From Pseudomonas koreensis (lineage in GTDB: Bacteria; Pseudomonadota; Gammaproteobacteria; Pseudomonadales; Pseudomonadaceae), in assembly GCF_024169245.1 (NCBI RefSeq), contig NZ_JALJWP010000001.1:5910793-5974792 (forward strand): 64,000 nt of DNA, in the 5' to 3' direction. A program made the translations under genes and the position numbers. Under the pieces are notes generated by a model, which was not told where the DNA came from, ran no database searches, and saw only the letters and a list, made by a program, of their open reading frames with translations. Of the stretch, positions 1 through 64,000 are shown piece by piece; the first letter of the stretch is position 1; every line of letters begins with the position of its first letter.

Positions 1-2037
1 TGGACGTACGACCCGGCGGACGGACGCCTGCGCGCGCGGATCAGTCAGAAACCCGGTCAGCCCAGATTGCAGGATCTCGCCTACTTCTACGACCGCGTCG
101 GCAATATCATTCGCATCGAAGACCACGCCTTCGAGCCCACCTGGTTCGCCAACCAGCGGGTCGACGGGCACCGTGAATTCAGCTACGACTCCTTGTACCG
201 CTTGATCCACGCCACCGGCCATGACGACGTCCTGCCCCCTGACATCCCCGGCCTGCCGCAACCACCTGACGAACGAAACCGCCTCAATTACATCCAGACG
301 TATAGCTACGACGACGCTGGCAACCTGACCGAACTGCGTCATCAGCGCGACGGCAATAGTCGCACCCGAACGCTGTGCATAGACGACAAAAGCAATCGCG
401 GTGTGCGCTGGCAAACAGGCGACGAGCCGCCGGACTTCGGCACCTGGTTCGACCCGCACGGCAATCAACGCAGGCTGCACCACGGTCCGTCATTGCACTG
501 GAACAGCCGCGACGAGCTGGAACACATCGATCTGGTCCTGCGCAAAGACAGCGCCAACGACGCTGAACACTACCGATACAGCCAAGGCGTGCGGGTGTTC
601 AAGCGTCACGAAACCTTCGCTCCCGGTGCCAATCACTTCCATCAGGTGCGCTATCTGCCCGGCCTGGAAATCCGCACCAGAGACAACGGCGAAGAATTGC
701 ACATCATCAGCGTCGGCAATGCGCGTTGTCTGCACTGGGTGCAAGAGGGGCCGGCCGACAAGACCCAACTGCGTTACACCCTTGAAGACCATCTCGGCTC
801 TTGTGTGATGGAGCTGGATGAAAACGCTGCGGTCACCAGCGAAGAAGGCTACTACCCGTTCGGCGAAACCGCGTGGATGGCGCCGGAATCGGAAATCGCT
901 TACCGCTTTATCCGTTACTCCGGCAAGGAGATGGATGTCAGCGGTTTGTACTACTACGGTGCACGTTATTACGCACCGTGGTTGCAACGTTGGATTAGTG
1001 CCGATCCGGCGGGGGATGTGGATGGGTTGAATCTGTATTCGTTCGTTGCAAATAACCCTATCACTTTCTCCGATCAGGACGGCCAAGCCCTCGAAGATGC
1101 CATTCGCAGAGAAAGGCCCGAAGAACGGGATGCCAGGAAAGCAGCGAGCGCCTCACAACAGCGACAGTACCAAGCGAATATGCGGTTATCAAAAGCCATC
1201 GATCGGCATTTTGATATTCTCAAGCTCACCTCCAGAAGGGCTCAGGAAGCCGATCAGCAAATTGATAACCACCGCTCGGCAGCAGAACACGGGAAGTCCG
1301 CGGCCCTTAGAACCGCGGCACATGTCGGCGGGCAGGCCGTCAGTTACGCGGCGGGCATCGGAATCGGCGCAACGATGGCAGCGCTGGGCAGCGTGACCGG
1401 CCCGGTCGGTGTTGCGTTCGGAGTGTTTCTCGGCGTGCTGGCAAAAAAAGCCGTCAGCGTGGGAGTGGATTACGTCGCAGACAGCATGAGCTTCAGCGCG
1501 TCAGTCAAATTCAAGGCGGGCAAGCTTGATCCGGGCCGAATTGTGGGTCGGTCCGAATACAAGAGCAGCAACTACGGTCATTATGCGCTCAACAAATTCA
1601 GGGCCATCGGCAGAGGCATCATAACGCTGAACCAGGCTGGCTGGCTGAAAGGCGCCAAGGAAGTCGCGACGGCGGGCGCCGGTGTTGCAGCGAAATACGC
1701 CGCACCTTCGGCTGCCAGCGAAGCCAGCGCCGCCTTCAGTACTCTGGCAGGCACGTTCGAAATCCTGCATGAGATAGCCGGCGCAGGCGCCCCGCTCAGT
1801 CCCGAGAAAGTGGAGAGAGCGCAAACGTTCATTAACGGGATGATTGATGTACTGAACAAAAACGTCGACGAAATCGCTCAGGCGTTCGATGACGCGGGGC
1901 GTACCTCCATCCATACATACAGATTGCTGAGCAAGTTCTTTGGCACTGCACCGGGCGATACACTGCAAAGCATTCGCAGGGCCACCGATGTCACTATCGG
2001 CCATCTCAAGAACACACAGGCAAGACTCAACGGATAG
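1..2037 (+). CDS. RHS repeat-associated core protein, TccC-like toxin (5' end outside window)
   Basis: The reading frame is open from the first base, so the start lies upstream; 678 residues are visible. YD/RHS-type repeats run to about residue 330 (for example SYDDAGNLTELRHQRDG and YTLEDHLGSCVMELD), followed by the conserved end of the RHS shell, GLYYYGARYYAPWLQRWISA and DPAGDVDGLNLYSFVANNPI. In TcC/RHS proteins this region closes the cocoon and self-cleaves to free the variable C-terminal toxin. The tip, about residues 361-678, has no RHS repeats: a charged helical stretch, a Gly/Ala-rich hydrophobic stretch (about 437-497) and a further Ala-rich helical part. I recognise no nuclease, ADP-ribosyltransferase or deaminase motif in it. 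No immunity-type gene follows; the next gene is a sensor kinase 79 bases downstream. The DPAG-VDGLNLY motif favours an insecticidal-complex TccC protein over a contact-dependent RHS effector. Confidence 0.85.
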   Translation, partial: WTYDPADGRLRARISQKPGQPRLQDLAYFYDRVGNIIRIEDHAFEPTWFANQRVDGHREFSYDSLYRLIHATGHDDVLPPDIPGLPQPPDERNRLNYIQTYSYDDAGNLTELRHQRDGNSRTRTLCIDDKSNRGVRWQTGDEPPDFGTWFDPHGNQRRLHHGPSLHWNSRDELEHIDLVLRKDSANDAEHYRYSQGVRVFKRHETFAPGANHFHQVRYLPGLEIRTRDNGEELHIISVGNARCLHWVQEGPADKTQLRYTLEDHLGSCVMELDENAAVTSEEGYYPFGETAWMAPESEIAYRFIRYSGKEMDVSGLYYYGARYYAPWLQRWISADPAGDVDGLNLYSFVANNPITFSDQDGQALEDAIRRERPEERDARKAASASQQRQYQANMRLSKAIDRHFDILKLTSRRAQEADQQIDNHRSAAEHGKSAALRTAAHVGGQAVSYAAGIGIGATMAALGSVTGPVGVAFGVFLGVLAKKAVSVGVDYVADSMSFSASVKFKAGKLDPGRIVGRSEYKSSNYGHYALNKFRAIGRGIITLNQAGWLKGAKEVATAGAGVAAKYAAPSAASEASAAFSTLAGTFEILHEIAGAGAPLSPEKVERAQTFINGMIDVLNKNVDEIAQAFDDAGRTSIHTYRLLSKFFGTAPGDTLQSIRRATDVTIGHLKNTQARLNG

Positions 2038-2116
2038 CCGTTGACGTGCGATCACGTAGCGAAACGCGATCTGCATGCTATCGTGCCCCCCCCTTCCTAC
2101 CATCCGTTAGCCCAGC

Positions 2117-3877
2117 ATGTTGCCGACTTCTCGTACCCTGCGTCTGTCGTTGTATTCCCTGCTGATCATCGCCGGCACGGTCGTGGCCGCGACGCTCGCC
2201 ATGCGCCACGCCGAACGTCAGGCGCTGGAAGAAGACGCCGCCCGCGCCAATCAGCAACTGGGCCTTTACGCCAACTCATTACACACGCTGATCGATCGCT
2301 ACCGCGCCCTCCCCGCCGTGCTGGCGCTGGACCCGCAATTGCGTTCGGCACTCGCCGGCCCTGTCGATGCGGCGCAGCAGACCGCACTGAATCTGAAGCT
2401 GGAAAAAATCAACGGCGCGGCGCAATCCTCGACCCTTGAACTGCTCGATCGCAGCGGTCTGGCCGTGGCCGCCAGCAACTGGCGCTTGCCCAGCAGTTAC
2501 GTCGGTCACAATTACGGCTTTCGCCCCTACTTCAGCCAGACGCGCACCCATGGCACCGGACGTTTTTACGCGGTGGGCGTGACCAGCGGCATTCCCGGTT
2601 ATTTCCTCTCCAGTGCGGTGCTCGGGGACAACGGCGAGTTCCTCGGCGCCATGGTGGTCAAGCTGGAATTTCCCGAGCTGGAGCGCGAATGGAGCCAAGG
2701 CAGCGACACGCTGCTGGTCAGTGATGCGCGCGGGATCATCTTCATCGCCAATCAGCCGGGGTGGCGTTATCGCGCCTTGCGGCCGTTGAGCGCCAGCGAT
2801 CTGGCCGAGATCAAAACCACCCGCCAGTACGACAAGCAATCGCTGGTACCGCTGACCCATTTGCCGCTACGGCGTTTCGATGACAACAGCGATCTGCGCC
2901 GGGTCGAAGGCCCGCAGGGCACGGCGGATTATCTGTGGGAATCGCTGCCGCTAACGACCGAGGGCTGGACCCTGCACCTGCTGCGCCGCCCGCAAGTGGC
3001 CTTCGAGGATTTGCGCAACGCCGCCCTGGCCGCGGCCGGGGTGTGGCTGGCGCTGGTGTTTCTGTTGCTGTTTCTCAACCAGCGCTGGCGGCTGGCCAAA
3101 GTCCGCCAGCGCAATCGCGAAGAACTCGAGCGTCTGGTCGAGGAGCGCACCCGCGACCTGCGCACGGCTCAGGAAGGTCTGGTGCAGTCGGCCAAACTCG
3201 CCGCGCTGGGGCAGATGTCCGCCGCGCTGGCCCACGAAATCAATCAACCGCTGACCGCCCAGCGCATGCAACTGGCGACCCTGCGCCTGCTGCTCGAACA
3301 TGGTCGCGTCGATGACGCGTACAAGGCGCTGAAACCGGTGGACGACATGCTTACGCGCATGGCCGCCCTCACCGGCCACCTCAAGACGTTCGCCCGCAAA
3401 AGCCCGAGCGGCTTGCGTGAGCGACTGGACCTGGCGACTGTGGTCGATCAGTCGCTGCAATTGCTCGATGCGCGCCTGCGAGACGAGCAGGTCAGTCTGG
3501 TGCTACATCTGGCCCGCCCGGCGTGGGTGCGCGGTGATGCGATTCGCCTGGAACAAGTGCTGATCAACCTGTTGCGCAATGCCTTGGACGCCATGCAAGG
3601 CAAAGCCTGCAAGCGTCTGGAAATCCGCCTGGAGGCCGATGAACAACTGTGGCGGCTCAGCGTCAGCGACAATGGCGGCGGCATCGCCGAAGAGTATCTG
3701 GGCCAGGTGTTCGATCCGTTCTTTACCACCAAACCGGTGGGTGACGGCCTGGGCCTCGGGCTGGCAGTATCCTTCGCCATCGTGCATGAATCCGGCGGCC
3801 GTTTGAGCGCCGAAAATGGCGATAACGGCGCGGTGTTCAGCCTGACCCTGCCAATCGATCTGGAGGCACACATCTGA
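2117..3877 (+). CDS. DctB-family membrane sensor histidine kinase (C4-dicarboxylate / alpha-ketoglutarate type)
   Basis: 586 residues with the layout of DctB/MifS kinases: a first membrane helix (about 10-30), a large periplasmic double-Cache-like sensor (about 31-295), a second membrane helix (about 303-322), a coiled linker, a HisKA box with phospho-acceptor His373 in SAALAHEINQPLTAQ, and an ATPase domain with N box (NLLRNALDAM), DNGGG and GLGLGLAVS. It should phosphorylate the regulator encoded directly downstream, whose ATG shares one base with this stop codon (TGATG). An alpha-ketoglutarate-type symporter gene with a sigma-54 promoter follows, which suggests that the ligand is a dicarboxylate such as alpha-ketoglutarate, as for MifS of P. 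aeruginosa. The exact ligand is inferred from context, and DctB is the alternative name. Confidence 0.9.
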   Translation: MLPTSRTLRLSLYSLLIIAGTVVAATLAMRHAERQALEEDAARANQQLGLYANSLHTLIDRYRALPAVLALDPQLRSALAGPVDAAQQTALNLKLEKINGAAQSSTLELLDRSGLAVAASNWRLPSSYVGHNYGFRPYFSQTRTHGTGRFYAVGVTSGIPGYFLSSAVLGDNGEFLGAMVVKLEFPELEREWSQGSDTLLVSDARGIIFIANQPGWRYRALRPLSASDLAEIKTTRQYDKQSLVPLTHLPLRRFDDNSDLRRVEGPQGTADYLWESLPLTTEGWTLHLLRRPQVAFEDLRNAALAAAGVWLALVFLLLFLNQRWRLAKVRQRNREELERLVEERTRDLRTAQEGLVQSAKLAALGQMSAALAHEINQPLTAQRMQLATLRLLLEHGRVDDAYKALKPVDDMLTRMAALTGHLKTFARKSPSGLRERLDLATVVDQSLQLLDARLRDEQVSLVLHLARPAWVRGDAIRLEQVLINLLRNALDAMQGKACKRLEIRLEADEQLWRLSVSDNGGGIAEEYLGQVFDPFFTTKPVGDGLGLGLAVSFAIVHESGGRLSAENGDNGAVFSLTLPIDLEAHI

Positions 3878-5205
3878 TGCTCAATTCGGTGATGGTGGTC
3901 GACGACGAAAGCAGCATTCGCAGCGCCGTCGAACAATGGCTGAGCCTGTCAGGGTTCCAGGTGCAACTGTTCAGCCGTGCCGAAGAATGCCTCGCCGCGC
4001 TGCCCGAACATTTTGCCGGGGTGATCCTCAGCGACGTGCGCATGCCCGGCATGGACGGTTTGCAATTGCTCGCTGCCGTGCAAAAGTGCGACGCCGAACT
4101 GCCGGTGATTCTGCTTACTGGCCATGGCGACGTGCCGATGGCGGTGGAAGCGATGCGCGACGGCGCCTACGACTTTCTGGAAAAACCGTTCAGCCCCGAA
4201 ACGCTGCTCGGCAGCTTGCGCCGGGCGCTGGACAAGCGCCGTCTGGTCCTGGAAAACCGCGCCCTGCACGAACTGGCCGACAACCGCGCGAAGCTGGATG
4301 CGACGTTGCTGGGCGTATCCCGTGGCTTGCAGACATTGCGTCGGCAAGTGCTGGATCTGGCGACCTTGCCGGTCAATGTGTTGATCCGTGGCGAAACCGG
4401 CAGCGGCAAGGAACTGGTCGCGCGTTGCCTGCATGATTTCGGCCCGCGCGCCGGCAAACCCTTCGTGGCGCTGAACTGCGCGGCGATCCCGGAGCAACTG
4501 TTCGAAGCCGAGCTGTTCGGCCATGAGAGCGGCGCATTCACCGGCGCGTCCGGCAAGCGCATCGGCAAACTGGAATACGCCGATGGCGGCACGCTGTTTC
4601 TCGACGAGATCGAAAGCATGCCGCTGGCCCAGCAGGTGAAATTGCTGCGCGTGTTGCAGGAGCAAAAGCTTGAACGGCTGGGCTCGAATCAGAGCATTCG
4701 CGTTGATCTGCGTATTGTTGCGGCGACCAAACCGGACCTGCTCGACGAAGCCCGCGCCGGGCGTTTTCGCGAAGACCTGGCTTACCGGTTGAACGTCGCC
4801 GAACTGCGCTTGCCGCCGCTGCGTGATCGCCGCGAAGACATTCCGTTGCTGTTCGAAACCTTCGCCCATAACGCCGCCCAGCGTCTGGGCCGGACCTTTC
4901 CACCGTTGACGGGTGCGCAATTGAGTCATCTGCTCAGCCATGACTGGCCGGGCAACGTGCGTGAACTGGCCAACGTTGCCGAGCGTCAGGTGTTGGGGCT
5001 GGATGAACCGGTCGCCGGAATCGATCCGGGGCAATCGCTGGCGGCGCAGCAGGAAGCCTTCGAAGCGCAGTGCCTGCGCGCAGCATTGACCCGGCACAAA
5101 GGTGATGTGAAAGCCGTGCTCGAAGAACTGCAACTGCCGCGCCGCACGTTCAATGAAAAGATGCAGCGGCATGGGTTGAGTCGGGAGATGTTCTTGGCGG
5201 AGTGA
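3877..5205 (+). CDS. DctD-family sigma-54-dependent response regulator
   Basis: 442 residues in the classic NtrC-class order: receiver domain with phospho-Asp53 (LSDVRMPGMDG), AAA+ domain with Walker A (GETGSGKE), the sigma-54-contacting GAFTGA loop and Walker B (GTLFLDEIE), then a Fis-type helix-turn-helix at the C-terminus (about 400-438). Once phosphorylated by the upstream kinase it should bind upstream activator sites and drive RNA polymerase with sigma-54. A fitting target lies next door: paired 12-base sites at 5416-5427 and 5448-5459, a sigma-54 promoter at 5499-5514, and the symporter gene at 5577. This supports a self-contained substrate-sensing and uptake module (MifSR-PcaT or DctBD type). 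No residue needed for activity appears to be missing. Confidence 0.93.
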   Translation: MLNSVMVVDDESSIRSAVEQWLSLSGFQVQLFSRAEECLAALPEHFAGVILSDVRMPGMDGLQLLAAVQKCDAELPVILLTGHGDVPMAVEAMRDGAYDFLEKPFSPETLLGSLRRALDKRRLVLENRALHELADNRAKLDATLLGVSRGLQTLRRQVLDLATLPVNVLIRGETGSGKELVARCLHDFGPRAGKPFVALNCAAIPEQLFEAELFGHESGAFTGASGKRIGKLEYADGGTLFLDEIESMPLAQQVKLLRVLQEQKLERLGSNQSIRVDLRIVAATKPDLLDEARAGRFREDLAYRLNVAELRLPPLRDRREDIPLLFETFAHNAAQRLGRTFPPLTGAQLSHLLSHDWPGNVRELANVAERQVLGLDEPVAGIDPGQSLAAQQEAFEAQCLRAALTRHKGDVKAVLEELQLPRRTFNEKMQRHGLSREMFLAE

Positions 5206-5229
5206 TTGTTTGTGTGGCTGAGATCCGTC

Positions 5230-5389
5230 CCCCTCACCCCAACCCTCTCCCCCAAGGGGGCGAGGGGGAAAGGGAGCCGATCTTCATGCTTTTCAAACCT
5301 GAATTCACCTCGATAATTCAGGTCGATGCACCTCGAACATACACCACGGTCAGTCCCCTCTCCCCCTGGGAGAGGGCTAGGGTGAGGGG
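5230..5389. repeat. 160-bp MITE-like element, copy 1 (terminal inverted repeats)
   Basis: The left end begins CCCCTCACCCCAACCCTCTC and the right end finishes GAGGGCTAGGGTGAGGGG, so the ends are imperfect inverted repeats. The interior is shared with a second copy at 14028-14186 in opposite orientation: GAGCCGATCTTCATGCTTTT here against GAGCCGATCTCCATGCTTTT there on the reverse strand. It has no coding capacity. It lies between the dctD-like stop and the regulatory region of the symporter gene, and may also act as a transcription barrier. Confidence 0.8.
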
Positions 5390-5410
5390 CTTTTGATCTT
5401 CACGCCGATA

Positions 5411-5459
5411 AGCGGAAATCCGCTCACGCAGCCCAATCAGTCGGCACAAATCCGCTCAC
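5411..5459 (+). promoter_or_regulatory. Putative activator binding region (two repeated sites) for the DctD-like regulator
   Basis: The 12-mer AAATCCGCTCAC occurs at 5416-5427 and again at 5448-5459, exactly 32 bases apart or about three helical turns. The first copy is part of a dyad, AGCGGA-AA-TCCGCT (5411-5424). The region lies 40-90 bases upstream of the sigma-54 promoter, where enhancer-binding proteins of this class usually bind. That the adjacent regulator binds here is inference. Confidence 0.6.
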
Positions 5460-5498
5460 CCATTCCCTCTACCCCCTCTAAACCGGCCCCTCACCCCT

Positions 5499-5514
5499 TG
5501 GCACAGCTCCTGCT
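5499..5514 (+). promoter_or_regulatory. Sigma-54 (RpoN) promoter of the dicarboxylate symporter gene
   Basis: TGGCACAGCTCCTGCT matches the -24/-12 consensus TGGCAC-N5-TTGC well. The invariant GG (5500-5501) and GC (5512-5513) are separated by ten bases, as required. It lies 63 bases before the symporter ATG at 5577, and the neighbouring regulator is of the sigma-54-activating class. Confidence 0.8.
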
Positions 5515-5576
5515 ATAGCCCCAGCAGGCTGCGTTCCGACGCGCTCCACAAAAACAATTAAATGAAGGATCCTTCA

Positions 5577-6896
5577 ATGGATAACTCCAACGCCCAGCCC
5601 CTTGGGTCGGCTGCCGTGCCGGCCAAACCGAGAACCACCGCCAGCCGGATCAAATCGATCTTCAGCGGCTCTGTCGGCAACATGGTCGAGTGGTACGACT
5701 GGTATGTGTATGCCGCCTTCTCCCTGTACTTCGCCAAGACCTTCTTCCCCGCCGGCTCCACCACCGCACAGCTGATGAACACCGCAGCGATCTTCGCCGT
5801 GGGCTTCTTGATGCGGCCGATCGGTGGCTGGCTGATGGGCATGTATGCCGACAAGGTCGGGCGCAAGAAAGCGCTGATGGCCTCGGTGTACCTGATGTGC
5901 TTCGGCTCGCTGCTGATCGCCCTGAGCCCGAACTATGAAACCATCGGCATCGGCGCGCCGATCCTGCTGGTGTTTGCCCGCCTGCTGCAAGGCCTGTCGG
6001 TCGGCGGCGAGTACGGCACCTCGGCGACTTATCTGTCCGAGATGGCGACCAAGGAACGTCGCGGCTTCTTCTCCAGCTTCCAGTACGTAACGCTGATCTC
6101 CGGCCAGCTCATCGCCCTCGGCGTGCTGATCGTGCTGCAGAACATGCTGACCACCGAGCAGCTGTACGCGTGGGGCTGGCGCATCCCGTTCGCCATCGGC
6201 GCGCTCTGCGCAGTGGTGGCGCTGTACCTGCGTCGCGGCATGGAAGAAACCGAGTCGTTCACGAAAAAAGAAAAATCCAGGGAAAGCGCCATGCGCACCT
6301 TGATGCGCCACCCGAAAGAGCTGTTGACCGTGGTCGGCCTGACCATGGGCGGCACCCTGGCGTTCTACACCTACACCACCTACATGCAGAAATACCTGGT
6401 GAACACGGTCGGCATGAGCATCTCCGACTCGACCACCATTTCCGCCGCCACGCTGTTCCTGTTCATGTGCCTGCAACCGATCATCGGTGGCCTGTCGGAC
6501 AAGATCGGCCGGCGTCCGATCCTGATCGCGTTCGGCGTGCTGGGTACGATCTTCACCGTGCCGATCCTGATGACCCTGCACACCATCCAGACCTGGTGGG
6601 GCGCGTTCTTCCTGATCATGGCGGCACTGATCATCGTCAGCGGCTACACCTCGATCAACGCGGTGGTCAAAGCCGAATTGTTCCCCACTGAAATCCGCGC
6701 CCTTGGCGTCGGCCTGCCGTACGCACTGACCGTGTCGATCTTCGGCGGCACCGCCGAATACATCGCGCTGTGGTTCAAGAGCATCGGCATGGAAACCGGT
6801 TACTACTGGTACGTCACCGCGTGCATCGCCGTGTCGCTGCTGGTGTACATCACCATGAAAGACACCCAGAAGCACTCGCGGATCGTCACTGACTGA
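5577..6896 (+). CDS. MFS metabolite:H+ symporter, alpha-ketoglutarate/dicarboxylate type (KgtP/PcaT-like)
   Basis: 439 residues and twelve predicted membrane helices, of the metabolite:proton symporter branch of the major facilitator superfamily. Visible marks are SVGNMVEWYDWYVYA in helix 1, the loop 2-3 motif GMYADKVGRKKALM and the matching GLSDKIGRRPIL in the second half. It should import a TCA-cycle dicarboxylate, most likely alpha-ketoglutarate, across the inner membrane. An ATG at 5562 is also in frame, but AAGGA at 5564-5568 lies eight bases before the ATG at 5577, which I take as the start. A sigma-54 promoter and repeated sites upstream tie it to the DctBD-like system. Substrate specificity is inferred from family and context. 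Confidence 0.9.
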   Translation: MDNSNAQPLGSAAVPAKPRTTASRIKSIFSGSVGNMVEWYDWYVYAAFSLYFAKTFFPAGSTTAQLMNTAAIFAVGFLMRPIGGWLMGMYADKVGRKKALMASVYLMCFGSLLIALSPNYETIGIGAPILLVFARLLQGLSVGGEYGTSATYLSEMATKERRGFFSSFQYVTLISGQLIALGVLIVLQNMLTTEQLYAWGWRIPFAIGALCAVVALYLRRGMEETESFTKKEKSRESAMRTLMRHPKELLTVVGLTMGGTLAFYTYTTYMQKYLVNTVGMSISDSTTISAATLFLFMCLQPIIGGLSDKIGRRPILIAFGVLGTIFTVPILMTLHTIQTWWGAFFLIMAALIIVSGYTSINAVVKAELFPTEIRALGVGLPYALTVSIFGGTAEYIALWFKSIGMETGYYWYVTACIAVSLLVYITMKDTQKHSRIVTD

Positions 6897-6911
6897 TCGG
6901 GCTACATCGCT

Positions 6912-6938
6912 GGCAGGACACAAAATCCGTGTCCTGCC
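6912..6938 (+). terminator. Perfect hairpin after the symporter gene
   Basis: GGCAGGACAC (6912-6921) pairs perfectly with GTGTCCTGCC (6929-6938) around a seven-base loop, 15 bases after the symporter stop codon. There is no T run, so it may protect the 3' end or act together with the repeat that follows rather than be a classic terminator. Confidence 0.5.
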
Positions 6939-6946
6939 CCGAACCC

Positions 6947-7031
6947 GTAGGAGCTGCCGAAGGCTGCGATCTTTTGATCTTGATCCTGAAAAAGACAAAA
7001 TCAAAAGATTGCAGCCTTCGGCAGCTCCTAC
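6947..7031. repeat. Paired REP-type hairpin, GTAGGAGCTGCCGAAGG family
   Basis: The arm GTAGGAGCTGCCGAAGGCTG at 6947 is answered by its reverse complement ending at 7031, with a short AT-rich centre. The same family recurs at 8569, 21173, 29047, 30689, 34539 and 48413. Confidence 0.85.
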
Positions 7032-7113
7032 GGGGCCTTGCATCCGGGTGGAAATATGCGCTGGGGCCTTGCACTATGACTGCATTCGAATGCAGCTCAG
7101 GAATCCGCTCCCC

Positions 7114-7743
7114 ATGCCCGATGACATCCACTTCTACGAACCCGCCAACGGCCACGGCCTGCCTCACGATCCGTTCAACGCCATCGTCGGCCCGCGCCCC
7201 ATCGGCTGGATCTCCTCGCAGGATGCCGAAGGCCGGCTCAATCTCGCGCCTTACAGTTTTTTCAACGCGTTCAATTACGTGCCGCCGATCATTGGTTTTT
7301 CCAGCGTCGGGCGCAAAGACAGTCTGAACAACATCGAGCAGACCGGTGAGTTCGTCTGGAACCTCGCCACCCGCCCGTTGGCCGAGCAGATGAACCAGAG
7401 CTGCGCGATGGTCGCGCCTGAGGTCAACGAGTTTGAATTGGCGGGGCTGACGACCGTAGCGTCAAAAGTGATTTCGGTACCACGGGTCGCCGAAAGCCCG
7501 GTGTCCTTCGAGTGCAAGGTCACGCAGATCATCCAGTTGCAACGCGCCGATGGTGAAACCGTGCCGAGCTGGCTGATTCTCGGCGAAGTGGTTGCCGTAC
7601 ACATCGCCAAATGGCTGCTCAAGGATGGCATCTACGACACCGCCGCCGCACAGCCGATTCTGCGCGGCGGCGGGCCGGCGGATTATTTCCAGCTCGGGCC
7701 TGAAGCACTGTTCAAAATGTGGCGCCCGGGGGCGCAGAAATAA
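7114..7743 (+). CDS. Flavin reductase-like (FMN-binding split-barrel) protein
   Basis: 209 residues of the flavin reductase/FMN-binding split-barrel fold. Family marks are NAIVGPRPIGWISSQDAEGR and LNLAPYSFFNAFNYVPPIIGF near the N-terminus, the typical RPIGW...N.APYS...P signature. Such proteins bind FMN and are thought to reduce flavin or act as small oxidoreductases in the cytoplasm; the substrate is unknown. In-frame codons reach back to 7009, but that part lies inside the REP hairpin. The ATG at 7114, preceded by CAGGA at 7097-7101, starts the conserved sequence. It stands alone, between a repeat and a convergent small gene. Confidence 0.85.
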   Translation: MPDDIHFYEPANGHGLPHDPFNAIVGPRPIGWISSQDAEGRLNLAPYSFFNAFNYVPPIIGFSSVGRKDSLNNIEQTGEFVWNLATRPLAEQMNQSCAMVAPEVNEFELAGLTTVASKVISVPRVAESPVSFECKVTQIIQLQRADGETVPSWLILGEVVAVHIAKWLLKDGIYDTAAAQPILRGGGPADYFQLGPEALFKMWRPGAQK

Positions 7744-7986
7744 CTACCAGACCAGCTCGGCGTCATCAGTGACGCCCTGGAGTTTATCCAGCTCGGTGAT
7801 CGCCGCTTCATCGGCAGCGATGGCGCCGGGAAACACCTGCTCGTTCAGCAATTTGTGAAAGCGCGGTGCGCCGCCATCGACCAGGGCCTTGACCGCGATC
7901 GCCGCGTAATAACCCTTGTTGCCGCCAAGCTCGACGGGGACGACTGCGGAGACTGCTTCGAAGCGTTCAAACTCTTTACGTGCCAT
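7744..7986 (-). CDS. Small conserved hypothetical protein (80 aa)
   Basis: 80 residues, start MARKEFERFEAVSAVVPV, with AGGATC seven bases before the ATG. No signal peptide or membrane helix is visible; composition is that of a small soluble acidic protein, with KGYYAAIAVKALVDGGAP and a C-terminal acidic end DDAELVW. Its stop abuts the convergent flavin reductase-like gene with no spacer. I do not recognise a family. Codon use and GC match the neighbours, so it is probably a real gene. Confidence 0.65.
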   Translation of the reverse strand: MARKEFERFEAVSAVVPVELGGNKGYYAAIAVKALVDGGAPRFHKLLNEQVFPGAIAADEAAITELDKLQGVTDDAELVW

Positions 7987-8029
7987 GTCGCGGATCCTGG
8001 CTCAATCAATTAAGCCGGACATTAAACCC

Positions 8030-8383
8030 TCAACCGGCGAGTTTGTGTATCGGCGCAGCGCATTGACCGAGGGCCTGCGCGGCGGAAACGTCCCTGAACG
8101 TGTGGAAGTCGAGGCTGTTGACCACCAGGTCCTGGACCAGCTCGGCGAAGACTTCCATCGACGCACTGTTGAAATACGCAGTCATCATCTGCTGGCTGCT
8201 CCAGTAGCCGCTGACCAGCCACAGGTCGGCGTCGCACTGCGATTGTTGCAACGAGAAACTCAGGCAACCGGGCGAAGCGCGCGAGACCTCGATCAAAGCG
8301 CTCAGGCGCACGCCGAGTTCCGCCGAGCGCCCGGCCTGGGCACGAACGAAGGCCATATGACTGACAGGCATCTGCTTGGACAT
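8030..8383 (-). CDS. Antibiotic biosynthesis monooxygenase (ABM)-domain protein
   Basis: 117 residues with the ferredoxin-like ABM layout: VSHMAFVRAQAGRSAELGVR, a helix ending in EVSRASPGCLSFSLQQS, and WLVSGYWSSQQMMTAYFNS. Members are small dimeric, cofactor-free or heme-linked monooxygenases, for example of quinols. A much longer frame is open upstream, but GGAGGG lies just before the ATG at 8383 and the upstream part would run through a REP hairpin, so I place the start here. An AraC gene diverges from it across about 395 bases and is a candidate regulator. The substrate is unknown. Confidence 0.8.
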   Translation of the reverse strand: MSKQMPVSHMAFVRAQAGRSAELGVRLSALIEVSRASPGCLSFSLQQSQCDADLWLVSGYWSSQQMMTAYFNSASMEVFAELVQDLVVNSLDFHTFRDVSAAQALGQCAAPIHKLAG

Positions 8384-8778
8384 GATCAACCCTCCATGAA
8401 ATCGCGTGGCAGCCGGGGGACGGGCTGCGACTGAAGCAAAGATTAAGGGTCGGGCCGGCAGCGCCGTTAGTCGATTCCTGCCTTCGCGTTGCACAATCCT
8501 GCGAGACTGCGCAGACGACCTGTAACAACCTGTAAACCTGCGCAACAGGTGTGTCATACGCGTTTTGTGTAGGAGCTGCCGAAGGCTGCGATCTTTTGCT
8601 TTTGCCTTGAAGATCAACGGATCGCAGCCTTCGGCAGCTCCTACAGGGTTGTATGTCGGCTGACGCGGAAATGGCTCCGGCAGAATCAGGCAAGCATTTG
8701 GCAGAATGTGTCTACCGCCGCGGCTTGCACAAACATATGCTCTGTTGCATTCCCCCTCACTTGCCGAGGATGCCGTGC
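8384..8778. other. Intergenic region between the ABM gene and the araC-type gene
   Basis: Apart from the REP-type hairpin at 8569-8644, I see no gene or RNA here. The two flanking genes diverge, so both promoters must lie in it; I could not place them with confidence. Confidence 0.5.
8569..8644. repeat. Paired REP-type hairpin, GTAGGAGCTGCCGAAGG family
   Basis: The left arm starts GTAGGAGCTGCCGAAGGCTG at 8569; the right arm is its reverse complement ending CTCCTAC at 8644. The arms are over 20 bases long and flank a 30-base centre. Confidence 0.85.
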
Positions 8779-9708
8779 ATGACGTCATTCGATCGTTTTC
8801 AAGCCGAACCCAGCGCCGACATGGAAAAGCAGCGCGCGGAGCTGGCGGCGATCATCCGCCGCAACACCAGCGACGATGGCAGCTACCAGACCGCTATCGG
8901 CTCACTGGTGATGTCACGCCACACCCAATCCCATGATTTTGCCCCGGTGCTTGCGCAGCCGGCGCTGTGCATCATGGCGCAGGGGCGTAAAGAGGTGCGC
9001 CTGGCCGACGAGTTCTTCAACTACGACCCGCTGAATTACCTGGTGGTGTCGGTTTCGATGCCGCTCAGCGGGCGCGTGGTCAATGTCTCGCCGGAAGAAC
9101 CGATCCTCGCCGTGCGCCTCGACATTGATCCGACCGAAATCACCGCGCTGATCGCCGACGCCGGCCCGATGGGCGTGCCGACGCGGCCGACCGGCCGTGG
9201 TCTGTACGTGGAAAAAATCGACAGCGCCATGCTCGACGCGGTGCTGCGTCTGGCGCGACTGCTCGACGCGCCGAAAGACATCGCCATGCTCGCGCCGCTG
9301 ATTCGCCGGGAGATCCTGTATCGCCTGCTGCGCAGCCCGCAGGGCCATCGCTTGTATGAGATTGCGATTGCCAACAGCCAGAGCCACCGCATCAGCCAGG
9401 CGATCAAATGGCTCAACAGCAACTTCGAACAGCCGCTGCGCATCGATGATCTGGCGAGGGAAGTGAACCTCAGCGTGTCGACGCTGCATCATCGTTTCAA
9501 GGCGATGACCGCGATGAGTCCGTTGCAGTATCAGAAACAGCTGCGCCTGCAAGAGGCGCGGCGCCTGATGTTGACCGAAGGGCTGGAAGCGTCGGCGGCG
9601 GGGTATCGCGTGGGCTATGAGAGCCCGTCGCAATTCAGCCGCGAGTACAGCCGCTTGTTTGGCGCGCCGCCGTTGCGGGATCTGGCGCGGTTGCGGCTTT
9701 CTGTCTGA
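8779..9708 (+). CDS. AraC-family transcriptional regulator (AraC_N plus HTH_18)
   Basis: 309 residues. The N-terminal effector domain carries the AraC-type N-terminal motif (LAQPALCIMAQGRKEVRLAD, then a cupin-like stretch with YLVVSVSMPLSGRV). The C-terminus holds the two helix-turn-helix units, starting at ISQAIKWLNSNFEQPLRIDDLA and ending with GYESPSQFSREYSRLFGAPP. It is a cytoplasmic DNA-binding regulator of unknown ligand. In-frame ATGs exist at 8653 and 8770, but GAGG at 8765-8768 sits at a proper distance only from the ATG at 8779. It diverges from the ABM monooxygenase gene, and regulation of that gene is inference. Confidence 0.88.
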   Translation: MTSFDRFQAEPSADMEKQRAELAAIIRRNTSDDGSYQTAIGSLVMSRHTQSHDFAPVLAQPALCIMAQGRKEVRLADEFFNYDPLNYLVVSVSMPLSGRVVNVSPEEPILAVRLDIDPTEITALIADAGPMGVPTRPTGRGLYVEKIDSAMLDAVLRLARLLDAPKDIAMLAPLIRREILYRLLRSPQGHRLYEIAIANSQSHRISQAIKWLNSNFEQPLRIDDLAREVNLSVSTLHHRFKAMTAMSPLQYQKQLRLQEARRLMLTEGLEASAAGYRVGYESPSQFSREYSRLFGAPPLRDLARLRLSV

Positions 9709-9736
9709 TCCGGAATCTGAAGTGGGACTTATGGCG

Positions 9737-9804
9737 CTTTCGCGAGCAGGCTCGCTCCCACAGGGAAATGCATTCCAATGTGGGAGCGAGCCAGCTCGCG
9801 AAGG
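9737..9804. repeat. Paired REP hairpin, GTGGGAGCGAGC family
   Basis: CGCGAGCAGGCTCGCTCCCA at the left faces TGTGGGAGCGAGCCAGCTCG at the right. It lies between the convergent araC-type and aldehyde dehydrogenase genes. At 68 bases it is shorter than the other copies of this family in the window. Confidence 0.85.
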
Positions 9805-9832
9805 GGTCAGTCCAAGCGCTACATACCTATGA

Positions 9833-11284
9833 TCAGACGGCGCGGATCACATGCTTGATCTCCTGAAACGCCGCCAACCCCCAAGGCCCCAACTCGCGTC
9901 CAACGCTGCTCTGCTTGTAACCGCCCCACGCCGCCTGCGGGAAGATCACTTGCGGTGCATTGATCCACACCAGCCCCGCCTGCAACCCATTGGCCACGCG
10001 ATCCGCCGCGGCGGCATCGCGCGTCACTACACTCGCCACCAGCCCGAACTGCGTATCGTTGGCCAAGGCAATCGCTTCGGCTTCGCTGGCGAAACTGCGC
10101 ACACAGACCACCGGCCCGAAAATCTCCTCGCGCCATAACGCGCTATCCAGCGGTACATCAGAGAACACCGTCGGTTGCAGAAAATAGCCGCGCGGCAAAT
10201 CCGCCGGGCGATTGCCGCCACAGAGCAAACGCGCTCCCGCACTCAGGCCACGATCAATATGCCCGAGCACCCGCTGGTATTGCGCCTGATTGACCAGCGC
10301 GCCCATTTCCACGGCCGGGTCGAATGGATCGGCGACTCGAATCGCCTCTGCACGTTTTTGCAGGCGCTGAAGAAATTCATCCATCAACTCCTCGGCGACC
10401 AGCACCCGACTGGTGGCCGAACACATCTGCCCGGCGTTGAAGAACGCTCCGCCACAGGCCAGTTCCACCGCCAGCTGCAGATCGGCATCCGCCAGCACCA
10501 GCAACGACGATTTGCCACCGAGCTCCAGGCTGACTCCCTTCACGGTTTCGGCAGCGCGTTGCATCACCTGCACGCCAACCGCGTTGCTGCCGGTGAAGGA
10601 GATCTTGGCGATACGTGGATCCGCCGACAATGGCGCACCCACCGCCAGACCCGTGCCGCAGACCAGACTGAACACGCCGTTGGGTAACCCGGATGCAGCG
10701 ATGATCGCCGCCAGTTCCAGCTCCGGCAGCGGCGTCACCTCCGAGGGTTTCAATACCACGCAGCAACCGGCGGCCAGCGCTGGTGCGAGTTTCCATGCGG
10801 TGGTGACCATGGGGAAATTCCACGGCACGATCAGCCCGACCACGCCGCACGGCTCACGACGCAGGCGCGCGCTGAAATCCGCGCTGGGCAGCGGCACATG
10901 GCTGTCCTGTTTCGCGTCGAGACCTTCGGCAAGCTCGGCGTAATACTCGAACGTGGCGATCACGTCATCGACATCGATCGCCGCTTCGAACTGCGGTTTG
11001 CCGTTGTTGCTCGATTGCAGGTTCATCAAATGCTCGCGACCCTTGCGCACGCCATTGGCAATGTTGCGCAGGATCGCAGCGCGCTCGGTGCCGGTGGTCT
11101 GCGACCAGTGTTTGAACGCCTCGGTCGCCGCGCTGATCGCTTGATCGACGGCCTGCTCGTCGCCGCCATTGACCGTGGTCAGCAACGCCTCCGTAGCGGG
11201 GTTGATCACCCGCAGATGTTCGCGCCCGGCCGACCATTGGCCGTTGATGTAAAGGCCATCGAGTGTGGTTGGAAAACTGTTCAT
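9833..11284 (-). CDS. NAD(P)-dependent aldehyde dehydrogenase (betaine/guanidinobutyraldehyde type)
   Basis: 483 residues of the aldehyde dehydrogenase superfamily. The Rossmann/active-site blocks are present: VVGLIVPWNFPMVTTAWKLA, FTGSNAVG, the general-base Glu in VSLELGGKSS and the nucleophilic Cys in NAGQMCSATSRVLV. It oxidises an aldehyde to a carboxylate with NAD(P). The start ATG overlaps the stop of the upstream decarboxylase gene (ATGA), so the two are translated together. The decarboxylase resembles AruI, which makes 4-guanidinobutyraldehyde from 2-ketoarginine, so this enzyme could carry out the next step to 4-guanidinobutyrate. That substrate is inferred from context; other aminoaldehydes are possible. 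Confidence 0.9.
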   Translation of the reverse strand: MNSFPTTLDGLYINGQWSAGREHLRVINPATEALLTTVNGGDEQAVDQAISAATEAFKHWSQTTGTERAAILRNIANGVRKGREHLMNLQSSNNGKPQFEAAIDVDDVIATFEYYAELAEGLDAKQDSHVPLPSADFSARLRREPCGVVGLIVPWNFPMVTTAWKLAPALAAGCCVVLKPSEVTPLPELELAAIIAASGLPNGVFSLVCGTGLAVGAPLSADPRIAKISFTGSNAVGVQVMQRAAETVKGVSLELGGKSSLLVLADADLQLAVELACGGAFFNAGQMCSATSRVLVAEELMDEFLQRLQKRAEAIRVADPFDPAVEMGALVNQAQYQRVLGHIDRGLSAGARLLCGGNRPADLPRGYFLQPTVFSDVPLDSALWREEIFGPVVCVRSFASEAEAIALANDTQFGLVASVVTRDAAAADRVANGLQAGLVWINAPQVIFPQAAWGGYKQSSVGRELGPWGLAAFQEIKHVIRAV

Positions 11285-12918
11285 AGGGCCACCGCCTGCA
11301 TCCACTGGTTCTGGTCGATTTCAATCAGCGTCGGGCCTTGCCGGTCCGTCGCCTTGCGCAGCGCTGCACGCAGTTCGTCGACGCTGCTGATGGCTTGCGC
11401 GGCGCAACCGAGGCCCTTGGCTACGGCGACGAAGTCCGGCGCGTAGATGTCCACGCCGACCGGTTCGATGGCGCGGTTGACCATGTACTTTTTGATCTCC
11501 TCGTAACCCTGGTTATTCCACAGCAACACGATCACCGGCACCCGCGCTTCAACGGCGCTGGCCAGTTCCGGCAGGGTGAATTGCAAGCCGCCGTCGCCGA
11601 TCAGGCACACCACCGGCGGGCGCGCGCCGCTATCGAGTTGTCCACCGAGCCACGCCCCTATCGCCGCCGGCAACGCATAGCCGAGGGTGCCGTAACCGGT
11701 GGAGGCGTTGAACCAGCGCCGTGGGCGTTTGGGGTTGAAAGTGAGGTTGCCGGTGTACACCGGTTGCGTGGAGTCCCCGACAAACACCGCCTCGGGCAAT
11801 TCTTGCAATACGGTTTCGAGCAAACGCGTCTGCGCCAGGGTCGGCGCATCCCAGCTCGCGGCCAGCTCATCACGCAAGCGCGCAGCCCGAGCCTGACCCC
11901 AATCGTCGCGGCGCTCGGCCAGCGGCTTCTTCGTCAGCGTGCTGAGCAAGGCTTGCGCGGCGTGGCGCGAATCAGCGACCAGTGCGACGTGCGGTGGGTA
12001 GTTGCGCACGGTCTGATCGGCATCGATGTCGATGCGCAGCAGCTTGCCGGGAATTTCGAAGCCGCCAGCGAAGGTCACGTCGTAATCGGTCTCGGCCAGC
12101 TCGGTGCCGATCGCCAGCACCACGTCGGCTTCGGCAACCAGTGCGCGAGTGGCGACCAGGCTTTGTGTCGAACCGATCAACAGCGGATGGTCCGACGGCA
12201 GCATGCCTTTGGCATTGATGGTCAGCGCCACCGGAGCATCGAGCCATTCGGCGATGCGCGTCAGCTCCGGCGCCGCGTCGATAGCACCGCCGCCGGCGAG
12301 AATCAGCGGCCGTTGCGCGCTGGCGAGCAGTTCGCTCATGCGGTTCACGGCAGCCGGTGCGGCGCCGGCGCGATCGATATTCACCGGCACGCTGGTGAGC
12401 AATTCATCGGCCTCTTCCACCAGCACGTCCAACGGAATTTCGATATGCACCGGTCGTGGTCGCCCGGCCTGGAACAAGGCAAACGCACGGGCCAGCACCA
12501 TCGGCAATTCGGCGGCAGACATCAGCGTATGCGAGAACGCTGCGACGCCGCCGACCAGTGCGCTCTGGTTCGGCAGCTCATGCAACTTGCCGCGGCCACC
12601 GCCCAACTGACGGCGCGATTGCACGCTGGAGATCACCAGCATCGGAATCGAATCGGCGTAAGCCTGGCCCATGGCGGTGGTGATATTGGTCATGCCCGGG
12701 CCGGTGATGATAAAGCACACACCGGGTTTGCCGCTGGTGCGCGCGTAGCCGTCAGCCATGAAGCCGGCGCCCTGCTCATGGCGAGGCGTGACGTGGTTGA
12801 TGCTTGAGCGGGCGAGGCCTCGGTACAGCTCAACGGTATGCACACCGGGAATGCCGAACACCTGCTCGACCCCGTAATTTTCCAACAGCCTGACCAGTAC
12901 TTCGCCGCACGTTGCCAT
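11281..12918 (-). CDS. aruI: Thiamine-diphosphate-dependent 2-keto acid decarboxylase (AruI-like; acetolactate synthase superfamily)
   Basis: 545 residues of the acetolactate synthase/benzoylformate decarboxylase superfamily: N-terminal pyrimidine-binding domain with the catalytic Glu in VTPRHEQGAGFMADGYAR, central domain, and C-terminal diphosphate-binding motif GDGGLQFTLPEL...WNNQGY. The start MATCGEVLVRLLENYGVEQV with VFGIPGVHTVELYRGLARS resembles AruI, the 5-guanidino-2-oxopentanoate decarboxylase of the arginine transaminase pathway, as I remember it. The ATG at 12918 follows AAAGGG. A frame opening at 12999 would include a REP arm and is rejected. A LysR gene diverges upstream and an aldehyde dehydrogenase overlaps downstream. 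A generic acetolactate synthase is less likely, since no small regulatory subunit is nearby. Confidence 0.8.
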   Translation of the reverse strand: MATCGEVLVRLLENYGVEQVFGIPGVHTVELYRGLARSSINHVTPRHEQGAGFMADGYARTSGKPGVCFIITGPGMTNITTAMGQAYADSIPMLVISSVQSRRQLGGGRGKLHELPNQSALVGGVAAFSHTLMSAAELPMVLARAFALFQAGRPRPVHIEIPLDVLVEEADELLTSVPVNIDRAGAAPAAVNRMSELLASAQRPLILAGGGAIDAAPELTRIAEWLDAPVALTINAKGMLPSDHPLLIGSTQSLVATRALVAEADVVLAIGTELAETDYDVTFAGGFEIPGKLLRIDIDADQTVRNYPPHVALVADSRHAAQALLSTLTKKPLAERRDDWGQARAARLRDELAASWDAPTLAQTRLLETVLQELPEAVFVGDSTQPVYTGNLTFNPKRPRRWFNASTGYGTLGYALPAAIGAWLGGQLDSGARPPVVCLIGDGGLQFTLPELASAVEARVPVIVLLWNNQGYEEIKKYMVNRAIEPVGVDIYAPDFVAVAKGLGCAAQAISSVDELRAALRKATDRQGPTLIEIDQNQWMQAVAL

Positions 12919-12950
12919 GTTGATTGCCCTTTCATTCACTGAAACACCCC

Positions 12951-13044
12951 CCTGTGGGAGCGAGCCTGCTCGCGAATAGGCGGCCCAGCCAATATCCATG
13001 TCGAACCTTGAACCGCCTTCGCGAGCAGGCTCGCTCCCACAGGG
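12951..13044. repeat. Paired REP hairpin, GTGGGAGCGAGC family
   Basis: CCTGTGGGAGCGAGCCTGCT at the left is mirrored by AGCAGGCTCGCTCCCACAGG at the right over 94 bases. It lies inside the divergent interval between the aruI-like and lysR genes, an uncommon place for a REP pair because it must lie close to promoters. Confidence 0.85.
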
Positions 13045-13138
13045 TCCGTGGAGTGCCCATTGGAACGGCGCACAGCTAGCAGCAACAATCGATTAAAAGT
13101 CATACTAGCCATGTCCTCACGTCATACCTCGGATCGCC

Positions 13139-14020
13139 ATGAAACGCCTGCCACCCCTGCCCGCTCTGCATACGTTCTGGATCACTGCGCAATGCTGCAA
13201 CTTCACCCGCGCCGCCGAGCAGTTGCACATCACTCAGGGCGCGGTGAGCCGGCAGATCGCCGGGCTGGAAGAACAGCTCGGTTATCCGCTGTTCATTCGC
13301 TTGGCTCGGGGGCTGGCGCTGACGGCCGAAGGACGTGAATGGCTGCCGCAAGTGGAGAAAGTCTTCGGGTTGATCAGCGATGCAACCGAGCAGATCGGGC
13401 TCAGACATCAGACTTTGCAACTCAAGGCGCCGAGCTGCGTGATGCGCTGGCTGCTGCCGCGTCTGCTGCAATGGCAGAAGGAACGCCCGGACGTGCCGGT
13501 GAAACTGACGGCCTCGCTGCAACACGGTGTGGATTTTCAGCGTGAGCAATTTGACGCCGCCGTGATCTACGGCCCGCCCCCGGACAATTCGCCAGGCGCA
13601 CTGCATCTGTTCGACGAGCAACTGACACCGGTCTGCTCGCCGCAATTGCTCAAAGGCGCGCCTGCGCTGAATTCACCGCAGGATTTGCAGGAGCATTTGT
13701 TGTTGCACCCGACCCATGACATTCAGGACTGGTCGGTGTGGCTCGACGCGGCGGGTTTGCGACTAAGCAATCTTGGCCGCGGACAGCATTTCGAAACGCT
13801 GGATCAGGCGATGTCGATGGCCTCCCATGGCACGGGCGTGGCGATCGGGGACTGGTCGCTGATTGGTGATGATCTGAACGCCGGGCGGCTGGTGATGCCG
13901 TTTGCGTTGAAGGTGAAGACGGGGTTGGCGTATTACGTGGTGGTGCCTGCTGCAGCCGAGCCGTTGCCGCAGTTGGAGGAGTTGATGCTTTGGCTGGTTG
14001 AGCAGGCCCATTTGCGCTGA
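13139..14020 (+). CDS. LysR-family transcriptional regulator (GcvA-like)
   Basis: 293 residues. The N-terminal winged helix (MKRLPPLPALHTFWITAQCC, then FTRAAEQLHITQGAVSRQIA) is followed by the LysR effector-binding domain. The Leu-Pro-Pro-Leu start and SRQI-LE pattern are those of the GcvA/AmpR branch. It diverges from the aruI-like/aldehyde dehydrogenase operon and, by the usual LysR arrangement, should control it, perhaps with a 2-keto acid as ligand. That role is inferred. The ribosome site before ATG 13139 is weak (GGATCGCC). Confidence 0.87.
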   Translation: MKRLPPLPALHTFWITAQCCNFTRAAEQLHITQGAVSRQIAGLEEQLGYPLFIRLARGLALTAEGREWLPQVEKVFGLISDATEQIGLRHQTLQLKAPSCVMRWLLPRLLQWQKERPDVPVKLTASLQHGVDFQREQFDAAVIYGPPPDNSPGALHLFDEQLTPVCSPQLLKGAPALNSPQDLQEHLLLHPTHDIQDWSVWLDAAGLRLSNLGRGQHFETLDQAMSMASHGTGVAIGDWSLIGDDLNAGRLVMPFALKVKTGLAYYVVVPAAAEPLPQLEELMLWLVEQAHLR

Positions 14021-14027
14021 AGCCTCT

Positions 14028-14186
14028 CCCCTCACCCTAGCCCTCTCCCCAGGGAGAGGGAACCGACCGGGTTGTTTGATCTACCTGCACCGACCTGCAA
14101 TAGGGAGTCGAGCTCAGGTCTGGAAAAGCATGGAGATCGGCTCCCTTTCCCCCTCGCCCCTTGGGGGAGAGGGTTGGGGTGAGGGG
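14028..14186. repeat. 159-bp MITE-like element, copy 2 (inverted relative to copy 1)
   Basis: It begins CCCCTCACCCTAGCCCTCTC and ends GAGGGTTGGGGTGAGGGG. Read on the minus strand it matches copy 1 at 5230-5389 end to end, including the interior GAGCCGATCTCCATGCTTTT. The element lies between convergent genes, eight bases after the lysR stop. Confidence 0.8.
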
Positions 14187-14227
14187 GAAAAATCTGAAGT
14201 CAGACCTATCCCTCGGCACCGACGCGG

Positions 14228-14842
14228 TCAATACCCGACGGTATAGCGCTGGCGCGAATGCTTCGGCGTTTCCACTTCGTCAATCAGCGCAATCGCGTAA
14301 TCGGCAAAGGTGATCCAGCTGCGCCCTTCGGCACTGACCAACAGATGATCCTTGCCGACACGGAATGCGCCACTGCGCTCACCCTCGACAAACTCCGCCG
14401 ATGGCGACACAAAGGTCCAGTCCAGTTCCTGCTCCTGACGCAGTGCTTCAAGAAACGCTGCACCCGCACTCGCCTCGGCTTTGTACTCGACCGGGAAACC
14501 GGCGCTGTCGATCACTCGCGTATCGTCCGGCAGCAACAGCGAACCGGCGCCGCCCACCACCAGCAAGCGCTTCACGCCCGCCTGCTTCACCGGCCCGACA
14601 ATCGCCGAGGCCGGCACAGTGGCGAAATGCGCTGCGCTGATCACCACGTCGTGACCTGCCACCGCCGCTTGCAGGGCCGCCGAATCCAGCACGTCGAGAT
14701 TCTTGCTGACGACACCGGCGCGATTACCGATCTTCGAGGTATCGCGGGCGATGGCGGTGACGCTATGCCCGCGACGCAGGGCTTCTTCCAGCAATTGGCT
14801 ACCGGCACGTCCGGTGGCGCCGATGATTGCAATCTTTCTCAT
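14228..14842 (-). CDS. NAD(P)-binding Rossmann-fold protein (NmrA / atypical SDR)
   Basis: 204 residues beginning with the nucleotide-binding motif KIAIIGATGRAGSQLLEEAL and RGHSVTAIARDTSKI, typical of NmrA-like or atypical short-chain dehydrogenases (YwnB/azoreductase-like group). No catalytic YxxxK is visible, so it may sense or bind NAD(P)H rather than act as a classical SDR. GGAG lies six bases before the ATG. It follows the metallo-beta-lactamase-fold gene on the same strand with a 45-base gap, so the two probably form an operon under the divergent LysR gene. Confidence 0.82.
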   Translation of the reverse strand: MRKIAIIGATGRAGSQLLEEALRRGHSVTAIARDTSKIGNRAGVVSKNLDVLDSAALQAAVAGHDVVISAAHFATVPASAIVGPVKQAGVKRLLVVGGAGSLLLPDDTRVIDSAGFPVEYKAEASAGAAFLEALRQEQELDWTFVSPSAEFVEGERSGAFRVGKDHLLVSAEGRSWITFADYAIALIDEVETPKHSRQRYTVGY

Positions 14843-14887
14843 GACATTCTCCAGTTGGCTTGAAAATGCTGCGTGTTCAGGTTCGGC

Positions 14888-15766
14888 TTACCAGTGCATC
14901 TCGCCCTTGGCGACTTTCGCGCTGAGTTCCAGCGAGCTTTCCTCGCCAAGTTGCGGGTAGCGTTTTTTCATCGCCGCGATCAACGCAGCAGAATCCTTGG
15001 CCTTGGCGGTTTCGGCATCGAAGGCCTTGATGTAATCGACGGTGAATTTCACGCTGGCCAGCGAGCGGCTGCTGTCACCCAGATAATGGCCGGGCACCAC
15101 GGTTTGCGGTTTCAGGCTTTCGATGGTCTGCAGGGTGCGCAGCCAGTCGGCGTGGGATTGCGCGGTCTGGGTGTCGGCCATCCACACATGAATGTTCTCG
15201 GCGACCACCACGCCACCGACCACTGCCTTCAACGACGGAATCCATACGAAGCTGCGATCCGGCTGCTTGCCATTGAGGCCGATCACCTGCAATTGCTTGC
15301 CTTCGAGGGTCAGGCTGTCGCCCTTGAGCACGTCCGGAACGATGGTTTTCGCCGGCACGTCGGCGCCCATTTTCGGCCCCCAGTAAGCCAGTTTGCCGTC
15401 GACGGTGTGCTTGATGTGATCCACGGTCGGCTGCGAGGCCAGCACTTTCGCCTGTGGAAATGCTTTGGTCAGGGTGTCGAGACCGAAGTAGTAATCCGGA
15501 TCGCCGTGGCTGATGTAGATGGTGGTCAATTGCTTGCCGCTGGCGCGGATCTTTTCCACCACCTGCTCGGCCTGGGATTTGCCGAACTGCGCGTCGACCA
15601 GAATCGCCTCTTTCTCGCCACTGACCAGCACCGAGCTGACCGGGAAAATCGCCTGGGTGCCCGGGTTGTAGACATCGAGGCTCAGCTCGGCAGCGGATGC
15701 ATGGGCGGCAAAGCCGAAAAGTGCTGCGGCGAGCAGAACGCGTTTGAATTGAGTGAAGCCGATCAT
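14888..15766 (-). CDS. Exported metallo-beta-lactamase-fold protein with altered metal ligands
   Basis: 292 residues. An N-terminal signal peptide (FKRVLLAAALFGFAAHASA, cut after about residue 26) predicts export to the periplasm. The fold marks are present: SVLVSGEKEAILVDAQFG, TIYISHGDPDYYFGLDTL and VVPGHYLGD. The usual zinc motif HxHxDH reads H-G-D-P-D-Y here, so the second and third histidines are Asp and Tyr. The enzyme may bind one metal, another metal, or have a different role. Start ATG 15766 follows GGAG; the frame extends far upstream, but not plausibly, because it would cross the divergent lysR gene. It probably forms an operon with the NmrA-like gene. Confidence 0.85.
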   Translation of the reverse strand: MIGFTQFKRVLLAAALFGFAAHASAAELSLDVYNPGTQAIFPVSSVLVSGEKEAILVDAQFGKSQAEQVVEKIRASGKQLTTIYISHGDPDYYFGLDTLTKAFPQAKVLASQPTVDHIKHTVDGKLAYWGPKMGADVPAKTIVPDVLKGDSLTLEGKQLQVIGLNGKQPDRSFVWIPSLKAVVGGVVVAENIHVWMADTQTAQSHADWLRTLQTIESLKPQTVVPGHYLGDSSRSLASVKFTVDYIKAFDAETAKAKDSAALIAAMKKRYPQLGEESSLELSAKVAKGEMHW

Positions 15767-15880
15767 CTGTTGCTCCGAGTTTCGAATGCCATGCTTGGCG
15801 ATGCAACAGAGCTTAGTTGCCAGACTCAGTACAAAAAATGCGATGCTTGAACATAGTTTGTTTCTGAAAGCGGGCAAATC

Positions 15881-16786
15881 ATGGATCGGCTTCAAGCAAT
15901 GCGGGTATTTGTCACGGTGGTGGATCTGGGCAGCCAGTCGGCGGCGGCCGATCACCTGGAGCTGTCGCGGCCAGTGGTGTCGCGTTATCTGGCGGAGCTG
16001 GAAGACTGGGTCGGCGCGCGACTGATGCACCGCACCACGCGCAAACTGAGCCTGACCGCTGCCGGCAGTGAAATCCTCCCGCGCTGTCGGCAGATGATCG
16101 AGCTGTCGCACGACATGCAAGCCGCGGTCAGCGAACCCGCTGACGCGCCGCGCGGACTGCTGCGGGTCAGCGTCAGCACCTCGTTTGGCCAGGCGCAACT
16201 GGCCGATGCGATGGCGGCGTACGTCAAGCTTTACCCCGGCGTGAGCATCGACCTGCAGATGCTCGACCGCACGGTGAATCTGGTCGATGAGCGCATTGAT
16301 CTGGCGATTCGCACCAGCAAAGATCTTGATCCGAATCTGATCGCCCGACGCCTGACCGTTTGTCGTTCGGTGGTTTGCGCAGCGCCGGCTTATCTGCATG
16401 AGCATCCGGCGCCGTTACGGGTCGAGGAATTGAGCCGACACAATTGCCTGACGCACTCGTACTTCGGCAAGAGTCTGTGGCACTTCGAGGAGGATGGCGA
16501 ACCGGTGTCGGTGCCCGTGCAGGGCAATATCAGCGCCAACGAGGCCAGCACCCTCCTTCGCGCCACCCTGGCCGGCGCGGGTGTGGCGATGCTGCCGACC
16601 TACCAGGCCGGGGTGCATATTCACAACGGCGAACTGCTGCGTTTGCTGCCACATGCCGAGCCCCGGCAGATGAATATCTACGCGGTGTACGCTTCACGCA
16701 AACACATGCCCGCGGCACTGCGCAGCATGCTCGATTTTCTTGTTCAGCGTTTTCCCGAGAATCCCGCGTGGGATGCCGGCCTGTAA
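15881..16786 (+). CDS. LysR-family transcriptional regulator
   Basis: 301 residues: winged helix at the N-terminus (MDRLQAMRVFVTVVDLGSQS, AAADHLELSRPVVSRYLAEL, RLMHRTTRKLSLTAAG) and the LysR substrate-binding domain. The MDRLQAMRVFV start and RTTR-LSLT pattern belong to the large AaeR/DsdC-like branch. It diverges from the metallo-beta-lactamase-fold/NmrA pair across 114 bases and is the likely regulator of that operon. No ligand can be inferred. Confidence 0.87.
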   Translation: MDRLQAMRVFVTVVDLGSQSAAADHLELSRPVVSRYLAELEDWVGARLMHRTTRKLSLTAAGSEILPRCRQMIELSHDMQAAVSEPADAPRGLLRVSVSTSFGQAQLADAMAAYVKLYPGVSIDLQMLDRTVNLVDERIDLAIRTSKDLDPNLIARRLTVCRSVVCAAPAYLHEHPAPLRVEELSRHNCLTHSYFGKSLWHFEEDGEPVSVPVQGNISANEASTLLRATLAGAGVAMLPTYQAGVHIHNGELLRLLPHAEPRQMNIYAVYASRKHMPAALRSMLDFLVQRFPENPAWDAGL

Positions 16787-16795
16787 AGCAATCCC

Positions 16796-16888
16796 TTGTG
16801 GGAGTGAGCCTGCTCGCGATAGCGGTATTTCTGTCGGCACAGCGGTGACTGACACACCGCTATCGCGAGCAGGCTCACTCCTACAGGG
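16796..16888. repeat. Paired REP hairpin, GTGGGAGTGAGC variant
   Basis: The left arm TTGTGGGAGTGAGCCTGCTC and right arm GAGCAGGCTCACTCCTACAG are mirror copies. Both carry the same change (GTGAGC for GCGAGC), a compensated substitution that keeps the stem paired. It lies just after the lysR stop. Confidence 0.85.
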
Positions 16889-17003
16889 GCTCATCAGTGT
16901 GCTGAATGGCCGGGTAAATCCTCGAACGCACTCGCTGGCAAGTGCGCGCCGCTGACCTATGCTGAAAGTAATACCGCAAGGTAGACGTTCAGAGGTCTAC
17001 GCC

Positions 17004-17180
17004 ATGAACATCAAAACAAAAAGGTACGCCGCGATTTTCATCACCTGCGCCGCGACGCTGGCGTTGTACGGCACCGCTGCCTGGCGGGTCGAGCAGTTAC
17101 GCCAGCTGCCGCGCGAGTATGCGAGTTGCAACTATGAGCGGTGCATTCCGCACAATGCCACGCTGAATGCATTGCGCTGA
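17004..17180 (+). CDS. Small putative membrane or exported protein (58 aa)
   Basis: 58 residues: MNIKTKRYAAIFITCAATLA followed by LYGTAAWRVEQLRQLPREYA, giving a positively charged start and one hydrophobic segment (about 8-24), a signal peptide or single anchor. The C-terminal part holds two Cys (ASCNYERCIPHNA). AGAGG lies 8-12 bases before ATG 17004; the frame opens at 16959 without a good site. It stands alone between two REP pairs. No family recognised; I rate it a probable gene. Confidence 0.5.
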   Translation: MNIKTKRYAAIFITCAATLALYGTAAWRVEQLRQLPREYASCNYERCIPHNATLNALR

Positions 17181-17202
17181 CTGACCTGGGCTGGAATGCA
17201 AT

Positions 17203-17299
17203 CCCTGTGGGAGCGAGCCTGCTCGCGAATGCGCTGTGTCAGCCAGCATCGTTGCTGAATGAGAGGCCGTATTCGCGAGCAGGCTCGCTCCCACAGGGG
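17203..17299. repeat. Paired REP hairpin, GTGGGAGCGAGC family
   Basis: CCCTGTGGGAGCGAGCCTGC and GCAGGCTCGCTCCCACAGGG form the two ends of a 97-base pair of hairpins, located between the small gene and the convergent pobR-like gene. Confidence 0.88.
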
Positions 17300-17313
17300 G
17301 TCTTGCGGTGTTC

Positions 17314-18204
17314 TCAAGATTGTTGCTCGGCCTTCAAGCGGTCGCGAAACGCCTTTGGCGAAATGCCCACCCGACGGCGGAATAACCGCGTGAAGTTGGT
17401 CGGGTCGGAAAACCCCAACAACTCCGACATTTCGTAGATGGTCATGCTGGTGTAGGTCAGCAGGCGCTTGGCTTCCAGCAACTGGCGCTCGTGCATGATC
17501 TGCAACGCCGGTTGCCCGGCCAGTTCACGGCAGGTGCCGTTGAGGTGCGACACGGAAATGCCCAGGCGATGGGCGAGGTCTTCGACCTTGACGTGCTGGC
17601 GGTAAGTTTCTTCCACTAACTGAATGAAACCGTTGAGGTACTCGCGCTGACGTTGTGGGCGCTGACTGGCCTTGTGCCGGACGATCGCCTGACGGCTGAC
17701 CCAGACCATGATCACGCTGACCAGCGAATGCATAAGCATTTCCCGCGCTGGTTGATGGCCGTTGTACTCGGCCTGCAACGCTGAAAACAGGCTGTTCAGA
17801 TAATCGCCATCCTTGCCGGCCGGGTAGTTTTCTGCCCGTGCAAGTGCGTGTACCGAATCGCCCAGTTGCGCCTGCAAATGGTTGATCAGCGGCGTCGCCA
17901 AGGTGACGATGAAGCCTTCGACGTCCTCGGAAAAACGAAAGCCGTGCACCGACAACGGCGGCAGCACTTGTATCGCCGGCGTCTCGAGTTGCGTGCGCTG
18001 GCCTTCGATTTCAAGCTCTGCCTGACCTTTGAAAACGAACAGCAACTGGCACAGATCCGCATGGCGGTGAGGTTTGATTTCCCATTGATGTTCGCGACTG
18101 CGCGAGGAAATGGTTTCACAGTGCAGCAAGTCCGGGGTCGGCCAGTCCAGGTTTTCACCGTAGAGCTTGAACACCGGAATCGAAGGCAGGGCAGGCTTGT
18201 TCAT
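17314..18204 (-). CDS. pobR: AraC-family regulator of 4-hydroxybenzoate catabolism (PobR-type)
   Basis: 296 residues. The N-terminal cupin-like domain (HQWEIKPHRHADLCQLLFVF, PPLSVHGFRFSEDVEGFIVT) should bind the inducer; the C-terminus has two AraC helix-turn-helix motifs, ending SELLGFSDPTNFTRLFRRRV. It diverges from pobA across 175 bases, the standard arrangement in Pseudomonas, where PobR activates pobA in response to 4-hydroxybenzoate. The assignment rests on this context and on the AraC class (Pseudomonas PobR is AraC-type, Acinetobacter PobR is IclR-type). Confidence 0.88.
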   Translation of the reverse strand: MNKPALPSIPVFKLYGENLDWPTPDLLHCETISSRSREHQWEIKPHRHADLCQLLFVFKGQAELEIEGQRTQLETPAIQVLPPLSVHGFRFSEDVEGFIVTLATPLINHLQAQLGDSVHALARAENYPAGKDGDYLNSLFSALQAEYNGHQPAREMLMHSLVSVIMVWVSRQAIVRHKASQRPQRQREYLNGFIQLVEETYRQHVKVEDLAHRLGISVSHLNGTCRELAGQPALQIMHERQLLEAKRLLTYTSMTIYEMSELLGFSDPTNFTRLFRRRVGISPKAFRDRLKAEQQS

Positions 18205-18358
18205 ACTTCAATCCAGGCCTCGGGTTTATGGGCGATAATCGCACCGATTGGCAGAATGTACAGGTATCGGCTCAGTTTTCACCTTCAATTGACAGACCCG
18301 CAAGGGAAAAATGCAAGCACTCGATCCATAAAATCATTCACCGGCGATTGCTGCGTGA

Positions 18359-19573
<1,215 letters not shown>

Positions 19574-19651
19574 CCTGCTACCGACTTACACTGGTGAGCA
19601 TCCCCGCTCGCCTGACGATCTGCGGGACTTCACTGCCCGCAGGTTTTGCCC

Positions 19652-21169
19652 GTGACCAATCTCAATCACCCTGAAACGCCCAAACCGGCCATTCGCAGCG
19701 TACTGGTCGCCCTGATGATGGCGATCTTCCTCGGTGCGCTGGACCAGACCATTGTCGCCGTGTCGATGCCGGCAATCTCCGCGCAGTTCAAGGATGTCAG
19801 CCTGCTGGCCTGGGTGATTTCCGGTTACATGGTGGCGATGACCGTGGCGGTGCCGATCTACGGCAAGCTCGGCGACCTGTACGGGCGGCGCAAACTGATG
19901 CTGTTCGGCATGGGCCTGTTCACCCTCGCCTCGTTGTTCTGCGGCATGGCGCAAAGCATGGAGCAGCTGGTGCTGGCGCGCATTCTTCAGGGCATCGGCG
20001 CTGGCGGCATGATCTCGGTGAGTCAGGCGATCATCGGCGATATCGTCCCGCCGCGTGAACGCGGGCGCTATCAGGGTTACTTCAGCAGCATGTACGCCGT
20101 GGCCAGCGTCGCCGGACCGGTGCTCGGCGGCTACATGACCGAATACCTGTCGTGGCGCTGGGTGTTTCTGATCAACCTGCCGCTGGGCCTCGGCGCGTGG
20201 TGGGTGGCGCGGCGAAACCTGCGCGGCTTGCCGATTCCGCAGCGCAAACCGGTGATCGACTACCTCGGCACGGTGCTGATGATCATCGGTCTGACTGCGT
20301 TGCTGCTCGGCATCACCGAAGTCGGCCAGGGCCATTCATGGCGCAGCAGCGAAGTGCTCGGCCTGCTCGCCTGCGCCGTGATCGTACTGGCGCTGTTCGT
20401 CTGGCATGAGCGCCGGGCACGCGAGCCGTTGCTGCCAATGCACCTGTTCGCCAACCGCAATGCCCTGCTGTGCTGGTGCACGATTTTCTTCACCAGTTTC
20501 CAGGCCATCTCGCTGATCGTGCTGATGCCGCTGCGCTTTCAAAGCGTCACCGGCGCCGGCGCCGACAGCGCGGCGTTGCACTTGCTGCCGCTGGCGATGG
20601 GCTTGCCGATCGGCGCCTATTTCGCCGGCCGCCGCACCTCGGTTACCGGACGCTACAAACCGCAGATTCTCACCGGGGCGATCCTGATGCCGATCTCGAT
20701 TCTCGGCATGGCCTTCAGTCCGCCACAAGCGACGCTGGTAAGCGGTCTGTTCATGTTGCTCAGCGGTATTGCCGGCGGCATGCAATTCCCGACCTCGCTG
20801 GTCGGTACGCAAAACTCAGTGGAACAACGCGACATCGGCGTCGCTACCAGCACCACCAACCTGTTTCGTTCACTGGGCGGTGCGGTAGGCGTGGCGTTGA
20901 TGTCGGCGCTGTTGCTGGCATTGCTGCACGACTCCAGTTTCGCCCACCTGGCGAACAGTTCGCTGATCAGCGAAGGGCATTCTGGCAATGTCCTGCTCGA
21001 TGGTTTGAACGCCGCGCCGGGGGATGCACAGAATGCCTTGCGCGCGGAACTGCTGGTGACCTTCCGCCATCTGCTCTGGGTCAGCACGGCGGTGTCGCTG
21101 CTGGGGCTGGCAGCGGCGATTGCCATGCCGAACAACCTGTTGCGCGGGCGCGAACACGGCGTCCGCTGA
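19652..21169 (+). CDS. MFS drug/solute exporter, DHA2 (EmrB/QacA) family
   Basis: About 505 residues and 14 predicted membrane helices. Motifs: LDQTIVAVSMPAI in helix 1, GKLGDLYGRRKLMLFG in loop 2-3, and the antiporter motif GPVLGGYMTEYLSWRWVFLI. Members export toxic compounds by proton antiport in the inner membrane. The start is uncertain: TTG at 19646 or GTG at 19652. GCAGG at 19639-19643 is better spaced for the GTG. It follows pobA by about 75 bases on the same strand; a link to aromatic compound efflux is possible but not shown. Confidence 0.9.
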   Translation: MTNLNHPETPKPAIRSVLVALMMAIFLGALDQTIVAVSMPAISAQFKDVSLLAWVISGYMVAMTVAVPIYGKLGDLYGRRKLMLFGMGLFTLASLFCGMAQSMEQLVLARILQGIGAGGMISVSQAIIGDIVPPRERGRYQGYFSSMYAVASVAGPVLGGYMTEYLSWRWVFLINLPLGLGAWWVARRNLRGLPIPQRKPVIDYLGTVLMIIGLTALLLGITEVGQGHSWRSSEVLGLLACAVIVLALFVWHERRAREPLLPMHLFANRNALLCWCTIFFTSFQAISLIVLMPLRFQSVTGAGADSAALHLLPLAMGLPIGAYFAGRRTSVTGRYKPQILTGAILMPISILGMAFSPPQATLVSGLFMLLSGIAGGMQFPTSLVGTQNSVEQRDIGVATSTTNLFRSLGGAVGVALMSALLLALLHDSSFAHLANSSLISEGHSGNVLLDGLNAAPGDAQNALRAELLVTFRHLLWVSTAVSLLGLAAAIAMPNNLLRGREHGVR

Positions 21170-21172
21170 CAG

Positions 21173-21250
21173 CAAAAGATCGCAGCCTTCGGCAGCTCCT
21201 ACAGAAGAACGCATTCCCATGTAGGAGCTGCCGAAGGCTGCGATCTTTTG
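21173..21250. repeat. Paired REP-type hairpin, GTAGGAGCTGCCGAAGG family
   Basis: Left arm CAAAAGATCGCAGCCTTCGG to CTCCTAC, right arm the reverse complement from GTAGGAGCTGCCG to GATCTTTTG. The outer ends are the GATC sides here, opposite in order to the copies at 6947 and 8569. It sits between convergent genes. Confidence 0.85.
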
Positions 21251-21254
21251 ATCT

Positions 21255-22103
21255 TCAAGGGCTGTAGTAACCCACCGCGACGAGGAAATGCCCGACCTTT
21301 TTCAGGTAGGCATGCTTGTCCTCGATCTTGCCGGTCACCGGGTTTTTCCAGCGGTATTCATATTCGCCTTCATCCTGCTTGCCGATCAGCGCCAGAATCG
21401 GCTCGCCCACCGGTTTGCCTTCCGGGTCCTTGACCTTGCCAAAGTCGGTGTTGATCAAACGCAGGTTGGTGCCGTGGGCAACGTAGCGCTGGTTGTTCAG
21501 ATCGACCACGAACACATACAGGTCATCCTGCAGGTAACCGCCCTTGAGCGAGTTGATCGCGGTCAGCGTGCCCTTCTCGTCCTTGGCCAGATCCGTTGCG
21601 GCTTTGTCGAGCAATGCCTTGGCCTGCTCGGCCGAGGCCCGTGGCAAGTAGTAACCGACCGCGAGAATGCGCTGGCCGACGCGCTGATAGAACACATGCT
21701 TGCGCTCGACCTTGCCGTCGGCCCAGTTCTGCCAGCGGTATTCGGCCTGCTGGATGCCGTTGCCTTCCGGCACCTTCAGCGCGTCCTTGAACGCCTTCTG
21801 CAGATCCGGCCCGAGCACTTCGCTGACATCGCGGCCGATCAGCGCCGATGAAGGCCCGCCACTGGCAAGCATGACGCCCTTGGTGTCGAGGACGAACACG
21901 TAGCGATCCTTGTCGACGAACTCACCCTGGCGGCTGAATGCGGCGAACGCCTTGTCGCCGTTGTCGTGGTAGTAAGCCAAGGCTTTCTCCAGCAAGGCGA
22001 TGGCGGCCTGACTGTCATCCCTGGCGGCGGTGGCGGCGCTGGCCTGGCCGAAACCGGCCAACAACAGCAGGCCGAGCCAGGCCACTTTATGCAAAAACCC
22101 CAT
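21255..22103 (-). CDS. Periplasmic protein with two tandem single-Cache domains
   Basis: 282 residues: signal peptide (LHKVAWLGLLLLAGFGQASA) and then two copies of a single-Cache ligand-binding module, without a membrane anchor or a signalling domain. The duplication is plain: DRYVFVLDTKGVMLASGGPS and YRWQNWADGKVERKHVF then ILAVGYYLP in the first copy, DLYVFVVDLNNQRYVAHGTN and YRWKNPVTGKIEDKHAY then LVAVGYYSP in the second. Cache modules usually sense small molecules in chemoreceptors and kinases; a free periplasmic pair may bind a ligand for a partner receptor. No partner gene is adjacent. GAGGG precedes ATG 22103. Confidence 0.87.
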   Translation of the reverse strand: MGFLHKVAWLGLLLLAGFGQASAATAARDDSQAAIALLEKALAYYHDNGDKAFAAFSRQGEFVDKDRYVFVLDTKGVMLASGGPSSALIGRDVSEVLGPDLQKAFKDALKVPEGNGIQQAEYRWQNWADGKVERKHVFYQRVGQRILAVGYYLPRASAEQAKALLDKAATDLAKDEKGTLTAINSLKGGYLQDDLYVFVVDLNNQRYVAHGTNLRLINTDFGKVKDPEGKPVGEPILALIGKQDEGEYEYRWKNPVTGKIEDKHAYLKKVGHFLVAVGYYSP

Positions 22104-22232
22104 AGCGCATCCCTCGTTCTTTTTGGTGTTTCAAGAGCGTAGACGGCTTGCGGTCATGTCGAGATATTCAGAGCGTTTCTGAACATTGCGCCGTGAGGCT
22201 GACAAGCAATGCTCGCCAGCCTCGATCAGCGC

Positions 22233-23090
22233 TTACGGACGGGAATTGATCTGCTGCTGCAGGTTCTGGATCTGCGCCTGCAAGGTATTCAGGTTGCGGG
22301 TCATCTGCGCGCGGAACGCATCGAACTCGGCAGTATTGCCGCCACCCTGTGGCGCGGCCGGGCGGTTGTCCTGCTGACTTTTCAGGACGACGATGTCCTG
22401 CTCCAGACGATCGATCGCCGCGCTCGGGTTGCCCTGTTTCTTCAGCGCGGCGATATCGGCGCCGAGGCTTTTGAACTGGGCGTCGAAGGCCTTCAGCTGC
22501 GCATCGACCTTGCTGGTATCGGCCGGGGTGCTTTTGATGGTCGCCAGTTCGGCGCTCAGGGCTTTGACCTGCGCCTGCAACTGCGTGTTGGCGTTCTGCT
22601 GTTCAGTGGTCTGCGCGGTCATCTGCGCCAGCCGCTTGTCCAGCTCGCTGGCCTGACCGGCCACGCCTTGCTGTTGCTTGCTCTGGTCGAGCAGCTTGCC
22701 TTCGAGTTGTTTGATCTGGAGCTTCAGCGCTTCGCTGTCGCTGCTGACGTTGCTCTGGCTGGCGACGACTTTGCCGGAAATATCCTGCAGGCGCCCTGCC
22801 GCTTCTTCGCTGATTCGCGCGAAGCTTTCCTGGGTGGCGACCAGTTGCTGCTCCATCAGCGAAATCTGCTGGAAGCTCCACCAGGCCAGACCGATGAAGG
22901 CGAAAAACAACGCGCCGACCAGCGCCCACAGCGGCCCGGTGCTGGCGGTCTTGACCTTGACCACGGGCGCGCTGCGCGAATGCACGGAAGTGCGGGGGCC
23001 GGGCGCGATGTCATCGTCGTCGAACGGGTCAGCGCGCAGGCTTGGCACGTTATCGAAATCGTCGTCGTGGGCATCGTTTCGCATGGACAT
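22233..23090 (-). CDS. Inner-membrane protein with long coiled coil, function unknown
   Basis: 285 residues: an acidic cytoplasmic N-terminus (DAHDDDFDNVPSLRADPFDD), one membrane helix (about 65-85, LWALVGALFFAFIGLAWWSF), then about 190 residues of Gln/Ala/Lys-rich coiled coil ending NLNTLQAQIQNLQQQINSRP. The bulk should be periplasmic. Annotation pipelines often call such proteins ATPases, but I see no Walker motif. ATG 23090 (MSMRND) follows AAAGG at a good distance; the frame opens at 23108. It lies upstream of, and on the same strand as, the double-Cache gene. Confidence 0.75.
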   Translation of the reverse strand: MSMRNDAHDDDFDNVPSLRADPFDDDDIAPGPRTSVHSRSAPVVKVKTASTGPLWALVGALFFAFIGLAWWSFQQISLMEQQLVATQESFARISEEAAGRLQDISGKVVASQSNVSSDSEALKLQIKQLEGKLLDQSKQQQGVAGQASELDKRLAQMTAQTTEQQNANTQLQAQVKALSAELATIKSTPADTSKVDAQLKAFDAQFKSLGADIAALKKQGNPSAAIDRLEQDIVVLKSQQDNRPAAPQGGGNTAEFDAFRAQMTRNLNTLQAQIQNLQQQINSRP

Positions 23091-23206
23091 TGAGGCAACC
23101 TTTGGCAAACGCGGTGATGGCTAAATGCTGCGAAGTATAACCGCCGCAGCCGCAGGCATTGACCCTCAACCCGCAAGGCGGTTCATTGCCGCCCGGCCGA
23201 ATCGTT

Positions 23207-24199
23207 TCAACGGATGTCCTGGGCTTTCCACCACGCACAGAACTCATCGAGGGCAGCCCACAGGCTGACTTTCGGATCGTAGTCGAGATAATGCCGGGCG
23301 CGGCTGATGTCCAGGGTGAAATTTTTCTTCATGACTTGCATGCCCAGACGCGACAGGGTCGGTTCCGGACGTCCGGGCCAGAGCATGCACGCGCCTTCGT
23401 TGAGCGCGGCGACACTGTAGGCCAGTCCATAGGAGCGGTATTTGCGCACCTGATCGACTTCCATCCGCCGCATCACGTAGTTGACCACGTCCCACAGCGG
23501 CACCGGCGTACCGTTGCTGATGTTGTAGGCCTTGCCCAACGCTGAGCCCGCGGCCAACAGACTGCTGAGCATGGCTTCGTTGAGGTTCTGCACGCTGGTG
23601 AAATCGACTTTGTTCAAGCCGTCGCCGATGATCGCCAGACGGCCCTTGCGCTGCATCTTCAGCAAGCGCGGGAAGATGCTCATGTCACCGGCGCCGGTCA
23701 CGAAACGCGGGCGCAGGGCGATGGTTTCCAGACCGAATTCCTGCGCGCCGAAGACCTTTTGCTCGGCCAGATATTTGGTCGCGGCGTATGGATGCTTGAA
23801 GCGTTTGGGCACTTGCTCTTCGGTCAGAGCGAGATGGTCGCGGCCATCGAAATAGATCGACGGCGACGACAGATGCACCAGTCGCCGCACCCGCTGCTTG
23901 AGGCAAGCCTCGACGACGTTTTCGGTGACTTCGACATTGCCCTGATGAAAGTCCTGATATCGCCCCCACACGCCAACGGCACCGGCGCAATGCACCACCG
24001 CTTCGACGTCGCGGCACAGGTCGTGCACCAGATCGGCGTCGGTGAGATCGCCCGGCACAAACTCGGCACCGCGGCGCACCAGATGCTCGACGCTCTCGGC
24101 CCGGCGACCGTTGACCCGCACTTCAAGGCCCTGCTCCAGGGCGAAACGCGCAAAGCGCCCGCCAATAAAGCCGCTGGCGCCGGTAACCAAAATCTTCAT
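23207..24199 (-). CDS. NAD(P)-dependent epimerase/dehydratase (3-beta-HSD-like extended SDR)
   Basis: 330 residues. N-terminal Rossmann motif KILVTGASGFIGGRFARFAL, the catalytic YxxxK in HPYAATKYLAEQKVFG, and VHLSSPSIYFDG with the Ser of the triad. The extended SDR layout with VDFTSVQNLNEAM is that of the 3-beta-hydroxysteroid dehydrogenase/nucleoside-sugar epimerase group. The natural substrate is unknown. ATG 24199 follows GGAG; one codon upstream in frame is a TTG. The gene stands alone, with a LysR-type gene upstream on the same strand behind a repeat. Confidence 0.88.
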   Translation of the reverse strand: MKILVTGASGFIGGRFARFALEQGLEVRVNGRRAESVEHLVRRGAEFVPGDLTDADLVHDLCRDVEAVVHCAGAVGVWGRYQDFHQGNVEVTENVVEACLKQRVRRLVHLSSPSIYFDGRDHLALTEEQVPKRFKHPYAATKYLAEQKVFGAQEFGLETIALRPRFVTGAGDMSIFPRLLKMQRKGRLAIIGDGLNKVDFTSVQNLNEAMLSSLLAAGSALGKAYNISNGTPVPLWDVVNYVMRRMEVDQVRKYRSYGLAYSVAALNEGACMLWPGRPEPTLSRLGMQVMKKNFTLDISRARHYLDYDPKVSLWAALDEFCAWWKAQDIR

Positions 24200-24221
24200 C
24201 AAAAAAAACTCCAGGAGAACA

Positions 24222-24297
24222 GTTGCAAGCTTCAGGCTATAAGCTGCAAGTTGAAACGGTGCGCGTACTTGCCGCTTGCAGCTTGACGCTTACAGCT
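24222..24297. repeat. Imperfect inverted repeat rich in CAAGCTGCAAG, between epimerase and argP-like genes
   Basis: TTGCAAGCTTCAGGCTATAA followed by GCTGCAAGTTG faces CTTGCCGCTTGCAGCTTGAC and GCTTACAGCTGC. It is a separate, less exact repeat family from the others in the window. It may form a long stem after the argP-like gene. Confidence 0.6.
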
Positions 24298-24301
24298 GCT
24301 T

Positions 24302-25189
24302 TCAAGCCACTAGCCACTGCCTGGACGAGCGCAGTAATTGTTCGGTCAGCAGGTTCAGCAACTGGCCGCCATTGCGCCAATGATGCCAGTACAGCGGCAC
24401 GTCGATCGGTTTATCTGGCAACAGTTCGCGCAATATTCCGCGTTGCAGTTGCTCGCGCACTTGCAGTTCCGGCACCAGGCCCCAGCCAAGGCCGGCCTCG
24501 GTCAGGCGTATGAAGCCTTCGGACGACGGGCATAAATGGTGCTCGAACGCGCCGTCGACGCCCAACAGCGCCAGGTAGCGATGCTGGAGAAAATCGTCCG
24601 GGCCGAATACCAGCGCCGGGGTGCGTGGCAACTGTTCGGCGCGCACGCCATCGGGAAAATGTCGAGCGATGAACGCCGGACTGGCCAGGGCGCGATAGCG
24701 CATGGCGCCGAGCAACACGCTGCGTGCGCCGGCCACCGGGCGCTCGCTGGCACACAGGCAGGCGGCCACTTCACCGGCACGCATGCGCTTGAGGCCGACG
24801 GTCTGGTCCTCGACGATCAGGTCGAGCAACAAATGCTGCTCGGCGCAGAAATCGCCAACGGCCTCTGCCCACCAAGTGGCGAGGCTATCGGCGTTGAGGG
24901 CAATGCGCAGGCGATCTGGCAGGCCTTCTTCGTCCAACGCCGGCACTACGGATTGCAAGTCGCGCTCGAGCAAACGCACCTGTTGCACATGGTTGAGCAA
25001 GCGTCGGCCGATTTCGGTCGGCGCTGGCGGTGTTTCGCGCACAAGCACCGGCTGACCGACCCGCGCCTCAAGCAACTTGATGCGCTGGGAGATGGCCGAC
25101 TGCGACAGGCCGAGAACCTGTGCGGCGCGATCGAATCCGGCCTGCTCGACCACGGCAACCAGCGCGGAAAGCAATTTATAGTCGAACAT
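24302..25189 (-). CDS. argP: LysR-family regulator, ArgP (IciA) type
   Basis: 295 residues. Winged helix MFDYKLLSALVAVVEQAGFD with LSQSAISQRIKLLEARVGQP, the standard opening of ArgP/IciA proteins, followed by the effector domain. It diverges from an ArgO/LysE-type exporter gene across 96 bases. In enterobacteria ArgP activates argO in response to arginine and is blocked by lysine, and the same pairing is likely here. The symbol is given by family and context. Confidence 0.87.
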   Translation of the reverse strand: MFDYKLLSALVAVVEQAGFDRAAQVLGLSQSAISQRIKLLEARVGQPVLVRETPPAPTEIGRRLLNHVQQVRLLERDLQSVVPALDEEGLPDRLRIALNADSLATWWAEAVGDFCAEQHLLLDLIVEDQTVGLKRMRAGEVAACLCASERPVAGARSVLLGAMRYRALASPAFIARHFPDGVRAEQLPRTPALVFGPDDFLQHRYLALLGVDGAFEHHLCPSSEGFIRLTEAGLGWGLVPELQVREQLQRGILRELLPDKPIDVPLYWHHWRNGGQLLNLLTEQLLRSSRQWLVA

Positions 25190-25285
25190 CAGTTTTCCTA
25201 ATGGGCGATCAGTACTATTGGTTTTTCTTATACAGCGTCACACCGGAGAATAGCCAGCAAGCACCCTCTTTCAAGGATATTTTCC

Positions 25286-25888
25286 ATGTGGCAAAGCTAT
25301 GTAAACGGCCTGTTGGTGGCGTTCGGCCTGATCATGGCGATCGGCACGCAGAACGCTTTTGTCTTGGCGCAGAGTCTGCGCCGTGAACATCATTTGCCGG
25401 TGGCGGCATTGTGCGTGGTGTGTGACGCGATTCTGGTGGCGGCCGGAGTATTCGGCCTGGCGACGATTCTGGCGCAGAACCCGACCCTGCTGGCGATTGC
25501 CCGTTGGGGCGGCGCGACCTTTCTGATCTGGTACGGCAGCCAGGCATTGCGCCGGGCCTGCTCGAAACAGAGCCTTGAGCAAGGCGAAAACCAGACCGTG
25601 CGCTCGTTGCGCGCAGTCATGCTTAGCGCGTTGGCGGTGACCTTGCTTAATCCCCACGTCTATCTGGATACGGTATTGCTGATCGGCTCGCTGGGCGCGC
25701 AGCAGTCGGTGCCCGGCGCTTATGTGGTCGGCGCGGCGAGTGCCTCGCTGCTGTGGTTTTTCACCCTCGCCTTGGGCGCGGCGTGGCTGGCACCGTGGCT
25801 GGCCCGCCCGAGCACCTGGCGCATTCTCGATCTGGTCGTTGCGTTGATGATGTTCGCCGTGGCCGCGCAACTGATTATCGCCGGATGA
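25286..25888 (+). CDS. argO: Amino-acid exporter of the LysE/ArgO family
   Basis: 200 residues, about six membrane helices. LysE/ArgO marks: GLIMAIGTQNAFVLAQSLRR in helix 1-loop, LVVCD-type stretch (VVCDAILVAAGVFGLA), and ALAVTLLNPHVYLDTVLLIG in the middle. It exports basic amino acids, probably arginine, through the inner membrane. AAGGA lies ten bases before ATG 25286. The divergent argP-type gene is the probable activator. Confidence 0.9.
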   Translation: MWQSYVNGLLVAFGLIMAIGTQNAFVLAQSLRREHHLPVAALCVVCDAILVAAGVFGLATILAQNPTLLAIARWGGATFLIWYGSQALRRACSKQSLEQGENQTVRSLRAVMLSALAVTLLNPHVYLDTVLLIGSLGAQQSVPGAYVVGAASASLLWFFTLALGAAWLAPWLARPSTWRILDLVVALMMFAVAAQLIIAG

Positions 25889-26064
25889 TTTATTCCAGAA
25901 GGCTCTGGAACCTCTATCCCACACAGTTGTTGCGTGGTTAAGGCGCGACCCCGGTGCTATGATCCGAACCCTGCGCCGCAAAGAGTAAAAACTCGCCGGT
26001 GCATTTCCGGCCGCCCGTGATCGGCCTTGCGCTCACCGCAACAGACCTGATTAGGAGAATCATC

Positions 26065-26661
26065 ATGGCTTTCGAATTGCCGCCGCTGCCTTACGCACAC
26101 GATGCCCTGCAGCCGCACATCTCCAAGGAAACCCTGGAGTTCCACCACGACAAGCACCACAACACCTACGTCGTGAACCTGAACAACCTGGTGCCAGGCA
26201 CCGAATTTGAAGGCAAGACCCTGGAAGAAATCGTCAAGACTTCTTCGGGCGGCATCTTCAACAACGCCGCTCAGGTCTGGAACCACACCTTCTACTGGAA
26301 CTGCCTGGCGCCAAACGCCGGCGGTCAGCCAACCGGCGCACTGGCAGATGCCATCAACGCAGCGTTCGGTTCGTTCGACAAGTTCAAGGAAGAATTCAGC
26401 AAAACCTCGATCGGCACCTTCGGTTCCGGCTGGGGCTGGCTGGTGAAAAAGGCTGACGGTTCCCTGGCCCTGGCCAGCACCATCGGCGCCGGCAACCCGC
26501 TGACCAGCGGCGACACCCCGCTGCTGACCTGCGACGTCTGGGAACACGCTTACTACATCGACTACCGCAACCTGCGTCCGAAGTACGTTGAAGCGTTCTG
26601 GAATCTGGTCAACTGGAAGTTCGTGGCCGAGCAGTTCGAAGGCAAGACCTTCACCGCTTAA
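26065..26661 (+). CDS. sodB: Iron superoxide dismutase
   Basis: 198 residues, the usual length of cytoplasmic Fe-SOD. The four iron ligands are visible: His near residue 27 ([13 protein letters not shown]), His in [11 protein letters not shown], and Asp and His in [20 protein letters not shown] and GSGWGWLV are typical of the iron rather than the manganese form. It converts superoxide to H2O2 and O2. ATG 26065 follows TAGGAG at eight bases, and a strong terminator follows the stop. It is next to bifA, as in P. aeruginosa. Confidence 0.97.
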
Positions 26662-26680
26662 GCTGCACGCCAGACAAGAG

Positions 26681-26704
26681 ACCCGGCTTCGGCCGGGTTT
26701 TTTT
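26681..26704 (+). terminator. Rho-independent terminator of sodB
   Basis: ACCCGGC-TTCG-GCCGGGT followed by a run of T, 19 bases after the sodB stop. Confidence 0.9.
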
Positions 26705-26990
26705 ATGCCCGGCGCATGGCGTTTGTCGCACGGCAAAAGCAGCTTCGCGCCGTTTGCCGCCAGCCCACAGCCGACTACCATCAGAGACAGGAAAAAATCT
26801 TTGACCCGGTGCTCAAGTTGCGGGCAATTGCAACCGACACAGTTGATTCAGAGCTATTACTCAAATGACGACATTGCGGCCAGGATACCGGCGAATTTTC
26901 CCGTGCCTGATTGTCCCTTTGACTGCCAACCCGGGATTGCCAATACTCATGGCAACTTGACGCTACCCGCACGGAACAAGGAATAACCCT
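26705..26990. other. Intergenic region between sodB and bifA
   Basis: No convincing gene or RNA. It must hold the bifA promoter, which I could not place. AAGGA at 26978-26982 is the bifA ribosome site. Confidence 0.5.
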
Positions 26991-29042
26991 TTGAAGCTGG
27001 AACTCAAGAACAGCTTGTCGGTGAAGTTGCTCCGGGTCGTGCTCCTGTCGGCATTGATCGTAGGCGTAGTCTTGAGCTGCGCGCAGATTGTGTTCGATGC
27101 CTACAAGACCCGTCAGGCCGTGGCCGGCGACGCCGAACGTATCCTCGACATGTTCCGCGATCCTTCGACTCAGGCCGTCTACAGCCTGGATCGGGAAATG
27201 GGCATGCAGGTGATCGAAGGGCTGTTCCAGGACGACGCCGTGCGTCAGGCCTCTATAGGCCACCCCAACGAAGCCATGCTCGCGCAGAAATCACGCGAAC
27301 TGCAGCATTCCAACAGTCGCTGGCTGACTGACCTGATTCTTGGTCAGGAACGCACCTTCACCACGCAATTGGTCGGCCGTGGCCCCTACAGCGAATACTA
27401 CGGCGACCTGAGCATCACCCTCGACACCGCCACTTATGGCGAAGGGTTCATTGTCAGCTCGGTGATCATTTTCATTTCCGGCGTATTGCGCGCACTGGCG
27501 TTGGGGCTGGTGCTGTATCTGGTCTATCACTGGCTGCTGACCAAACCGCTGTCGCGAATCATCGAGCACCTCACCGAGATCAACCCCGACCGCCCTAGCG
27601 AGCACAAGATTCCGCAGATCAAGGGCCACGAAAAAAACGAGCTGGGCCTGTGGATCAACACCGCCAACCAGCTGCTCGAGTCCATCGAACGCAACACTCA
27701 TCTGCGCCACGAAGCGGAAAACAGCCTGCTGCGCATGGCCCAGTACGACTTCCTCACCGGCCTGCCGAACCGCCAGCAATTGCAGCAGCAACTGGACAAG
27801 ATTCTGGTGGATGCCGGCAAGTTGCAACGCCGTGTCGCCGTGCTGTGTGTCGGACTGGATGACTTCAAGGGCATCAACGAACAATTCAGCTACCAGACCG
27901 GCGACCAGTTGCTGCTGGCCCTGGCCGATCGCTTGCGCGCCCATAGCGGTCGCCTCGGCGCCCTCGCCCGTCTCGGCGGCGACCAGTTTGCGCTGGTGCA
28001 GGCCGACATCGAACAACCTTACGAAGCGGCGGAACTGGCGCAGAGCATTCTCGATGACCTCGAGGCACCCTTCGCCCTCGACGATCAGGAAATCCGCCTG
28101 CGCGCGACCATCGGCATCACCCTGTTCCCGGAGGACGGCGACAGCACCGAGAAACTGTTGCAGAAAGCCGAGCAGACCATGACCCTGGCCAAGACCCGCT
28201 CGCGCAATCGCTATCAGTTCTACATCGCCAGTGTCGACAGCGAGATGCGCCGCCGTCGCGAGCTGGAAAAAGACCTGCGCGATGCACTGATACGCGACCA
28301 GTTCTACCTCGTCTACCAGCCGCAGATCAGTTATCGCGATCACCGCGTGGTCGGCGTCGAAGCGCTGATTCGCTGGCAGCACCCGGAACACGGCCTGGTG
28401 CCGCCGGACCTGTTCATTCCGCTGGCGGAACAGAACGGCACGATCATCGCCATCGGCGAGTGGGTGCTCGATCAAGCGTGCAAGCAATTGCGTGAGTGGC
28501 ACGATCAGGGTTTTGTCGATCTGCGCATGGCGGTCAACCTGTCGACCGTGCAACTGCACCACGCCGAGCTGCCGCGGGTGGTCAACAACCTGCTGCAGAT
28601 GTACCGCCTGCCGCCGCGCAGCCTGGAACTGGAAGTCACCGAAACCGGCCTGATGGAAGACATCACCACCGCCGCCCAGCATCTGCTCAGCCTGCGCCGT
28701 TCCGGCGCGCTGATCGCGATCGACGACTTCGGCACCGGCTATTCATCCCTCAGCTATCTGAAAAGCCTGCCGCTGGACAAGATCAAGATCGACAAGAGCT
28801 TCGTCCAGGATCTGCTCGATGACGACGATGACGCGACCATCGTTCGCGCGATCATTCAACTGGGCAAGAGCCTGGGCATGCAGGTGATTGCCGAGGGCGT
28901 GGAAACCGCCGAGCAGGAAACCTACATCATTTCCGAGGGTTGCCACGAAGGTCAGGGCTACCACTACAGCAAACCACTGCCGGCGCGGGAGCTGGGTATT
29001 TACCTCAAGCAGGCGCAACGCAGCAACGCGGCCATTTTATAA
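26991..29042 (+). CDS. bifA: Cyclic-di-GMP phosphodiesterase BifA (membrane, degenerate GGDEF plus EAL)
   Basis: 683 residues: N-terminal membrane helix (about 12-32), a periplasmic stretch, a second helix (about 155-180), a linker, a GGDEF domain whose signature reads GGDQF (RLGGDQFALV, near residue 329) and is therefore probably inactive for synthesis, then a complete EAL domain (GVEALIRWQHP, ETGLMED, IDDFGTGYSSLSYLKSLP). This matches BifA, which degrades c-di-GMP and thereby favours swarming over biofilm. The gene lies after sodB, as in P. aeruginosa. AAGGA at 26978-26982 points to TTG 26991 as start. Confidence 0.93.
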   Translation: MKLELKNSLSVKLLRVVLLSALIVGVVLSCAQIVFDAYKTRQAVAGDAERILDMFRDPSTQAVYSLDREMGMQVIEGLFQDDAVRQASIGHPNEAMLAQKSRELQHSNSRWLTDLILGQERTFTTQLVGRGPYSEYYGDLSITLDTATYGEGFIVSSVIIFISGVLRALALGLVLYLVYHWLLTKPLSRIIEHLTEINPDRPSEHKIPQIKGHEKNELGLWINTANQLLESIERNTHLRHEAENSLLRMAQYDFLTGLPNRQQLQQQLDKILVDAGKLQRRVAVLCVGLDDFKGINEQFSYQTGDQLLLALADRLRAHSGRLGALARLGGDQFALVQADIEQPYEAAELAQSILDDLEAPFALDDQEIRLRATIGITLFPEDGDSTEKLLQKAEQTMTLAKTRSRNRYQFYIASVDSEMRRRRELEKDLRDALIRDQFYLVYQPQISYRDHRVVGVEALIRWQHPEHGLVPPDLFIPLAEQNGTIIAIGEWVLDQACKQLREWHDQGFVDLRMAVNLSTVQLHHAELPRVVNNLLQMYRLPPRSLELEVTETGLMEDITTAAQHLLSLRRSGALIAIDDFGTGYSSLSYLKSLPLDKIKIDKSFVQDLLDDDDDATIVRAIIQLGKSLGMQVIAEGVETAEQETYIISEGCHEGQGYHYSKPLPARELGIYLKQAQRSNAAIL

Positions 29043-29046
29043 AGCG

Positions 29047-29137
29047 AAAAGATCGCAGCCTTCGGCAGCTCCTACATTTGAAATGCGTTCCCCCTGTAGG
29101 AGCTGACGAGTGCAACGAGGCTGCGATCTTTTGATCT
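29047..29137. repeat. Hybrid REP-type hairpin with two different arm variants
   Basis: The left arm, AAGATCGCAGCCTTCGGCAG to CTCCTAC, is the short GCCGAAGGC variant. The right arm, GTAGGAGCTGACGAGTGCAA then CGAGGCTGCGATCTT, is the long variant seen at 48413-48495, with its loop slightly changed. The arms pair only at both ends. Confidence 0.8.
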
Positions 29138-29176
29138 TCTTGCGCGAATAAGAAATATTTCCAAGCACGCCTTTAC

Positions 29177-29203
29177 ACATAATGCGAAAGATTTGCATTA
29201 TGT
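29177..29203 (+). promoter_or_regulatory. Fur box upstream of the icmP cluster
   Basis: ACATAATGC (29177-29185) and GCATTATGT (29195-29203) are perfect inverted arms around nine bases. The core AATGCGAAAGATTTGCATT resembles the AATGmGAATnATTykCATT form of Pseudomonas Fur sites. It lies 59 bases before the icmP start, so iron-replete repression is expected. Confidence 0.75.
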
Positions 29204-29261
29204 CGCAGTTTTGCGCGCCCCCGGCGCCAGTCCAATCAACTACCGAAGCAGGATGTTCGCC

Positions 29262-30620
29262 ATGATTCGTATGCCTCTGGCTACCGCCAGTCTGCTGGCC
29301 ATCGCTATTTCCCTCGCCGGTTGCGGCGAAGGCAAGGACAAAGAAAAAGCCTCCGAAATGACTCCGGCTTCCAGCAGCGCTGCTCCAGCCCCGGCGCCGG
29401 CCGCTGCCCCTGCTCCTGCTGCCGGTAAAGTTGACGATGCCGCCGCCAAGGCTGTGGTCGCGCACTACGCCGACATGGTCTTCGCCGTTTACAGCGATGC
29501 CGAATCCACCGCGAAAACCCTGCAAACCGCCGTCGACGCGTTCCTCGCCAAGCCGAACGCCGACACCCTGAAAGCCGCCAAGGCTGCCTGGGTCGCCGCG
29601 CGCGTGCCGTACCTGCAGAGCGAAGTGTTCCGCTTCGGCAACACCATCATTGACGACTGGGAAGGTCAGGTTAACGCCTGGCCGCTGGACGAAGGCCTGA
29701 TCGACTACGTCGACAAATCCTACGAGCACGCACTGGGTAACCCGGGCGCTACAGCCAACATCATCGCCAACACTGAAGTGCAGGTCGGCGAAGACAAGGT
29801 CGACGTGAAAGAGATCACCCCGGAAAAACTCGCCAGCCTCAACGAGCTGGGCGGTTCCGAAGCCAACGTCGCCACCGGCTACCACGCCATCGAATTCCTG
29901 CTCTGGGGCCAGGATCTGAACGGTACCGGCCCAGGTGCTGGCAACCGTCCGGCCTCGGATTACCTGGAAGGCGCTGGCGCCACTGGTGGTCACAACGAGC
30001 GTCGTCGTGCCTATCTGAAAGCCGTGACCCAACTGCTGGTCAGCGATCTGGAAGAAATGGTCGGCAACTGGAAACCGAACGTGGCCGACAACTACCGCGC
30101 CACTTTGGAAGCCGAGCCAGGCGAAGCCGGCCTGCGCAAAATGCTCTTCGGCATGGGCAGCCTGTCCCTGGGTGAACTGGCGGGCGAGCGCATGAAGGTT
30201 TCCCTGGAAGCCAACTCGCCTGAAGACGAGCAGGATTGCTTCAGCGACAACACCCACTACTCGCACTTCTACGACGCCAAGGGCGTGCGTAACGTTTACC
30301 TGGGCGAGTACACCCGTGTTGACGGCAGCAAGCTGACCGGCGCCAGCCTGTCGTCGCTGGTAGCCAAGGCCGACCCGGCCGCCGACACCGCACTGAAAGC
30401 CGATCTGGCCGCGACCGAAGCGAAGATCCAGGTCATGGTCGATCACGCCAACAAAGGTGAGCACTACGACCAGCTGATCGCCGCCGGCAACACCGCTGGC
30501 AACCAGATCGTTCGCGACGCCATCGCCGCGCTGGTCAAGCAGACCGGCTCGATCGAAGCCGCTGCCGGCAAACTGGGCATCAGCGACCTGAACCCGGACA
30601 ACGCCGATCACGAGTTCTAA
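29262..30620 (+). CDS. icmP: Imelysin-family (M75) lipoprotein, IcmP-like, iron-regulated
   Basis: 452 residues: lipoprotein signal (LLAIAISLAGC), a low-complexity Ala/Pro linker (about 25-55), then an imelysin domain with the HxxE motif in TGYHAIEFLLWGQDL. Imelysin proteins act in bacterial iron uptake, and the IcmP name comes from insulin-cleaving activity reported for the P. aeruginosa homologue. Three in-frame ATGs occur at 29253, 29262 and 29271; AGCAGGA gives an eight-base spacing to 29262. A Fur box lies upstream and a strong terminator follows the stop, yet the next three genes belong to the same iron-linked set. Confidence 0.88.
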   Translation: MIRMPLATASLLAIAISLAGCGEGKDKEKASEMTPASSSAAPAPAPAAAPAPAAGKVDDAAAKAVVAHYADMVFAVYSDAESTAKTLQTAVDAFLAKPNADTLKAAKAAWVAARVPYLQSEVFRFGNTIIDDWEGQVNAWPLDEGLIDYVDKSYEHALGNPGATANIIANTEVQVGEDKVDVKEITPEKLASLNELGGSEANVATGYHAIEFLLWGQDLNGTGPGAGNRPASDYLEGAGATGGHNERRRAYLKAVTQLLVSDLEEMVGNWKPNVADNYRATLEAEPGEAGLRKMLFGMGSLSLGELAGERMKVSLEANSPEDEQDCFSDNTHYSHFYDAKGVRNVYLGEYTRVDGSKLTGASLSSLVAKADPAADTALKADLAATEAKIQVMVDHANKGEHYDQLIAAGNTAGNQIVRDAIAALVKQTGSIEAAAGKLGISDLNPDNADHEF

Positions 30621-30636
30621 TCACCACGTCCGCGTC

Positions 30637-30666
30637 AAAAAAAGGCGACCTTCGGGTCGCCTTTTT
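30637..30666 (+). terminator. Rho-independent terminator after icmP
   Basis: AAAGGCGACC-TTCG-GGTCGCCTTT with A and T runs on both sides, 17 bases after the icmP stop. Confidence 0.92.
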
Positions 30667-30688
30667 CATACCCCATGTTCACAGTCTC

Positions 30689-30778
30689 CTGTAGGAGCTG
30701 CCGAAGGCTGCGATCTTTTGATTTTGATCTTCAAAAAAACAAGATCAAAAGATCGCAGCCTTCGGCAGCTCCTACAGG
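30689..30778. repeat. Paired REP-type hairpin, GTAGGAGCTGCCGAAGG family
   Basis: From CTGTAGGAGCTGCCGAAGG to its reverse complement ending CTCCTACAGG. The inner part (GATTTTGATC against AAGATCAAAA) also pairs, giving one of the longest stems in the window. It separates icmP from the di-heme gene. Confidence 0.88.
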
Positions 30779-30895
30779 GGTTTTCATCGGTCTGCAGATT
30801 CGCGCTGTATCAAGCAAACGATAATTCCTCTTATTCAAACCCCCTCGCCCTGTTAGACTTTGCGCCTTTGTTTTCGCCCGTTTGCAGGATGTCTG

Positions 30896-32323
30896 ATGCC
30901 GTCGTTGCTGCTTCGCTTGTCCGCACTGTTGCTGGCCCTGGGCCTGAGTGCCTGCGATGACGCCCCGCGTTTCACCGAGGCCGAGCCGGGTGAAGCGCGT
31001 TCGGGCGGTGCGGCGACTGTGCGCAAGAGCGATCAGAATGCCTTCTCTCTGCCATCGGCCAACCTGCCGCCCTCGCGGCGGGTGGATTTCAGTGTCGGTA
31101 ACAGTTTTTTTCGCAGCCCTTGGGTGATCGCGCCATCGACCACCACCGCGCGCGACGGCCTCGGTCCGCTGTTCAATACCAACGCCTGCCAGAACTGCCA
31201 CATCAAGGACGGGCGCGGTCATCCGCCGACAGCTGATGCAAGCAATGCGGTGTCGATGCTGGTGCGCCTGTCGATTCCCGATGCGCCGCCCTACGCCAAA
31301 ATCATCGAACAGCTCGGCGTGGTGCCGGAGCCGGTATATGGCGGGCAATTCCAGGACATGGCCGTGCCCGGCGTCGCTCCGGAAGGCAAGGTGCGCGTCG
31401 ACTACACGCCGGTGCCCGTACGGTTCAAGGACGGTACTGAGGTCGAGTTGCGTAAACCGACCCTGCAGATCACTCAGCTCGCTTACGGCCCGATGCACCC
31501 GGACACACGATTTTCGGCACGAGTGGCGCCGCCGATGATTGGTCTGGGCCTGCTCGAAGCGATCCCCGAAGAAGCGATCCTCGCCAACGCCGCCGCCCAG
31601 GCGAAAGAAAACAACGGCATCAATGGCCGTCCCAATCGGGTCTGGGATGACCAGTTGCAGAAAACCGTCATCGGCCGCTTCGGCTGGAAAGCCGGGCAAC
31701 CGAATCTCAATCAACAGAATGTTCACGCGTTTTCCGGTGACATGGGCCTCACGACCAGCCTGCGCCCCTTCGATGACTGCACCGAGGCGCAAACCGCCTG
31801 CATACAGGCGCCGAACGGCAATGGCCCGGACGGCGAGCCGGAAGTCAGCGATAACATCCTGCGCCTGGTGCTGTTTTACAGTCGCAATCTGGCAGTGCCG
31901 GCGCGCCGTGGCGTCAACGACCCACAGGTGTTGGCCGGCAAGAACCTGTTTTTCCAGGCCGGTTGCCAGTCGTGCCACACGCCGAAATACACCACCGCCG
32001 CCAACGCCGGCGAACCTGAGCTGGCCAATCAGGTGATTCGTCCGTACAGCGATTTGCTGCTGCATGACATGGGCGAAGGCCTGGCGGACAACCGCACGGA
32101 ATTCCAGGCTTCCGGCCGCGACTGGCGCACGCCGCCGTTGTGGGGGATCGGCCTGACACAAGCGGTCAGTGGCCACACGCAGTTTTTGCACGACGGCCGC
32201 GCACGCAATCTGCTCGAAGCGGTGCTCTGGCATGGCGGCGAAGCGAGCGCTGCGCAGCAACAGGTTTTGTCTTTCAATGCCGAGCAGCGCGCTGCGTTGC
32301 TGGCATTTCTGAACTCACTTTAA
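30896..32323 (+). CDS. Di-heme c-type cytochrome / thiol oxidoreductase-like lipoprotein (DUF1111)
   Basis: 475 residues: lipoprotein signal ending in LALGLSAC, then two heme c sites, CQNCH near residue 100 and CQSCH near residue 359, placed as in DUF1111 di-heme proteins (MauG/peroxidase-related). It should act in the periplasm, tethered to a membrane, in electron transfer. CAGGA precedes ATG 30896 by six bases. It opens a three-gene set with a second imelysin lipoprotein and a DUF1513 protein, following icmP; the same order occurs in P. aeruginosa. A role in redox handling of iron during uptake is plausible but inferred. Confidence 0.9.
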   Translation: MPSLLLRLSALLLALGLSACDDAPRFTEAEPGEARSGGAATVRKSDQNAFSLPSANLPPSRRVDFSVGNSFFRSPWVIAPSTTTARDGLGPLFNTNACQNCHIKDGRGHPPTADASNAVSMLVRLSIPDAPPYAKIIEQLGVVPEPVYGGQFQDMAVPGVAPEGKVRVDYTPVPVRFKDGTEVELRKPTLQITQLAYGPMHPDTRFSARVAPPMIGLGLLEAIPEEAILANAAAQAKENNGINGRPNRVWDDQLQKTVIGRFGWKAGQPNLNQQNVHAFSGDMGLTTSLRPFDDCTEAQTACIQAPNGNGPDGEPEVSDNILRLVLFYSRNLAVPARRGVNDPQVLAGKNLFFQAGCQSCHTPKYTTAANAGEPELANQVIRPYSDLLLHDMGEGLADNRTEFQASGRDWRTPPLWGIGLTQAVSGHTQFLHDGRARNLLEAVLWHGGEASAAQQQVLSFNAEQRAALLAFLNSL

Positions 32324-32350
32324 ATACTGAAAACGCATCGGGAGCCCGAC

Positions 32351-33415
32351 ATGTTCCGTCCCAAGTTACTGTTCACCAGCCTTGCCGCGCTCGCCCTCGG
32401 CGCCTGCTCGCCGCAGGACCCGCAAGCGGTCACCTCGGCGGCGATCGCCAAATCGGTGATCCTGCCGACCTACACCCGCTGGGTCGAAGCCGACCGGCAA
32501 CTGGCGGTCAGCGCCCTCGCCTACTGCCAGGGCAAGGAAAGCCTGGAAACCGCCCGCGCTGATTTCCTCCACGCGCAAAAAGCCTGGGCCGAGCTGCAGC
32601 CGCTGCTGATCGGCCCGCTGGCCGAGGGCAATCGTTCTTGGCAAGTGCAGTTCTGGCCGGACAAGAAAAATCTGGTTGGCCGTCAGGTCGAGCAACTGGT
32701 CGTCGCCCAGCCGCAGATCGATGCCGCCGCGCTGGCCAAATCCAGCGTCGTGGTGCAGGGCCTGTCGGCTTACGAATACATCCTCTTCGACGCCAAGCCT
32801 GATGTCGCCAACGATACGCAGAAAGCCAAGTACTGCCCGCTGCTGATCGCCATCGGCGAGCGCCAGAAGCAACTGGCCGAAGAAATCCTGCAGGGCTGGA
32901 ACAACACCGACGGCATGCTCGCGCAGATGAGCAAGTTCCCCAACCAGCGCTACGCCGACTCCCACGAAGCGATCGCCGACCTGCTGCGCGTACAAGTGAC
33001 TGCACTGGATACCCTGAAGAAAAAACTCGGTACGCCGATGGGCCGTCAGAGCAAGGGCGTACCGCAGCCGTTCCAGGCTGATGCATGGCGCAGCCAATCG
33101 TCGCTGACCGCACTGGAAGCCAGCCTTGCCGCCGCCAAAACCGTTTGGGAAGGCGTCGACAACAAAGGCCTGCGCGGGCTGTTGCCAGCCGAGCAGAAAC
33201 CGCTGGCGGAGAAGATCGACGCCGCTTATGCCGCCTCGCTGAAACTGTTCGACAGCACCCAGCGTTCGCTCGGCGAAATGCTTGAGGACGACGCCGGTCG
33301 CCAGCAACTCAACGATATCTACGACAGCCTCAACGTCGTCCATCGCCTGCATGAAGGCGAACTGGCCAAGGCGCTGGGCATCCAACTGGGCTTCAATGCC
33401 AACGACGGTGACTGA
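32351..33415 (+). CDS. Second imelysin-family lipoprotein
   Basis: 354 residues: lipoprotein signal MFRPKLLFTSLAALALGAC, then an imelysin-type helical domain (LPTYTRWVEADRQLAVSALA; SAYEYILFDAKPDVANDTQK). The motif here is Y-E-Y-I-L-F where IcmP has H-A-I-E-F-L-L, so the HxxE pair is not obvious and a metal role may differ. It follows the di-heme gene by 27 bases with GGGAG before the ATG. Probably co-transcribed with its neighbours and part of a periplasmic iron-acquisition set. Confidence 0.85.
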   Translation: MFRPKLLFTSLAALALGACSPQDPQAVTSAAIAKSVILPTYTRWVEADRQLAVSALAYCQGKESLETARADFLHAQKAWAELQPLLIGPLAEGNRSWQVQFWPDKKNLVGRQVEQLVVAQPQIDAAALAKSSVVVQGLSAYEYILFDAKPDVANDTQKAKYCPLLIAIGERQKQLAEEILQGWNNTDGMLAQMSKFPNQRYADSHEAIADLLRVQVTALDTLKKKLGTPMGRQSKGVPQPFQADAWRSQSSLTALEASLAAAKTVWEGVDNKGLRGLLPAEQKPLAEKIDAAYAASLKLFDSTQRSLGEMLEDDAGRQQLNDIYDSLNVVHRLHEGELAKALGIQLGFNANDGD

Positions 33416-33429
33416 TGAGGGCGAGTGCC

Positions 33430-34530
33430 ATGCTGCGACGTCAGGTTCTGACTTTAGGGAGTGCACTGCTGGGAGCAGTGACGCTGGGCGGCTGGACGCT
33501 GTTCAAACGCAAGGATCAGAGCCCGTTGCTGTTGTCGGCGCGTGATGACAGCGACGGCAAGCATTACGCCGTCGGTTATCGGCTCGACGGCACGCGGGTG
33601 TTCGCCACCCACGTCGGTCAGCGTTGCCACGACATCATCAATCATCCGACACAGCCGCTGGCGCTGTTCGTCGCGCGGCGTCCGGGTACCGAGAGTTATC
33701 TGATCGACCTGCGCGACGGCACGTTGCTGCAGACCGTGACTTCGCAGCCGAACCGGCACTTCTACGGCCACGCCGTGGTGCACAAGGACGGCGAATACCT
33801 GTACGCCACCGAGAACGACACGTCCGATCCCGGCCGTGGCCTGCTCGGCGTGTACAAGTTCGAAGGCGAGCGGCTGGTGCACTCGGGCGAAATTTCCACC
33901 CATGGCCTCGGCCCGCATCAGGTGTCGTGGATGCCCGATGGCGAGACGCTGGTGGTGGCCAACGGCGGGATTCGCACCGAGGCGGAAAGCCGCGTCGATA
34001 TGAACCTCAACGCCATGGAGCCGAGCCTGGTGCTGATGCAGCGCGACGGCACGTTGCTGAGCAAGGAAACCCTCGCCCAGCAGATGAACAGCGTGCGCCA
34101 CCTGGGCATCGCCAGCGACGGCACCATCGTCGCCGGCCAGCAATTCATGGGCCCGTCCCATGAGCGCTCGGAACTCCTGGCGATCAAGCGGCCGGGGCAA
34201 CCGTTCGTGGCGTTCCCGGTGGCCGAGCAGCAGTTGCAGGCGATGGGGCACTACACCGCCAGCGTCGCGGTGCACAGCGATCTGCGGCTGGTCGCGTTGA
34301 CGGCGCCGCGCGGCAACCGCTTCTTCATCTGGGATCTGGACAGCGGCGAACTGCGCCTCGACGCGCCTTTGCCTGATTGCGCCGGCGTTGGTGCGGTGAA
34401 GGATGGTTTTGTCGTGACCTCGGGCCAGGGTCGTTGCCGCTACTACGATTGCCGCCAGGAACAACTGCTGGCCAAGCCGCTGGAATTGCCGGCAGGGCTC
34501 TGGGACAACCATCTTCATCTGATGGCCTAG
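33430..34530 (+). CDS. DUF1513 exported beta-propeller-like protein
   Basis: 366 residues. The start MLRRQVLTLGSALLGAVTLG looks like a twin-arginine signal (RRQVLTL), so export of a folded protein is likely. The remainder shows repeated blade-like strands (YAVGYRLDGTRVFATHVGQR, GLGPHQVSWMPDGETLVVAN) as in DUF1513 proteins. An ATG at 33415 overlaps the stop of the imelysin gene, but GAGGG at 33417-33421 is spaced eight bases from ATG 33430 and leaves a cleaner Tat signal. It is the last gene of the iron-linked set; its function is unknown. Confidence 0.83.
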   Translation: MLRRQVLTLGSALLGAVTLGGWTLFKRKDQSPLLLSARDDSDGKHYAVGYRLDGTRVFATHVGQRCHDIINHPTQPLALFVARRPGTESYLIDLRDGTLLQTVTSQPNRHFYGHAVVHKDGEYLYATENDTSDPGRGLLGVYKFEGERLVHSGEISTHGLGPHQVSWMPDGETLVVANGGIRTEAESRVDMNLNAMEPSLVLMQRDGTLLSKETLAQQMNSVRHLGIASDGTIVAGQQFMGPSHERSELLAIKRPGQPFVAFPVAEQQLQAMGHYTASVAVHSDLRLVALTAPRGNRFFIWDLDSGELRLDAPLPDCAGVGAVKDGFVVTSGQGRCRYYDCRQEQLLAKPLELPAGLWDNHLHLMA

Positions 34531-34538
34531 AGCCGTTG

Positions 34539-34615
34539 AAAAGATCGCAGCCTTCGGCAGCTCCTACCCTTGGAATGCGTTCCTCTGTAGGAGCTGCCGA
34601 AGGCTGCGATCTTTT
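34539..34615. repeat. Paired REP-type hairpin, GTAGGAGCTGCCGAAGG family
   Basis: AAAAGATCGCAGCCTTCGGC at the left and its reverse complement ending GCGATCTTTT at the right; the centre is about 20 bases. It separates the DUF1513 gene from mexV. Confidence 0.87.
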
Positions 34616-34697
34616 GCTGTGTCGGCAGTTGGAATCCCCCCTGTACTCGGAGTAATGTGCCCGCCTGTCTCATGATTTAATCCAAGGAACTGGACAT

Positions 34698-35846
34698 ATG
34701 CTGCGTCGCCGCATGCTGATCATGTTGGGTGTTGTGTTGCTGCTCGTCCTGGTGCTGGGCGGTTACAAGGCCTTTTCGATCTACACGATGATCCAGGGCT
34801 TTTCCAAACCGAAACCACCCATCAGCGTCGCCGTGGCCACTGCCGGCGAACAGCCGTGGCAGATGCGTCTGCCCACTGTCGGTTCGCTCAAGGCGCTGCA
34901 AGGCGTTGACCTGAGCCTGGAAGTCGCCGGGACTGTCACTGAACTCAAATTCGAATCCGGGCAGAAGGTCAAGGCCGGGCAACCGTTGCTGCAACTCGAC
35001 AGCGCCGTGGAAACCGCCCTGCTGGAAACCGCCCGCGCCGACCTCGGCCTGGCGCAACTGGATTTCGGCCGTGGCGCGCAACTGGTCGACAGCCGCGCGA
35101 TCTCCAAAGGCGAATACGACCGTCTCTCCGCCGTGCTGCAAAAGAACAAGGCCACGGTCAATCAGCTCAACGCATCGCTGGCGAAAAAGCGCATCCTCGC
35201 GCCGTTCAGCGGCACCATCGGCATCCGCCAGGTCGACGTCGGCGACTACCTCGCCAGCGGCACCAAAATCGCCACGCTGCAAGACTTGAGCAGCCTCTAC
35301 GCCGACTTCTATGTGCCCGAACAAGCGGTGCCGAAACTCGCCATCGGCCAGCCCGTGCAGTTCACCGTCGCGGCGTATCCCGGGCAGAACTTCACCGGAA
35401 AGATCAGCGCGATCAACCCGATCGTCGAAAGCACCACGCGCAACATCCTCGTCCGCGCCACCCTCGCCAACCCCGACGGCAAGCTGTTGCCGGGCATGTT
35501 CGCCAGCCTTGAAGTGCTGCTGCCCGATCCGCAGAGACACATCGTGGTGCCGGAAAGCGCGATCACCTACACCCTGTACGGCAACTCGGTTTACGTGGTC
35601 GGGCAGAAGAAGGCCGAGGACGGCAGCGTCGCCAAGGACGACAAGGGCCAACCGCTGCTGATCGCCGAACGACGTTTTGTCGAGACCGGTGAGCGCCGCG
35701 ATGGCCTGGTGATGATCAACAAGGGCGTGCAGAGCGGCGAACAAGTGGTGACCGCTGGCCAGATCAAACTGGACAACGGTGCCCACATCGCCATCAGCGA
35801 CGACAAGACCCTCGGCGAGCAGAACAGTCCGCCTCGCGCCGACTGA
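34698..35846 (+). CDS. mexV: RND efflux periplasmic adaptor MexV
   Basis: 382 residues: N-terminal membrane anchor (LIMLGVVLLLVLVLGGY), lipoyl half-motifs (VAGTVTELKFESGQKVKAGQ; RILAPFSGTIGIRQVDVGDY), a hairpin of coiled coil between them, a beta-barrel and a membrane-proximal part. It bridges the RND pump to an outer-membrane channel. It precedes mexW by 13 bases. The order after the imelysin cluster is that of mexVW in P. aeruginosa. No outer-membrane channel gene is present, so a channel encoded elsewhere (OprM type) is needed. Confidence 0.9.
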   Translation: MLRRRMLIMLGVVLLLVLVLGGYKAFSIYTMIQGFSKPKPPISVAVATAGEQPWQMRLPTVGSLKALQGVDLSLEVAGTVTELKFESGQKVKAGQPLLQLDSAVETALLETARADLGLAQLDFGRGAQLVDSRAISKGEYDRLSAVLQKNKATVNQLNASLAKKRILAPFSGTIGIRQVDVGDYLASGTKIATLQDLSSLYADFYVPEQAVPKLAIGQPVQFTVAAYPGQNFTGKISAINPIVESTTRNILVRATLANPDGKLLPGMFASLEVLLPDPQRHIVVPESAITYTLYGNSVYVVGQKKAEDGSVAKDDKGQPLLIAERRFVETGERRDGLVMINKGVQSGEQVVTAGQIKLDNGAHIAISDDKTLGEQNSPPRAD

Positions 35847-35859
35847 TCAAGGAATCCCC

Positions 35860-38800
35860 ATGGCTTTTACCGATCCGTTCATCCGCCGCCCGGTGCTCGC
35901 CACCGTGGTCAGCCTGCTGATTGTGCTGCTGGGCTTCCAGGCCTGGAGCAAGCTGCCGCTGCGCCAGTACCCGCAAATGGAAAACGCCCTGATCACGGTG
36001 ACCACGGCCTATCCCGGAGCCAACGCCGAGACCATTCAGGGCTACATCACCCAGCCGATGCAACAGAGCCTGGCCAGCGCCGAGGGCATCGACTACATGA
36101 CTTCGGTCAGTCGGCAGAACTTCTCGGTGATTTCGATTTACGCGCGCATTGGTGCCAACACCGACCGCTTGTTCACCGAACTGCTGGCAAAGGCCAACGA
36201 AGTCAAGAACAAGCTGCCACAGGACGCCGAAGACCCGGTGCTGAGCAAGGAATCCGCCGACGCCTCGGCGCTGATGTACATCAGTTTCTTCAGCAAGGAC
36301 CTGAGCAACCCGCAGATCACCGATTACCTGTCGCGGGTCATCCAGCCAAAACTGGCGACGCTGCCGGGCATGGCCGAAGCGGAGATCCTCGGCAACCAAG
36401 TGTTCGCCATGCGCCTGTGGCTCGACCCGGTGAAACTCGCCGGCTTCGGCCTCAGCGCTGCCGACGTCACCGCGGCAGTGCGCCAGTACAACTTCCTCTC
36501 CGCCGCCGGTGAGGTAAAAGGCGAGTACACCGTCACCAGCATCAATGCCAACACCGAACTGAAATCCGCCGAAGCCTTCGCGGCGATTCCGCTCAAGGTC
36601 GATGGCGACAGCCGCGTGCTGCTGCGCGATGTCGCGCGGGTGGAAATGGGCGCGGAAAACTACGACTCGATCAGCTCGTTCGGTGGCACGCCGTCGGTGT
36701 ACATCGGCATCAAGGCCACCCCCGGCGCCAACCCGCTGGACGTGATCAGGGAAGTGCGCAAGCTGATGCCCGAGCTGGAAGCGCAGCTGCCGCCGAATCT
36801 GAAAGGCGAAATAGCCTACGACGCTACGCTGTTCATCCAGGCTTCCATCGACGAAGTAGTCAAAACCCTGTTCGAAGCCGTGCTGATCGTCATCGTCGTG
36901 GTGTTCCTGTTTCTCGGTGCGTTACGCTCGGTGGTAATCCCGGTGGTGACCATTCCACTGTCGATGATCGGCGTGATGTTCTTCATGCAGATGATGGGTT
37001 ACTCGATGAACCTGCTGACGCTGCTGGCGATGGTGCTGGCCATCGGTCTGGTGGTGGACGATGCGATCGTCGTGGTGGAGAACATTCACCGGCACATCGA
37101 GGAAGGCAAAACGCCGATGGAGGCAGCGCTTGAAGGCGCACGGGAAATCGCAATGCCGGTGGTATCGATGACCATCACCCTGGCGGCGGTGTACGCCCCG
37201 ATCGGTTTTCTCACCGGGCTGACCGGCGCGCTGTTCAAGGAGTTCGCCCTGACCCTGGCCGGTGCGGTGGTGATTTCCGGCGTCGTCGCCCTGACCCTGT
37301 CGCCGATGATGTGCGCGTTTCTGCTGCGCCACGAGGAGAATCCCAGCGGACTGGCCCATCGTCTCGACCGGGTCTTCGAAGGCCTCAAGCGCCGCTATCA
37401 AAGCATGCTGCACGGCACGCTCAATACCCGGCCAGTGGTGCTGGTGTTTGCGGTGATCGTGCTGTGCCTGATTCCGGTGTTCCTCAAGTTCAGCAAGTCG
37501 GAACTGGCGCCGGACGAGGACCAGGGCATCATTTTCATGATGGCCAGCGCGCCGCAACCGACCAACCTTGACTACCTGAGCACCTACACCGACCAATTCA
37601 TCACCATCTTCAAAGAGTTTCCCGAGTACTACTCTTCGTTCCAGATCAACGGCTACAACGGCGTGCAGGCCGGTATCGGCGGTTTCCTGCTCAAACCGTG
37701 GAACGAGCGCAGCCGTACGCAGATGGACATCCTCCCCGAGGTCCAAAGCAAACTGGAGAGCATTCCGGGCTTGCAGATCTTCGGTTTCAATCTGCCCTCC
37801 TTGCCTGGCACCGGTGAAGGGTTGCCGTTCGAATTCGTGGTCAACACGGCGAATGACTACGAGTTGCTGCTGCAAGTCGCCGAGCGGATCGAGAAGCGCG
37901 CCATGGAGTCGGGCAAGTTCGCCTTCGTCGACCTCGATCTGGCGTTCGACAAACCGGAAGTGGTGGTCGATATCGATCGCGACAAGGCTGCGCAGATGGG
38001 CGTATCGATGCTCGATCTGGGCGGCACGCTGGCGACCTTGCTTGGCGAGGCGGAGATCAACCGCTTCACCATCGACGGGCGCAGCTACAAGGTCATCGCC
38101 CAGGTCGAACGGGCCTACCGCGACAACCCGGACTGGCTGAACAATTACTACGTGAAAAACACTCAGGGTGAATTGCTGCCGCTGTCGACCTTGATCAAGG
38201 TCAGTGACCGCGCGCGACCGCGCCAACTCAATCAGTTCCAGCAGCTCAATGCGGCGAAGATTTCCGGTTTCCCGCTGGTAAGCATGGGCGAAGCGATCGA
38301 CACGGTGCTGCAGATCGCCCGCGAGGAAGCACCGGCCGGATTTGCCTTCGACTACGGCGGCGCCTCGCGGCAGTTCGTACAGGAAGGCAGTGCGCTGTGG
38401 GTCACGTTCGCGCTGGCGCTGGCGATCATCTTTCTGGTGCTGGCGGCGCAGTTTGAAAGCTTCCGCGATCCGCTGGTGATTCTGGTGACGGTGCCGCTAT
38501 CGATTTGCGGCGCGCTGATTCCGCTGTTCCTCGGCTGGTCGAGCATGAACATCTACACCCAGGTCGGGCTGGTGACGCTGATCGGTCTGATCAGCAAGCA
38601 CGGCATCCTGATCGTCGAGTTCGCCAACCAGTTGCGCAAGGACAAGGGCCTGACCGCCCGTGAAGCTGTTGAAGAAGCGGCGGCGATTCGCTTGCGCCCG
38701 GTGCTGATGACCACTGCAGCGATGGTATTTGGCATGGTGCCGTTGATCCTGGCGACCGGCGCGGGGGCGGTCAGCCGCTTTGATATCGGCATGGTGATTG

Positions 38801-38889
38801 CCACGGGCATGTCGATTGGCACGTTGTTTACGCTGTTCGTGCTGCCGTGTGTCTACACCTTCCTCGCGAAACCGGATCCCAAACCGTGA
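35860..38889 (+). CDS. mexW: RND multidrug efflux transporter MexW
   Basis: 1009 residues with the 12-helix RND design. FIRRPVLATVVSLLIVLLG forms helix 1. The proton relay Asp pair lies in the helix-4 segment ending LAIGLVVDDAIVVVENIH. The typical GEVKGEYTVTSINANTELKS and the second half GLISKHGILIVEFANQLRKD are present. It expels drugs from the periplasm and inner membrane by proton antiport with MexV and an outer-membrane channel. AAGGA lies just before ATG 35860. It ends before a REP pair and a bidirectional terminator. Confidence 0.93.
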   Translation: MAFTDPFIRRPVLATVVSLLIVLLGFQAWSKLPLRQYPQMENALITVTTAYPGANAETIQGYITQPMQQSLASAEGIDYMTSVSRQNFSVISIYARIGANTDRLFTELLAKANEVKNKLPQDAEDPVLSKESADASALMYISFFSKDLSNPQITDYLSRVIQPKLATLPGMAEAEILGNQVFAMRLWLDPVKLAGFGLSAADVTAAVRQYNFLSAAGEVKGEYTVTSINANTELKSAEAFAAIPLKVDGDSRVLLRDVARVEMGAENYDSISSFGGTPSVYIGIKATPGANPLDVIREVRKLMPELEAQLPPNLKGEIAYDATLFIQASIDEVVKTLFEAVLIVIVVVFLFLGALRSVVIPVVTIPLSMIGVMFFMQMMGYSMNLLTLLAMVLAIGLVVDDAIVVVENIHRHIEEGKTPMEAALEGAREIAMPVVSMTITLAAVYAPIGFLTGLTGALFKEFALTLAGAVVISGVVALTLSPMMCAFLLRHEENPSGLAHRLDRVFEGLKRRYQSMLHGTLNTRPVVLVFAVIVLCLIPVFLKFSKSELAPDEDQGIIFMMASAPQPTNLDYLSTYTDQFITIFKEFPEYYSSFQINGYNGVQAGIGGFLLKPWNERSRTQMDILPEVQSKLESIPGLQIFGFNLPSLPGTGEGLPFEFVVNTANDYELLLQVAERIEKRAMESGKFAFVDLDLAFDKPEVVVDIDRDKAAQMGVSMLDLGGTLATLLGEAEINRFTIDGRSYKVIAQVERAYRDNPDWLNNYYVKNTQGELLPLSTLIKVSDRARPRQLNQFQQLNAAKISGFPLVSMGEAIDTVLQIAREEAPAGFAFDYGGASRQFVQEGSALWVTFALALAIIFLVLAAQFESFRDPLVILVTVPLSICGALIPLFLGWSSMNIYTQVGLVTLIGLISKHGILIVEFANQLRKDKGLTAREAVEEAAAIRLRPVLMTTAAMVFGMVPLILATGAGAVSRFDIGMVIATGMSIGTLFTLFVLPCVYTFLAKPDPKP

Positions 38890-38910
38890 CCGCGTTGGAA
38901 CGATCAATTT

Positions 38911-39006
38911 CCCTGTGGGAGCGAGCTTGCTCGCGAAAGCGGCCTCACATTGAACGAAGATGTTGACTGATGTGACGCCTTCGCGAGCAAGCTCGCTCCC
39001 ACAGGG
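38911..39006. repeat. Paired REP hairpin, GTGGGAGCGAGC family (TTGCTCGC variant)
   Basis: CCCTGTGGGAGCGAGCTTGC against GCAAGCTCGCTCCCACAGGG over 96 bases. Both arms carry the TTGCTCGC/GCGAGCAA form, which distinguishes it, together with the copy at 43779, from the copies with CTGCTCGC. Confidence 0.88.
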
Positions 39007-39035
39007 GATGGTATGTATCTTGAAATTTGCGCAAT

Positions 39036-39065
39036 AAAAAAAGCCTCGCAACTGCGAGGCCTTTT
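39036..39065. terminator. Bidirectional terminator between mexW and the convergent small gene
   Basis: AAAAAAGCCTCGCA-ACTGCGAGGCCTTTT: a strong stem with A and T runs on both sides, suited to stop transcription from both strands. Confidence 0.88.
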
Positions 39066-39083
39066 ATGTGGGCTTCAATCGAT

Positions 39084-39311
39084 TCAACTGGCTGGCCTCA
39101 TTCCCTGGGACAGTCCGAACATGAACAACAGCAAATCATGATCGGGCTGGGTCGCCACGGAGGCCTTGGCCACCCGTGGTACCGAACAATGAGCGTCGTT
39201 CCCGGACGCTCCTATGACCTGCATGCGCGGCTGCTCCCAGGCAGCCACCGCCAGTGAAGCAACTGCCAAGGCCCCAACCAGGAACAAACCTCGTGCAATT
39301 TCGAGTTTCAT
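39084..39311 (-). CDS. Small exported protein downstream of inaA
   Basis: 75 residues with a signal peptide (MKLEIARGLFLVGALAVASL, cleavage near AVAA). The mature part of about 50 residues has one Cys and no obvious domain. Its ATG lies two bases after the inaA stop, and AAAGG inside the end of inaA serves as ribosome site, so it is translated with inaA. Function unknown; the context (envelope-related genes, ColRS upstream) suggests a periplasmic role. Confidence 0.7.
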   Translation of the reverse strand: MKLEIARGLFLVGALAVASLAVAAWEQPRMQVIGASGNDAHCSVPRVAKASVATQPDHDLLLFMFGLSQGMRPAS

Positions 39312-39313
39312 CG

Positions 39314-40030
39314 CTATAAACCTTTGATAGCGCTGCCAAACGCCGTCTCATAAAAGTAGACGAGTTTTTTCCAGTCGGCATCGCGGAACGACGAATGGCG
39401 CCGCAGCTGCTTCATGTCGTGCTGCGCGGCGCGATAGGCGGTCAGGCGCTGGCGGCATTTCTCCAGATCGATCAGCGCAACTTCAACCTGCGCCGCTTCG
39501 CCTTCACCAATGACCCGTACAAAAACGTGCTTGATGTAGATGCAGCTGTGCTGCCAGCGGCCTTTGTGCATGCGCGCCAGGTTCTCGGCCAGGTCTTTGA
39601 GCACGCGCTCGTAAACCACGTCGCCACATTGATCGCGACCACCCGCGGCGGCCAGCCAGTGTTCCAGTTCCTGGAAGCCATCGAGTGATTTGGTGACAAG
39701 CAGTGCGCGCCACTTGTGCTGCGGATCCGGTTGCGCGCCACAAAAGACGATCTGCGGAACGCGCACGCCGAGTTTGCTCACGCCGGTCAGCGCATCGAGT
39801 TCACGCAATACGGTCGGGCGACCGAACGGGTGCAACCAGCTGCGATAGATGTGCCCGGTCTGACGCTTGGCGTACAGCAACTGGCCGTCACGGCCGACTA
39901 TGCGCTGCACACCACTTTCGCCACCGCGGCGCACGTTGGGCTCTTCAACCCACTCGCCACGCTGGGCCCAGTAATAATCGAAACGATCCTGTGGAGCGAC
40001 ATCCGCTTCAACCGCTGCTTGCACTGCCAT
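39314..40030 (-). CDS. inaA: InaA / lipopolysaccharide-kinase-like protein
   Basis: 238 residues of the InaA/WaaP-type kinase fold: VQRIVGRDGQLLYAKRQTGH with the ATP-site Lys, LARMHKGRWQHSCIYIKHVF and VALIDLEKCRQR with the metal-binding Asp. Such proteins are predicted to phosphorylate LPS core sugars or related substrates; the true substrate of InaA is not settled. The start lies three bases after the stop of the methyltransferase gene, whose end supplies AGAGG as ribosome site. It forms a tight unit with the methyltransferase and the small exported protein, as next to colSR in P. aeruginosa. Confidence 0.85.
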   Translation of the reverse strand: MAVQAAVEADVAPQDRFDYYWAQRGEWVEEPNVRRGGESGVQRIVGRDGQLLYAKRQTGHIYRSWLHPFGRPTVLRELDALTGVSKLGVRVPQIVFCGAQPDPQHKWRALLVTKSLDGFQELEHWLAAAGGRDQCGDVVYERVLKDLAENLARMHKGRWQHSCIYIKHVFVRVIGEGEAAQVEVALIDLEKCRQRLTAYRAAQHDMKQLRRHSSFRDADWKKLVYFYETAFGSAIKGL

Positions 40031-40033
40031 CCT

Positions 40034-40702
40034 CTACCTCTTGCGTAATACGTAAACCCGCCACATCGCATAGAGCGGTATAAAGTCCAGTTGTTCCTGA
40101 ATGCGGAAACCCGCCTGCTCAAATTCTTTCTCGATCGTTGCCGCCGGAATCAGAAACCGATTCTGGTAATCACGATTCGGTCGGTCCAGCTCGGCGCGCT
40201 TGCGCTTCCAGGCCTTGAAGTTACCGTCGACCCACAACGAAACAATCACACTGTCACGGGTTACCCGCTCGAATTCGCGCAGGATCACCTTCCGGTGCTC
40301 GGCTTCACCGATGTGGTGAAGAAGACGCATGCAGAAGATGCTGTCGACCGCGTTATCCGGCAGAGCAATATCGAATGCCGAGGTGTGCAGCGGTTGTACA
40401 CGCTTGACCACATCGGCTGGCTGCCCTTGCAGCGCGGTCTTGATCATCGACTCGGAATTGTCCGCACCGATGATCACCCGATTGGGCTTTTCCGCGAGCA
40501 TTGGCCAGAAGCGTCCGGCACCGCAGGGCAGATCCAGCACCAGACCGGGATCCCCCGCCAGCGCCAGCGCCTTGCGACCCAATTGCTCGTCGCGTAAGTG
40601 CGACAGGCGGCGGCCAAGGCTTTCCTTGTGCTTGCGCAGGTAGCGTTGTGCGTGTTGATCGTCGTACTTTTCGGAAAAATCGAGCTTGATCGGGTCGGCC
40701 AT
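40034..40702 (-). CDS. Class I SAM-dependent methyltransferase
   Basis: 222 residues. SAM-binding motif I VLDLPCGAGRFWPMLAEKPN, motif II acidic residue in VIIGADNSESMI, and FCMRLLHHIGEAEHRKVILR as motif IV/post region. The substrate is unknown. Of two adjacent ATGs (40705 and 40702) the second is eight bases from GGAG and is chosen. It leads the unit methyltransferase-inaA-small protein, about 150 bases downstream of colS on the same strand, so it may be read from its own promoter or from the colR promoter. Confidence 0.87.
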   Translation of the reverse strand: MADPIKLDFSEKYDDQHAQRYLRKHKESLGRRLSHLRDEQLGRKALALAGDPGLVLDLPCGAGRFWPMLAEKPNRVIIGADNSESMIKTALQGQPADVVKRVQPLHTSAFDIALPDNAVDSIFCMRLLHHIGEAEHRKVILREFERVTRDSVIVSLWVDGNFKAWKRKRAELDRPNRDYQNRFLIPAATIEKEFEQAGFRIQEQLDFIPLYAMWRVYVLRKR

Positions 40703-40853
40703 CATCTGGACTCCTGAGGTCTGATGACGCCACCTTAAGCAGCGGCGTGTCAGCGTCAGGTCATCCAATTGTGAAAATTCTGTCAGGTAAATCTGCAAAG
40801 TATTACAACGTTATACAGGATTTAGACAGGTGGGCGGGAGTAGCCTCGAGCCA

Positions 40854-42137
40854 CTATTTGCCTGCATTCACGCCAAGATCTACCTCGAATCGGCAGCCAT
40901 TGGGGTCCATTGTGCTCAGGCTGACCGTCCAGCCCTGGTTTTCGCAGATGCGCTGCACCAACGACAAGCCAAGGCCGAGGCCTTCACCGCGCTTCTCGCT
41001 GCCGCGCACGAAAGGCTCGAACATCGCCTCGCGTTTTTCCTCGGGAATGCCCACGCCCGAATCCTCGACAATAAAGCCGTTGGCGGTGAGCGTCAGGCGA
41101 ATAAAGCCCTCTTCGGTGTAATGCAGTGCGTTACGCAACAGGTTGCCCATGACTGCATTCAGCAAGGTTGCGTTGTATCGGGTATCTGGTGGGTTACCCG
41201 GCTCGAACATCAGCGTCAGCCCCTTGCGCTCGATCGGCTCGCGCCACAGACACAGCAGACTTTCGGCCACTTGCGAGAGATTCTGCTGCGGCGCTGCCCC
41301 GGCCTCTTCGTTCTGCGCGCGCGCCAGCGTCAGGAAGGTCTGCACCAGCTCGCGCATCTCCTCGCTGGCGCGAGCGATGCGCTCGACCTGGGCGCGACCG
41401 CGCTGATCGATGCCGGGGTTTTCCAACAGCAGTTCGCAGGAACTGGCGAGGACCATCAGCGGCGTGCGCAATTCATGGCTGACGTCGCTGGTGAACAACC
41501 GCTCGCGGGTCAACGCCTGACGCAAACGGCCCAGCGTGGCATCGAACGCCACCGCCAGTTCACCGACTTCATCCGCGGCGTAATCCGGTGCCAGGGGTGG
41601 CGCCAGCCCGAGCAACTGATCGCGATGGCGAACCTGCCGGGCCAGCCGCACCACCGGCGCCATCACCTTGCGCGCGAGCACCCAGCCGAGGAACACCGCC
41701 AGCGCCAGACTGAGCACGAAGCCCACCAGCACCACGGCAAACAGCACGCGCTCGCGCTCTTCGAAATCGCTTTGATCCTGCAGGAGTACGTAGCGCCGGC
41801 CATCGACCACTTCGACCATGGCGTGATAGGACAGCTGCTCGCGAAACACTTCATGGAAACCTGCATCGAGGTGACGCAAATCCTTGGGCAGTTCGAAATC
41901 CCCGGGCCCGCCGCTGAAATAGAACAGCTGATCCGGCTCCGGGCGATGGCTCCAGTCGGAGACATTGTCCATCAGTAGCAAACGTTGCAGGTCGCCACCC
42001 AGCCCAGCGGAAATCAGTTTCTCTTCCACCAGGTGCACCGTCGCGACAATACCCATGGCGAAGGCGCCGGCCACCAGCGCGCTCATCAGTGCAAAGGCGA
42101 TGATGATCCGCTGGGAAAGGCTCTGCTTAAACTCCAT
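40854..42137 (-). CDS. colS: Sensor histidine kinase ColS
   Basis: 427 residues: two membrane helices (about 10-33 and 135-160) enclosing a periplasmic loop of about 100 residues (LSYHAMVEVVDGRRYVLLQD), a HAMP region, HisKA with His in DVSHELRTPLMVLASSCELL, and ATPase motifs (NLLRNALHYTEEG, VEDSGVGIPEE, GEGLGLGLSLV). The start overlaps the end of colR by 11 bases. ColRS controls membrane integrity, and ColS of P. putida has been reported to sense zinc and iron through ExxE motifs in its loop. I did not find a clear ExxE in the loop here; the closest are acidic residues in FEERERV at its end. Confidence 0.92.
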   Translation of the reverse strand: MEFKQSLSQRIIIAFALMSALVAGAFAMGIVATVHLVEEKLISAGLGGDLQRLLLMDNVSDWSHRPEPDQLFYFSGGPGDFELPKDLRHLDAGFHEVFREQLSYHAMVEVVDGRRYVLLQDQSDFEERERVLFAVVLVGFVLSLALAVFLGWVLARKVMAPVVRLARQVRHRDQLLGLAPPLAPDYAADEVGELAVAFDATLGRLRQALTRERLFTSDVSHELRTPLMVLASSCELLLENPGIDQRGRAQVERIARASEEMRELVQTFLTLARAQNEEAGAAPQQNLSQVAESLLCLWREPIERKGLTLMFEPGNPPDTRYNATLLNAVMGNLLRNALHYTEEGFIRLTLTANGFIVEDSGVGIPEEKREAMFEPFVRGSEKRGEGLGLGLSLVQRICENQGWTVSLSTMDPNGCRFEVDLGVNAGK

Positions 42138-42810
42138 CTCGGCCCTCGGCCAAGCGATAACCGACACCGTGCACCGTGTGCAGCAGTGGCTTGGCGAATG
42201 GCTTGTCGATCACCTGGCGCAACTGGTGAACATGGCTGCGCAGGCTGTCGCTGTCCGGGCAGTCGTCGCCCCAGAGCGCTTCTTCGAGAATCTCCCGACG
42301 CAACACGTGGGGGCTCTTCTGCATCAACACCGCGAGCAACTTGAGGCCGACCGGGTTGAGCTTGAGCAGCTTGCCTTCACGGGTCACTTCCAGGGTGTCG
42401 AGGTCGTAGCTCAGATCACCGACCTGCAACGCCCGACGGCCGCCGCCTTGGGCACGGCGCATGACCGCTTCGACGCGCGCCGCCAGTTCGGACAGGGCGA
42501 AGGGTTTGATCAGGTAATCGTCGGCACCGGATTTGAAGCCCTGCAGCCGGTCGTCGAGTTGATCGCGCGCAGTGAGCATGATTACCGGGGTGTCGCGCCG
42601 GGCATCTTCACGCAGGCGCTTGCACAAGGTGTAGCCGTCGATGCCGGGCAGCATGATGTCGAGCACGATCAGGTCGTAATGCTCGGTCGCCGCCAAGTGC
42701 AGCCCTGACAGCCCGTCCTGGGCGCAATCGACGGTATAGCCTTTCATGCCCAGGTAATCGGCCAGATTGGCCAGGATGTCACGGTTGTCTTCGACCAGCA
42801 GAATTCGCAT
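42127..42810 (-). CDS. colR: Response regulator ColR (OmpR family)
   Basis: 227 residues: receiver domain with phospho-Asp in DLIVLDIMLPGIDGYTLCKR and the Lys of SGADDYLIKPFALSEL, then a winged-helix DNA-binding domain (LKLNPVGLKLLAVLMQKSPH; LRSHVHQLRQVIDKPF). The text is nearly that of P. aeruginosa ColR as I recall it. The second ATG (42810) is chosen, because GGAGGAG directly abuts the first (42816). It regulates envelope genes; the divergent PAP2 gene has a ColR-like box. Confidence 0.95.
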   Translation of the reverse strand: MRILLVEDNRDILANLADYLGMKGYTVDCAQDGLSGLHLAATEHYDLIVLDIMLPGIDGYTLCKRLREDARRDTPVIMLTARDQLDDRLQGFKSGADDYLIKPFALSELAARVEAVMRRAQGGGRRALQVGDLSYDLDTLEVTREGKLLKLNPVGLKLLAVLMQKSPHVLRREILEEALWGDDCPDSDSLRSHVHQLRQVIDKPFAKPLLHTVHGVGYRLAEGRDGV

Positions 42811-42917
42811 GGACATCTCCTCCGAACGGGGTAACGGCCGTCTTGGCCCGCGAAGCTTACGGCCAAGTGTGGCTCAGGGCTAGGGGCGTTTTTCGATAAA
42901 TCTGCGCCGTGCGCGCT

Positions 42918-42933
42918 GCGACGATTTTTTCAC
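42918..42933 (+). promoter_or_regulatory. Putative ColR binding site upstream of the PAP2 gene
   Basis: GCGACGATTTTTTCAC matches 15 of 16 positions of the consensus I recall for P. putida ColR, (T/C)(T/C)NA(C/G)NN(T/C)TTTTT(C/G)AC. It lies 88 bases before the PAP2 start, in the interval shared with colR. The P. putida PAP2 gene next to colR is a reported ColR target. Confidence 0.6.
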
Positions 42934-43021
42934 TTTCGGTTAACAAATCGCCGACGCCAGCGCGCGCAGACTCCGCGCGATTGCACTCTCCCTTTCTTTT
43001 CATCGACCAAGGAACCTGCCC

Positions 43022-43765
43022 ATGGTGTCGACCTCTGCCCTTCCCGCTTCGAGGCCACTGAACTGGTGGCTGTGTCTGGGCATTCCCGCAGCGGCGGCGA
43101 TCATTCTGCTGTTGCTGGAACTGACCGATCTGGACATGGATCTGGCGCGAATGTTCTACGACCCGGTCGCCGGTGATTTCATCGGGCGGCACAGCTATTT
43201 TCTTGAAGACATCCTGCATGACCGGGCGAAACAGATGGTGATCGGCTTCTCGGTGTTTGCCATCCTCGGTTTCATCGGCGCGTTTTTCATCGAACGGCTG
43301 AAACCGTTCAAGCGTGAATTGGGCTGTCTGGTGCTGTCGCTGGGACTGGCCACTTCCTTTGTCACCCCGGTCAAAGCCGTTACCGCGGTGCAGTGCCCAT
43401 GGAGTCTGGAGCAATTCGGCGGCCACGAGACCTACAGCAAACTGATGGAGCATCGCCCCGCCACCGACAAGCCGGGGCGTTGCTGGCCGGGTGGCCATGC
43501 GGCGACCGGGTTTACCTTGTTTGCGCTGTTCTTCGTGCTGCGTGACCGCCGCCCGCGACTGGCGCGGCAGGCGTTTGTGTTTGCCTTTGCGCTGGGCTCG
43601 GTGTTCTCGATCAGCCGCATGATGCAGGGCGCGCACTTCTTTTCGCACAACGTATGGACGGCGATTTTCTGCTGGCTGATTTGCTTGGGTGCCTATTACT
43701 GGGTGCTCTATCGCCCGGCGGTGAGGGCGGATGCCAGCATCCTGGCCCCACCACTCAACGCCTGA
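43022..43765 (+). CDS. PAP2-family membrane phosphatase, probable ColR target
   Basis: 247 residues, about six membrane helices. PAP2 signature parts are visible: the first block in VTPVKAVTA with Lys, the second PGGHAATGFTLFALFFV (P-S/G-GH) and the third RMMQGAHFFSHNVWTAIFCW with SRxxxxxHxxxD-like spacing, where the usual Asp is Asn. The family dephosphorylates lipid phosphates such as undecaprenyl pyrophosphate, phosphatidate or lipid A at the periplasmic face. It diverges from colR and has a ColR-like box, so it probably belongs to the ColRS envelope-stress regulon. Confidence 0.87.
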   Translation: MVSTSALPASRPLNWWLCLGIPAAAAIILLLLELTDLDMDLARMFYDPVAGDFIGRHSYFLEDILHDRAKQMVIGFSVFAILGFIGAFFIERLKPFKRELGCLVLSLGLATSFVTPVKAVTAVQCPWSLEQFGGHETYSKLMEHRPATDKPGRCWPGGHAATGFTLFALFFVLRDRRPRLARQAFVFAFALGSVFSISRMMQGAHFFSHNVWTAIFCWLICLGAYYWVLYRPAVRADASILAPPLNA

Positions 43766-43778
43766 AATACAGATCCAA

Positions 43779-43872
43779 TTGTGGGAGCGAGCTTGCTCGC
43801 GAATGCGGTATGTCATCCACCATTTATGTTGGCTGATCCGACGCTTTCGCGAGCAAGCTCGCTCCCACATTG
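43779..43872. repeat. Paired REP hairpin, GTGGGAGCGAGC family (TTGCTCGC variant)
   Basis: TTGTGGGAGCGAGCTTGCTC and its mirror GAGCAAGCTCGCTCCCACAT at the right, 94 bases, between the convergent PAP2 gene and groEL. Confidence 0.87.
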
Positions 43873-43899
43873 GTTCGGGGTGGGTGCTGAACTTGGGCA

Positions 43900-43935
43900 A
43901 AAAAAACCCCGCTGACTTTCGCCAGCGGGGTTTTG
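43900..43935. terminator. Terminator of groESL (bidirectional)
   Basis: AAAAAAACCCCGCTG-ACTTTCG-CCAGCGGGGTTTT: a GC-rich stem flanked by A and T runs, directly downstream of the groEL stop on the minus strand. Confidence 0.92.
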
Positions 43936-43956
43936 CGTTACAGGGCCAGGGCTGGC

Positions 43957-45615
<1,659 letters not shown>

Positions 45616-45653
45616 TTAAATACTTTGTAGTAACGGGAAAATGAACGGGAGTA

Positions 45654-45947
45654 TCAGCCTTCGATAACCGCGAGAATTTCGTTCTCGCTCATTACCAGCA
45701 GGTCTTCGCCATCGACTTTCACAGTGTTGCTGCCGGAGTAAGGACCGAACACAACCTTGTCGCCTTCCTTCACGGACAGTGCGCGCACTTCACCGTTTTC
45801 CAGAGCTTTGCCCGGGCCTACAGCGAGAATCACACCGTGGTTGGCTTTTTCAGCAGCCGAACCTGGCAGGACGATACCGCCAGCGGTTTTCTTTTCTTCT
45901 TCGCTGCGACGGATAACGACGCGGTCATGCAGAGGACGAAGCTTCAT
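45654..45947 (-). CDS. groES: Co-chaperonin GroES (10 kDa)
   Basis: 97 residues, the full length: [20 protein letters not shown], the mobile loop [18 protein letters not shown] that binds GroEL, and the C-terminal [20 protein letters not shown]. First gene of the groESL operon, with GGAGA before the ATG and a sigma-32-type promoter about 145 bases upstream. Confidence 0.99.
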
Positions 45948-46090
45948 TGTCGATCTCTCCTAATTGTGGTTTTCATCGGCCGGTGTAGTCCCGGCGGGTT
46001 TAACGAATCCGGCCTGCGCCGGTTGCGATTCGTCGAGCGAACCGCGGAAGTCTGTCCGGTTCAAATACCGGAAACCTTTCGGTGACCGAT

Positions 46091-46120
46091 ACATAGGGGC
46101 GTACAAGCCGATTACAAGGG
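46091..46120 (-). promoter_or_regulatory. Sigma-32-type heat-shock promoter of groESL
   Basis: On the minus strand, CCCTTGTAA (46120-46112) and CCCCTATGT (46099-46091) are separated by 12 bases, resembling the heat-shock consensus CTTGAAA ... CCCCATNT. It would give a leader of about 140 bases before groES. Confidence 0.7.
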
Positions 46121-46172
46121 CTGGCGGAAAAAATTTTTCATCCAGACACGGTAAATAACAGCCATAAACGAA

Positions 46173-46194
46173 CACGGCACCCGCAGGTGCCGTG
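46173..46194 (-). terminator. Perfect hairpin after fxsA
   Basis: CACGGCACC-CGCA-GGTGCCGTG, a nine-base perfect stem just after the fxsA stop. There is a weak T-rich stretch only, so it may be a weak terminator between fxsA and groES. Confidence 0.55.
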
Positions 46195-46206
46195 TCGAAG
46201 CTGATG

Positions 46207-46683
46207 TCACTTGTTGTCGCGGTGTTCGAACTCGCCTTCGATCACATTCGGCTCTCGACCCAGCGGCTCGCGCGGTGCCGGGCCGCCCCGTGGTTGCAGG
46301 TCGTCGGCAAAGGCGCGCTGGCGCATGGCCTGGTCTTCGGCGCGCTGACGCATCTTGTTTGCCAGCAGACGGCGGGTGACCGGCAACAGCATCACCAGAC
46401 CGACCACATCACTGATGAAGCCGGGGATGATCAGCAGGCCGCCGGCCAGCGCCAGCATCAGACCTTCGAGCATGGTCTGCGCGGGCAATTCGCCGCGGTT
46501 CAGGCTTTCCCGGGCACGCAATGCGGTGGCCAGACCGGCGACGCGCAGTACGAACACACCGAACATCGAGCCGAGAATGATCAGCAGCAGGGCCGGGAAA
46601 AACCCGATAGAGCCTGCCACTTTGACGAATACGAACAGCTCCAGCACTGGAAACAGCAGAAAGAGCAACAGAAAAGGGCGCAT
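46207..46683 (-). CDS. fxsA: FxsA-family membrane protein
   Basis: 158 residues: MRPFLLLFLLFPVLELFVFV, then VAGSIGFFPALLLIILGSMF and GLMLALAGGLLIIPGFISDV, giving three to four membrane segments, and a charged cytoplasmic tail (QRAEDQAMRQRAFADDLQPR). FxsA (YtfZ/UPF0716) is a cytoplasmic-membrane protein that in E. coli relieves F-plasmid exclusion of phage T7; its normal role is unknown. ATG 46683 is used; the preceding in-frame codon is TTG. It lies between the HugZ-like gene and groES on the same strand, as in P. aeruginosa. Confidence 0.92.
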   Translation of the reverse strand: MRPFLLLFLLFPVLELFVFVKVAGSIGFFPALLLIILGSMFGVFVLRVAGLATALRARESLNRGELPAQTMLEGLMLALAGGLLIIPGFISDVVGLVMLLPVTRRLLANKMRQRAEDQAMRQRAFADDLQPRGGPAPREPLGREPNVIEGEFEHRDNK

Positions 46684-46754
46684 CAAAGTTTCCTCAACGC
46701 AAGAAATGCCTTGCAGTAAGCCTTAGATGACGTCGCCCTTGCGTGAATTCAACC

Positions 46755-47480
46755 TTAAGAATCCGGTTTTTTTGCCCAGACCTCGGCGTGAGCCAATGAA
46801 ACCAAGGCTTCGCGCACTTGTGTCGGCGTATTACATGGCGCCGCGAAGGGTAACCAGTACAGCGCCTGACCGATGCGCAGGTGCATGCCTTCGCTGTCGA
46901 TCCCGGCCAGTTGCGCCGGCTCGCTGTCCGGCAGTCCGGCAAGCTCGACGTAGTGGGCGATGGCCTTGGCGTGGTCGCTGTTCATGTGCTCGACCATGCT
47001 GATTTCCGCCTTGCCGGCGAACGGGTTGGCCAAGGTCAGATGGTCGACCCAGTGGATCGCGCCAAACCCGCCGATGTAGCGATGGCGCACCGGATCGAGC
47101 ACCCAGAAATCGAAATCATGAGCCTGGTGATAATTCTGCGAGTCGGGGAAATAGCGGTAATAGCGTTCGGCGGCGGCCTCGATGGCGGCAGGGTCTTCAA
47201 GCTTCTGCGCTTGCGCCAGGTAGGTCAGACGCCCGACCGCCTGCACATCGTCGGCCTCGCGCTCGCCCACCAGCATCGAGCACTTCGGATCTTTCTGCAG
47301 GTTATGGGTGTGCTGGGCGATGCGGCTGATCAGGATCAGCGGCCGACCCTGCTCGTCCAGGCAATACGGCACAACCGAGCCAAAGGGAAAACCCGGCATG
47401 GATTTGGAGTGAGTCGACAGCACTCCTCGGTATTCCTTGAGAAGCAATTCTCGGGCATTCTTCGCCACTTCAGCGCTCAA
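46755..47480 (-). CDS. HugZ-like protein (pyridoxamine-5'-phosphate-oxidase-like split barrel plus DUF2470)
   Basis: 241 residues. N-terminal split barrel (EYRGVLSTHSKSMPGFPFGS, LILISRIAQHTHNLQKDPKC), then a C-terminal DUF2470 domain with EHMNSDHAKAIAHYVEL. HugZ relatives bind or degrade heme, while others bind FMN; which applies here is not known. The frame begins with TTG at 47480, and GGAG lies seven bases before it. No ATG is available before the conserved core begins, so TTG is the likely start. The FabG-like SDR gene diverges upstream. Confidence 0.87.
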   Translation of the reverse strand: MSAEVAKNARELLLKEYRGVLSTHSKSMPGFPFGSVVPYCLDEQGRPLILISRIAQHTHNLQKDPKCSMLVGEREADDVQAVGRLTYLAQAQKLEDPAAIEAAAERYYRYFPDSQNYHQAHDFDFWVLDPVRHRYIGGFGAIHWVDHLTLANPFAGKAEISMVEHMNSDHAKAIAHYVELAGLPDSEPAQLAGIDSEGMHLRIGQALYWLPFAAPCNTPTQVREALVSLAHAEVWAKKPDS

Positions 47481-47644
47481 TTTGTGACTCCTTAATTAGG
47501 TTCCGTCTAGAAAACGGACAGGCGCGCAGCGAAAAGTAACCGGCGCGCATCGGGCAAATGTTCCTGTGCAACCTGGCCCGGACCGGTGCCGATCGAGCGT
47601 TGCCGACAACAAAAACAACTCAGACCTGCCAGCGGGACATGCGA

Positions 47645-48403
47645 ATGCAACTCAACGACAAAGTAATCATTATCACCGGCGGTTGCCAGGGTTTGGGCCG
47701 TTCCATGGCCGAGTATTTCGCCGGCAAGGGCGCGAAACTGGCCCTGGTCGATCTGAATCAGGAAAAACTCGACGACGCCGTGGCCGCCTGCAAAGCCAAG
47801 GGTGTCGAAGCGCGCAGCTATCTGTGCAACGTTGCCAATGAAGAACAGGTCGAGCACATGGTCGCGCAAGTGGCCGAGGACTTCGGCGCCATCCACGGCC
47901 TGATCAACAACGCCGGGATCCTGCGCGATGGTCTGCTGCTGAAGGTCAAGGATGGCGAAATGACCAAGATGAGTCTGGCCCAGTGGCAGGCAGTGATCGA
48001 CGTCAATTTGACCGGCGTATTCCTCTGCACCCGTGAAGTCGCGGCGAAGATGGTCGAGCTGAAGAACAGCGGCGCGATTATCAACATTTCCTCGATCTCC
48101 CGCGCGGGCAACGTCGGCCAGACCAACTATTCCGCAGCCAAGGCGGGCGTCGCAGCGGCGACCGTGACCTGGGCGAAGGAGCTGGCGCGTTACGGCATTC
48201 GCGTCGCGGGCATTGCGCCGGGCTTCATCGAAACCGAGATGACCCTGGGCATGAAGCCGGAAGCGCTGGAGAAGATGACGTCGGGGATTCCGCTCAAGCG
48301 CATGGGCAAGCCGGAGGAGATCGCCCATTCGGCGGCGTATATCTTCGAGAACGACTATTACACCGGGCGGATTCTGGAGATGGATGGCGGCTTGCGCATC
48401 TGA
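47645..48403 (+). CDS. Short-chain dehydrogenase/reductase (FabG-like)
   Basis: 252 residues of the classical SDR family: the cofactor loop [23 protein letters not shown] in [13 protein letters not shown], and the Ser-Tyr-Lys triad ([20 protein letters not shown]). Strand 2 ends in LVDLN with Asp, which favours NAD over NADP. The substrate is unknown; FabG-like 3-oxoacyl reduction is only one possibility, since the true fabG of Pseudomonas lies in the fab cluster elsewhere. ATG 47645 follows GGGA by seven bases; ATG 47639 is too close to it. Confidence 0.9.
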
Positions 48404-48412
48404 AGCAAAATC

Positions 48413-48495
48413 AAAAGATCGCAGCCTCGCTTCGCTCGTCAGCTCCTACGGCATGTGTAGGAGCTGACGAGCAAAGCGAGGCTGCGATCTTTTTG
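48413..48495. repeat. Paired REP-type hairpin, long variant (GTAGGAGCTGACGAGCAAAG)
   Basis: AAGATCGCAGCCTCGCTTCG at the left is mirrored by GACGAGCAAAGCGAGGCTGC at the right. It is the same family as GTAGGAGCTGCCGAAGG but with the longer arm (GACGAGCAAAGCGAGGC for GCCGAAGGC). It lies between the convergent SDR gene and apbC. Confidence 0.85.
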
Positions 48496-48508
48496 CAGGC
48501 GGCGCCGA

Positions 48509-49603
48509 TCAATCGTCGCTGATGGTGATATTCGGCATCGCCGGCGAAACCGCTTCCTGCAACACAATGCGCGCGCCGACGTGGCGGGCCAGTTCCTGAT
48601 AGACCATGGCGATCTGGCTGTCCGGCTCGGCGATCACGGTTGGCTTGCCGCCATCGGCCTGTTCGCGGATCAGCATCGACAGCGGCAGCGAGGCCAGCAG
48701 TTCGACGCCGTATTGGGTGGCCAGTTTCTCACCGCCACCTTCACCGAACAGATGCTCGGCATGCCCACAGTTCGAGCAGATGTGCACCGCCATGTTTTCC
48801 ACCACGCCCAGCACCGGAATGTTGACCTTGCGGAACATTTCCACGCCTTTGCGCGCATCGAGCAGCGCCAGATCCTGCGGCGTGGTGACGATCACCGCGC
48901 CCGCCACCGGGACTTTCTGCGCCATGGTCAGCTGGATGTCGCCGGTGCCCGGCGGCATGTCGATGACCAGATAATCCAGATCGCCCCACGCAGTCTGCGT
49001 GACCAGTTGCAGCAGCGCCCCGGAAACCATCGGCCCGCGCCAGACCATCGGCGTGTTGTCGTCGGTCAGGAATGCCATCGACATTACTTCCACACCGTGC
49101 GCCTTGAGCGGCACGAACCACTTCTGATCCTTGATTTCCGGGCGGGTGCGCTCGGGGATGCCGAACATGATGCCCTGACTCGGGCCATAGATATCGGCGT
49201 CGAGGATGCCGACTTTGGCGCCTTCACGGGCCAGCGCCAGCGCAAGGTTGGCGGCGGTGGTGGATTTGCCCACGCCGCCCTTGCCGGAAGCGACGGCAAC
49301 CACATTCTTGACGTTGGCCAGCCCCGGAATCTGCGCCTGGGCCTTGTGCGCGGCGATCACACTGGTGACTTCGACGCGGGCAATCACCACGCCGTCGAGG
49401 TTTTCGATCGCCAGTTGCAGCAGTTGCGCCCAGCCGCTCTTGAACAGGCCGGCGGCGTAGCCGATTTCCAGCTGCACATTGACGCGGTCACCGATGATCT
49501 CGATGTTTTTCACGCAACCGGCGCTGACCGGGTCCTGGTTCAGGTAAGGGTCGGTGTATTGGCTGAGGACGGCTTCCACCGCTGCGCGAGTGACGGCGCT
49601 CAT
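48509..49603 (-). CDS. apbC: Iron-sulfur cluster carrier protein ApbC (Mrp/NBP35 ATPase)
   Basis: 364 residues: an N-terminal MIP18/DUF59-like domain (about 1-90), then the deviant Walker A KGGVGKSTTAANLALALARE, DLDYLVIDMPPGTGDIQLTM as switch/Walker B, and CSNCGHAEHLFGEGGG with the CxxC that holds a bridging 4Fe-4S cluster. It delivers Fe-S clusters in the cytoplasm. ATG 49603 follows GGAG. It diverges from metG across 152 bases, as in other pseudomonads. Its nearness to the Fe-S-bearing rnf/nth operon is notable but is a family-wide order. Confidence 0.95.
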   Translation of the reverse strand: MSAVTRAAVEAVLSQYTDPYLNQDPVSAGCVKNIEIIGDRVNVQLEIGYAAGLFKSGWAQLLQLAIENLDGVVIARVEVTSVIAAHKAQAQIPGLANVKNVVAVASGKGGVGKSTTAANLALALAREGAKVGILDADIYGPSQGIMFGIPERTRPEIKDQKWFVPLKAHGVEVMSMAFLTDDNTPMVWRGPMVSGALLQLVTQTAWGDLDYLVIDMPPGTGDIQLTMAQKVPVAGAVIVTTPQDLALLDARKGVEMFRKVNIPVLGVVENMAVHICSNCGHAEHLFGEGGGEKLATQYGVELLASLPLSMLIREQADGGKPTVIAEPDSQIAMVYQELARHVGARIVLQEAVSPAMPNITISDD

Positions 49604-49755
49604 GGGCAACTCCGATAACAAGACTGGAAAGGATGGCGGCTATCGTACCCCTTCTGTCCTGCGGACGGCATGCCCGGCAACCATTTGCAGGGGTGAAATA
49701 TCTTTCCCGGCGCTTTATAGTGGCCGACCTCCGTTTCATCAAGTAGCGAAGCCCC

Positions 49756-51807
49756 ATGTCCGAGCCACGCAAGATCCTCGTCACCAGCGCCCTGCCCTAC
49801 GCCAATGGTTCGATCCACCTTGGCCACATGCTGGAATACATCCAGACCGATATGTGGGTGCGCTTCCAGAAGCATCGCGGCAACCAATGCATTTATGTCT
49901 GCGCCGACGACGCCCACGGTTCGGCGATCATGCTGCGCGCGGAAAAGGAAGGCATCACCCCGGAACAACTGATCGCCAACGTGCAGGCTGAACACAGCGC
50001 CGACTTTGCCGACTTCCTGGTTGATTTCGACAACTTCCACTCCACTCACGCCGAAGAAAACCGTGAGCTGTCGAGCCAGATCTACCTAAAGCTGCGTGAC
50101 GCCGGGCATATCGCTCAACGTTCGATTACCCAGTATTTCGACCCGGAAAAGAAAATGTTCCTGGCCGACCGCTTCATCAAGGGCACCTGCCCGAAATGCG
50201 GCACCGAAGACCAGTACGGCGACAACTGCGAAAAATGCGGCGCGACCTACGCACCGACCGACCTGAAGGATCCGAAGTCGGCGATCTCCGGCGCCACCCC
50301 GGTGCTCAAGGATTCCCAGCACTTCTTCTTCAAGCTGCCCGACTTCCAGGACATGCTCCAGGCCTGGACCCGTAGCGGCACCCTGCAAGATGCGGTGGCC
50401 AACAAGCTTTCCGAATGGCTGGATGCCGGCCTGCAACAGTGGGACATTTCCCGCGATGCGCCGTACTTCGGCTTCGAAATCCCGGGCGAGCCGGGCAAGT
50501 ATTTCTACGTGTGGCTGGATGCGCCGATCGGTTACATGGCCAGCTTCAAGAACCTCTGCAATCGTACGCCGGAGCTGGACTTCGACGCGTTCTGGGGCAA
50601 GGACTCGACTGCCGAGCTGTATCACTTCATCGGCAAGGACATCGTCAACTTCCACGCACTGTTCTGGCCAGCCATGCTTGAAGGCGCCGGCTACCGCAAG
50701 CCGACCGGCATCAACGTGCACGGCTACCTGACCGTCAACGGCCAGAAAATGTCGAAGTCGCGTGGCACCTTCATCAAGGCCCGCACTTATCTCGATCACC
50801 TGTCACCGGAATACCTGCGCTATTACTACGCGGCCAAACTGGGCCGTGGCGTCGACGACCTCGACCTGAACCTCGAAGACTTCGTGCAGAAGGTCAACTC
50901 CGATCTGGTCGGCAAAGTGGTCAACATCGCCAGCCGTTGCGCCGGGTTTATCCACAAGGGCAACGGCGGCCTGCTGGTCGACAACAATGCCGCGCCGGAA
51001 CTGACCGAGGCCTTCCTCGCCGCCGCGCCGAGCATTGCCGACGCCTATGAAGCCCGCGACTTCGCCCGCGCCATGCGTGAAACCATGGCCCTGGCAGACC
51101 GCGCCAACGCCTGGATCGCCGACAAGGCGCCATGGTCGCTGAACAAGCAGGAAGGCAAGCAGGATGAAGTCCAGGCGATCTGCGCCACCGGCATCAACCT
51201 CTTCCGCCAACTGGTGATCTTCCTCAAGCCGGTATTGCCGCTGCTGGCCGCCGATGCCGAGGCGTTCCTCAACGTCGCGCCGCTGACCTGGAACGATCAC
51301 ACCACGCTGCTGGCCAACCATCAGCTGAACGAATTCAAACCGTTGATGACCCGCATCGACCCGGTAAAAGTGCAAGCCATGACCGACGCCTCGAAAGAAG
51401 ACCTGACCGCCAGCCAGACCGATACCGGCGAAACCAAGCCTGCGGGCAATGGCGAACTGGCCAAGGATCCGCTGTCGCCGGAAATCGATTTCGATGCTTT
51501 TGCCGCCATCGACCTGCGCGTCGCGTTGATCGTCAAGGCCGAACACGTGGAAGGCGCCGACAAGCTGCTGCGCCTGACCCTCGACATCGGTGACGAGCAA
51601 CGCAATGTGTTCTCCGGGATCAAGAGCGCTTACCCGGATCCGTCGAAACTTGACGGTCGCCTAACCATGATGATCGCCAACCTCAAGCCACGGAAAATGA
51701 AGTTCGGTATTTCCGAAGGCATGGTGATGGCGGCGGGCCCTGGTGGTGAAGAGATCTACCTGCTGAGTCCGGACAGCGGCGCCAAGCCGGGTCAGCGCAT
51801 CAAGTAA
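49756..51807 (+). CDS. metG: Methionine--tRNA ligase
   Basis: 683 residues, full length. Class I signature HLGH (HIGH) in [14 protein letters not shown], the zinc knuckle CPKCG...CEKCG (about 146-161), KMSKS in [12 protein letters not shown], an anticodon-binding helical domain, and the C-terminal tRNA-binding domain ([20 protein letters not shown]) that dimerises the enzyme. It charges tRNA-Met in the cytoplasm. A terminator follows the stop. Confidence 0.99.
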
Positions 51808-51824
51808 GGCATTGCCGTAAAACG

Positions 51825-51863
51825 ATCCCACCGACGTGCGTTGCGCATGCCGGTGGGATTTTT
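51825..51863 (+). terminator. Terminator of metG
   Basis: TCCCACCG (51825-51832) pairs with CGGTGGGA (51851-51858), followed by a T run. It separates metG from the rnf operon. Confidence 0.85.
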
Positions 51864-51923
51864 CATATCTGGCCCGATAGTGCCTACCCTTGAGAGACAC
51901 CCGCCCGTTTCGCTGGCAGAACC

Positions 51924-52493
51924 ATGACCGAACTCGTGCTTACGCTGATCAGTGCCGCCCTGCTCAACAACTTCGTGTTGCACTGGCCGCTGGGCGTCGC
52001 TCCGCTGCTGGCGGGTAGCCGACGGCAAGTGCATGCGCTGGGGTTGGCGACGTTGTGCCTGATGATGGTCGTCGGCGTCATCGGTCAAGCGATCTGGCAA
52101 TGGATACTGGTGCCGTTGCAGCTTGAAGCGCTGCGGCTGTTCGTGTTTTTGCCGTTGAGTGTGTTGTTGATCGCACCGCTGCTGAAACTGCTGGCACGCG
52201 GACTGCCGGATTGGCCGTTCGAGGGATTATGGCCGCTGTTGCTCGGCAATGCCGGGGTACTCGGGCTGGCGTTGATCAACGCGCAACACGACCAAGGCCT
52301 GCTGAACGCGACAGCCTTGAGTCTCGGCGCCGGGCTGGGCTTCTGGCTGGTGCTGAGTGTGTTCTGCGATCTGCGCGAGCGCACGGCCGACAACGATATT
52401 CCCCTGCCCTTTCGCGGCCTGCCGATCGACTTGATCAGCGCCGGACTGATCGCAGTGATTTTTCTCGGATTCAGTGGATTGATCAAAACATGA
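51924..52493 (+). CDS. rnfA: RnfA-like membrane subunit of an Rnf/Rsx-type complex, lacking the conserved cysteines
   Basis: 189 residues and six predicted membrane helices. It aligns end to end with E. coli RsxA as I recall it: [15 protein letters not shown] for NNFVLVKFLGLCPFM, and [20 protein letters not shown] then GFSGLIKT for the C-terminus. In Rnf/Nqr complexes this subunit and RnfE each give two cysteines to a 2Fe-2S cluster in the membrane. Here both RnfA positions are Ala (Ala26 in LGVAPL, Ala110 in LGNAGVLG), so the cluster ligands are absent. The stop overlaps the rnfB start (ATGA). First gene of the operon rnfA-B-D-G-E-nth. Confidence 0.88.
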
Positions 52494-53494
52494 GTCTGAT
52501 TCAACGCATCGATGCCCTGCTGCCGCAGACCCAATGCGGCAAGTGCGGCCATCCCGGATGCAAACCCTATGCGCAAGGCATCGTTGATGGCGAGCCGATC
52601 AACAAGTGCCCGCCGGGCGGCGAGGAAACCATCGCCGCCCTGGCCGAGCTGTTGAAAATACCGGTCCTGGAACTGGACATCAGCCGTGGCCCGGCACCGC
52701 CGCAAATCGCCTTCATCCGCGAGGCCGAATGCATCGGCTGCACCAAGTGCATTCAGGCCTGCCCGGTCGACGCCATCGTCGGCGCGGCAAAACTCATGCA
52801 CACGGTGCTGATCGACGAGTGCACCGGTTGTGATCTGTGCGTTGCGCCGTGCCCGGTCGACTGCATCGAAATGCATCCTTTGCCTGCGAACACGATCCCG
52901 GTGGTTGGCGGTCTCGCATTCGATCTCGAAGAACAGCGCGCCCGCGCTGAAAAGCGTGACCATGCGCGCCAGCGCTTCGAGCGCCGCAACCAGCGCCTGC
53001 TGCGTGAAGAACAGCAAAAACAGGCCGAACGTGAAGCGCGAGCCCAGCGTGCGGCACAGCCACAAGTTTCGAACGCTGATCCGGTTCAGGCAGCGCTCGA
53101 GCGGGTACGTGCGCAAAAAGCCGCGAACGCCGACGCGGCGCTGAAGAAGGCCAAGGTCGATGTGGCGATGAGTCGTGCGCAACTGCACAAATCGCTGAAA
53201 GCCTTCGGTCATCCGCCGACGTTCGAGCAGCAGTCGCAACTGATCGTCCTGCAGCAACAATTCGAAGCCGCCGAACAAGCGTTGGCCACCCTGGAAAACA
53301 GCCAACCGGCAACTCCCGTCGCCCCCGCTCCGAGCAACGACGCGGAACTGAAGCGGGCCAAAATCCAGTTGGCCATGCGCCGCGCCGAGTTGAAAAAAGC
53401 TCAGGCGGCAGAGGCTGCACCCGAGCAGATCGCAGCACTGGAACAGGCCGTGACTGACGCCGAGCGTCGGGTGCAAGACCATGCCGCCCCTTGA
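52490..53494 (+). CDS. rnfB: RnfB-like iron-sulfur protein without membrane anchor, with RnfC-like tail
   Basis: 334 residues. The Fe-S core is intact: an N-terminal four-Cys cluster (Cys16, 19, 24 and 40) and two ferredoxin clusters (Cys81, 84, 87, 91 and Cys111, 114, 117, 121). It begins directly at [20 protein letters not shown], so the hydrophobic N-terminal anchor of usual RnfB (about 25 residues) is absent. From about residue 145 a 190-residue Glu/Arg/Ala/Lys-rich coiled tail follows ([37 protein letters not shown]), which resembles the C-terminal tail of RnfC. rnfC itself is missing. The stop region overlaps the rnfD start by 14 bases. Confidence 0.9.
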
Positions 53495-54464
53495 GGCTGC
53501 GGATGATCGCCTGCAACAGGCGATGAATAGCGTGCTGCTCGCAGCTCTGCCGGGGCTGCTTGCTTTGTTCTGGCTGTATGGCTGGGGCGTGTTGATCAAC
53601 CTGCTGCTGGCGGTTGTCAGCGCTGTGCTCGTCGAGGCTGGCGTTGCCCGTCTGCGTCGGCAAGCGATGCAACCTGCGTTGCGCGATGGCAGTGCGCTGG
53701 TCAGTGCAATGTTGCTGGCCGTTGCGCTGCCGGCTTATTGCCCTTGGTGGCTGACGGTCACCGCGACCGTTTCTGGCTTGGTGTTCGGCAAACACCTGTA
53801 TGGCGGCGTCGGCAAAAACCCGTTTAATCCGGCGATGCTCGGCTTTGCCTTGAGCATCGCGCTGTTCCCGCAAGCGATGACGCAGTGGCCAGGTCATGGC
53901 CTCGATTTCCTTCCGGCGCTGCAACAGGTTTTCAATCCAGCTCAAGCGCCGGACGCCTGGGTGCAGGCCACCGCACTGGACAGTCTGCGCATCAATAAAA
54001 GCCTGACCATGGATGAGCTGTTCGCCGGCAATCCGGCCTTCGGCCGTTTTGGCGGGCGCGGTGTGGAGTGGGTGAATCTGGCGTTCCTGCTCGGCGGCCT
54101 GTTCCTGTTGCAGCGGCGGATCTTTTCCTGGCACGCGCCGGTGGGCATGCTCGCCAGCCTGTTCGTCATCAGCCTGTTGTGCTGGAACGGCTCGGGCTCG
54201 GATTCCCATGGTTCGCCGCTGTTTCACCTGCTCAGCGGCGCCACGATGCTCGGCGCATTTTTCATCGTCACCGAACCGGTGTCCGGGGCGAAAAGCGCCC
54301 TCGCCCGACTGCTGTTCGGCGTGGGCGTCGGCTTGCTGACTTATCTGATTCGTACGTGGGGTGGTTACCCGGACGGCGTCGCGTTTGCGGTATTGCTGAT
54401 GAATCTTCTGGTGCCCGCGCTGGAGCGCTTCGCCGCCAGCCGCCGGCCGCCGGTGAGCGCATGA
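53481..54464 (+). CDS. rnfD: RnfD-like flavin-binding membrane subunit
   Basis: 327 residues, about eight membrane helices. The FMN-attachment motif is present as [20 protein letters not shown], with Thr255 as the expected phosphoester-linked residue. [20 protein letters not shown] is the conserved RnfD/NqrB loop. It should pass electrons and help ion movement. ATG 53481 lies inside the end of rnfB; a later ATG at 53523 has no better ribosome site. The stop overlaps the rnfG start (ATGA). Confidence 0.92.
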
Positions 54465-55066
54465 AGCGCTCGGCCAGTGTCATGATGATTGTGCTGCTGG
54501 CGTGCGTTGGCGTGAGCGCGACCTACATGCTGCAGCGCAGCAGTGCGCCGGGGATTGCCGCCGAGCAGCGTTTGCTCGACAGCCGCAAACTGCTTGATGT
54601 GCTCCCTGCAGAACGCTACGACAATCAGCCGCTGGAGCACCCGCTGACGCTCGTCGACTCAGCGCTGCGCCATAGCACGCTGTCAGGCGGCTATCGGGCG
54701 ATGCAATCCGGGCAAACCGTGGCCGTGCTGTTGCGCAGCAGGACCGAAGGTTACGCAGGTATTCTCGAACTGCTGATCGCCATCGATGCCAACGGCAAAC
54801 TTCTTGGTGTTAAAACCCTTGAGCAGCGCGAAACGCCGGGATTGGGCGGTCACATCGGTGAATGGCCGAATGCCTGGCTGCAGAGTTTCACCGGTAAATC
54901 CCGCAGTGACCCGACAGACGCCGGCTGGGCGCTGAAAAAGGATCAAGGGCAATTCGATCAGATGGCCGGTGCGACCATTACCTCCCGTGCCGCGATCAAT
55001 GCGATTCATGACGCGCTGCGTTACTTCGATGAGCATCGGGCGCTGCTGCTGGGAGCTGGAAAATGA
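54461..55066 (+). CDS. rnfG: RnfG-like periplasmic flavoprotein subunit
   Basis: 201 residues: an N-terminal membrane helix (about 5-22) and a periplasmic FMN-binding domain. The covalent FMN motif SGATxT reads AGATITS here (residues 170-175), with both Thr kept (Thr172 and Thr174) and the first Ser replaced by Ala. GYAGILELLIAIDANGKLLG and LEQRETPGLGGHIGEW are the usual RnfG blocks. The stop overlaps the rnfE start (ATGA). Confidence 0.92.
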   Translation: MKRSASVMMIVLLACVGVSATYMLQRSSAPGIAAEQRLLDSRKLLDVLPAERYDNQPLEHPLTLVDSALRHSTLSGGYRAMQSGQTVAVLLRSRTEGYAGILELLIAIDANGKLLGVKTLEQRETPGLGGHIGEWPNAWLQSFTGKSRSDPTDAGWALKKDQGQFDQMAGATITSRAAINAIHDALRYFDEHRALLLGAGK

Positions 55067-55635
55067 AGCGCACACTAACGTTATTGATGCTGGTGCCGTT
55101 ACTGGGCGCCACAGAAACATTGAGCGCTGCATTGGGGATGACTCTGATGCTCGGCACGACGCTCGGAGCCTTCGCCCTATGCATGTCGGTGCTACGTGAT
55201 CGTCTGACGGGCGCAAAAGTATTGCTGGCGAACCTGATACTTGCCGCAACGTTGACCAGTTGCGCAGACATTGTGGCGCGACGCTGGTTTTTACCCTGGC
55301 AGCAGCCGCTTGATCTCTATATAGGGCTGATCGCCCTGCAATGCATCGCGCTTGAACACAGCGGCGCCCTCCGCGGCCCCGCCATCGCGGGTTTCAAACG
55401 CTGTGTCATGTTCAGCGCGCTCATGCTGTCGATCGGCGGGCTGCGCGAAATCATCGGCCATGGCACCCTTGGCCGAGGGTTTCCGACGCATTGGCAAGGT
55501 GTGGTTTTATTCCCCGAGGGGCTGCATCTGATTACGCTGGTTCCCGGCGCTTTTGTTTTACTGGGTTTGCTTCTCGCCGTTGGTCAGGCGTGGACACGCC
55601 GCAACTCTGTCATCAAGGAAACGCATCGCCCATGA
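55063..55635 (+). CDS. rnfE: RnfE-like membrane subunit with shortened N-terminus
   Basis: 190 residues and about six membrane helices. Against E. coli RsxE from memory, the N-terminus is about 15 residues shorter, and LLGLCPLLAV is replaced by LMLVPLLGAT, so the first cluster Cys is Val11. The second is kept as Cys94 (IALQCIALE). SIGGLREIIGHGTLG and LVPGAFVLLGLLLA match the C-terminal half. An in-frame stop at 55030 excludes a longer start. Start and stop overlap rnfG and nth (both ATGA). Confidence 0.85.
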   Translation: MKRTLTLLMLVPLLGATETLSAALGMTLMLGTTLGAFALCMSVLRDRLTGAKVLLANLILAATLTSCADIVARRWFLPWQQPLDLYIGLIALQCIALEHSGALRGPAIAGFKRCVMFSALMLSIGGLREIIGHGTLGRGFPTHWQGVVLFPEGLHLITLVPGAFVLLGLLLAVGQAWTRRNSVIKETHRP

Positions 55636-56270
55636 ATGCTGCAAAACGTCTTGAGATATTTCGCCGACTGCACGAAGACAATCCCGAGCCGAAGACAGAA
55701 CTGGCCTACTCGTCGCCCTTCGAGCTGCTGATTGCGGTAATTCTTTCGGCGCAGTCCACCGATGTGGGCGTCAACAAGGCCACGGCAAAACTGTTTCCGG
55801 TTGCCAATACACCCGCAGCGATTTTCGCGCTGGGTATCGAAGGGTTATCCGAGTACATCAAGACCATCGGTCTATACAACAGCAAGGCGAAGAACGTCAT
55901 CGAAACCTGCCGCTTGCTGGTTGAACGCCATGGCGGCGAAGTCCCGCAAACCCGAGAAGAACTGGAAGCCTTGCCCGGCGTCGGACGCAAGACAGCCAAC
56001 GTGGTCCTCAATACAGCGTTTCGCCAGTTGACCATGGCAGTCGACACGCACATTTTCCGCGTCAGCAACCGCACCGGCATCGCGCCGGGGAAAAATGTGG
56101 TGGAAGTTGAAATGAAACTGATGAAGTTTGTGCCGAAAGAATTCCTGCTCGATTCACATCACTGGCTGATTTTGCACGGCCGTTATGTGTGCCTGGCGCG
56201 CAAACCGCGCTGCGGTAGCTGCCGCATCGAAGACCTGTGCGAATACAAACATAAAACTTCCGACGATTGA
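55632..56270 (+). CDS. nth: Endonuclease III (DNA glycosylase/AP lyase)
   Basis: 212 residues, full length: helix-hairpin-helix LPGVGRKTANVVLNTAFRQ with the catalytic Lys, the catalytic Asp in VDTHIFRVSNR, and the C-terminal 4Fe-4S loop (four Cys from CLARKPRCGSCRIEDLC). It removes oxidised pyrimidines. The ATG overlaps the rnfE stop, so it is translated together with the rnf genes, as in the rsx-nth operon of E. coli. Confidence 0.98.
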   Translation: MNAAKRLEIFRRLHEDNPEPKTELAYSSPFELLIAVILSAQSTDVGVNKATAKLFPVANTPAAIFALGIEGLSEYIKTIGLYNSKAKNVIETCRLLVERHGGEVPQTREELEALPGVGRKTANVVLNTAFRQLTMAVDTHIFRVSNRTGIAPGKNVVEVEMKLMKFVPKEFLLDSHHWLILHGRYVCLARKPRCGSCRIEDLCEYKHKTSDD

Positions 56271-56377
56271 GCCGTCATCGGTTTTTTGCATCCATCGATT
56301 GAAAAAATCTTTTTTACCCGCCGCGGTAATGTCGATATAAGAAGCGCCAAAGGCAGTCTTAGCCGGGAGTTGACTTC

Positions 56378-56557
56378 ATGAGTACCGACACAGAGCAACT
56401 GGATGTAGAAGAAGATCTTATTGCCGCCGACCCCGATGACGCAGAACCGGTGGTGGAAGTGGCCAAGACCAACCTCAGCAAGCGTCGCACAATCGACAAC
56501 CTGCTTGAGGAGCGCCGACTGCAACGGCAATTGGCCGATTACGATTTTGATCTGTGA
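56378..56557 (+). CDS. Small acidic conserved protein, PA3496 family
   Basis: 59 residues: MSTDTEQLDVEEDLIAADPD, an acidic first half, then a basic helical second half (NLSKRRTIDNLLEERRLQRQ) ending ADYDFDL. GGGAG lies about eight bases before ATG 56378. Position directly after nth agrees with the PA3496 family of P. aeruginosa (putative envelope integrity protein in current naming, as I recall). No signal peptide or helix for the membrane is visible; the function is unknown. A terminator follows at once. Confidence 0.82.
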   Translation: MSTDTEQLDVEEDLIAADPDDAEPVVEVAKTNLSKRRTIDNLLEERRLQRQLADYDFDL

Positions 56558-56565
56558 TAGCTGAA

Positions 56566-56590
56566 GGCCTCCCGAACCGGAGGCTTTTCA
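56566..56590 (+). terminator. Terminator after the PA3496-like gene
   Basis: GCCTCC-CGAACC-GGAGGC followed by a T-rich stretch, about nine bases after the stop. Confidence 0.8.
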
Positions 56591-56645
56591 TTTTCTGCGG
56601 CAACTGAACTTGATCGGCCCATGACCTTGTCAGCTGTCGAATCGT

Positions 56646-57272
56646 TCACACAAGACCATTGCGCTGCGCCAGTTCGATCAGATCAACCAGCGACCGCGCA
56701 TTGAGCTTGAGCAACAAGCGTGTCTTGTAAGTGCTTACGGTCTTGTTGCTCAAAAACATTCCGTCAGCAATTTCCTTGTTGGTCTTGCCGCGCGCCAGTT
56801 GCTGCAACACCATCATTTCCCGCCCGGACAGGCGATCGACCATGTCCGCCTCACTCGCATTGCCCAGACTGGTGCGCACGGTGTGCAACGCCTGATTGGG
56901 GAAATAGCTGTATCCGGACAACACTGCCTTGATTGCACTCAGCAGTTCGGTCAAATCCTGTTGCTTGCATACATAACCCGCTGCGCCCGACTGCATGCAA
57001 CGCATTGAAAAATGCCCGGGAGCTTGGGAAGTCAATACAAGAACTTTAACTGGCATGGCGGTAGAGGTCAGGCGTGCAATGACTTCCAGCCCATCAAGTT
57101 TCGGTATACCAATATCCAGAATGACAAGATCCGGCAATTGTTCGCGAGCAATCTGCAATGCATCCACACCATTGTCCGTCTCTGCAATGACTTCGTAGCC
57201 ATGCCGTTCCATCAGCATTCGTACCGCAAGTCGAATGACGGGGTGGTCATCCACGATCAGCACTTTATTCAT
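56646..57272 (-). CDS. LuxR/FixJ-type response regulator
   Basis: 208 residues: receiver domain with phospho-Asp in DLVILDIGIPKLDGLEVIAR, the Lys of AGYVCKQQDLTELLSAIKAV in place of the typical SK-DL pattern, and a C-terminal LuxR helix-turn-helix (LSGREMMVLQQLARGKTNKE, IADGMFLSNKTVSTYKTRLL). It resembles the EvgA/RocA/BvgA-like group that usually pairs with unorthodox sensor kinases. No kinase gene is near, so it is an orphan regulator in this window. ATG 57272 lies eight bases from GGA; an in-frame TTG is at 57278. Confidence 0.9.
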   Translation of the reverse strand: MNKVLIVDDHPVIRLAVRMLMERHGYEVIAETDNGVDALQIAREQLPDLVILDIGIPKLDGLEVIARLTSTAMPVKVLVLTSQAPGHFSMRCMQSGAAGYVCKQQDLTELLSAIKAVLSGYSYFPNQALHTVRTSLGNASEADMVDRLSGREMMVLQQLARGKTNKEIADGMFLSNKTVSTYKTRLLLKLNARSLVDLIELAQRNGLV

Positions 57273-57731
57273 GGGCAAGTCCAGTTTTCGCTGTTCGAAT
57301 TTTTAGAACACGCACGATATCCCAGTCACTTGTCCCAAGGCACAGCGAGTTTTACACACACTTGCATCAAGAGACATTCCCTACAGGCATTGAGGATAAT
57401 TCCCACAAATACAGCGCTAACCCCTGTTTGCCCGACTTCAGCTTTCCCCTCATTGTCGGGATTTTCAGTCGTTCCGTGACCCGCCCTACGCCAAGGAATT
57501 ACAGATCCTTTGGTCCTGGTCTATAGCAGCCAGCACGCGTTGAGCAATGAAGATGTGGCTATGTCGCGGATTCGGTTAATGGAAACATGATGCAATAAGC
57601 CAGAATCGGTGTAGAGCGACATGCGTTTCAACACATTTTTAAAACTTGAAACAACAGCCGCATACTTAAAGTCGCACTTTTGCTATAAATAGAAATACAA
57701 CCTTCCAGACAACTACCCAGAACTCTAAACT
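57273..57731. other. 459-base intergenic region, AT-richer than its surroundings
   Basis: It lies between two divergent genes, a response regulator and an orphan gene. I see no coding frame and no hairpin of note. A TATAAAT stretch at 57684-57690 could be the -10 of the orphan gene. Base composition is clearly more AT than neighbouring DNA, mainly from 57540 on. Confidence 0.45.
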
Positions 57732-58445
57732 ATGCTGAAGATAAAAAAAAAGATTACCAACCCAATGACAGTCATCGCTATATTCGCGATTCTTTCTGAA
57801 ACATCGGCTGCCGTATCACTGCCGTTTCTAGACAATAAGGATCGGGAAATTTACGTCTGGTTTCTGATCAGCTTCCCCTTTTACTTGTTATTTCTTTTCT
57901 TCATGACCCTCAACTTCAATCACCGCTCACTCTACTCGCCCTCTGACTTCGGAAAAGACAAAAGCTTTTTAAAGGCAGCAGAAGATCAGGAGCGCGACAA
58001 CAAACGAAACCTACCGCTGCGCGAGACAGGTGAATCCAGCACCTTTGAAATAACCAGTTGCGTCGTGTCAGGCAAATCTGGCAGAGGCAGATTTCAACGC
58101 CCATGCAGCATTCACAACGCACCCGATCCACCAGCCGATATGAGCAGCCAGCCCGGCCCGCTTGTTCAGACTATCAAGTTGTCACCCTTGATCAGCGAAC
58201 TGAACATAATTGACGCGAGGGATATTGATGCGACGAGGGAATTCGATGCCATTCTCGATGCTCTGCGCAGAGCCGACAAAAAGAACGCGCGCGTGTTGGT
58301 CTTTCTGTCCAATCATGTCTCGGATTCGCTGGCGCACACCGCACTGCAACAGATCAGGCAAGCGAAGAAAGGCTCAGGCGCGACGCTGTGTATCGTTTAC
58401 AACCTGTGCTCACAAACAGTGACACTATTGGGAAGAGCAAGCTGA
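57732..58445 (+). CDS. Orphan two-helix membrane protein, unknown function
   Basis: 237 residues: a Lys-rich start (MLKIKKKI), a first hydrophobic segment (about 12-32), a second strong membrane helix (about 42-62, VWFLISFPFYLLFLFFMTLN), a long polar middle, and a C-terminal part with alternating strands and helices (ATREFDAILDALRRADKKNA, ARVLVFLSNHVSDSLAHTAL) that looks like a small alpha/beta domain. I recognise no family. AT-rich codons in the first half, a weak ribosome site and the AT-rich upstream DNA set it apart from the region, so recent gain is possible. It sits between an otherwise conserved nth block and the argG block. Confidence 0.6.
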   Translation: MLKIKKKITNPMTVIAIFAILSETSAAVSLPFLDNKDREIYVWFLISFPFYLLFLFFMTLNFNHRSLYSPSDFGKDKSFLKAAEDQERDNKRNLPLRETGESSTFEITSCVVSGKSGRGRFQRPCSIHNAPDPPADMSSQPGPLVQTIKLSPLISELNIIDARDIDATREFDAILDALRRADKKNARVLVFLSNHVSDSLAHTALQQIRQAKKGSGATLCIVYNLCSQTVTLLGRAS

Positions 58446-58511
58446 CAGACAAGTCCTGTGCCGCACGCGGGCAGACGAGAGACCAGCCTGATGAACCAGA
58501 CAAAAAAAATA

Positions 58512-58545
58512 AAAAAAGGCGGCCATGAACAGGCCGCCTTTTTTA
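58512..58545. terminator. Bidirectional terminator before argG
   Basis: AAAAAAAGGCGGCC-ATGAACA-GGCCGCCTTTTTT, a strong GC stem with A and T runs; it ends argG on the minus strand and the orphan gene on the plus strand. Confidence 0.92.
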
Positions 58546-58566
58546 TTGCGCGCTGGGCGCAACCAC

Positions 58567-59784
58567 TCAGAACAACTTGCGGCCCTTGTTGGCAGCAATA
58601 CGCATGCGCAGCGCGTTGAGCTTGATGAAGCCCGCCGCGTCGGCCTGGTTGTAAGCACCGCCATCCTCTTCGAAGGTCGCGATGTTGGCGTCGAACAGCG
58701 AATCGTCGGACTTGCGGCCGGTCACGATCACGTTGCCTTTATACAGCTTCAGACGCACCACACCGTTCACGTTGACCTGCGAGGCGTCGATCATCTGTTG
58801 CAGCATCAGACGCTCAGGGCTCCACCAGTAACCGGTGTAAATCAGACTCGCGTACTTCGGCATCAGCTCGTCTTTGAGGTGAGCGACTTCGCGGTCCAAA
58901 GTGATCGATTCGATGGCGCGGTGAGCGCGCAGCATGATGGTGCCGCCCGGGGTTTCGTAGCAGCCACGGGACTTCATGCCGACGTAACGGTTTTCGACGA
59001 TGTCGAGACGACCGATGCCGTGCTCGCCGCCGATCCTGTTCAGCGTCGCCAGTACCGTGGCCGGAGTCATTTCGACGCCGTCCAGCGCGACGATGTCGCC
59101 GTTGCGGTATGTCAGCTCAAGATATTGCGGGGTGTCGGGAGCCTTCTCCGGGGAGACGGTCCAGCGCCACATGTCTTCTTCGTGCTCGGTCCAGGTGTCT
59201 TCCAGCACGCCGCCTTCATAGGAGATGTGCAGCAGGTTGGCGTCCATCGAGTACGGGGATTTTTTCTTGCCGTGGCGTTCGATCGGGATCGCGTGCTTCT
59301 CGGCGTAGTCCATCAGCTTCTCGCGGGACAACAGGTCCCACTCGCGCCATGGCGCGATCACTTTCACGCCAGGCTTGAGCGCGTAGGCGCCCAGCTCGAA
59401 ACGTACCTGGTCGTTGCCCTTGCCGGTGGCACCGTGGGAAATGGCGTCGGCGCCGGTTTCGTTGGCGATTTCGATCAGACGCTTGGCGATCAGCGGACGG
59501 GCGATGGAAGTACCCAGCAGGTACTCGCCTTCGTAAACGGTGTTGGCGCGGAACATCGGGAACACGAAATCGCGCACGAATTCTTCGCGCAGGTCATCGA
59601 TGTAGATTTCTTTGACGCCCATGGCCTGAGCCTTGGCGCGGGCCGGCTCGACCTCTTCGCCTTGACCGAGATCGGCGGTGAAGGTCACCACTTCACAGTT
59701 ATAAGTATCCTGCAGCCACTTGAGGATCACCGAAGTGTCCAGGCCGCCGGAATACGCCAGAACGACCTTGTTTACGTCCGCCAT
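58567..59784 (-). CDS. argG: Argininosuccinate synthase
   Basis: 405 residues, full length: the ATP-pyrophosphatase P-loop [17 protein letters not shown] at the N-terminus, [17 protein letters not shown], and the substrate-binding [15 protein letters not shown]. It joins citrulline and aspartate with ATP to form argininosuccinate. It is first of the order argG-motY-pyrC-rnt known from P. aeruginosa. The start ATG has GGAGTGATGGC just upstream. Confidence 0.99.
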
Positions 59785-59913
59785 GCCATCACTCCACGGG
59801 GTTCTACGGAAAGCCGGGGAGTCTACCGCTCAAACGCGATAATTTACAGAGGCGCGACAGCTTAAGACGACAAAGCGACAGAATCTGTCGAGAGCGCGAC
59901 GATGACCGGCGAG

Positions 59914-60828
59914 TCAGGAAGTCGTTGCGGCGGTGGCTGGCGTACTCGCTTGCGGTGCTGGCGCAGGGGCTGTGGTCGGTGCCACACGCGACAATTTCAC
60001 GTTGACCCGACGATTCTTCGCACGATTGGCCTTGCTGGTATTGGGCACGATCGGATATTGCTCGCCGTGGAAGCGCACGGTGATCTGCGATTCCTGGATG
60101 CCGTTGGCCTTGAAGAAATCGACCACCGCCAGCGCCCGGCGACGCGACAGCTCGCGGTTGGTCAGGCGATTGCCACTGTTGTCGGAATACCCATCAAGCT
60201 CGATGTGGTTCACCGTCGGATCGGCCTTCATGTAGTCGAGCATCACCTGCAGTTTGGCCTTGGCGGCCGGGTCCAGATCAACGCCCTCCCCCGGGAAGCC
60301 TACCTGCGACTGCTTGATCTGGTCGAAATTCTGCGGCAGCAGCTTCGCCACGCAAGTCTGGTAGTCGTTGAACGCCTTGCTGAATTTGACCGGCAATAGG
60401 CGAACTTCGGAAACCCGGCCGTCGCCAGACGCACGGCGCACAACCGGACTGCGGCCATCCAGCAGACCGCTGATGAGACCGCCGGCCTGCGATTGCGAAC
60501 TGTTGAACAACACATTGCCACTGCCCAGACGCACCGAGCCCAGATTGATGTCGCCACGCCCTGGCTGCCACGGCGCAGCGGCCGCGAGCAAGGTCGCCGA
60601 ACCGCCGCCGAGCATGGCGTTGTAGGCATTCAGACGGAAGATCGCCTGCTCACCGGCCTTGCGCACGAACTCGCCCGAGCCGAAATCGGTGATCGGTTGC
60701 GTCAGGCGGCATTCGAACTTGTCGCCGGCGACCGTCCACTCAATGTTCTCCAGACGGGTCTGGTAAGTCAGCGCCATCGCAGGAAGGCTGGCAAACACAC
60801 TGAGCAGGGCTAAATAACGCTGGCGCAC
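59914..60828 (-). CDS. motY: Flagellar stator-associated protein MotY (OmpA-like)
   Basis: About 304 residues: signal peptide (YLALLSVFASLPAMA), an N-terminal MotY domain (LENIEWTVAGDKFECRLTQP, ITDFGSGEFVRKAGEQAIFR), and a C-terminal OmpA peptidoglycan-binding domain (MKADPTVNHIELDGYSDNSG; LSRRRALAVVDFFKANGI; FHGEQYPIVPNTSKANRAKN). MotY forms the T-ring near the flagellar motor and holds stators. A Pro/Ala/Thr-rich tail ends the protein. GGAG is placed six bases before GTG 60828; an ATG at 60840 overlaps that site and is the alternative start. Confidence 0.88.
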   Translation of the reverse strand: MRQRYLALLSVFASLPAMALTYQTRLENIEWTVAGDKFECRLTQPITDFGSGEFVRKAGEQAIFRLNAYNAMLGGGSATLLAAAAPWQPGRGDINLGSVRLGSGNVLFNSSQSQAGGLISGLLDGRSPVVRRASGDGRVSEVRLLPVKFSKAFNDYQTCVAKLLPQNFDQIKQSQVGFPGEGVDLDPAAKAKLQVMLDYMKADPTVNHIELDGYSDNSGNRLTNRELSRRRALAVVDFFKANGIQESQITVRFHGEQYPIVPNTSKANRAKNRRVNVKLSRVAPTTAPAPAPQASTPATAATTS

Positions 60829-60988
60829 GGGAGGCTCCATTGGCTTGTGAAACACAAACACCGATTCACACAATGTTTACGGCATACCTTCGGGATATCG
60901 GACGCTTGTGGCAAAACTTGATAGCGGGTGCCTGCAAGAGTCTTTTCCGGTAGCATTCGCCTCAGTTTGACCCGCCTGGAATCCCCTC

Positions 60989-62035
60989 ATGTCCGACCGC
61001 CTGACCCTGCTGCGTCCCGACGACTGGCACATTCATCTTCGCGATGGTGCCGTGTTGACCAATACCGTTGCCGATGTGGCCCGCACCTTCGGGCGCGCGA
61101 TCATCATGCCGAACCTGGTACCGCCGGTGCGCAACGCCGCCGAAGCCGACGGCTATCGGCAGCGCATTCTCGCTGCCCGCCCGGCCGGCAGTCAGTTCGA
61201 GCCGTTGATGGTGCTGTACCTCACCGACCGCACCCAACCGGAAGAAATTCGTCAGGCCAAGGCCAGCGGTTTCGTCTACGCCGCCAAGCTGTACCCGGCC
61301 GGCGCGACCACCAACTCCGATTCCGGCGTGACCAGCATCGACAAGATCTTCCCGGCGCTGGAAGCCATGGCCGAGGTCGGCATGCCGCTGTTGATCCACG
61401 GTGAAGTCACCCGTGGTGACGTCGATGTGTTCGATCGCGAAAAGATCTTCATCGATGAGCACATGCGCCGCGTGGTCGAGCGCTTCCCGACATTGAAAGT
61501 CGTGTTCGAACACATCACCACCGGCGACGCCGTGCAGTTCGTCAACGAGGCTTCGGCCAACGTCGGCGCGACCATCACCGCGCATCACCTGCTGTACAAC
61601 CGCAATCACATGCTGGTGGGCGGAATTCGGCCGCACTTCTATTGCCTGCCGATCCTCAAGCGCAACACCCATCAGGAAGCCTTGCTCGATGCCGCCACCA
61701 GCGGCAGCGCCAAGTTCTTCCTCGGCACCGACTCGGCGCCCCACGCCCAGCACGCCAAGGAAGCCGCCTGCGGTTGCGCCGGTTGCTACACCGCCTACGC
61801 CGCCATCGAGATGTACGCCGAAGCGTTCGAACAGCGTAACGCGCTGGACAAGCTCGAAGCCTTCGCCAGCCTCAACGGCCCGCGCTTCTACGGCTTGCCG
61901 GCCAACACCGATCGCATCACCCTGGTTCGCGAAGAATGGACCGCCCCGACCAGCCTGCCATTCGGCGAGCTGACCGTTATCCCGCTGCGCGCCGGTGAAA
62001 AACTGCGCTGGCGCCTGCTGGAGGAACACGCGTGA
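60989..62035 (+). CDS. pyrC: Dihydroorotase
   Basis: 348 residues of the E. coli-type (class II) dihydroorotase: metal ligands HIHLRDG in [14 protein letters not shown], the carboxylated Lys in [20 protein letters not shown], His in [14 protein letters not shown] and [13 protein letters not shown], and Asp in [13 protein letters not shown]. It forms dihydroorotate in pyrimidine synthesis. The stop overlaps the rnt start (GTGA), so the two form an operon. It diverges from motY. Confidence 0.98.
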
Positions 62036-62709
62036 GTGAAGACAATTTCGACGATGAGCTGGACGGTCAAGGTGGCGGCGGCGGTTCCCGTCATCCGATG
62101 GCAGCACGTTTTCGCGGCTATCTGCCGGTTGTTGTCGACGTAGAAACCGGTGGCTTCAACGCAGCCACTGATGCCCTGCTGGAGATTGCCGCGACCACCA
62201 TCGCCATGGATGAAAAGGGTTTCGTCTACCCGGATCACACCTACTTCTTCCGTGTCGAGCCGTTCGAAGGTGCCAACGTCGAAGCGGCAGCGCTGGAGTT
62301 CACCGGGATCAAGCTTGATCATCCGCTGCGCATGGCCGTCAGTGAAGAAACCGCGCTGACCGATATTTTCCGTGGCATCCGCAAGGCGCTGAAAGCCAAC
62401 GGCTGCAAGCGGGCGATTCTGGTCGGGCACAACAGCAGCTTCGACCTGGGCTTTCTCAACGCAGCAGTTGCGCGCCTGGACATGAAGCGCAACCCGTTCC
62501 ACCCGTTCTCCAGCTTCGACACCGCGACCCTGGCGGGTCTGGCGTACGGTCAGACTGTACTGGCGAAAGCCTGTCAGGCCGCTGGCATCGATTTCGACGG
62601 TCGTGAAGCGCACTCGGCGCGTTACGACACCGAAAAGACCGCTGAGCTGTTCTGCGGCATCGTCAATCGCTGGAAGCAGATGGGCGGCTGGGAAGACTTC
62701 GACGACTGA
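62032..62709 (+). CDS. rnt: Ribonuclease T
   Basis: 225 residues of the DEDDh exonuclease fold: Asp and Glu in [20 protein letters not shown], Asp in [19 protein letters not shown], and His/Asp in [19 protein letters not shown]. It trims tRNA 3' ends and other RNAs. It starts with GTG at 62032, overlapping the pyrC stop. A strong terminator follows. Confidence 0.97.
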
Positions 62710-62737
62710 TCCTCGGCGAACAAACCCCGCGCATGAA

Positions 62738-62767
62738 AAAACCGGCCGCATGGGCCGGTTTTTTTGT
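62738..62767. terminator. Terminator after rnt (bidirectional)
   Basis: AACCGGCC-GCAT-GGGCCGGTT with A and T runs on either side; it also ends the convergent peroxiredoxin gene. Confidence 0.92.
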
Positions 62768-62783
62768 ACCTCGACGTTGCGCC

Positions 62784-63386
62784 TTAAAGGGCAGCAGCGT
62801 TCTCGGTCAGGTAAGCCGCAACGCCTTCTGGCGAAGCGTTCATGCCTTTGTCGCCTTTCTTCCAGTTGGCCGGGCAGACTTCGCCGTGCTCTTCGTGGAA
62901 TTGCAGTGCGTCGACCAGACGAATCAGCTCTTCCATGTTACGGCCCAGCGGCAGGTCGTTGATGATCTGCGAACGAACCACGCCTTTGTCGTCGATCAGG
63001 AACGCGCCACGGAAAGCCACGCCGCCTTCGGATTCAACGTCGTAAGCCTTGGCGATGTCGTGCTTCATGTCGGCAGCCATGGTGTATTTCACCTGGCCGA
63101 TGCCGCCATTGTTCACTGGAGTGTTGCGCCAGGCGTTGTGGGTGAAGTGCGAGTCGATCGACACGGCGATCACTTCAACGTTGCGTGCCTTGAAGTCAGC
63201 CATGCGGTTGTCCAGAGCGATCAGCTCGGACGGGCAGACGAAGGTGAAGTCCAGCGGGTAGAAGAACACCAGGCCGTATTTGCCTTTGATGGCCGAGGAC
63301 AGGGTGAAGCTGTCAACGATCTCGCCATTGCCGAGTACGGCCGGGACGGTGAAGTCTGGGGCTTGTTTGCCTACGAGTACGCTCAT
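62784..63386 (-). CDS. Typical 2-Cys peroxiredoxin (AhpC/TSA family)
   Basis: 200 residues: peroxidatic Cys in DFTFVCPSELIAL, resolving Cys in HGEVCPANWKKG, and the conserved PxxxTxxC arrangement. It reduces H2O2 and organic peroxides in the cytoplasm. The place between rnt and bfd is the same as PA3529 in P. aeruginosa. AGGAGA lies just before the ATG. Confidence 0.95.
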   Translation of the reverse strand: MSVLVGKQAPDFTVPAVLGNGEIVDSFTLSSAIKGKYGLVFFYPLDFTFVCPSELIALDNRMADFKARNVEVIAVSIDSHFTHNAWRNTPVNNGGIGQVKYTMAADMKHDIAKAYDVESEGGVAFRGAFLIDDKGVVRSQIINDLPLGRNMEELIRLVDALQFHEEHGEVCPANWKKGDKGMNASPEGVAAYLTENAAAL

Positions 63387-63698
63387 TGATATCTCCTGGT
63401 GTAAAAACTTGAAGTTCAGGGTCCGGGCCAGCCTGTCACCCTCAGGCGACAGCCCTGTGACACGAACCCTCTTCGCAAGGGACGACCATCATACACTGCG
63501 TGTTTGGCCTGTCCGTAACGGATTTTCCCTGATCGGTTTATCCACCGCGTATTCATTGGCTCAAGCGAACAGCAGAAAATACCGTTCGTCAGGCGCAGGC
63601 AAATTGGCTGGGAAGCGTTCCGAAAGCACTTTGACAATCATTCTCGTTAACATTAAGATCCATCGCAATTGAGTCACAACCAGCGACGGTTCTTACTT
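63387..63698. other. Divergent regulatory region between peroxiredoxin and bfd
   Basis: 312 bases without a convincing gene. It must contain the promoters of both flanking genes. A Fur box lies at 63633-63651 near bfd. I could not place an OxyR site for the peroxiredoxin gene. Confidence 0.55.
63633..63651 (+). promoter_or_regulatory. Fur box of bfd
   Basis: GACAATCATTCTCGTTAAC matches 13 of 19 positions of GATAATGATAATCATTATC and lies about 48 bases before the bfd start, next to a probable -10 (TAACATTAAG). Iron-repressed transcription is expected, as is known for bfd in P. aeruginosa. Confidence 0.75.
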
Positions 63699-63917
63699 AT
63701 GTATGTTTGCCTCTGCACTGGCGTCACCGACGGACAGATCCGCGAAGCGATCTATGAAGGTTGCTGCAGCTACAAAGAAGTTCGCCAGGCCACCGGCGTC
63801 GCCAGCCAGTGTGGCAAATGCGCCTGCCTTGCCAAGGAAGTGGTGCGCGAAACCCTGACCAAGCTGCAAACTGCCCAGGCAGCGATCCCCTACCCGGTAG
63901 AATTTACTGCCGCGTAA
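63699..63917 (+). CDS. bfd: Bacterioferritin-associated ferredoxin Bfd
   Basis: 72 residues: MYVCLCTGVTDGQIREAIYE with Cys4 and Cys6, and SQCGKCACLAKEVV with Cys38 and Cys41, the four ligands of the 2Fe-2S cluster. It binds bacterioferritin and reduces the stored iron so it can leave. A bacterioferritin gene probably follows beyond the window. ATG 63699 begins the conserved sequence; an in-frame start at 63669 is not needed. A Fur box is upstream. Confidence 0.96.
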   Translation: MYVCLCTGVTDGQIREAIYEGCCSYKEVRQATGVASQCGKCACLAKEVVRETLTKLQTAQAAIPYPVEFTAA

Positions 63918-63933
63918 ATGCCCCGTTTCAAAG

Positions 63934-63960
63934 AACCGGACTTGATGTCCGGTTTTTTTA
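63934..63960 (+). terminator. Terminator of bfd
   Basis: AACCGGAC-TTGAT-GTCCGGTT followed by TTTTTT. Confidence 0.9.
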
Positions 63961-64000
63961 TGCCTGAAAATCAATTGCTTAGGGTCCAGACGCGGAACAC

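Follow-up and report, generated by a model that had tools for sequence, protein, structure and literature searches.

The locus lies within a 64,000-nt stretch of the Pseudomonas koreensis genome (the window, meaning that whole stretch) and comprises rnfA, rnfB, rnfD, rnfG and rnfE followed by nth, with each gene overlapping its neighbour. The junctions rnfA/rnfB, rnfD/rnfG, rnfG/rnfE and rnfE/nth each consist of ATGA, whilst rnfB and rnfD overlap by 14 bases; an earlier note on this DNA had given the five rnf genes in this sequence with these overlaps, and is exact on both counts. Family scans assign the five proteins to RnfA, B, D, G and E, with RnfA (116 versus a family cut-off of 229) and RnfE (62 versus 213) falling far under their cut-offs. 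The features are as follows.

49756..51807, + strand: a gene which we take to be metG; left border of the locus
51924..52493, + strand: rnfA, 189 aa, without cluster cysteines
52490..53494, + strand: rnfB, 334 aa; FeS domain at 11-42 and 2x[4Fe-4S] ferredoxin domain at 74-128; the N-terminal membrane helix is missing and the tail resembles that of RnfC
52892..53491, + strand: the RnfB tail, residues 135-334, homologous to the canonical RnfC C-terminal tail
53481..54464, + strand: rnfD, 327 aa
54461..55066, + strand: rnfG, 201 aa, the genome's only FMN_bind match
55063..55635, + strand: rnfE, 190 aa
55632..56270, + strand: nth (endonuclease III), whose first 4 bases are shared with rnfE; it bounds the locus on the right

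With regard to these borders, nth is downstream in all 108 variant loci (those of the kind seen here) with room for it, and metG is upstream in 106 of the 107 with room, the latter border not being universal. In canonical loci of the family nth adjoins in 27 of the 30 with room, and metG is also upstream in 20 of 29.

No rnfC was found anywhere in this complete genome (one contig, 100 % complete) in a TIGR01945 search, the best matches of which reach only 57 and 26 bits versus a cut-off of 246 and presumably sit in NuoF- and NuoI-like proteins; an rnfC elsewhere in the genome is thereby ruled out. RnfD is single, with no second RnfD/NqrB-like match, and NqrF above cut-off was not found in the genome, by which searches a second rnf or nqr is likewise ruled out. 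An rnfC elsewhere, or a second complete rnf operon, was what the earlier note had named as counting against its reading, and neither was found in this genome. Accordingly, neither the RnfC with FMN and two [4Fe-4S] clusters that belongs to RNF nor the RsxC of a complete rsxABCDGE (RSX) is present. The statement that rnfB and rnfD leave no space for rnfC between them stands, but a remnant does survive, in the form of an RnfC tail fused in frame to the end of rnfB. This tail scores 230-292 against 8 of 32 RnfC tails, versus a window-shuffle maximum of 145, and for some RnfC the homology runs right through to the C-terminus; shuffles and reversal exclude low complexity as the source of the likeness. 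RnfC had further been described as the electron entry, which, in the part of PMC12174285 available, holds only for the reverse, NADH-to-ferredoxin direction, the subunit being the exit in the forward one.

Upstream of its tail, this RnfB has the appearance of a soluble Fe–S protein. Among 120 RnfB of the variant or solo kind the hydropathy maximum does not exceed 1.01, although many of them are too short upstream to accommodate any 19-residue hydropathy window; 32 canonical proteins give 2.2-3.3, and by this measure the membrane-anchored RnfB of RNF is lacking in the window; the cluster cysteines are present in 152 of 152. Such helix-less RnfB also occurs without the membrane genes, standing alone between metG and nth in all 20 loci examined, drawn from the 52 genomes that have RnfB but lack RnfD, and carrying there a tail of median length 204 that approximates the 212 of 100 operon loci. 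Outside the genus, nth is in the same stretch as solo RnfB in 10 of 12 loci. The coupling to nth that had been read as a property of the complex is real, but solo RnfB shares it in those outside loci, which suggests a tie of nth to RnfB and not to the membrane complex. It is possible, although unlikely, that this RnfB is a partner of the Fe–S protein Nth or acts in Fe–S repair, with the membrane genes lying between them by history, a reading that is compatible with the model proposed below. The lone loci between metG and nth and the outside loci argue for it; against it, the evidence is one of synteny alone, and an RnfB match is absent from 27 of 199 genomes. Solo RnfB beside nth (NF005415 / PRK06991) similarly shows no membrane helix and two Fe–S regions, although its basic helical tail is shorter and weakly RnfC-like. 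The window protein differs in still lying within an rnf operon and in scoring 249 bits, under the NF005415 cut-off of 281. A take-over from solo-RnfB lineages is conceivable. In a poorly resolved tree, where just 5 of 84 inner branches reach a support of 95, the core of the window protein falls into a group (support 86) made up of Pseudomonas RnfB together with 3 of the 12 outside solo RnfB.

RnfA and RnfE, together with their intramembrane cluster, are reported to be exceptionally well conserved and to form the transmembrane electron unit of both RNF and NQR (PMC12174285, in part). Here, three of the four [2Fe-2S] ligand positions lack cysteine, in the window and in all 61 relatives. The counts below refer to 62 rows, being the window and 61 distinct genomes; seven of the loci (L037-L043) are of limited length, with part of their genes truncated.

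51999..52001, + strand: RnfA Ala26, first cluster cysteine position by alignment to RnfA of solved structures; Cys 0/62 (4 rows gapped)
52251..52253, + strand: RnfA Ala110, second cluster cysteine position; Cys 0/62
55093..55095, + strand: RnfE Val11, third cluster cysteine position; Cys 0/62
55342..55344, + strand: RnfE Cys94, the sole cluster cysteine kept; Cys 58/62

Canonical rows, by comparison, have complete cluster cysteines in 10 of 10 RnfA and 22 of 22 RnfE; the window retains one of the four residues found in RNF. Many canonical RnfA/E positions are altered in the variants. The only Cys or His columns kept by >70 % of variants are RnfA His37, RnfE Cys67 and RnfE Cys94 (116 rows, containing some genomes twice), which rules out substitute Cys/His ligands. 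Since three of the four cluster cysteines are absent, the normal route from RnfB to RnfG should be gone, and the data do not support a complex fed at RnfB along that path.

The flavin sites present a different picture, with the attachment threonines predicted in both RnfD and RnfG, as in RNF.

53970..53972, + strand: RnfD Thr164, predicted FMN attachment; Thr 62/62
54974..54976, + strand: RnfG Thr172, predicted FMN attachment (DQMAGAT); Thr 61/62, Ser 1/62

For RnfD Thr164 the motif assignment is in part our own assumption. The FMN transferase ApbE is predicted in this genome, where apbE lies between sthA and gapdh and nqr genes are absent; in four relatives the same place holds gapdh, nqr-like genes, apbE and sthA. 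Across the genus, all 137 genomes that have RnfD also have ApbE, versus 14 of the 62 that lack RnfD. A kinship-aware test of this association gave, on average, 4 contrasts in the same direction, none opposite and 2 without difference, of 6, and the median p of 0.125, reflecting few independent contrasts, counts against the reading that we prefer, as does the retention of ApbE in 10 of 58 genomes with neither RnfD nor an FMN_bind match.

Comparison of the locus across many Pseudomonas demonstrates that the RnfC-less state is not an accident of one genome, with RnfD over cut-off and no canonical-class RnfC in 114 of 199 sampled genomes. Five of these 114 harbour a second, different RnfC, and one further genome (G022) has the variant plus a separate rnf with RnfC. 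Both RnfB and RnfD are present in 120 genomes (23 with canonical-class RnfC), RnfB alone in 52, RnfD alone in 17 and neither in 10, the separate losses occurring at one site, adjoining nth. The description of a complex kept in tight coupling does not survive these data, as RnfB and RnfADGE have been lost independently and three of the four cluster cysteines are absent. The 64 variant RnfD form one clade (SH-aLRT 100), although on a metG plus nth tree RnfC presence requires 7 changes, and operon exchange or old coexistence may account for this. RnfADGE was lost repeatedly (10 changes in one analysis, 7 in another), and these several losses imply that it is dispensable, a point against the preferred reading.

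We consider it probable, if by no means certain, that the operon is a derived Rnf remnant of single origin composed of two modules that can exist apart, one a soluble polyferredoxin and the other a one-way, flavin-only membrane module. The former would be the helix-less RnfB, retaining the Fe–S domains without the membrane helix and bearing the fused RnfC tail, acquired most simply through an in-frame deletion that removed the catalytic part of RnfC. The latter would comprise RnfADGE and the unlinked ApbE, with flavins as the sole redox carriers, namely FMN on RnfG, FMN on RnfD and a riboflavin that is assigned to RnfD by homology. The input limb of the normal semicircular path, leading from RnfB through the RnfA/E [2Fe-2S] cluster to RnfG, should no longer work, three of the four cluster ligands being missing. 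The surviving limb (RnfD riboflavin, RnfD FMN, RnfG FMN) would most likely be unidirectional, taking electrons from a donor in the membrane or on its cytoplasmic face and passing them to a periplasmic acceptor. RnfB could serve as the donor in genomes that have it, but it cannot be a general requirement. The subunit complement, tail, anchor and cysteine states, kept FMN sites, ApbE co-occurrence, independent losses and selection are read from the sequences themselves, whereas flavin attachment, electron direction, donor, acceptor, partners and activity are inferred. More tentatively, and with somewhat less than even confidence, much of the genus Pseudomonas may carry a flavin-only Rnf descendant: a one-way transmembrane or membrane-surface RnfD/RnfG conduit, matured by ApbE, with RnfA/E as a metal-free scaffold, and a separable soluble RnfB–RnfC-tail polyferredoxin with a cytosolic Fe–S task of its own. 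Counting against the two-module model, the NqrB quinone site is reportedly missing from RnfD (PMC12174285, in part), and the retention of RnfA and RnfE despite loss of their known carrier implies a role outside its account.

Rather unlikely is a half-circuit complex, in which RnfB replaces RnfC under RnfD and electrons pass from a cytoplasmic donor through RnfB and RnfD to RnfG. The C-terminal half of RnfC does have its domains arranged as in this RnfB, a ferredoxin domain and then the tail, RnfB accompanies variant RnfD in 97 of 114 variant genomes, and both the lost RnfB helix and the lost RnfA/E cluster would be accounted for. Despite this, RnfB is absent from 17 of those 114 genomes and occurs without RnfD in 52 of 199, and the tail is about as long in solo proteins as in the operon. 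The tail may instead serve RnfB itself, given that in A. vinelandii a long RnfC helix touches RnfB and RnfH, according to the portion of PMC12174285 used here.

Slow decay of a weakly selected relic, with RnfADGE lacking a defined function, is improbable, although the repeated RnfADGE losses and the altered RnfA/E positions lend themselves to it. Median dN/dS in the variant (42-43 pairs) is 0.21 for RnfA, 0.11 for B, 0.13 for D, 0.34 for G and 0.29 for E, versus canonical values (7-8 pairs) of 0.045, 0.07, 0.11, 0.25 and 0.11, respectively; frames begin at the first start after a stop, such that some proteins have upstream extensions, which affects these ratios too. Whilst the raised values in RnfA and RnfE would suit decay, all medians are well below 1, and the variant is under purifying selection, with constraint looser in A and E and hardly so in D. 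RnfG has the highest ratio in the operon, which is counted against the two-module model. Decay is further opposed by the absence of internal stops in RnfD rows over cut-off, the conservation of the FMN residues throughout the 62 rows (one Thr-to-Ser), the invariable company of ApbE with RnfD, an apbE present where nqr genes are absent, and the single clade of variant RnfD. The suggestion that the operon does another job than a complete Rnf is borne out to the extent that this is a lasting, selected state, and in many Pseudomonas the complex probably has a different job from canonical Rnf.

As to what that job might be, reduction of SoxR had been proposed, and a SoxR gene is present in this genome. 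Over 199 genomes SoxR does not track RnfD, being present in 103 of 137 genomes that have RnfD and in 41 of 62 that lack it (p 0.23); it is slightly rarer with RnfB (120 of 172, versus 24 of 27 without; p 0.04), and just 6 of the 23 genomes carrying canonical-class RnfC possess it. A weak excess with the variant does appear among the 176 genomes without canonical-class RnfC (97 of 114 versus 41 of 62; p 0.007, without correction for kinship), and the SoxR link is at best weak. A working Rnf fed by ferredoxin or flavodoxin at RnfB, or a reducer of SoxR or Fe–S proteins, is very improbable: the kept RnfB cluster cysteines and the SoxR excess favour it, but the cysteines missing from RnfA/E, the 17 variant genomes without RnfB and the SoxR counts over the whole sample oppose it.

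Amongst known systems, canonical RnfABCDGE (RNF / RSX) shares the homologous A, B, D, G, E order, the FMN sites and ApbE; the window differs in lacking the RnfC catalytic part, in its helix-less RnfB with an RnfC tail, in the absence of three of four cluster cysteines and in modules that are lost separately. The Nqr/Rnf-like two-subunit systems are likewise partial Rnf, supposedly one-way towards a flavinylated extracytosolic domain, but as described in the available parts of PMC8238504 and PMC10979944 their RnfD is fused to an NAD-binding domain and lacks the conserved RnfD-type Thr, and they occur mainly in Actinobacteria and the candidate phyla radiation. The window RnfD, by contrast, has PF03116 only, with no C-terminal PF00175 NAD-binding domain, keeps the Thr, and is accompanied by RnfA and RnfE. 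Na+-NQR is similarly supposed to derive from an rnf operon minus an input gene (PMC4014512, in part), but has the intramembrane cluster (PMC12174285, in part) and NqrF, neither of which is in the window genome. The arrangement rnfABDGE was not met as a term in the literature searched, mostly without subscription papers, and the titles and abstract openings held no pointer to it.

A survey that, in the part of its text available, defined RNF by an RnfB gene within a flavinylation cluster (PMC8238504) would score ABDGE as RNF and miss ADGE. Labels such as 'Rnf/Rsx complex' on genes of this kind should not be taken to denote ferredoxin:NAD pumps. A lineage that keeps its flavin sites after losing the cluster residues and the NAD subunit, and in some members RnfB as well, constitutes a natural experiment on the RnfD–RnfG limb and the RnfA/E scaffold. 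Records bearing the names P. fluorescens, P. protegens and P. putida also include genes of this kind.

The genes at this locus, namely metG (as we take it to be), rnfA, rnfB, rnfD, rnfG, rnfE and nth, are all read in the same direction, and the gene coordinates bear out exactly the overlapping ends of the rnf genes and nth that the earlier note had described. Family scans support the rnf gene names, with RnfA and RnfE scoring well under their curated cut-offs (116 versus 229 bits and 62 versus 213 bits, respectively). An rnfC gene elsewhere in the genome, which that note had named among the findings that would count against it, was not recovered: in a family search of the whole genome (a single contig of 5.97 Mb, 100 % complete) the best match reaches 57 bits against a cut-off of 246, with none near it, and the two weak matches obtained lie in what are presumably NuoF and NuoI of complex I. 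The same genome holds a single RnfD, no second, NqrB-like match and no NqrF over its cut-off.

With regard to distribution, RnfC exceeds its cut-off in 28 of 199 sampled Pseudomonas genomes, RnfD does so in 137, and an RnfB match (E 1e-20) is present in 172. RnfB and RnfD occur together in 120 genomes (23 with a canonical-class RnfC, as in complete rnf, and 97 of the RnfC-less variant), RnfB without RnfD in 52, RnfD without RnfB in 17 and neither in 10. This double dissociation of RnfB and RnfD indicates, at the level of gene content, that the RnfB and RnfADGE modules would each have their own use. RnfD without canonical-class RnfC is found in 114 genomes: 60 were read at the locus, and the others were assigned from the class of their RnfD score together with the search for RnfC. 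A second, different RnfC occurs elsewhere in five of these 114 genomes. The window's state recurs, among others, in named records of P. protegens, P. fluorescens, P. brassicacearum, P. cichorii, P. viridiflava, P. otitidis and a P. putida record, the ADGE state (without rnfB) in P. mosselii, P. huaxiensis and P. parasichuanensis, and the canonical state in P. indica, P. chengduensis and P. thermotolerans. Amongst fetched loci with enough flank, nth lies downstream at 108/108 variant, 20/20 solo RnfB (RnfB without rnfADGE; 20 of the 52 such loci were fetched) and 27/30 canonical loci, and metG upstream at 106/107 (the exception being L082), 20/20 and 20/29, respectively. Three canonical loci, L189, L200 and L202 (one Denitrificimonas, two uncultured Gammaproteobacteria), have neither gene adjoining. 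Across 184 genomes sampled at class level, an RnfB match occurs in 168 and RnfD over its cut-off in 117; nth lies within the same stretch at 10 of 12 loci fetched from genomes that have RnfB but in which RnfD does not exceed its cut-off. The RnfB proteins read at these loci show no hydrophobic helix before the first cluster, and their tail is shorter and only weakly RnfC-like.

Several loci depart from these patterns. A second, distinct RnfC (373–404 bits) occurs in nine of the 199 genomes, with a divergent RnfD beside it in all seven for which coordinates or a locus were available; this pair (L090–L093, from G101, G182, G177 and G021) is a separate Rnf-like system, with ApbE nearby in G021. 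In one genome, G022 (L209, L056), a complete, RnfC-containing rnf of a distant type, with ApbE about 9 kb away on the same contig, coexists with an RnfC-less operon at the metG–nth site. At L231, from G211, which belongs to a different family in the class, rnfD-rnfG-rnfE-nth occupies about 5354–8361 with no rnfA, rnfB or rnfC recognised upstream, perhaps representing a second, independent Rnf reduction.

In RNF and NQR, a [2Fe-2S] cluster lies mid-membrane, held by one cysteine from each of four half-helices of RnfA/E (NqrE/D) (PMC12174285). In the alignment, the window RnfA has alanine at both of its cluster positions, and RnfE valine at one. Sixty stretches from other genomes and the window's own were fetched; 54 of these, plus seven short loci, represent the variant in 61 distinct genomes, of which 60 belong to the 114 variant genomes and one is G022. 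Cysteine is found at these three cluster positions in 0/61 of the relatives, four rows being gapped at the first, and not in the window, versus 10/10 RnfA and 22/22 RnfE in the canonical comparison. The fourth cysteine is retained in 58/62 variant rows. Only RnfA His37, RnfE Cys67 and RnfE Cys94 are Cys/His columns held by >70 % of variants (116 rows, some genomes twice). The first RnfA position, expected to lie mid-membrane, carries aspartate in 41/62 rows, the window having alanine (51999–52001). Separately, the RnfA N-terminus of L048, L065, L071 and relatives has a cysteine (NHLCL, NCVL) that precedes the lost ligand position by several residues and is unconserved across variants.

The flavin sites are kept, with RnfD Thr164 and its aspartate retained in 62/62 rows and the RnfG threonine in 61/62, the remaining row having serine. 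Attachment of FMN is the task of ApbE, which was detected in 151/199 genomes: 137/137 with RnfD over the cut-off versus 14/62 without (Fisher p 8e-34, kinship uncorrected). By the same test its relation to RnfB is flat (133/172 with, 18/27 without; p 0.23). Six kinship-aware RnfD/ApbE contrasts on a 78-locus tree, of low power, averaged four in the same direction, none opposite and two unchanged (median p 0.125). An FMN_bind match of any kind occurs in four of the 62 genomes in which no RnfD exceeds the cut-off; three have an Nqr-like RnfD match below it, and in the fourth, G034 (L211), rnfD is split into two frames. As metG is split there as well, assembly errors are likely. ApbE is retained in 10 of the 58 genomes with neither RnfD nor an FMN_bind match (G006, G051, G056, G065, G066, G084, G092, G173, G189 and G194). 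In the window's genome, where RnfG is the only FMN_bind match, apbE sits between genes that we take to be sthA-like and gapdh-like, with a transporter gene adjoining, and a near relative, G096, has the same arrangement. Four relatives hold gapdh, nqr-like genes (recognised through their Rnf homologues), apbE and sthA in this place; thus an nqr operon seems to have been lost here from the window's lineage, with apbE staying behind.

The window RnfB is altered, having no membrane helix by hydropathy and bearing a tail of 200 residues, which is read as a remnant of rnfC. Maximum hydropathy before the first cluster is ≤1.01 in 99 ABDGE, one ABDG and 20 solo RnfB versus 2.2–3.3 in 32 canonical proteins, many variant and solo RnfB being too short upstream of that cluster for a 19-residue window. 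Local alignment of the tail with canonical RnfC tails (8 tested of 32) scores 230–292, versus ≤145 when the tail is shuffled window by window (200 shuffles each) and 70–110 when it is reversed. Residues after the last Cys motif number 29–37 in canonical RnfB, versus medians of 212 and 204 in this helix-less form (RnfB*) from operons and solo loci, respectively. A strict motif for the very end of RnfC is reached in 17/99 ABDGE RnfB* and 0/20 solo RnfB*, and is found in 9/31 canonical RnfC. The RnfB cluster cysteines are present in 152/152 rows.

In a tree built by quick search without bootstrap, the 64 variant RnfD group together as a single clade with SH-aLRT 100, and hence a single origin is the reading from their sequences. 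A tree of metG+nth from 146 loci requires 10 changes to account for presence of RnfD, 5 for RnfB and 7 for RnfC; as RnfC needs seven whilst variant RnfD is one clade, operon exchange is suggested. Median dN/dS for A, B, D, G and E is 0.21, 0.11, 0.13, 0.34 and 0.29 in the variant (42–43 pairs) versus 0.045, 0.07, 0.11, 0.25 and 0.11 in canonical operons (7–8 pairs), with metG at 0.04 and 0.08, respectively. The drop in constraint is largest in A and E, with hardly any in D, which is the pattern that loss of the cluster route and use of the flavin route would predict.

As described in PMC12174285, the canonical forward path runs from RnfB through the RnfA/E [2Fe-2S] cluster, FMN of RnfG, FMN of RnfD and riboflavin of RnfD to RnfC and NAD. 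In the variant, the first limb would be without its carrier and the last is without its protein, RnfG–RnfD being the part that remains. Its simplest use would be to carry electrons one way, linking a donor that lies within the membrane or on its cytoplasmic face with an acceptor in the periplasm, the direction and partners being putative, and RnfB* may be the feeder. One-way transfer has similarly been proposed for other partial systems (PMC8238504, PMC10979944). The word rnfABDGE did not occur in the literature searched (by text search, with related topics covered by listings). As far as these searches reach, the combination of lost cluster residues, kept flavin sites and an RnfB–RnfC-tail fusion appears new; its individual parts are already known.

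Reduction of SoxR was raised by the earlier note as a possible role. SoxR is present in 144/199 genomes and shows no association with RnfD over all of them (p 0.23), whilst a weak positive one holds within genomes lacking canonical-class RnfC (p 0.007). SoxR and RnfB are slightly opposed (p 0.04), and only 6/23 genomes with canonical-class RnfC carry SoxR.
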